From a virus, in the IMG/VR virus record IMGVR_UViG_3300045922_000718, positions 1 through 22,445 of that record: a stretch of 22,445 nt of DNA. One strand, written 5' to 3'. The notes below the pieces were generated by a model. It saw only the letters and a list, made by a program, of their open reading frames with translations. It was not told the origin of the DNA and did no database searches. A program made the translations under genes and the position numbers. This document shows positions 1 through 22,445 of the stretch, in pieces (position 1 is the stretch's first letter; the number at the start of each line of letters is the position of its first letter).

Positions 1-1
1 A

Positions 2-760
2 GCTCTTGCCCGTTTGCTTGATGTTTTGCCAGGTAGCATTGTGCTGGATGGCGAGATTATGGCTGCCGACAATTCATTTAAGACTCTCAGCACGCAGATG
101 AATCGCAAGGACAATGTAGACACAGGCAGTTTTTATTTCGCAGTGTTTGACATAATTCCCAAGCGTGACTTTGACAATCAAAACAGCACGCACACTCAAC
201 ATCAACGTCATCAAGTGTTGCTGGAAATGGTGGGGTTGTTTCAGGAACATTGTGGTAATGCAGTTCGTGTGCTGCCCAAACGCATGGTGGATTTGGATAC
301 GCCAGAAGGTCACCAGCAACTGGAAGAAATGTTTGCACTGGCTATTGACGAAGGGTTTGAAGGAATTATGCTAAAAAACCCGGATGGCATTTACGAACAC
401 AAGCGAAGCAAAAATTGGCTCAAAATCAAGCCATACGTGGATGTTACTGTTACCATCCGATCTCTGCACGAAGGCACAGGCCGCAACGAACATCGGTTGG
501 GATTTGCTCGATGCACAGGAAAGGATTTTGATCCACGCGACGGACAAACCAAACTCATTGAGGTGGATGTAGGTGGCGGATGGAGTGACGAGGAGCGCGT
601 TGAAATCTTCGCCAACCCCAAAAAATATATTGGAAGAGTTATTGAAGTTCGAGCAATGGAATTCACGCAGGACCAACACGGTGGATCGGTGTGGGCATTG
701 CGTCATCCGCGATTCAAAGGATTTCGAGACACCGATGAAAACCCGGGATCAAAAATATAA
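2..760 (+). CDS. ATP-dependent DNA ligase, C-terminal part (5' cut by window edge)
   Basis: Seals nicks in duplex DNA using ATP, probably joining Okazaki fragments like T4 gp30. The frame is open to the left edge, so the N-terminal part, including the KxDG adenylation lysine, lies outside the window. Visible nucleotidyltransferase motifs, in order: LDGEI (motif III region), EGFEGIMLKNPDG (motif IV), and NWLKIKP (motif V, with its paired lysines). The C-terminal OB-fold region ends with an EVRAMEFT stretch and LRHPRFKGFRDTD, the usual end of this family. It stops at TAA 758-760, followed directly by an in-frame TAG. The next small ORF overlaps the last 26 bases. The family call is firm; orthology to T4 gene 30 is inferred from the other T4-like replication genes in the window. 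Confidence 0.93.
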   Translation, partial: ALARLLDVLPGSIVLDGEIMAADNSFKTLSTQMNRKDNVDTGSFYFAVFDIIPKRDFDNQNSTHTQHQRHQVLLEMVGLFQEHCGNAVRVLPKRMVDLDTPEGHQQLEEMFALAIDEGFEGIMLKNPDGIYEHKRSKNWLKIKPYVDVTVTIRSLHEGTGRNEHRLGFARCTGKDFDPRDGQTKLIEVDVGGGWSDEERVEIFANPKKYIGRVIEVRAMEFTQDQHGGSVWALRHPRFKGFRDTDENPGSKI

Positions 761-965
761 TAGCTGGCTGTTTTATCAAGTTCCTTCGCACCAAGTGTCA
801 TTATATTGCACGTTGCAAATGATATATCTGTCTATTGTTGCTTTTTTGTTTACTGTTTTTGGTATGGAGTTTTTGGTAGTTAATTTTGCACTGCAAATTT
901 TTGCAAATGATTATGCTATTTTGCGCATTATCAATCCACAAAACCTAAATCAAACAAACAACTAA
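735..965 (+). CDS. Small putative membrane protein (76 aa)
   Basis: I do not recognise a family. The ATG at 735 lies inside the ligase gene in another frame, and the ORF runs past it to TAA at 963-965. The frame is open further upstream, but that part is only the shadow of the ligase, so the first ATG giving a short overlap (26 bases) was chosen. The protein has one long hydrophobic stretch at about residues 26-58 (YLSIVAFLFTVFGMEFLVV and onward), enough for one or two membrane passes, and a polar Asn/Gln-rich tail. No strong ribosome binding site is visible. It could be a small inner-membrane protein acting on the host, but function is unknown. Confidence 0.45.
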   Translation: MKTRDQKYNSWLFYQVPSHQVSLYCTLQMIYLSIVAFLFTVFGMEFLVVNFALQIFANDYAILRIINPQNLNQTNN

Positions 966-1031
966 TAACCGATATGTCTGAGCACTCAATGCTGTCTATA
1001 AGTCGAACTTGTTTTCTTTTTGGTCCCAACT

Positions 1032-1247
1032 ATGTTACTATTACCATTTACCATTGATCAAAATTCACCGCAAACTCTAGCATTGTTTCCAAATCGAGTT
1101 GTGTGCCAAGGCAGTCGAATATTTGATGCTGTTGAATGGGCTCACACAAACATTCAGCAAAAATGGAGTCGACGAACCAATATTTTTTACTTTGAGAGCA
1201 TCGATGATGCCATGCTGTTCAAATTGAAATTTGCAGGAGTAAAATAA
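1032..1247 (+). CDS. Small hypothetical phage protein with C-terminal DDAMLFKLKF motif (71 aa)
   Basis: Unknown function. A TTG at 1020 is an alternative start four codons upstream; the frame is closed by TAA at 999-1001. No convincing ribosome binding site precedes either start. The body is mixed polar and hydrophobic. The C-terminus, FYFESIDDAMLFKLKFAGVK, has an acidic pair followed by a FKLxF core, a pattern that recurs at the C-termini of the proteins at 1249-1635 and 6124-6390. The ORF ends at TAA 1245-1247, and the ribosome binding site of the next gene sits inside its last codons, so the two are probably cotranslated. The 5' boundary is uncertain. Confidence 0.5.
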   Translation: MLLLPFTIDQNSPQTLALFPNRVVCQGSRIFDAVEWAHTNIQQKWSRRTNIFYFESIDDAMLFKLKFAGVK

Positions 1248-1248
1248 T

Positions 1249-1635
1249 ATGATCAACATTCATTATGGTAGAATTTCTTTTTATTTGATTTGCACTTTAT
1301 TTGTATATTGCAGTTTTATATCTTTGCTATTTACAATAATTGGGATTGATTACAGCCTTGAATATGCTATAATAGCAGTCATGATAGCCGTTGGTCTTAC
1401 TATAAGCCAGTTTGTAATTTCAATGTTACAACATTGGGAACAGTTTACTAGAATCTATCTTGAAATACCCACTGATTATAACTGCAAAGACATTACAAAA
1501 AAGTTGAATATTGAAAACAAAGACGTAAAACTCAACGTATATCTTAACAGAATCTATAGCAAAAGACTTGATGATTTCTTATACTTGAAGTTGTGTTTTG
1601 GTGGCAAATTAAACGCACATAAAAATGTATTTTGA
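1249..1635 (+). CDS. Putative membrane protein with two transmembrane segments (128 aa)
   Basis: I do not recognise a family. The ATG at 1249 follows AGGAG at 1235-1239 with 9 bases of spacing. Two strongly hydrophobic stretches lie at about residues 8-30 (ISFYLICTLFVYCSFISLLF) and 37-60 (YAIIAVMIAVGLTISQFVISM), predicting a two-pass inner-membrane anchor. A soluble tail of roughly 65 residues follows, rich in Lys and Asn. The tail ends with RLDDFLYLKLCFGGKLN, which resembles the acid-pair plus (F/L)KLxF ending of the upstream 71-residue protein. Ends with TGA 1633-1635, 18 bases before the UvdE start. Function unknown; a role at the host membrane is inference only. Confidence 0.65.
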   Translation: MINIHYGRISFYLICTLFVYCSFISLLFTIIGIDYSLEYAIIAVMIAVGLTISQFVISMLQHWEQFTRIYLEIPTDYNCKDITKKLNIENKDVKLNVYLNRIYSKRLDDFLYLKLCFGGKLNAHKNVF

Positions 1636-1653
1636 GTTTGAAGATATTACAAA

Positions 1654-2661
1654 ATGACCCAAGATCATAGAATAGGCTTTGCTTGCAAAATAGTAGCGGA
1701 TGTTGAAGATAAAAAACAAAAGATGCTTTTGGAAAGCAAACATAATACCAAAAGCACCACCATCACTGCATTACAAAAACTCAACCATAGTCAGAAGATT
1801 GAAAAACTTTATGGTATTTTGAGTCAAAACGCTGAAATCTTAGCCAATCAAATGACACTAGTGGGATCTTGGCCGAAACCCAGACGTATGATGCGAATAT
1901 CATCTGATATATGGCCGGGTTTTACACATGAAGAAATATCCACTTTGTATCAAGAACCGATATTACAACAAGCAATGAGTATGGTGAATCATGCCGGTGA
2001 TATTGCCAAACAGCACGACATTCGTTTAAGTATGCATCCTGGACAATTCACCATGTTAGTAAGCCATACCAAATCAACAGTTGACAGAGCAATTGAAGAT
2101 TTAGAATACCATGCAGAAATATTTCGTCGCATGGGTATTTCACATACGGATCAACGCACCGAAATCAACATTCATGGTGGAGCAAAAGTTAAAAATTTCT
2201 ATGAACAATTTGTCACCAACTGGCAACGTTTGTCGCATGACACACAGCAATGGATCAGTGTGGAAAATGATGAATTTTCATATGGCGTTGATGATTTGCT
2301 ACCACTAGCTGATCATGTGAAAATATGTGTGGATGTGCATCATCATTGGATACATGAAGAATGTTATTTGTCTCCTGATGACGATATGATAGATAAAATC
2401 ATAAGCAGTTGGAGAGGAGCTCGTCCTGAAATGCACGTGAGTACCAGCCACGAATCTGTTGACAGCAATGGAAAAGAAATACCACAATTCACCACGCATG
2501 ATGTGAAAAAATCTCTTTGGCGCAAGCATTCGGATTTTTGCTATAACCCCAAACTCAACGACTATTTTCTTTCATTTTTGCCACAATTTGATTTAATGGT
2601 TGAAGCCAAAATGAAAAATATCGCAGCAAAGCAACTATTGGAATCTTATAATAATCGATAA
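1654..2661 (+). CDS. uvdE: UV damage endonuclease, UvdE family
   Basis: UvdE enzymes are metal-dependent TIM-barrel endonucleases. They nick DNA just 5' of UV photoproducts and some other lesions, starting alternative excision repair. The 335-residue protein has the family signatures in order: IGFAC (7-11), RISSD (81-85), MHPGQF (127-132), NIHGG (172-176), VENDEF (203-208), VDVHHHW (226-232), MHVS (260-263) and DLMVEAK (313-319). The His, Glu and Asp residues in HPGQ, IHGG, ENDE, DVHHHW and VEAK correspond to the metal-binding set of the family. Length is typical and the protein looks intact. Start at ATG 1654 is preceded by AAGATATT, only a weak ribosome binding site. The same frame continues open after the TAA for 127 codons into an FkbM remnant. 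Confidence 0.95.
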   Translation: MTQDHRIGFACKIVADVEDKKQKMLLESKHNTKSTTITALQKLNHSQKIEKLYGILSQNAEILANQMTLVGSWPKPRRMMRISSDIWPGFTHEEISTLYQEPILQQAMSMVNHAGDIAKQHDIRLSMHPGQFTMLVSHTKSTVDRAIEDLEYHAEIFRRMGISHTDQRTEINIHGGAKVKNFYEQFVTNWQRLSHDTQQWISVENDEFSYGVDDLLPLADHVKICVDVHHHWIHEECYLSPDDDMIDKIISSWRGARPEMHVSTSHESVDSNGKEIPQFTTHDVKKSLWRKHSDFCYNPKLNDYFLSFLPQFDLMVEAKMKNIAAKQLLESYNNR

Positions 2662-3045
2662 AAATTAATATTCACAAACAACACACAGTATCAAAGGCAA
2701 GTTTTGGAAATTGCTGCGGGTCACGAAAATAAAACAACATTCATTTCAAACAAAACATATTCTGGATTAAACCATATTAATTCAGATGGGATCTCTGTTC
2801 AAATGAACAAGTTAGATGATTTGAATTTATCTTTTCCTAATTTTATAAAAATAGACATGGAATGCTTCAAACTTCATACCCTTAAGAGATTGGAAAACAC
2901 TCTCATAATTCATAAGCCAATGATTCAACTGGAATTGCAGAAGCCATTGTTGGAATCATTTAATACTCCTATAGAAGATGTTTGGCTTTGGCTGAATAAT
3001 TTGGGCCAACTATATGACTCAAAAAATAGACTATGGGAGAAGTGA
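2662..3045 (+). pseudogene. FkbM-type methyltransferase remnant, C-terminal half only
   Basis: The frame directly after the UvdE stop encodes a recognisable C-terminal half of an FkbM-like SAM-dependent methyltransferase. QMNKLDDLNL matches the family's LDdl motif, NFIKIDMECFKLHTLKRL matches its fiKiDvEGfE..vLkg motif, and KPMIQLEL matches its Pvi.lE motif. The normal Gly of the IDxEG core is Cys here. The N-terminal SAM-binding Gly-rich region is missing, and no ATG precedes the homology; a TTG at 2704 is the only nearby start. The remnant is in the same frame as UvdE, separated only by TAA 2659-2661. I read it as a decayed gene trimmed by deletion, although a short expressed protein from TTG 2704 (113 aa) cannot be excluded. 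Ends at TGA 3043-3045. Confidence 0.6.
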
Positions 3046-3056
3046 GATTCTCACTT
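3040..3056. repeat. 7-bp inverted repeat with 3-nt loop at the end of the FkbM remnant
   Basis: Arms AAGTGAG (3040-3046) and CTCACTT (3050-3056) are perfect complements around ATT. The stop codon of the remnant lies in the left arm. The + strand continues with AAAACCC and has no T-run, so it does not look like a classical intrinsic terminator. The rest of the 122-base gap up to 3167 holds only AT-rich sequence and the TATAAATA box. Confidence 0.45.
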
Positions 3057-3160
3057 AAAACCCAACGATACCCCTGGAGAACAAGATTGGTTTGCAAAAC
3101 CCATATAAGAACAAACATATTTCTTAGCTGATTTCATTGATTATATTTTTGAAATATTAT

Positions 3161-3168
3161 TATAAATA
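3161..3168 (+). promoter_or_regulatory. T4-late-promoter-like box TATAAATA
   Basis: An exact match to the T4 late promoter consensus lies at the junction of the only intergenic gap before the large repeat protein. Its last A is the A of the ATG at 3168. With T4 geometry (box at -13 to -6) transcription would start at 3174, the A of the second ATG of the next gene. In this AT-rich sequence a few chance matches are expected, so the position rather than the match itself is the support. Confidence 0.4.
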
Positions 3169-5801
3169 TGATTATGAACCAAGAGATCGAAACACTGAAA
3201 AAACTCGCCGGGTTAAAAGAACATTGGCATGATAAGCTCAAGGTGGCATTGGGTGAAGAAGAGCCACAAACACCTGAAATCACTAAAACTTCCCATAGAC
3301 ACTGGCTGGACAAACTCAAGTCAGCTGCTAATGCTGAATGGTATGACAAAGCCACTGAAGAGATGATTCAACGCATCCAAGCGGGTGAATTTGAAATGGA
3401 AGTGGTCAATGATCTAGCTCGGCAGTATGCCTCTATGAATGGTGGATCTCATGATGCTTTCCAATTTGCTGTGGATGCACTGGGTCGCCGTGCTTGGCAA
3501 ATGGGCTTGAATGATGCCAATGACAACAGCAAGCCACGTTATCAGATTCAACCACAGGATTCACACAGAGAGCCATTAGCAGAATATCACATGGATCATA
3601 TGCAGAATCCAGGTAGACGTTCCAGTGAAAAATGCCTGAATCTTCATCGTCAAGCACAACAAGATGATGCATATGGCAGAGTAGCCAAAGGTCAATTGGA
3701 AGATGAAATGAAAACGCATGGGTTTGATAACCTGGATCTATTCCTAAAAACCTGTGAAAGAGTTGTCAATCAAGATGAGTCATTGAGGGATGAATTATCC
3801 CCAAAGAAGGCCCAAGAAGCGCTCATGCTTTGGCGTAAAAATAAGATTTTTGAATTGATGAATTTTGTTGAAGGCTATGGTTTCAAAAGTGTTCAGGATC
3901 TTTTAAATTATATAAAAACAATCAAAGAAAAAAATTTAAATGAAAGTCACAGCGATGAAGAAATTGCTGCAATGAGCAGAGAAGAACGCATCAAAGAAGC
4001 AGCAGCAACTCTTTCAGAAGTTTGGAGTGATGATGAATTCCGAGGCACGTGGGCGCAAGCAGTTTCGGCCATTGCTCGTCAATATAAGATATCGTCAGAT
4101 GAGCTATTAGCAGAATATGATAGGATCACCTTTCCTGGTAAAGGTAAAAAAAGAGATCCAAACCCCCAAACCGTTGAGCAAGTGATTAATAAATGGAATG
4201 AATACAAAGAAAAACACTTTAACAAAGAAAACTTATGGCGTTGGGAAGAATTAAACAAGATAGCACAAGACCACGGCTATTGGAATCTCACTGATTTTCT
4301 AAAAAGAGTTGCCAAACTAAGTGATAAAAAAATCATTGGTATCAAAGAATCCTCTTACAAAACTGTTGAGCCCACCACCAAAACTGCGTTGGCTTATTTG
4401 AAAGATTATAACAAGTGGGTGGAAGATCCCGATAGCATGCCCCCTAAAGAAAAGGGAGAACATGGCTTCTGCATGCATCGCACTATGCGAGCACATGGCT
4501 ATCGCGATCCCAATGCATTTGCGCAGGCATGTAAACAAAAACTAGCACAAAGCAAGAATACAAAAATTCAAAAAAATGCAATGGAAGAAGAATTTGCTTC
4601 AGCAGTCAATGAAGTGGGAGACATTAGACCCAATTTGATAATGAGCGGCGAATATGGTCCGCGTAAAGGTTTGGAAGGTCCATTCACAATGAAAAATGGT
4701 CAAGTGGTTTATTATGATGCCAAAGAAGGCAAGTATTGGGACCCCAAAACCGATATGTATATTCCCAATGAAGAAATTCATAAAATGCATGAAATGATGG
4801 AATCAAAAAGTGATATGACATCTCTGGCAACATTGCGTGACATTTTGGAATCTTTTGAAGAAGAACAGCATCAAAATAATATATACGGATCTCGAGATTT
4901 CAGCAGCAATGTCAAGGATTTCTATAATCACGTTCGTGAATTTCCTCATATGCTAACAGGCGACAAAGAAGCTTGGCGTAAACACGATGTGGTTGTAACT
5001 ATAAGACATCCATATGGTCATACAGAAGTTCGACATGGATCAACTGCTGATATTCACAGATGGATGCCAGAAACAGAAGTTAAAAGGTACGGTCAAAACT
5101 TTGCCAATTATGAACTATCACTGGATCCACCATATCCAATGAATGAGAAACACATCAGCAAAATTCAAGAAGCCGAGGTAGTGCCAATGCATTCAAAACC
5201 TGCTTCGGGAATGGAAGTGCCAAAAGGTTATGCTTCTTTCTATGTGCAAGAAATTTCTCCCACTGTTTCAAAAATCATCGGTGTAAAACCCAATGGAGTT
5301 GAAGTGGAAATATCAAGAACTTCCACTGAAGGAGCACATGCTCTTGCCAAGCACTACAATTCAGGTGGCAGAGGTGGGGTGCAATCAGTATCATTAATGT
5401 CTGCTTTTGGCACGCCAGTGATGCAAGAGTTAGATGCAAATGGCTATCACATGATGGAAAAGCCAGGTTATTTCCAAGAAGTGGTCAATGACAAAAAATA
5501 TCATGTTCCTGTTTCAGCTATTCGTAAATTAGAACAAAAAATGAACATGAAAATTCCTGTAAAGCCTATGAAAGACGCTGTAAAACAATTCCGAGACGGA
5601 AATTTTTACCCACAGGGAGATAGAATCAGTGATTTGGAAACTGTAATTCTAATTCATCCTGGTGAAAAAAACAAATGGGGAGAGGAAACAATCAAACCTG
5701 GATCAGTATTCCTAGCGGACCGAGGCGGCGCCAAAAAATACTATAGAGCATGGGCCCTGATTCCTGATTATTCTGCTACTGTGTTGAACTTGAAAAAATA
5801 A
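3168..5801 (+). CDS. Large hypothetical protein with degenerate helical repeats, possibly virion-associated (877 aa)
   Basis: I do not recognise a named family. The N-terminus begins with LKKLAGLKEHW. A degenerate helical unit, xx(H/Y)G(F/Y)xxxxxF/Lhxxh, occurs four times, centred on GF 185-186, GF 238-239, GY 370-371 and GY 444-445. Three copies are preceded by a helix of the type A-x-x-x-hL-x-x-W/Y. A second pair of related segments carries (L/I)ARQY at 83-87 and 302-306. Residues 480-880 look like a mixed alpha/beta region with GPFTMKNGQVVYYDAKEG (503-520), a beta-rich YVQEISPTVSKIIGVKPNG patch (692-710) and a C-terminus ending YYRAWALIPDYSATVLNLKK. There is no signal peptide or membrane segment. 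Start may be ATG 3168 or ATG 3174; neither has a ribosome binding site. Size and the late-type promoter suggest a structural or packaged protein, but that is inference. Confidence 0.8.
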   Translation: MIMNQEIETLKKLAGLKEHWHDKLKVALGEEEPQTPEITKTSHRHWLDKLKSAANAEWYDKATEEMIQRIQAGEFEMEVVNDLARQYASMNGGSHDAFQFAVDALGRRAWQMGLNDANDNSKPRYQIQPQDSHREPLAEYHMDHMQNPGRRSSEKCLNLHRQAQQDDAYGRVAKGQLEDEMKTHGFDNLDLFLKTCERVVNQDESLRDELSPKKAQEALMLWRKNKIFELMNFVEGYGFKSVQDLLNYIKTIKEKNLNESHSDEEIAAMSREERIKEAAATLSEVWSDDEFRGTWAQAVSAIARQYKISSDELLAEYDRITFPGKGKKRDPNPQTVEQVINKWNEYKEKHFNKENLWRWEELNKIAQDHGYWNLTDFLKRVAKLSDKKIIGIKESSYKTVEPTTKTALAYLKDYNKWVEDPDSMPPKEKGEHGFCMHRTMRAHGYRDPNAFAQACKQKLAQSKNTKIQKNAMEEEFASAVNEVGDIRPNLIMSGEYGPRKGLEGPFTMKNGQVVYYDAKEGKYWDPKTDMYIPNEEIHKMHEMMESKSDMTSLATLRDILESFEEEQHQNNIYGSRDFSSNVKDFYNHVREFPHMLTGDKEAWRKHDVVVTIRHPYGHTEVRHGSTADIHRWMPETEVKRYGQNFANYELSLDPPYPMNEKHISKIQEAEVVPMHSKPASGMEVPKGYASFYVQEISPTVSKIIGVKPNGVEVEISRTSTEGAHALAKHYNSGGRGGVQSVSLMSAFGTPVMQELDANGYHMMEKPGYFQEVVNDKKYHVPVSAIRKLEQKMNMKIPVKPMKDAVKQFRDGNFYPQGDRISDLETVILIHPGEKNKWGEETIKPGSVFLADRGGAKKYYRAWALIPDYSATVLNLKK

Positions 5802-5843
5802 TATTGCATTGCTGTTGCCTGTAAGTTATTTTTATGTTCAAAC

Positions 5844-5850
5844 AAGGAGA
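5844..5850 (+). promoter_or_regulatory. Ribosome binding site deciding the DsbA-like start
   Basis: AAGGAGA at 5844-5850 lies 7 bases before ATG 5858. This favours 5858 over the upstream in-frame ATG 5834, whose first codons overlap the site. Confidence 0.7.
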
Positions 5851-5857
5851 ACTTTTT

Positions 5858-6127
5858 ATGGATTTGAATAATCTATCTGCCGAACACAAAGCACGAATCA
5901 AAAACACCATCAACGAAGGCATACAAACCATGCAAGAAATCAAAGACTTGCGTGAGGGTATGAACGACTTGTTGTCTTCAGTTGCTGAGGACTTGAACAT
6001 TCCCAAGAAGGAACTCAACAATGCAGTTAAATTGGGTTTTAAAAAGAGTCAGCGCACTTCCGTAATCGAAGAAGAAAAAGAAAGTTTGGATCTCGTGGAA
6101 GCACTGCTAAATATAGCAGGTAGATGA
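5858..6127 (+). CDS. dsbA: DsbA-like double-stranded DNA-binding protein (89 aa)
   Basis: T4 DsbA is an 89-residue DNA-binding protein that acts near late promoters. This product, started at the ATG with the strong AAGGAGA site, is also 89 residues. It has the same layout: a helical first half (KARIKNTINEGIQTMQEIKDLREG), then an EDLNIPKKELNNAVKLGFK segment matching the T4 protein's ELGVDGKMFNRLLALYHK segment, and an acidic helical C-terminus (EEEKESLDLVEALLNI). The identification rests on length and remembered pattern, not on an alignment. Its last codons overlap the next gene (ATG 6124, TGA 6125-6127), so they are probably translationally coupled. In T4, dsbA sits next to rnh; here the RNase H-like gene is 12 kb away. 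Confidence 0.6.
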   Translation: MDLNNLSAEHKARIKNTINEGIQTMQEIKDLREGMNDLLSSVAEDLNIPKKELNNAVKLGFKKSQRTSVIEEEKESLDLVEALLNIAGR

Positions 6128-6390
6128 TAAAAGTAGAAATACCAACGATTTTTAGATACATTGAAGGCTTAACACCAAATGCAAATGACTTTGATGTATA
6201 TCGTTTGTATTCCTGTCGTCGACAACTGGAGCGATGGTGTCAAAAAAACTATCTCCCAGAATCTTACCATATAAAAATCAATCGTTCCGAACCTGACAAA
6301 TATGGCGCAGTTGAAGCTCGAATTTGTATTGAATTTGCAGACGAAGACATTGCCACACATTTTAAACTTTGTTATTTAGAAAAACAATAG
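6124..6390 (+). CDS. Hypothetical protein with C-terminal DEDIATHFKLCY motif (88 aa)
   Basis: Unknown family. ATG 6124 overlaps the DsbA-like stop as ATGA. The N-terminal half is mixed, with aromatic and basic residues (DVYRLYSCRRQLERWCQKNYLPESYHI, residues about 24-50), and the protein ends EARICIEFADEDIATHFKLCYLEKQ. The end repeats the acid-pair then FKLxF/Y pattern seen in the proteins at 1032-1247 and 1249-1635. The stop is TAG 6388-6390, and the polymerase gene starts 12 bases later in the same reading frame. Its position directly before the polymerase gene suggests a replication-time gene, nothing more. Confidence 0.7.
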   Translation: MIKVEIPTIFRYIEGLTPNANDFDVYRLYSCRRQLERWCQKNYLPESYHIKINRSEPDKYGAVEARICIEFADEDIATHFKLCYLEKQ

Positions 6391-6402
6391 TATATTAAAC
6401 AC

Positions 6403-8667
6403 ATGTATGTAGATGCCTACACAGAACGAGACTGGGATGAAATTTGGGTTGCAGAACGTGGTCCTGACGGCAAACGACGTCTAATCACATATCCAAAAAA
6501 GCTGTTGTTTTATTATGAGGATCCAAAAGGTCGATACACTTCGATTTTTGGAACCAAATTGTCAAGGTTCAAAACCACTTCACAAAAAGCATTTCAAAAA
6601 GAGCTCAAGCTTTGCAGCAAGAGAACTTTTGAGTCAGATATCAATCCTGTTTTCCGCTGCTTGAGTGAAAACTACTTGGGCCAGCCAGCACCCAAGCTCA
6701 ATATAGCATTGTTTGACATTGAAGTGGATATGGATCCCAAGCGCGGTTATCCATCAACTACTGATCCATTTGCCGCAATAACTGCTATTTCTGTTTATTT
6801 AAATTGGGAAAATCGAGTGATCACACTAGTTCTTCCTCCCAAAACTATAAAAGATGAAAATGGCAAAGTTGTACCACTCACTCTAGAACTTGCCGAAGCC
6901 ATTTGCAACTCGTTTCCCCACACTTATTTGTGTGAAACCGAACAACAGTTGTTGGAAGTGTTTTTAGAACTCATACAAGAAGCGGACGTGCTGAGTGGTT
7001 GGAATTCAACCGGATACGATATTCCCTATCTAGTCAATCGCATTGAATTGGTTTTATCCAAAGATCACACTCGAAAATTTTGTTTGTGGAATCAATTGCC
7101 GCGCAAGCGTCTTTACACTAAATTTGGTAAGGAAAATATCACATACGACACAATTGGTCGCGTGCATTTGGATTATTTGGATTTGTATATGAAACATGCA
7201 ATGCAACAGTTGCATTCATACAGATTGGATTTCGTTGCTGAATTGGAAGTAGGTGCAAACAAAACGCCGTATGAAGGGTCGTTGTATGACTTATATCACA
7301 AAGATTTTCGCAAGTTTGTAGAGTATAACCGTCAAGACGTACATCTACTAGTGCAAATTGATCAAAAACTCAAATACATTGAACTAGCCAATCAACTAGC
7401 TCACGCCAATGGCGTGTTGTTACAAAACACACTGGGATCAGTGGTTTTGATTGACCAAGCAATTGTAAACGAGTCCCATGCATTGGGATTGATTGTTCCG
7501 GATCGCAAGCGTGAATTGACAGATGATTCAACGTTGGAAACAGAAGAAGAAACTGTAGTGGGCGCATATGTTGCTGAACCCAAAGTGGGCATACATGACT
7601 GGGTGGGGGCATGCGATATTAACTCACTGTATCCATCTGTGTTACGATCATTTAATATGGGGCCCGATACAATCGTAGCACAGATTCGGCCCACGCTTAC
7701 TAATGAATTCGTAAAGAAAAAAGCTGGCGAAGTTGACAAAGCCACAGACATTTGGAACGAAATCTTTTCCTGCTTGGAATATGATGAAGTGCTAAATCAA
7801 TCCAATGTGGATTTGATTGTGGATTTTGAAAACGGCGATGTCAAACAAATGAAAGCGTACGAAATTTACAATTGGATCTTCAATGCAAAACCACAATTGT
7901 GCATTACTGCCAATGGCACAATTTTTTCTTATGAAAGAAAAGGCGTTATCCCGCAAATTCTCGAGCGCTGGTATTCCGAGAGAAAGGACATGCAGAAAAA
8001 GAGCAAAAACCTTTTTGCCGAAGCTAAAGCATGTGAAGATGAGGAACAAAAACAAAAACTATTAGTTAATGCAGAGTTCTGGGACAAACAACAATATATT
8101 AGAAAAATTCAGTTGAACTCACTGTATGGCGCACTGCTTAATCCGGCATGTAAAATGTATGACGATCGCATTGGCCAATCAGTTACTTTAAGCGGGCGGC
8201 GTATTGTCAAACACATGTGTTCGTGTGTTAATGAAATTCTCACTGGTGATTACAACTACAAAGGCGATGCAATCGTGTATGGAGACACTGATTCAGTAAC
8301 AGGCAACACATTAGTTAAGTGTTTGATAAACAATGAAGAGAGAGTTTTTCCCATCGAAGAACTATTTGATATGATTTCCTATAAATTTGCTCGGGGGCAT
8401 AAAGAATATGCAGTAGATCCTTCTATTAAAGTTCTTACTTACGACCCCAAGCTCAAGAAACCTGTTTACAGAACAATAGATTACGTGTATCGTCACAACA
8501 CTGAAAAAGAACTGTTTGAAATTGAACTCGAAGATGGTAAAAAAGTTATAGTCACGGAAGATCACAGCGTAATGGTTGAACGAAATGGAATCTTAATTGA
8601 ATGCAAACCCAATGAATTAAAAGAAGAGGACAAATTTATTGTAGTTAATTACGACGATATACACTAG
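6403..8667 (+). CDS. DNA polymerase family B, N-terminal half fused to split-intein N-fragment
   Basis: Replicative DNA polymerase related to T4 gp43. Proofreading exonuclease motifs: FDIEVD with D105/E107 (Exo I), GWNSTGYDIPYL with N201/D206 (Exo II), YNRQD with Y308/D312 (Exo III). Polymerase motifs: DINSLYPS at 405-412 (A), KIQLNSLYG at 568-576 (B), and YGDTD at 626-630 (the first part of motif C). Immediately after DTD the sequence turns into an intein, SVTGNTLVKC (631-640), which runs to the stop TAG 8665-8667. So this gene makes 630 residues of polymerase plus 124 of intein. The remaining polymerase is encoded from 8757. Without trans-splicing the product lacks the end of motif C, palm and thumb. 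No clear ribosome binding site precedes ATG 6403; ATG 6403 was chosen because it follows the TAG of the previous gene by 12 bases. Confidence 0.95.
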   Translation: MYVDAYTERDWDEIWVAERGPDGKRRLITYPKKLLFYYEDPKGRYTSIFGTKLSRFKTTSQKAFQKELKLCSKRTFESDINPVFRCLSENYLGQPAPKLNIALFDIEVDMDPKRGYPSTTDPFAAITAISVYLNWENRVITLVLPPKTIKDENGKVVPLTLELAEAICNSFPHTYLCETEQQLLEVFLELIQEADVLSGWNSTGYDIPYLVNRIELVLSKDHTRKFCLWNQLPRKRLYTKFGKENITYDTIGRVHLDYLDLYMKHAMQQLHSYRLDFVAELEVGANKTPYEGSLYDLYHKDFRKFVEYNRQDVHLLVQIDQKLKYIELANQLAHANGVLLQNTLGSVVLIDQAIVNESHALGLIVPDRKRELTDDSTLETEEETVVGAYVAEPKVGIHDWVGACDINSLYPSVLRSFNMGPDTIVAQIRPTLTNEFVKKKAGEVDKATDIWNEIFSCLEYDEVLNQSNVDLIVDFENGDVKQMKAYEIYNWIFNAKPQLCITANGTIFSYERKGVIPQILERWYSERKDMQKKSKNLFAEAKACEDEEQKQKLLVNAEFWDKQQYIRKIQLNSLYGALLNPACKMYDDRIGQSVTLSGRRIVKHMCSCVNEILTGDYNYKGDAIVYGDTDSVTGNTLVKCLINNEERVFPIEELFDMISYKFARGHKEYAVDPSIKVLTYDPKLKKPVYRTIDYVYRHNTEKELFEIELEDGKKVIVTEDHSVMVERNGILIECKPNELKEEDKFIVVNYDDIH
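8293..8664 (+). other. Split intein N-fragment (IntN, 124 codons)
   Basis: The intein begins at Ser (TCA 8293) directly after the polymerase residues YGDTD. Block A is SVTGNTLVKC with Ser as the first nucleophile, of the kind seen in family B polymerase inteins. Block B is KKVIVTEDHSVMV, with the TxxH motif as TEDH at protein residues 718-721. The usual beta-rich Hint body lies between them (IKVLTYDPKLKKPVYRTI and so on). No LAGLIDADG or HNH endonuclease domain is present. The fragment ends at TAG 8665. Confidence 0.92.
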
Positions 8668-8760
8668 CACTATGATTTGATAAATCATATTCAATATGCT
8701 AAGTTAATGCTTGAATGTTTTGATCAAAATTTAGTGTGTAGTAAGATTGGATTGCTATGA
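8665..8760 (+). other. Short spacer between the polymerase halves, open in the IntN frame past the amber stop
   Basis: After TAG 8665-8667 the same frame continues for 30 sense codons (8668-8757) and ends at TGA 8758-8760. That stop overlaps the ATG 8757 of the C-half gene as ATGA, the junction style used for many gene pairs here. The C-half is in a different frame, which is itself closed upstream by TAA 8742-8744. Joining the two halves would therefore need both stop readthrough and a frameshift. No homing endonuclease is present in the gap. Confidence 0.6.
8671..8689. repeat. 8-bp inverted repeat (hairpin) after the IntN stop
   Basis: Arms TATGATTT (8671-8678) and AAATCATA (8682-8689) pair perfectly around GAT. 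The hairpin starts 3 bases after the amber stop. It is AT-only apart from one G-C pair in each arm and has no T-run after it, so it is a weak stem rather than a standard terminator. Confidence 0.5.
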
Positions 8761-8867
8761 AAATTAAAAAAATAACTAATTTAGGAAAACAAAAAAAGCC
8801 AGTTTACGACATTGGGGTAAACAAGGATACACCGTATTTCTTTGGGAATGGTATATTACTTCATAAT
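8757..8867 (+). other. Split intein C-fragment (IntC, 37 codons)
   Basis: Contains block F (PVYDIGVNKDTPYFF) and block G (NGILLHN). The penultimate His and terminal Asn are intact, and the +1 extein residue is Ser. Length is typical of natural IntC pieces. Together with the N-fragment all residues expected for splicing chemistry (Ser1, TxxH, His-Asn, Ser+1) are present. Confidence 0.92.
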
Positions 8868-9803
8868 TCTGTTTATTTCTCTGCATGGCCACTACGTTAC
8901 AAAGAAGAGTTTGCTGCTTTTGATTGGAGCAAAGAAAATATTATTAAGTTGTATGACAACATTGCAGACGCAATGAATGAAACATGGTCTGCTCAACTCA
9001 AAAGTGAATTCAATGTGCCCGAAGATCGATGTGTGATCAAAGCCGGTAGAGAGTTAGTTGCATCCAAAGGCCTGTTTATTACCAAAAAACGCTATGCTGT
9101 GTTGATATTTGATAAAGAAGGCGTACGCGAAGATAACAATGGCAAACCTGGTAAGATCAAAGCCATGGGGTTGGATCTCAAACGATCTGATACACCAGAA
9201 CGCATTCAGCAATTCCTAGAAGGAATTCTAACTCGTGTGCTGCAAGGTGCAACTGAAAGTCAAATCATTGACGATATTAAAAAATTCCGAGCAGAATTTG
9301 CCCAATGGGCGGCTTGGGAAAAAGGTGCGCCCAAAAGAGTCAACAATATTACTGCATATCGCGAACGTGATGAAAACAAACGCAACATCGAACTCAATAT
9401 GCAATTGTATTCTAAATTGGCTGCATCTAAAGATCCCACTGAAACCAAAAAAATTCAATCGGAAATCGACAAATTGAAAAAGCTTACGTTGCCTGGCCAC
9501 GTTGCTGCTTCATTAAATTGGAACAAACTTCGCAAGCTCAACAACGATGCCATTTCCATGCCAATTCAAGACGGACAGAAGGTTGTTGTTTGCAAGCTCA
9601 AGCCCAACATTTGGAACATGAATTCAATTGCGTATCCAGTTGACGAAATGCATTTGCCAGATTGGTTCAAATCATTGCCATTTGATGTTGATGGAATGGA
9701 ACAAACAGTTTTAGATGGAAAGCTGGAAAATCTACTGGGTGTGTTGAAATGGGATTTAAATTCGTCTAAACTCACTGAAATCGACGAGCTGTTTGAATTT
9801 TAA
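8757..9803 (+). CDS. Split-intein C-fragment fused to DNA polymerase family B, C-terminal half
   Basis: The first 37 residues are an intein C-fragment ending LLHN. From Ser (TCT 8868) the polymerase resumes with SVYFSAWP, completing motif C as YGDTD plus SVYFS. The polymerase part has 311 residues. It carries ITKKRYAVLIF, the KKRY element that contacts the primer template, thumb-domain helices, and the C-terminus EIDELFEF. That ending resembles the clamp-binding tail of T4-type polymerases (RB69 ends LFDMFDF). Both exteins add up to 941 residues, close to T4 gp43 (898). Start ATG 8757 is the only ATG upstream of the intein homology, because TAA 8742-8744 closes the frame. The ribosome binding site is poor (GATTGG), so initiation may depend on translation arriving from upstream. 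Confidence 0.93.
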   Translation: MKIKKITNLGKQKKPVYDIGVNKDTPYFFGNGILLHNSVYFSAWPLRYKEEFAAFDWSKENIIKLYDNIADAMNETWSAQLKSEFNVPEDRCVIKAGRELVASKGLFITKKRYAVLIFDKEGVREDNNGKPGKIKAMGLDLKRSDTPERIQQFLEGILTRVLQGATESQIIDDIKKFRAEFAQWAAWEKGAPKRVNNITAYRERDENKRNIELNMQLYSKLAASKDPTETKKIQSEIDKLKKLTLPGHVAASLNWNKLRKLNNDAISMPIQDGQKVVVCKLKPNIWNMNSIAYPVDEMHLPDWFKSLPFDVDGMEQTVLDGKLENLLGVLKWDLNSSKLTEIDELFEF

Positions 9804-9811
9804 AATTCAAA
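9792..9811. repeat. Perfect 20-bp palindrome at the end of the polymerase gene
   Basis: TTTGAATTTT (9792-9801) is followed directly by its reverse complement AAAATTCAAA (9802-9811). It overlaps the polymerase stop (TAA 9801-9803) and ends 4 bases before the -35 box of the clamp promoter. It could be an operator for a dimeric regulator or an RNA hairpin closing the polymerase transcript. Confidence 0.55.
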
Positions 9812-9815
9812 TATA

Positions 9816-9844
9816 TTGACAGAACTTTTGAGCTCAAATACAAT
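9816..9844 (+). promoter_or_regulatory. Sigma70-type promoter for the sliding clamp
   Basis: TTGACA (9816-9821) and TACAAT (9839-9844) are separated by exactly 17 bases. That is a perfect -35 and a one-mismatch -10. It lies in the 67-base gap before the clamp gene, and the expected start near 9851 leaves a leader of about 20 bases holding the AAAGGAGAG ribosome binding site. This is the best promoter in the window. Confidence 0.8.
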
Positions 9845-9870
9845 CAACGTAAATTTAAAGGAGAGAACAC

Positions 9871-10605
9871 ATGCGTGAGTTGCTTAATGACTTAGTCTAC
9901 CACACCAATACATTGGGTGTGTTTGACAAAGTCAAAATCATAGTGGAAAACAATGTTGTGAATTTTGAAGCTGTTGATGATGAAAAAACCATCATCCTAA
10001 ATGGCAAATTCAAAAATCCTGTAGAAGAATTTGACGGTGTTTTTGGTATTTCAGATTTGGGTCGCTTGGGCAGTTGGCTAAATCATCCCAACTTCCTTCA
10101 TGAAAAGGCTGTGCTTTCCATTGAAACCAAAGAGATGGAAGGTATTAACATCCCCACTGCTATCAATTTTGAAAACAAAGAACTTGGCGCGCAAGCACAG
10201 CATCGTCTTGCATCAGCAGAAATGTTGCCCGAAGCCAAGTTCAAAGGCACTGAATGGGAAGTGACATTTTCTCCGGACAAGAGCAAGATCAGTGAATTCC
10301 AGTCATTTGCATCCATTGAAAGTGATCGTGAAGAATACTTCATGCCGAAAATGGAAAAAAACAATTTGATGATTTACTTTGGTGAACAAGGGGCATCAAC
10401 CCATTCATCAAAAATGTGCTTTGCGACTGGACTGAAAGGCGAAATCAGCAAGGACCTTTACTGGAAGATTGCTGCCACTGTTTCGGTTCTAAAACTGGCC
10501 AAACAACCACCAACAATTTCTATTACTGGCAAGGGCGCATTGCAAATCAAAGTGCAATCAGAATTTGGTGAATACCGTTACATTTTGAGAGCCCACAAAA
10601 AGTGA
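9871..10605 (+). CDS. DNA polymerase sliding clamp (T4 gp45-like), 244 aa
   Basis: Ring-forming processivity factor that tethers the polymerase to DNA and, in T4, also activates late transcription. Length is close to T4 gp45 (228). The pattern EEFDGVFGISDLGRLGSWL (residues about 53-71) matches the conserved gp45 segment around YDLNGFLGIL. The C-terminal part shows the expected alternating strands, ending GEYRYILRAHKK. Divergence is high, so the call leans on position directly behind the polymerase as well as on pattern. AAAGGAGAG at 9857-9865 precedes ATG 9871 by 5 bases. The gene has its own near-consensus promoter and is bounded by palindromes on both sides. Its stop overlaps a GTG start of a small ORF. 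Confidence 0.82.
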   Translation: MRELLNDLVYHTNTLGVFDKVKIIVENNVVNFEAVDDEKTIILNGKFKNPVEEFDGVFGISDLGRLGSWLNHPNFLHEKAVLSIETKEMEGINIPTAINFENKELGAQAQHRLASAEMLPEAKFKGTEWEVTFSPDKSKISEFQSFASIESDREEYFMPKMEKNNLMIYFGEQGASTHSSKMCFATGLKGEISKDLYWKIAATVSVLKLAKQPPTISITGKGALQIKVQSEFGEYRYILRAHKK

Positions 10606-10805
10606 TCAAATCTTCGCCATTTGCACTTCATGTGTCACATGAAGTGCAAATAAGTGGCAATGTAGTTATAAATTACTCTCTACACAAATCATTGGATTGT
10701 GGGGATCGAGTATGGATAAAAGCGGAGCATGTGTTATTGGGTCATCAAGAGTTTAATACAATAACAAATGTCATTAAAAAATCAACAAAGGCCAAAACCA
10801 AATGA
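10602..10805 (+). CDS. Small hypothetical ORF between clamp and dpdA (67 aa, GTG start)
   Basis: GTG 10602 overlaps the clamp stop as GTGA, and the ORF ends in TGA 10803-10805, overlapping the dpdA ATG 10802. Tight overlap at both ends supports a real coupled gene, but there is no ATG in the frame and a 33-bp palindrome occupies codons 6-17. The C-terminal half (DCGDRVWIKAEHVLLGHQEF, residues about 32-51) looks like a folded small domain with a Lys-rich tail. No family is recognised. The alternative reading is that 10606-10801 is a regulatory intergenic region. Confidence 0.5.
   Translation: MIKSSPFALHVSHEVQISGNVVINYSLHKSLDCGDRVWIKAEHVLLGHQEFNTITNVIKKSTKAKTK
10619..10651. repeat. 33-bp near-perfect palindrome after the clamp gene
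   Basis: Left arm ATTTGCACTTCATGTG (10619-10634) and right arm CACATGAAGTGCAAAT (10636-10651) are exact reverse complements of 16 bases around a single T (10635). It starts 13 bases after the clamp stop. As RNA it would form a stem of about 14 bp with a tiny loop; as DNA it is a symmetric binding site or cruciform. No T-run follows on either strand. Confidence 0.85.
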
Positions 10806-12406
10806 GCGTTAGGACTGACCCCATTCAAACCATCGACTTGACATTGGGCAACGACACTGCGGATGCAATGCGCGAGCATGCAATGTTTTTGCCGTCTTGC
10901 TCCAGCTTTTATGTAAAAACCATATCAGGTGCGCACGGCAACAAGCGCATGCCCAAAGGACTGGTAAATGGCATGGATAGCTTAAATTACATGCTAAAAG
11001 ATCGTGGCTTGTTTTATTACAAATACAATTTATATTCAGCAGGCCATGCTATTTTAGACTTAGAAAAATCTAAAAAATCCGAAAGCATGATATGGAACAG
11101 ATCACCCGGTACCCTTGTGTTAGGCGACTCGGGTGGATATCAAATTGCATCCGGCACAGGCCATGTTAGCTTTGATTGGGGTGACTTAAAGAGTGACAAA
11201 AGCAACACCACTCGCAAGTTGGTGTTGGAGTGGCAAGAAGCATTGTGCGACGCTGCAATGACATTAGATGTGCCCACTCGTGCAATTGGAAACGCGGAAA
11301 AAACCGGCATCACTTCATTCCAGCAATGTTTGGACGCTACTTTGATCAATTTGAATTACATTGCCAACAATCGCACTGGACCAGAAAAATGTCGATTCTT
11401 AAATGTGTTGCAGGGTCGAACAGAAGAAGAAACTGACATTTGGTATGACACTGTGAAGGATTATGACTTTGAAGGTTGGGCATTCGCGGGCGTCCATGCA
11501 TATGGCCTTTACACAACCTTAAAGCGTTTGATCAAATTGCGCGACGATGGCAAACTCAATCGCACACAAAATTGGATTCATATTTTGGGTAACACTCGAT
11601 TGTTAAATGCTGGACCATTTACGCAAATACAAAGAGCTATACGCAAACACATGAACATCCCCGACTTCATTGTGAGTTATGACTCTGCTTCGTCGTTCCT
11701 TGCCGTAGCTAAAGGACAAGGTTATACTGGTTTTACTATGAGCAACTCTTACTCAGATGTGAAAAAACTAATAGTGAAAAAAGGTACCGAGTCTGAAGTG
11801 GACGATTTGTTTGATTTTGCTACTGGTGAAAGCATTTATGAACGCCGAGTACAATCACGTTCGCGCTTTAATTATAACATGGATGCAATGCCAGACGACA
11901 AGATGAAAAAGTATGTGGGCAGCGATGTGCTGGACGTGCGCTTCCCATGGCAGTCTCCACTTGCTGAAAGAATCTTGATGAGTGACATTTGCGTAAGCAA
12001 CGACCCAAAAAAGAAAACATCTTGGGATACGTTTTCTTACGCATTGATAATGTGCCACAATGTTTATGTTCAAATTCGTGGAGTACAGGAAGCAATTCGC
12101 ATTTGGGATCTACCAGGCGAAATGTGCTTGGGTTGGATGGATCTAGAAGCATATGAAGCACGAGAAACAGTGAAAGAGATTTTGGACTTGGCATTTGTAT
12201 CGCAAACACCATTCTCAGATATTGAAAAACGAGTTCTGGGCGTAAAAAGAAAGTTGCTAAATTCGTTTGCCGGCACTACAATGGGCAATAAGAAAACTGC
12301 TGAGGAAGAATCTTGGAACAGTATGACTGGCAATGATATAACAATCGAAGAACCAGAATTACTTGCTGAAATTGTAGATGATAGATCAGAAAACAACAAT
12401 GAATGA
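10802..12406 (+). CDS. dpdA: DpdA-like 7-deazaguanine DNA transglycosylase (TGT superfamily), 534 aa
   Basis: DpdA enzymes are relatives of tRNA-guanine transglycosylase that swap guanine in DNA for a 7-deazaguanine base, giving phage DNA resistance to restriction. TGT-fold landmarks are present in order: LGDSGGYQIASG (107-118, with D109 as the general-base Asp of the DSGGFQ motif), NVLQGRTEEE (201-210, equivalent of the VQGG loop), GWAFAGVHAYG (225-235), IHILGNTR (259-266), and VSYDSAS (291-297, with D294 at the nucleophile position). The canonical C-terminal zinc site of tRNA enzymes is not visible, consistent with a DNA enzyme. The C-terminal 150 residues are phage-specific, and the tail is acidic. 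ATG 10802 overlaps the previous ORF as ATGA. QueD-like and FolE genes follow in the same direction. Confidence 0.85.
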   Translation: MSVRTDPIQTIDLTLGNDTADAMREHAMFLPSCSSFYVKTISGAHGNKRMPKGLVNGMDSLNYMLKDRGLFYYKYNLYSAGHAILDLEKSKKSESMIWNRSPGTLVLGDSGGYQIASGTGHVSFDWGDLKSDKSNTTRKLVLEWQEALCDAAMTLDVPTRAIGNAEKTGITSFQQCLDATLINLNYIANNRTGPEKCRFLNVLQGRTEEETDIWYDTVKDYDFEGWAFAGVHAYGLYTTLKRLIKLRDDGKLNRTQNWIHILGNTRLLNAGPFTQIQRAIRKHMNIPDFIVSYDSASSFLAVAKGQGYTGFTMSNSYSDVKKLIVKKGTESEVDDLFDFATGESIYERRVQSRSRFNYNMDAMPDDKMKKYVGSDVLDVRFPWQSPLAERILMSDICVSNDPKKKTSWDTFSYALIMCHNVYVQIRGVQEAIRIWDLPGEMCLGWMDLEAYEARETVKEILDLAFVSQTPFSDIEKRVLGVKRKLLNSFAGTTMGNKKTAEEESWNSMTGNDITIEEPELLAEIVDDRSENNNE

Positions 12407-12770
12407 AAATAAAAAATCAACCAAAACATTTATCAAAGTGCGAACACAATTTGAAGGGTTTCACTTTTATCCTGGCGCTTCAAAAATTGATCCTAGAATT
12501 GCTTTTCTTGAAGTTGAGCATCGCCATATTTTTCAAGTGGAAGTGAAAATTTCAGTAACTCATCTTGATAGAGAGTTGGAATTCTTTCTAGTGAAATGGG
12601 CATTGCAAGATTTTGTTCGTGATGGAAAAATGAACCACAAAAGTTGCGAAATGATTGCCACTGATATTTTAAACAATCATTTGATACCATCATATGGTGC
12701 CGATAGATATTATGAAATCACCATAAGTGAAGATGGTGAAAACGACGGCATAGTGGAGTATAATCCATAA
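12399..12770 (+). CDS. QueD-like protein (6-pyruvoyl-tetrahydropterin synthase fold), divergent, 123 aa
   Basis: QueD turns dihydroneopterin triphosphate from FolE into 6-carboxytetrahydropterin, a 7-deazaguanine precursor. Seen here: GFHFYPGA with H22, and EVEHRHIFQVEV with H41 and H43, together giving the three His of the zinc site. NHKSCEMIATDIL (79-91) aligns with the PTSEN.a helix, and EITISEDGENDGIVEY (106-121) aligns with the C-terminal V.vsEt...a.Y strand containing the substrate-binding Glu. The catalytic Cys normally between the first His and the HxH is absent, and the Asp-His pair is not obvious; Cys83 might substitute. So the fold is probable, the reaction less so. ATG 12378 is an alternative start; 12399 gives a shorter overlap with dpdA. 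Neither has a good ribosome binding site. Confidence 0.65.
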   Translation: MNENKKSTKTFIKVRTQFEGFHFYPGASKIDPRIAFLEVEHRHIFQVEVKISVTHLDRELEFFLVKWALQDFVRDGKMNHKSCEMIATDILNNHLIPSYGADRYYEITISEDGENDGIVEYNP

Positions 12771-12779
12771 AGGTTGACT

Positions 12780-13934
12780 ATGACAAATAAAAAACACATA
12801 TTCATTCTTCCACTTGAAAAAGTAGAAACTCGTTATACATGGCAATGGTATTCAGAGTTGCCCAAGCAAATAGCTGCGGCTAGAACTGATCCATCAAACC
12901 AATCCATAATGATTGCATACGTAGACAATGCGGATTCTGTGTGGAGCAATGAATTTGACATTGAAATAATCAGCATCTCTGGTCAATTGCCAGAGCAAAC
13001 AGCCACAGCAGGAGCATTCTTAAACTTTGCATCCACCAACATTTGGAAAAGTTCGCAAGCAGTGGAATGGTTCAAGTTAATACATCAGGGACGAGTGCCC
13101 AAAGGCAGTCGAGTGCTTTTCACCGATGCGTGGAATCCTGTAATCATACAAACTCGTTATGTGAGTGACTTACTGAAATTGGACTTGGAATTGCATGGCA
13201 TCTGGCATGCAGGCGCGCATGATGAATGGGACTTTTTGGGTCAGAATCCTCGCGTACGTGAATGGGGATTGGACTTTGAGCTTGCACTATGGAAAGCTAT
13301 CGACTACAACTATTTTACCACAAACTTTTATCTCAACAAGTTTGCGAAAACATGGAATTTGGACCCAAAGTCACCAAAGTTCGTGCGCACTGGCTATCCC
13401 AATCGCTTCTTGCTTGATAGTTTAGACCCATTGCCCAAGCAACCTGTAAACAAACGTCAGAAACAATTTTTGTTTCCTCATCGTTTGGCAAAAGAAAAAC
13501 AATACAACATCTTCCAAGCATTGGAAAAAATATTTGACGACTATAAATTTGTGACTAGCCAAGCTCAAAAGTTGACCAAAGCACAATATCATCAACAGCT
13601 GATCGAAAGCCAGTTTGTGTTTTCCGCAGCACTGCAAGAAACGCACGGCATTGCACAAACTGAAGCAGTAATTGCCGGCTCTATTCCACTGGTTCCAGAT
13701 CGTCTCAGCTATGCGGAAATGTATATGCCAATGTTCAAATATCCATCAGAGTGGACTCAGTCGTTTGATGCATATTGCAAATACGAATCTGCACTAGTAA
13801 ACTTTATTATGGAATTGGAATATCAATTGCAAAAGTTTCCAGAATTGGTTGTTGCTGAAATTGAAAAAAACCGAGAGCATTTGATTAAAAACTACATTGA
13901 TGCACCCAAACTATATGAGAATTTGCTAAAATAA
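12780..13934 (+). CDS. GT-B glycosyltransferase within the 7-deazaguanine block (384 aa)
   Basis: Likely transfers a sugar from a nucleotide sugar; donor and acceptor are unknown. The C-terminal domain has FLFPHRLAKEKQY (about 231-243), in the position of the phosphate-contacting loop, and the retaining GT-B signature E-x7-E in QETHGIAQTEAVIAG (E287 and E295), followed by GSIPLVPDRLSY. The N-terminal domain is divergent, with SRVLFTDAWNP (110-120) and ELHGIWHAGAHDEWDF. Start is ATG 12780, six bases after AAAGG; a TTG at 12774 is weaker. It lies 9 bases after the QueD-like gene and upstream of folE. Context allows either modification of DNA bases or virion/surface glycosylation; the sequence does not decide. 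Confidence 0.75.
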   Translation: MTNKKHIFILPLEKVETRYTWQWYSELPKQIAAARTDPSNQSIMIAYVDNADSVWSNEFDIEIISISGQLPEQTATAGAFLNFASTNIWKSSQAVEWFKLIHQGRVPKGSRVLFTDAWNPVIIQTRYVSDLLKLDLELHGIWHAGAHDEWDFLGQNPRVREWGLDFELALWKAIDYNYFTTNFYLNKFAKTWNLDPKSPKFVRTGYPNRFLLDSLDPLPKQPVNKRQKQFLFPHRLAKEKQYNIFQALEKIFDDYKFVTSQAQKLTKAQYHQQLIESQFVFSAALQETHGIAQTEAVIAGSIPLVPDRLSYAEMYMPMFKYPSEWTQSFDAYCKYESALVNFIMELEYQLQKFPELVVAEIEKNREHLIKNYIDAPKLYENLLK

Positions 13935-13935
13935 A

Positions 13936-14163
13936 ATGTCCACTGTTGAACAGATACAATTGGTATTAAAAACCATCGCTGAATTGGAAAAAATTATTGC
14001 ACGGAAACCAGGTATTGTAAAAATAGGACGATTGCGAGCTGCTTATCAACAACTGAGAGTTCTAGCAAAAAAGCGACGAGAAGAGTTAATGATACAACAA
14101 CGAAATATTAAATTTGATAGGGGTTGGGTAGCTGTTAAACACTTGAAAGACCCCAGACGATGA
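13936..14163 (+). CDS. Small basic helical protein (75 aa), unknown
   Basis: Starts one base after the glycosyltransferase stop. Residues 1-52 are predicted almost entirely helical with a heptad-like pattern (VLKTIAELEKII and AAYQQLRVLAKKRREELM), suggesting a coiled coil. The C-terminus is Lys/Arg-rich (VAVKHLKDPRR). The net positive charge would fit a nucleic-acid-associated or scaffolding role, but no family is recognised. TGA 14161-14163 overlaps a GATAAATA sequence just downstream. Confidence 0.65.
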   Translation: MSTVEQIQLVLKTIAELEKIIARKPGIVKIGRLRAAYQQLRVLAKKRREELMIQQRNIKFDRGWVAVKHLKDPRR

Positions 14164-14173
14164 TAAATAAAAA

Positions 14174-14190
14174 GTCGCATTGTTGGCGAC
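14174..14190 (+). other. Small stem-loop in the folE leader
   Basis: GTCGC (14174-14178) and GCGAC (14186-14190) pair around a 7-base loop in the 61-base gap before folE. It precedes the GGAAGG ribosome binding site by about 24 bases. I see no match to a known preQ1 riboswitch consensus. It may be a simple leader hairpin. Confidence 0.3.
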
Positions 14191-14224
14191 AAATTGTTAA
14201 CATAAACCGTGTAAGGAAGGTAAA

Positions 14225-14920
14225 ATGGCATTTCAAAAAACAAAAACAGATCCTAATCTAGGACTGGCTGTACACAAAAACTTACTTGTCAAGGGCATTG
14301 AAACACCAGGAGTAAACTCTGGTTATAGGATGGATCGAAAGGAACAAATTGAATTTATTGAAGAGAAATTCCGCGAAATTATGACCCAAGGATTGGGGTT
14401 GGATTTGCGAGATGACTCTTTGATTGAAACTCCCAAACGAGTTGCAAAAATGTTTATCAACGAAATTTTCTGGGGCTTGGAAGTGGATGCTTTTCCCAAA
14501 GCCACCACTGTTGATAATAAAATGAATTATGACGAAATGGTGTGCGAGCGCAATATTATAGTTCAATCATTTTGCGAACATCATTTATTGCCAATTAATG
14601 GAGGGGCAACTGTTGCTTACATTCCCAACAAAAAGGTTTTGGGTTTAAGCAAAATGAATCGAATTGTAGAATATTTTTCTCGTCGTCCACAAATACAAGA
14701 ACGTCTCACGCAGCAAATTGCACTAACATTGCAGTTTATTTTAGAAACAGACAACGTTGCAGTGTTAATTGATGCCAAGCATGATTGCGTAAGAATGCGA
14801 GGTGTAAGTGATCCTTGCTCTGACACTGTAACTAATTTCTTAGGCGGGTGCTTCAAAACAGACTTTGCGCTGCGCTCTGAATTTATGAGCATTGCAACTG
14901 CTGGACTGTTTAAAAACTAA
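14225..14920 (+). CDS. folE: GTP cyclohydrolase I (FolE), 231 aa
   Basis: Converts GTP to dihydroneopterin triphosphate, the first step of both folate and 7-deazaguanine (preQ0) synthesis. Motifs: ETPKRVAKMF (68-77), QSFCEHHLLP (114-123) giving zinc ligands Cys117 and His120 and catalytic His119, GLSKMNRIVEYFSRRPQIQE (140-159), and KHDCVRMRG (185-193) with the third zinc ligand Cys188. Length and motifs are complete and the enzyme looks active. ATG 14225 follows GGAAGG. In a phage with dpdA and a QueD-like gene in the same strand block, the likely role is making precursor for DNA modification rather than folate. QueE and QueC, needed to finish preQ0, are not in the window. Confidence 0.96.
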   Translation: MAFQKTKTDPNLGLAVHKNLLVKGIETPGVNSGYRMDRKEQIEFIEEKFREIMTQGLGLDLRDDSLIETPKRVAKMFINEIFWGLEVDAFPKATTVDNKMNYDEMVCERNIIVQSFCEHHLLPINGGATVAYIPNKKVLGLSKMNRIVEYFSRRPQIQERLTQQIALTLQFILETDNVAVLIDAKHDCVRMRGVSDPCSDTVTNFLGGCFKTDFALRSEFMSIATAGLFKN

Positions 14921-14925
14921 TAAAT

Positions 14926-14955
14926 TTGACTTAGTCTACAAAAACTCTATATATT
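14926..14955 (+). promoter_or_regulatory. Candidate sigma70 promoter for the epimerase operon
   Basis: TTGACT (14926-14931) and TATATT (14950-14955) are 18 bases apart; TATATA (14948-14953) at 16 bases is an alternative. It lies in the 69-base gap after folE and 35 bases before the epimerase start, with an AAAAGGA ribosome binding site downstream. It would separate the epimerase/glycosyltransferase operon from the folE block. Confidence 0.6.
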
Positions 14956-14989
14956 ACTAACACTGGCCATTTGACAAAAGGAATTGAAG

Positions 14990-15988
14990 ATGAAAAACGT
15001 TGTGGTTACTGGCGGAGCCGGATTTATTGGCGGACACTTGGTTGAAACATTACTAAACAAAGGTTACAAGGTTGTAGTGTTTGATAACTTTTTGACTGGC
15101 ACCCTTAAAAATCTTGATTTAGAAAATCCAAACCTATTTTTAGTGGAACACGATGTTGTAGATAGATTTGATTCCAATATCAAAGAATTGATTAAAGAGA
15201 CGCTTGATGGCCAAGTTGATGAGATTTACAATCTAGCATGCCCTGCTTCGCCTGTGCATTATCAAGCAGACCCAATCTACACCACAATGGTATCAGTAGC
15301 AGGCATGCTCAACACACTGGAATTGGCTCGCACATACAATTCCAAAATACTACAAGCATCAACATCAGAAGTATATGGTGATCCTCATGTACATCCTCAA
15401 CCAGAATCTTATTGGGGCAACGTGAATCCACATGGCATACGAAGCTGCTATGATGAAGGCAAACGATGTGCTGAAAGTCTTTGCTTTGACTATCATCGTC
15501 AGCATCAAACATTGATCAAAGTGGTTCGAATTTTCAACACATATGGCCCACGTATGTTGCCTGATGATGGCAGGGTGGTAAGCAACTTTTGTGTGCAAGC
15601 TGCAAAATCAAAACCTCTTACCATTTATGGATCAGGGTCCCAAACACGAAGCTTCTGCTATGTAACTGATTTAGTGGATGGTTTGATTCGCATGATGGAA
15701 AACACTCCTGATTCTTTCTTAGGTCCGATAAACTTAGGAAATCCCGATGAGTTCACCATTTTGCAACTGGCACAAAGAGTTCAAAAACTAGCTCAAACAT
15801 ATCAATTACCATCAACTGCTATTCAATTTGAACCATTGCCCGGTGATGATCCCAAACAGCGCAAGCCAGACATCACTCTCGCCCAACAGGTTTTGGGCTG
15901 GACACCCAAAGTCAAACTCGAAGAAGGCTTGAGAATTACTTTTGAATATTTTCTAAATATAACCAAGGAAAATTCTAAACAAATATGA
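14990..15988 (+). CDS. NAD-dependent sugar epimerase/decarboxylase, UDP-glucuronate decarboxylase-like (332 aa)
   Basis: Extended short-chain dehydrogenase acting on a nucleotide sugar. It shows the Rossmann motif TGGAGFIGG (7-15), [16 protein letters not shown] (81-96), STSEVYGDP (124-132), [11 protein letters not shown] with catalytic Tyr154 and Lys158, [10 protein letters not shown], and [12 protein letters not shown]. The CPASPVHYQ and TSEVYGDP patterns are those of UDP-xylose synthase (UDP-glucuronate decarboxylase), making UDP-xylose the best guess; other nucleotide-sugar substrates remain possible. ATG 14990 lies 7 bases after AAAGGA, so it is preferred over TTG 14984. TGA overlaps the next glycosyltransferase start as ATGA, so both are likely one sugar-transfer unit. 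Confidence 0.92.
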
Positions 15989-17376
15989 TATACCGCAAAC
16001 GAATTTGGTTTTTGATTTCGGCACAGAATCTTGTTCCACATGGCGGTGTCGGCACATTTTTTTCTGGTTTTGCATCTTTATGTAAAAAACACAATATCAA
16101 ATTAGATGTAATTGTTGACGAAGAGCCACGAGACGTGGCTGAGGAAATGCTGGCAAACCACCAAGAAGTTTCAATTTATTTTCCTGAAAATAAAATTCAA
16201 AGTGATCACAGCAAGTGGTGTGCATTTTCTAGTGAGCGCACCGACCTCAGCAAGGTAATGCATTTTCAACTTGCAATGCAAAAAGTGTTTCAATTGAACC
16301 TGCCTGACATAATTGTTTCAAACACACCCGAAAGTAACTTTGCCTGTCAAGCAATGGGATTACCAACATTGTTTCCAACAGTGTTTTATACTCACTTGGA
16401 TCATTCAGTGCATTGGGAAATGGATCACGGATTGGTGCCGTTTCATGAAAGCTTGACTGACTGGTTGCAAAAATCTTTATTATATAAACATGTAATTGCA
16501 GGAACTCAAACACAGAAAAATCAAATCATCTTACAAAATCGAAACGTCAATGCTCTAGAGCTTCCGCTTGCTTGTGAACCAGAATTGTGGAATAGCAAAT
16601 ATCAAAATCACCCCAATCCCGAAGGAGTTTTGTTTATCGGGCGGTTTGAACCTAGAAAGAACCCTCAAGCTTTTGTTCGATTGATACAAGCTACCAATTT
16701 ACCGGCAAAAGTTTTAACAAATCGAACTGGCTATAGAAAATGGATCGAAGCATTTGCTGAAGCCAATATAACTGATTATCAAGTCAAGCATTCTCTAACT
16801 GGAGCGCCTAAATTAGAGTTTATATCGTCGGCAAAAGTAGCATATTTGCCTTCCAAACTGGAAAGTTTTGGATATGCTGCGCTGGAAGCTCTGCATTTTA
16901 TGCCCACTGTGCTTTTAACCAAATACAACTGGTGGCAAAACTTCTCCGACTATGGAGTAATTGCAGTTGATGAAAAAGATGCAGCCGAAACAGTATTGCA
17001 GTTGTATAATCGAACAGAAAAATATTATCCACAAGTGCTTGACTATCACAAAAATTGTGAAGACCGTTGGATCAAATTCATTAGCACTGCAAAAAGCACC
17101 AAAGGCACAAATGGTCAAGCTAAAATTTACAAAGCTGTTGAAACCAATCAAGTGGTCAACTACTCGCACTTTTTTCTAAAAGACCTAAAACGAGAACAAA
17201 TTATCTATACTGATATTGAAGGTGCAGTAGCAACAAAAAACCATTTCTATTGCTTTCACAAAAATCAATACTCGTATTTGTGTAAATCAGAAACGCCCGA
17301 TGTAGAAAAGTTTGACCAAGAAAATAAATCAGCAGCAGAAGATAGCATAGATATTTTATGGAGGTCACTGACATGA
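15985..17376 (+). CDS. GT4-like glycosyltransferase with C-terminal extension (463 aa)
   Basis: GT-B retaining glycosyltransferase. The N-terminal domain has [12 protein letters not shown] (19-30), the Gly-rich acceptor-side loop. The C-terminal domain has [14 protein letters not shown] (214-227) and the E-x7-E motif [13 protein letters not shown] (291-303, E293 and E301). Residues beyond about 375 form an unrecognised tail, beta-like around [19 protein letters not shown], not part of the usual two-domain fold. Translation is coupled to the epimerase (ATG 15985 in the epimerase stop), so the donor may be the sugar nucleotide that enzyme makes. Acceptor is unknown. Confidence 0.85.
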
Positions 17377-17528
17377 AACAATATAAATTGAATTTGGAAA
17401 AAGCCAAAGCAAGCGAGCTGCATGATATACTAAATTGGTTTTTGAACCTACACCCGTTTTCGGAGAGATTAGTTGAAACAGCGCCCGAACATTTGAAAAA
17501 GTTTTTTGAGGAAAAAAAAGAACGATGA
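17373..17528 (+). CDS. Small protein (51 aa) coupled at both ends
   Basis: A 51-codon gene starting at ATG 17373, which overlaps the glycosyltransferase stop (TGA 17374-17376). It ends at TGA 17526-17528, overlapping the next gene's ATG 17525. GGAGGT at 17360-17365 is a strong ribosome binding site 7 bases upstream. The sequence is helical, with an aromatic central part (LHDILNWFLNLHPFSERLVE) and a Lys/Glu-rich end (LKKFFEEKKER). No family is recognised. The double ATGA overlap and strong site make it a credible gene despite its size. Confidence 0.7.
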   Translation: MKQYKLNLEKAKASELHDILNWFLNLHPFSERLVETAPEHLKKFFEEKKER

Positions 17529-18160
17529 AAAAAACTAAATGGATTCCGTTTGGCATGCTGCCAGCAAGCTGGGGTTTGCGCGGGAAAAGTCGAGAAATTG
17601 CCGAAGCCGAATATTATTTATCTGGAGAAGAGTTGGATCGTCGTTTGGCAGAAATCAATTTTGCTGACAACGAACTTGAACTCAAAAAAGCACAGTTGAG
17701 CATTGATGTAAAATATCAAAAAATCACGCAATTGGAAGCCGACGAAGCAATTATTCGTCTCACACAGCAAAACAAACAAGAGCAGGAGCTTGCCATACTG
17801 AATTTAAAGTTTCGCAATGGCATAATCAATCAAAATGAATTTGATCGAAGCTCTGCTGAAATCTTAGAACAACCTTGGGTGGGTGTAAAAACAACCGAGT
17901 TTGATCCCAGCAAAGGCATTAACGGATTTTCTCTTGAATTGGATTACAACGAATACTTTGTTGATATGCTTCGTCGCAATGGCTATAAAGGTGCCAATTC
18001 ACAACAAATTGTAGAACAATGGTTTAATGATTTGGCCACATCAATTGCATACGAAGAAGGTATAACTGCGGAAGATATTGAGATTTTAAATCCATCACCT
18101 AGTGCGTCGAGACGCGTTAGCAAATTGGGAGGAATTGGCAATCGAGACATATATTCTTAG
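17525..18160 (+). CDS. Hypothetical protein (211 aa), central helical region
   Basis: Unknown family. The N-terminus has KWIPFGMLPASWGLRGKSRE. A long charged helical segment follows from about residue 24 to 90 (AEAEYYLSGEELDRRLAEI and ELELKKAQLSIDVKYQ), likely coiled coil. A second domain of about 90 residues contains WVGVKTTEFDPSKGINGF, LDYNEYFVDMLRRNGYKG and an acidic ITAEDIEILNPS stretch. The C-terminus is Ser/Gly-rich (SPSASRRVSKLGGIG). No membrane segment or signal peptide. ATG 17525 is coupled to the upstream small gene. Stop is TAG 18158-18160. Confidence 0.75.
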   Translation: MKKTKWIPFGMLPASWGLRGKSREIAEAEYYLSGEELDRRLAEINFADNELELKKAQLSIDVKYQKITQLEADEAIIRLTQQNKQEQELAILNLKFRNGIINQNEFDRSSAEILEQPWVGVKTTEFDPSKGINGFSLELDYNEYFVDMLRRNGYKGANSQQIVEQWFNDLATSIAYEEGITAEDIEILNPSPSASRRVSKLGGIGNRDIYS

Positions 18161-18163
18161 CCG

Positions 18164-18191
18164 TTGACTTATGCAATTTGTAATGTAATAT
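18164..18191 (+). promoter_or_regulatory. Candidate sigma70 promoter before the exonuclease gene
   Basis: TTGACT (18164-18169) and TAATAT (18186-18191) are 16 bases apart in a 40-base gap. The expected start falls within a few bases of ATG 18201, and there is no ribosome binding site, so the mRNA would be nearly leaderless if this promoter is used. The AT-rich stretch offers alternative -10 registers. Confidence 0.4.
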
Positions 18192-18200
18192 ATATTTATC

Positions 18201-19178
18201 ATGACATTCTTATTGGTCGATACAAATAACTTAATGCATCGTGCAAAGTACGCAATACGTGGCTCAACAGACGATAAAGTTGGGCTGGGACTTCATATCA
18301 TTCTCTATTCGTTGCAGCATTGCTGGCGCAAGTTTCAAGCACAACACGTGGTGTTTGCACTAGAAGGTCGCAGTTGGCGGCGCGAATCTTATCAAGAATA
18401 CAAAGCCACAAGACGTGTGGCGCAAGCATTGCGCACTCCTCAGGAAATCGAGGAAGACGAATATTTCACGCATGCAATGAATGACTTAATTGCTTTTTTA
18501 CAGAAACGAACCAATGTCACTGTATTGCAAAGTCATGGTTTAGAAGCAGACGATTTAATTGCTGCATGGACGCAGCGTTTTCCTAATCATCAGCACGTGA
18601 TCATTTCCGCTGATTCTGACTTTCAGCAATTGATTGCACCCAACGTAAAACTGTTTAATGGCGTGAAAAACGAAACATGGACAGTGGATGGTATTTTCGA
18701 CGAAAAAAACCGCCCTGTAATTGATAAAAAGAGCGGGAAACCAATAAAAATCGAACCAGAATGGTTTCTGTTTAAAAAAATCATGCGCGGGGACAGTTCT
18801 GATAACATCATGAGTGCATATCCAGGTGTTAGAGAAACCAAATTGCGAGCCGCATATGAGGACCGAAAAACAAAAGGCTTTGACTGGAATGCAGTCATGC
18901 AGCAGAGCTGGAAGGATCATAATGGCCAAACTCATCGCGTAATGGATCGCTATTATCAAAATATGGAACTGGTTGATTTGACTGCGCAGCCGGAACCCAT
19001 AAAACAATTGTGCAATCAAGTGATTGATCAGAGTTTGACAAAACCCAAAGTAAATGGCGTGGGCATTTGGTTCATGAAGTTTGCACAAACATATGGATTG
19101 GATCGTTTGAGTAAAAATCCCCAGCAATTGGGAGAAATACTCAATGCAGGTTTTGAAGGAATTGTAAGTGCCAGTTGA
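18201..19178 (+). CDS. 5'-3' exonuclease / RNase H of the FEN family (325 aa)
   Basis: Removes RNA primers and 5' flaps during lagging-strand synthesis, like T4 RNase H (305 aa). Metal-binding FEN motifs are present: FLLVDTNN (3-10, D7), EGRSWRRESYQEYKATR (55-71) with the basic helical-arch residues, LEADDL (114-119), ISADSDF (135-141) and MRGDSSDNI (195-203). The helix-hairpin-helix-like region follows (YPGVRETKLRAAYE). Length is slightly above T4 RNase H. With the ligase, polymerase and clamp it completes an Okazaki-maturation set. The C-terminal coding end overlaps the CYTH gene by 11 bases. Confidence 0.92.
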   Translation: MTFLLVDTNNLMHRAKYAIRGSTDDKVGLGLHIILYSLQHCWRKFQAQHVVFALEGRSWRRESYQEYKATRRVAQALRTPQEIEEDEYFTHAMNDLIAFLQKRTNVTVLQSHGLEADDLIAAWTQRFPNHQHVIISADSDFQQLIAPNVKLFNGVKNETWTVDGIFDEKNRPVIDKKSGKPIKIEPEWFLFKKIMRGDSSDNIMSAYPGVRETKLRAAYEDRKTKGFDWNAVMQQSWKDHNGQTHRVMDRYYQNMELVDLTAQPEPIKQLCNQVIDQSLTKPKVNGVGIWFMKFAQTYGLDRLSKNPQQLGEILNAGFEGIVSAS

Positions 19179-19713
19179 AAATGAGTTAAAATATATTCTA
19201 AATTTAGATTGTTTGGAAGATATTAAATCGCAACTGTTGTCATACTCAAATGCACGCAAACTTAAAATATGGCAGGGCTATTTGACCAGTCATGCGCGTA
19301 TTCGACACATTGAAGAGGGTCGGGAAAATCGATACGTATTCACTTACAAGCTCAAAATAAGCGAGCAAACTGTGGAAATTGAAACTGATGTATCCATGCA
19401 AGACTTTATCAAAATGGTCGAAGCAGTTGAAGAAAAAATTGTCAAAGAACGCATTTCCATCAAGTTCGGCGAAGAAACATGGGAAATTGATTTTTTAAAA
19501 GACCCCAAAAACAACGACATTTATTTGATTATGGCCGAAGTTGAGATGCCAGAATGGCAATATGCGCCCATGTCAATTCCCAACTTTGTGTCGGATCACT
19601 TGATCTTTTCCGTACCAAAAAATGACAAAAGATTTAACAACAAACAATTGGGCGATCCCAACAAAGTTCGAAAACTGTATGAAAGTTTACTCGAAAAAAA
19701 ATCTAGCAAATGA
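19168..19713 (+). CDS. CYTH-domain protein (triphosphate tunnel metalloenzyme family), 181 aa
   Basis: CYTH proteins form an eight-stranded tunnel that binds triphosphates with a divalent metal: thiamine triphosphatases, inorganic triphosphatases, class IV adenylate cyclases. The diagnostic N-terminal ExExK is E4-x-E6-x-K8 in PVENELKYIL. Later strands show ARIRHIEEG with its Arg pair, RYVFTYKLK, VEIETDVS and IMAEVEMPE, giving the alternating acidic and basic residues of the tunnel. GTG 19168 is the start: it sits 7 bases after AAGGA and puts ExExK at the very N-terminus as in the family. It overlaps the exonuclease stop. Substrate and role in the phage are unknown. Confidence 0.82.
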   Translation: MPVENELKYILNLDCLEDIKSQLLSYSNARKLKIWQGYLTSHARIRHIEEGRENRYVFTYKLKISEQTVEIETDVSMQDFIKMVEAVEEKIVKERISIKFGEETWEIDFLKDPKNNDIYLIMAEVEMPEWQYAPMSIPNFVSDHLIFSVPKNDKRFNNKQLGDPNKVRKLYESLLEKKSSK

Positions 19714-19737
19714 TTTGTTTTTTGTTAAAATAATCAA

Positions 19738-20211
19738 ATGATAGCAAAACAAATATTAGACAATGTGTGGGTGGTAAACAACGGCGACCAAACAATTGCA
19801 TTGTTAACAGAAACAAACTCCCAATTCAAATGGATTGACCAACAATCTACGCAATTGTTTGACAGCATCAAACAATTGGAAAAAACTTTTGGTAAAATTA
19901 TATGGGACCAAAAAACATACGAAAATCAAAAAAAGAATACCGTTAAAGGTTATCCCACTCGCCATGCCAACCCAGAAGAATTTTCGGATCCGGCGTTGGC
20001 TGGATTGAATTTCCCTCTTTATACAACGGGCGGCAACACTGTATATGCAGCAGGCTATTATTGCATTCGAACTGGTGAGGATTTAGAAAATAAAAAATAT
20101 GGCATTATGTTTTGCCCCAAATTAAATACTCTTGCTGAAAGCCAATATATTGGCCCATTCAAAACCAAATTGGAAGCACAACAGGAAGCCTTGCTGCAAA
20201 ACAAAAGATGA
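19738..20211 (+). CDS. Conserved-looking hypothetical phage protein (157 aa)
   Basis: No function known. Contains TVKGYPTRHANPEEF (about 68-82), FPLYTTGGNTVYAAGYYCI (92-110), IMFCPKLNTL and YIGPFKTKLEAQQEAL. The dense invariant-looking Gly, Pro, Tyr and Cys positions look like a compact beta-rich domain; I have an impression that similar proteins occur in T4-like aquatic phages but cannot name one. ATG 19738 has no clear ribosome binding site. The short AT-rich gap before it (19714-19737) holds T-runs and an 8-base direct repeat (19707-19714 and 19735-19742). Confidence 0.72.
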   Translation: MIAKQILDNVWVVNNGDQTIALLTETNSQFKWIDQQSTQLFDSIKQLEKTFGKIIWDQKTYENQKKNTVKGYPTRHANPEEFSDPALAGLNFPLYTTGGNTVYAAGYYCIRTGEDLENKKYGIMFCPKLNTLAESQYIGPFKTKLEAQQEALLQNKR

Positions 20212-20498
20212 ATACATCCACCAATAAAAAGTTTTACACTCGAACAGATTATGAAGCGTTAAATGCTCTCTTGTTTCAAATCGAACGGGCTCAACAAAGC
20301 ACATTTGTAGAACTGCGAATCGCCGCAGCTGATGCCAGCAAAATTGCTGAGAACATATTAACTATGCAACTGCAAATCAACGATCTCAAACAAAAGCTGA
20401 TTGCAGCACAACAAGACTTGATAAAAGCCCAGCAAACTGCACTGGAATTTGCTAAAGAACAAAAAATTTCTATCTCACTCAACGGCGGAACTTTCTAA
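20208..20498 (+). CDS. Small coiled-coil protein (96 aa)
   Basis: ATG 20208 overlaps the previous stop as ATGA. Residues about 14-84 are Ala/Gln/Leu-rich with heptad spacing (LQINDLKQKLIAAQQDLIKA), a clear coiled-coil prediction. The C-terminus QKISISLNGGTF forms a short strand. No family or function recognised. Confidence 0.7.
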   Translation: MNTSTNKKFYTRTDYEALNALLFQIERAQQSTFVELRIAAADASKIAENILTMQLQINDLKQKLIAAQQDLIKAQQTALEFAKEQKISISLNGGTF

Positions 20499-20508
20499 TA
20501 TTTTTACT

Positions 20509-20527
20509 GCTTATTCAATAAATAAGC
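20509..20527. repeat. 7-bp inverted repeat in the gap before 20552
   Basis: GCTTATT (20509-20515) and AATAAGC (20521-20527) pair perfectly around CAATA. It lies 11 bases after a stop codon. The right half overlaps AATAAATA (20519-20526), one mismatch from the T4 late box and 25 bases before ATG 20552. Either a hairpin or a late-type promoter is possible. Confidence 0.4.
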
Positions 20528-20551
20528 ATATAAAAAGAAGAAAGTAAAAGC

Positions 20552-20857
20552 ATGTCGAGACCTAAACCAGCTGTTGTTTTAGATTTTACCGATCCAAAAA
20601 CATATAAATCTGAGCAAGTGTTAGCTGCTGATGCAGTATATGCCGTATTTTATGATGCCAAGCCCATCAATCTACGAACGAGTCACGCTCTCAAAGACTA
20701 CCCTTTTCCCAAATACAAAAAGACTTCATTTTCCAATCCCGGCCATGCATTTAATTTGGCTGAAAAACTCAATCGATTGTTCAAAACCAATAAATTTCAA
20801 GTATTCAAGCTAGTTGATGGCGAGTTGCTCAAAGAGGATGCAGATCGCAGTGCATGA
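20552..20857 (+). CDS. Hypothetical protein (101 aa)
   Basis: No family recognised. The sequence shows SRPKPAVVLDFTDP, a basic aromatic patch DYPFPKYKKTSFSNPGHAFN (about 48-67), and a C-terminal helix-strand LAEKLNRLFKTNKFQVFKLV. The Gly-His-Ala-Phe-x-Leu-Ala-x-x-Leu-Asn segment looks like a conserved helix start. ATG 20552 follows a purine-rich AGAAGAAAG. The last codons overlap the next gene as ATGA. Confidence 0.68.
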   Translation: MSRPKPAVVLDFTDPKTYKSEQVLAADAVYAVFYDAKPINLRTSHALKDYPFPKYKKTSFSNPGHAFNLAEKLNRLFKTNKFQVFKLVDGELLKEDADRSA

Positions 20858-21306
20858 CTGGTTCGTTGGATAACTTCAACAGCATCCATCAAAATTTGCG
20901 CAGTCTTGTGATGCAACAAGCCGAACAATGCCAAGATCCTGCACTGCGTAAATTCTTACAAAAAGATCTAAAATGGCATGAATTGTTTGGTTCATATCGA
21001 AAAAACAACAATCAAAGCGAAATTGGTTTGAAACTCACTGTCAAAGGTCTTCGAGTGTTTTCTTTATTATGGCAATCATATACAGTGTCTACCTTGGAAC
21101 CAGTTGATCAAATTCCATTAGTATTATTGTGGCTTGACAGAACACAGATCTTGCCTTACTATCTTGATAAGAAAAGCGTTGTGTTTTTTGACGAGGATGC
21201 CGCAGTAATAGCCAAACTAAACAGCGGTGATCTATTGAGGTTAGCAAAGCAATGGCATTCGGACGACACACCTACAATTGCCACGTTTATGAAAAGTGGC
21301 CGATAG
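20854..21306 (+). CDS. Hypothetical protein (150 aa)
   Basis: ATG 20854 overlaps the preceding stop. Predicted mostly helical at the N-terminus (RSLVMQQAEQC, LRKFLQKDLKWHELFG). A middle segment, EIGLKLTVKGLRVFSLLWQS (residues about 56-75), resembles the recognition part of a winged-helix fold. It ends with DKKSVVFFDEDAAVIAKLNS and GDLLRLAKQWH. The VVFFDEDAAVIAKLxxGDL pattern looks conserved-type, but I cannot assign a family. Stop is TAG 21304-21306, and the next ORF overlaps by 55 bases. Confidence 0.68.
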   Translation: MTGSLDNFNSIHQNLRSLVMQQAEQCQDPALRKFLQKDLKWHELFGSYRKNNNQSEIGLKLTVKGLRVFSLLWQSYTVSTLEPVDQIPLVLLWLDRTQILPYYLDKKSVVFFDEDAAVIAKLNSGDLLRLAKQWHSDDTPTIATFMKSGR

Positions 21307-21635
21307 TTTCACAAACTGATGCGGGTGTTTGCTTGCTTGTTGCGTTTACTGGGCAAGATCGCCTAGTGCAAACTGTTTTGCAAAAAGTGCCGGAACTCAA
21401 AAAGTCTCTGGAGACGGTTGAGAATTGGAGTGTTCGGTGGATTCAAATATTGCCTAACAAATTCAATCATTCTCATCACAATCCATTTAGTCTATTACCG
21501 TATGGATACAACAAGAATTGGGGATTTTACTTCTGTCTTTATCTTCCATTGGATTCAATGTTTTATATCAAACTCAAAATGCAAGACCGCATTCCATACG
21601 AAACCTATGATCTTTCTGCTCATTTACAAAACTAA
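21252..21635 (+). CDS. Hypothetical protein (127 aa) overlapping the previous gene
   Basis: The frame continues well past the previous stop, so most of it is independent coding sequence. The only ATG is at 21252, giving an unusually long 55-base overlap, so the true start may be a non-ATG codon further in. The protein contains AGVCLLVAFTGQDRLVQTVL, WSVRWIQILPNKFNHSHHNP (aromatic, His-rich) and NWGFYFCLYLPLDSMFYIKL, beta-strand-like with many aromatics. No family recognised. Confidence 0.6.
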   Translation: MAFGRHTYNCHVYEKWPIVSQTDAGVCLLVAFTGQDRLVQTVLQKVPELKKSLETVENWSVRWIQILPNKFNHSHHNPFSLLPYGYNKNWGFYFCLYLPLDSMFYIKLKMQDRIPYETYDLSAHLQN

Positions 21636-21663
21636 TACACTTTGAATTTGATTGGTGAATATT

Positions 21664-21681
21664 TTTCAATGCCTATTGAAA
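21664..21681. repeat. 7-bp inverted repeat in the gap before the MoxR gene
   Basis: TTTCAAT (21664-21670) and ATTGAAA (21675-21681) pair perfectly around GCCT. It is preceded, not followed, by a T-run, so it is not a standard + strand terminator. A TTGACA at 21688-21693 follows but lacks a good -10 box at normal spacing. The rest of the 110-base gap is AT-rich with an AAGGAG ribosome binding site at 21729-21734. Confidence 0.4.
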
Positions 21682-21745
21682 CAGTCGTTGACAACAAAGA
21701 AAACTGCCGTAAAGTGTAAAAGCAAACCAAGGAGATTAACCAAAC

Positions 21746-22445
21746 ATGGCAACGTCTAAAAAAACTCGAATTGATACAATCACCTTAAAGCCATCGCAGA
21801 CCAAAAATGCACTCAAACATGCAATTTTGGCACAGCGCCCAACTTTTCTTTGGGGCCCACCAGGCATTGGCAAGAGCTCAATTCTCAAGCAGATTGCTGA
21901 AGAACTGGGCATGGATTTCGAAGACGTTCGTCTAAGCCAGATGGCACCCGACGACATCAAAGGCATTCCTTTCCCTGTTGAGGACGAGGAAGGTCGCAAA
22001 AGCGTGCGATGGATTCCGCCACACTTCCTGCCCCGCGACAAAAATGCCCGCACACTGATCTTGTTGGACGAGATGAATGCCGCAGTACCAACTATCCAGG
22101 CTGCTGCATATCAGCTGGTGCTGGATCGACGCATTGGCGAACATGTTCTACCAGAAGGCTGCATGGTTATTGCTGCTGGTAACCGTGAAACTGACAAAGG
22201 TGCCACATATCGAATGGCCACACCGCTTATGAACCGTTTTGTGCATTTGGAAATGCGTGTGGACTTTGATGATTGGCAGAGCTTTGCTATTTCCAAAATG
22301 TATCACCGTGACGTAGTCGGTTTTATCACCTTCCAGAAAGGCAAGCTGTTTGAGTTTGATCCAAGCTCTGCGTCGCGTGGCTTCCCCACCCCTCGTTCTT
22401 GGCAGTTTGTTTCGGATCTACTGCAAGTTGAGTCTCGCAGTGGGG
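21746..22445 (+). CDS. MoxR-type AAA+ ATPase, N-terminal part (3' cut by window edge)
   Basis: AAA+ ATPases of the MoxR group act as chaperone-like motors, usually with a VWA-domain partner encoded next door. The visible 233 residues show Walker A GPPGIGKS (37-44), Walker B LILLDE (104-109), sensor 1 AAGNR (143-147, N146) and the arginine-finger region PLMNRF (160-165). The EMNAAVPTIQAAAYQLVLD stretch after Walker B is typical of MoxR. The frame is open to the right edge. AAGGAG lies 11 bases before ATG 21746. Codon use looks richer in G/C-ending codons than in the neighbouring small genes. A VWA-domain gene just outside the window would be expected. Confidence 0.9.
   Translation, partial: MATSKKTRIDTITLKPSQTKNALKHAILAQRPTFLWGPPGIGKSSILKQIAEELGMDFEDVRLSQMAPDDIKGIPFPVEDEEGRKSVRWIPPHFLPRDKNARTLILLDEMNAAVPTIQAAAYQLVLDRRIGEHVLPEGCMVIAAGNRETDKGATYRMATPLMNRFVHLEMRVDFDDWQSFAISKMYHRDVVGFITFQKGKLFEFDPSSASRGFPTPRSWQFVSDLLQVESRSG

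What the first reader, a model, noticed from the sequence alone, without database searches (positions are those of the whole stretch)
8293..8867. DNA polymerase gene broken inside its catalytic motif by a naturally split intein
Seen in sequence: the N-gene reads polymerase up to YGDTD and then Ser-VTGNTLVKC with a TEDH block B. Ninety bases after its stop, a separate gene starts with a 37-residue fragment ending LLHN and resumes polymerase with SVYFSAWP. Ser1, TxxH, His-Asn and Ser+1 are all intact, so the two products should trans-splice to restore YGDTDSVYFS. Established: this insertion site hosts inteins in archaeal and giant-virus family B polymerases. Split inteins in fractured phage genes (gp41 helicase, NrdJ, IMPDH types) were found in environmental sequences. 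Inference: a T4-type replicative polymerase whose activity depends on trans-splicing, without any endonuclease in the gap, is an unusual arrangement and may control when replication starts.
Basis: partly seen in the sequence, partly recalled or inferred. Interest (0 to 1): 0.92.

Follow-up and report, generated by a model that had tools for sequence, protein, structure and literature searches.

The report
Phage DNA polymerase with split intein
A phage copies its DNA with a polymerase encoded as two genes, each carrying half of a self-excising protein splice element (a split intein) that should stitch the halves together; this arrangement is real but already known from other phages, so it is a good new example rather than a new kind of system.

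Summary
At 8293-8867 a T4-type family B polymerase is broken inside motif C (YGDTD^S) by the two halves of a class-1 Ser1/Ser+1 intein, 124 and 37 residues, separated by 89 bp with no endonuclease gene. Both halves pass curated intein cut-offs (TIGR01445, TIGR01443), every catalytic residue is present, and a model of the N half matches the solved Aes123 PolB1 split intein best. Protein trans-splicing giving a 941-residue polymerase is by far the likeliest mechanism.
It is not unusual. The same site holds split inteins in Aeromonas, Pseudomonas, Tenacibaculum, Campylobacter and Vibrio phages; MIJ3 is published and Aes123 is biochemically characterised. Among 65 distinct relatives I found 38 split with an ORF-sized (over 800 bp) gap, 18 split with a short gap like the window, and 9 contiguous. 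Aeromonas phage Aes516 is also endonuclease-free. Nothing supports control of replication timing.
The relatives are more interesting than the window. They show endonuclease decay, apparent re-fusion of split inteins into contiguous ones, recent horizontal transfer, a sister intein two residues away, and two contigs with tandem inteins separated by a two-residue extein (TD).

The parts
6403..8292 (+). N-extein: family B (T4 gp43-type) DNA polymerase, exonuclease domain and polymerase up to motif C YGDTD (630 aa)
   Evidence: PHROG 262 E 2e-146, Pfam DNA_pol_B and DNA_pol_B_exo1; T4/RB69-type structures E about 1e-38
8293..8664 (+). N-intein (124 aa), Ser1, motif NX His, TEDH block
   Evidence: Pfam PF14890 E 5e-10, TIGR01445 above cut-off, AlphaFold model pLDDT 82 with best match 9hth Aes123 PolB1 split intein
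8665..8667 (+). TAG stop of the N gene
   Evidence: direct reading; TAG also ends other genes of the window, so there is no sign of TAG recoding
8668..8756 (+). 89-bp gap, 27% G+C, no endonuclease gene, no intron, no promoter or terminator above chance; no detectable homology to the endonuclease or to the leader peptides of relatives
8757..8867 (+). C-intein (37 aa including start Met), VYDIG block F and His-Asn
   Evidence: TIGR01443 above cut-off; 67% identical to the C-intein of L097
8868..9803 (+). C-extein: rest of the polymerase from Ser+1 (SVYFSAWP...), 311 aa plus stop
   Evidence: PHROG 1918 E 6e-47 and PHROG 262; 48.9% identity over the whole C gene to PA5oct/Paride polymerase

Best explanation
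This is a naturally split, class-1 Ser1/Ser+1 intein inserted in motif C of a T4-type family B phage polymerase (site YGDTD^S). The two gene products bind through the intein halves and the HINT fold forms. Splicing then proceeds by N-O acyl shift at Ser1, branched ester on Ser+1 and Asn cyclisation, giving a continuous 941-residue polymerase with motif C YGDTDSVYFS. The free-standing homing endonuclease that sits in the gap of most relatives is absent here, so the element probably lost its own means of spreading and persists because only a precise removal of both halves would restore the gene. Shown: sequence, motifs, fold of the N half, conservation, relatives with the same architecture. Inferred: that splicing occurs in this phage, that an endonuclease was once present, that the split has no regulatory role.
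For: Both halves pass curated intein models. All splicing residues are intact, and those of the N half are the invariant columns of the family. The N-half model matches solved inteins, Aes123 PolB1 first. Joining at the predicted junction gives the YGDTDS.YF sequence seen uninterrupted in 75 of 80 nearest polymerase relatives. The same two-gene organisation at the same site is in PA5oct/Paride/MIJ3, Aes123 and Aes516, PTm1, VPALA and many IMG/VR contigs. Endonuclease-free split relatives L010/L142 show dN 0.027 against dS 0.36 in the N-intein, so such inteins stay under selection for function. Aes123 PolB1 is shown to trans-splice (PMC11923092).
Against: No splicing data or read coverage for this contig. 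The gap shows no recognisable endonuclease remnant, so loss of an endonuclease in this lineage is inferred from relatives only. The C gene has only a weak ribosome-binding site (read by eye).
Confidence: 0.92

Rival explanations
1. The contig carries a contiguous intein, and the break is a sequencing or assembly error.
For: The intein region (575 nt) is nearly as long as the contiguous intein of relatives L135-L139 (573 nt); the N frame has only the TAG before staying open to 8758.
Against: Two independent errors would be needed (the TAG and a frameshift near 8750). The C gene starts at an ATG close to where the C-inteins of many relatives start, and split relatives with gaps of 0-200 bp are common. 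The gap peptide does not resemble the linker of the contiguous forms.
Confidence: 0.04
2. The two halves work without splicing, as a non-covalently assembled two-subunit polymerase like gp43A/gp43B of Aeromonas phage 25.
For: Split gp43 of phage 25 is active as two co-purifying chains (PMC2988022).
Against: The break lies inside the catalytic motif and both chains carry intact intein halves whose catalytic residues are the most conserved positions; unspliced, 124 residues would hang from the active site.
Confidence: 0.03
3. The gene is dead: a decaying intein in a non-functional polymerase, with replication done by another enzyme.
For: The contig is 22 kb and may be a fragment of a larger genome, so another polymerase cannot be excluded; the mobile endonuclease is missing.
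Against: All polymerase and intein motifs are intact and both frames are full length; the neighbouring genes follow the order seen in PA5oct-like phages.
Confidence: 0.04
4. The endonuclease-free split is kept because trans-splicing regulates the onset of replication.
Against: No promoter, terminator or RNA element in the gap. Relatives switch between split, split with endonuclease, contiguous and empty, which suits a mobile element, not a conserved switch.
Confidence: 0.05

Closest known systems
Pseudomonas jumbo phages PA5oct / Paride / MIJ3 split PolB intein (MIJ3: PMC6892783)
   Same: same site YGDTD^S, same two-gene split, N-intein 45-46% identical including flank, C gene 49% identical, similar gene order downstream
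   Different: they carry a free-standing homing endonuclease gene (560 aa in Paride) in the gap, and the C gene has an N-terminal leader before the C-intein
Aeromonas phage Aes123 PolB1 split intein (PDB 9hth; PMC11923092) and Aes516
   Same: T4-like PolB motif C, DTD^S site, Ser1/Ser+1 chemistry; best fold match. Aes516 also lacks the endonuclease
   Different: N-intein about 35% identical; Aes123 has a VSR-type endonuclease gene in the gap; the window intein has two non-catalytic cysteines
IMG/VR contig L097 (3300008095_000110) PolB split intein
   Same: closest intein in the tree (support 99); C-intein 67% identical
   Different: inserted two residues upstream, YGD^TDS with Thr+1, and has an endonuclease-like gene in the gap
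Nanoarchaeum equitans split PolB intein (NeqN/NeqC, 5oxz)
   Same: naturally split Ser1 intein in a family B polymerase; weaker fold match
   Different: archaeal, thermophilic, only distantly similar in sequence
PolB16 OarG split intein (PMC10189870)
   Same: PolB gene, Ser1/Ser+1, motif NX histidine
   Different: atypically split after 15 residues; the window is split at the usual endonuclease position

Membership tests
Class 1 intein, Ser1/Ser+1 (cysteine-independent) subgroup | HINT fold | tested here: met
   Pfam PF14890, TIGR01445, TIGR01443; N-half model against 9hth, TM 0.70. The C half was not modelled.
Class 1 intein, Ser1/Ser+1 (cysteine-independent) subgroup | Ser1, block B T..H, penultimate His, terminal Asn, Ser/Thr +1 | tested here: met
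Class 1 intein, Ser1/Ser+1 (cysteine-independent) subgroup | motif NX histidine preceded by Arg/Lys (PMC10189870) | tested here: met
   VYRH, H68, invariant in 13 relatives
Naturally split intein | two separate genes ending and starting at the canonical endonuclease position (about 100 and 40 aa) | tested here: met
   124 + 37 aa, split between block B/N4 and block F
Naturally split intein | trans-splicing demonstrated | not testable with these tools
   needs expression
Phage PolB motif C split intein allele (Aes123 PolB1 / MIJ3 type) | inserted at DTD^S of motif C in a T4-type PolB | tested here: met
Fractured gene with free-standing homing endonuclease (Dassa et al. 2009 arrangement) | endonuclease ORF between the two halves | tested here: not met
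   the 89-bp gap has no endonuclease ORF and no match to the endonuclease profile
T4-type family B polymerase (gp43) | exonuclease and polymerase domains with motifs A, B, C | tested here: met
   DINSLYPS, NSLYG, YGDTD read in the sequence

The most novel reading that the evidence does not exclude
The window intein is one stage of a reversible cycle at polymerase motif C: fractured intein with endonuclease, then endonuclease loss, then re-fusion into a contiguous intein. Its insertion point has also moved two residues relative to its sister intein in L097. Overlapping sites two residues apart would then exchange inteins and can even be occupied together (tandem inteins with a two-residue extein in L122 and L144).
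Probability: 0.3. Interest if true: 0.6.

Novelty: new member of a known kind. Interest (0 to 1): 0.34.

Why it matters
As a single case it adds one more endonuclease-free, Ser1/Ser+1 split intein, a rare and useful class for protein engineering, with a canonical split and only two non-catalytic cysteines. The family around it matters more. Its members are caught at every stage (with endonuclease, with endonuclease remnants, with short gap, apparently re-fused, tandem), so how inteins become split, stay split and become whole again can be tested with a comparative set.

Tried and rejected
(1) The gap as a decayed endonuclease: no match of any frame to a profile of the gap endonucleases of relatives. 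(2) The gap as remnant of the leader peptide of relatives' C genes (my reading by eye of LVCSKIGLL): the score was no better than shuffled sequence, 1341 of 2000 shuffles equal or better, so dropped. (3) TAG recoding with readthrough: TAG ends other genes of the window and there is no tRNA gene in it. (4) Group I or II intron instead of an intein: no Rfam match in the window. (5) A separate promoter for the C gene: nothing above shuffles. (6) Cellular origin: only distant archaeal inteins in genome contigs, none seen at this polymerase site. (7) Close relatives of the window for a direct dN/dS: none; L097 is saturated at synonymous sites (its C-intein figure in that call is spoiled by a stop codon at the edge and is replaced). 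(8) Literature on tandem inteins two residues apart: nothing found in the held library with the terms tried.

Full report
What is there. The window is a 22,445-base IMG/VR virus record. Genes 6403-8667 and 8757-9803 encode the two parts of a T4-type family B polymerase (PHROG 262 and 1918, Pfam DNA_pol_B). The N gene runs to motif C...AIVYGDTD, and then reads SVTGNTLVKC...VTEDHSVMV...NYDDIH before a TAG. After 89 bases a second gene starts with MKIKKITNLGKQKKPVYDIGVNKDTPYFFGNGILLHN and continues with SVYFSAWP.

Is it an intein? Yes. The N half passes Pfam Intein_splicing (E 5.4e-10) and TIGR01445 intein_Nterm (38.5 bits, cut-off 24.5). The C half passes TIGR01443 intein_Cterm (24.3 bits, cut-off 15.6). 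In an alignment of 13 relatives the invariant positions of the N half are the catalytic ones and their block B neighbours: Ser1, His68 (motif NX of Ser1 inteins, PMC10189870) and T88, D90, H91, S92 of block B. With 45 sequences these stay invariant. An AlphaFold model of the N half (pLDDT 82) matches the crystal structure of the Aes123 PolB1 split intein first (9hth, E 3e-6, TM 0.70), followed by other inteins.

What splicing would do. Removing the intein and joining DTD to SVYF restores the uninterrupted motif; 75 of the 80 nearest polymerase relatives in IMG/VR have it uninterrupted. The product would be 941 residues. No splicing was observed; this step rests on homology with Aes123 PolB1, which does trans-splice (PMC11923092).

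How unusual is it? Not very. tblastn of the N-intein finds 48 phage records. Those inspected include split forms with an endonuclease gene in the gap (Paride; Aes123; PTm1; CP21; VPALA), a split form without one (Aes516) and contiguous forms (Salicola phage SCTP-2, Campylobacter phage CC_R7). [quoted passage not shown] A scan of IMG/VR gave 169 relatives, of which the best 80 were read. Among 65 distinct inteins, 38 are split with a gap of more than 800 bp, 18 are split with a short gap (about 200 bp or less, the window included) and 9 are contiguous. In the loci examined, the long gaps hold an endonuclease-like ORF of roughly 230-580 codons.

The empty gap. Several short gaps hold clear remnants of the endonuclease: L010 and L142 keep its C-terminal part, L100 keeps a 69-codon frame with its end, and L163 keeps both ends with the middle deleted. 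The gap of the window has no such remnant; neither the endonuclease profile nor the leader-peptide profile matches it better than shuffled sequence. Endonuclease loss in this lineage is therefore inferred from relatives, not shown.

Mobility and selection. L158 (endonuclease present) and L163 (deleted) have nearly identical inteins (N-intein dS 0.015, C-intein 0) in polymerases whose C-exteins differ at dS about 1.75, a sign of recent horizontal transfer followed by endonuclease deletion. L104/L105 show a similar contrast. Endonuclease-free L010 and L142 have N-intein dN 0.027 against dS 0.36, so the split inteins remain under purifying selection without the endonuclease.

Two sites and tandem inteins. 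The relatives use two sites two residues apart: YGDTD^S (Ser+1, as in the window) and YGD^TDS (Thr+1). The closest intein to the window's, L097, sits at the other site (tree support 99; C-intein 67% identical). In L122 and L144 both sites are filled: an intein, then only Thr-Asp, then a second intein (contiguous in L122, split in L144). I found nothing on this in the held papers with the terms tried, so I cannot say that it is undescribed.

Apparent re-fusion. The contiguous intein of L135 contains, inside its linker, the start Met and leader of the separate C gene of its split sister L143 (MKKEFTNILNA(T/S)SIEQVKEYTDAFLKL...). In the intein tree L135 lies within split forms. L105 (contiguous) and L104 (split) are a second such pair. 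The direction, split to contiguous, is the more economical reading but was not tested formally.

Verdict. The claims of rarity and of control over replication timing are not supported. This is a new member of a known kind.

Noticed in passing
L122:3001-3978 and L144 (N gene 1195-3834, C gene from about 3956): Tandem inteins in polymerase motif C separated by a two-residue extein: YGD-[intein]-TD-[intein]-SCYF. In L122 both are contiguous; in L144 the first is contiguous and the second split.
   Followed up: partly
L135 (intein 2986-3558) against L143; L105 against L104: Contiguous inteins whose linker contains the start Met and leader of the C gene of a split sister: apparent re-fusion of a split intein after endonuclease deletion.
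   Followed up: partly
L158 and L163: Nearly identical split inteins in strongly diverged polymerases, one with the endonuclease gene and one with its middle deleted: recent horizontal transfer and endonuclease loss.
   Followed up: partly
window 8293-8867 against L097: Sister inteins inserted two residues apart (YGDTD^S and YGD^TDS).
   Followed up: partly
window 10802-12406: 534-aa protein with a GDSGGYQI motif that by eye resembles tRNA-guanine/DpdA-type transglycosylases; no Pfam, PHROG, PADLOC or PDB sequence match; conserved in PA5oct-like phages, Sinorhizobium phage Phosso and a Vibrio phage. A GTP cyclohydrolase I gene lies at 14225-14920.
   Followed up: partly
window 2704-3045: 113-aa ORF that by eye looks like a fragment of an FkbM-type methyltransferase.
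   Followed up: no
window 1654-2661: UvdE-type UV endonuclease gene in a phage contig.
   Followed up: no
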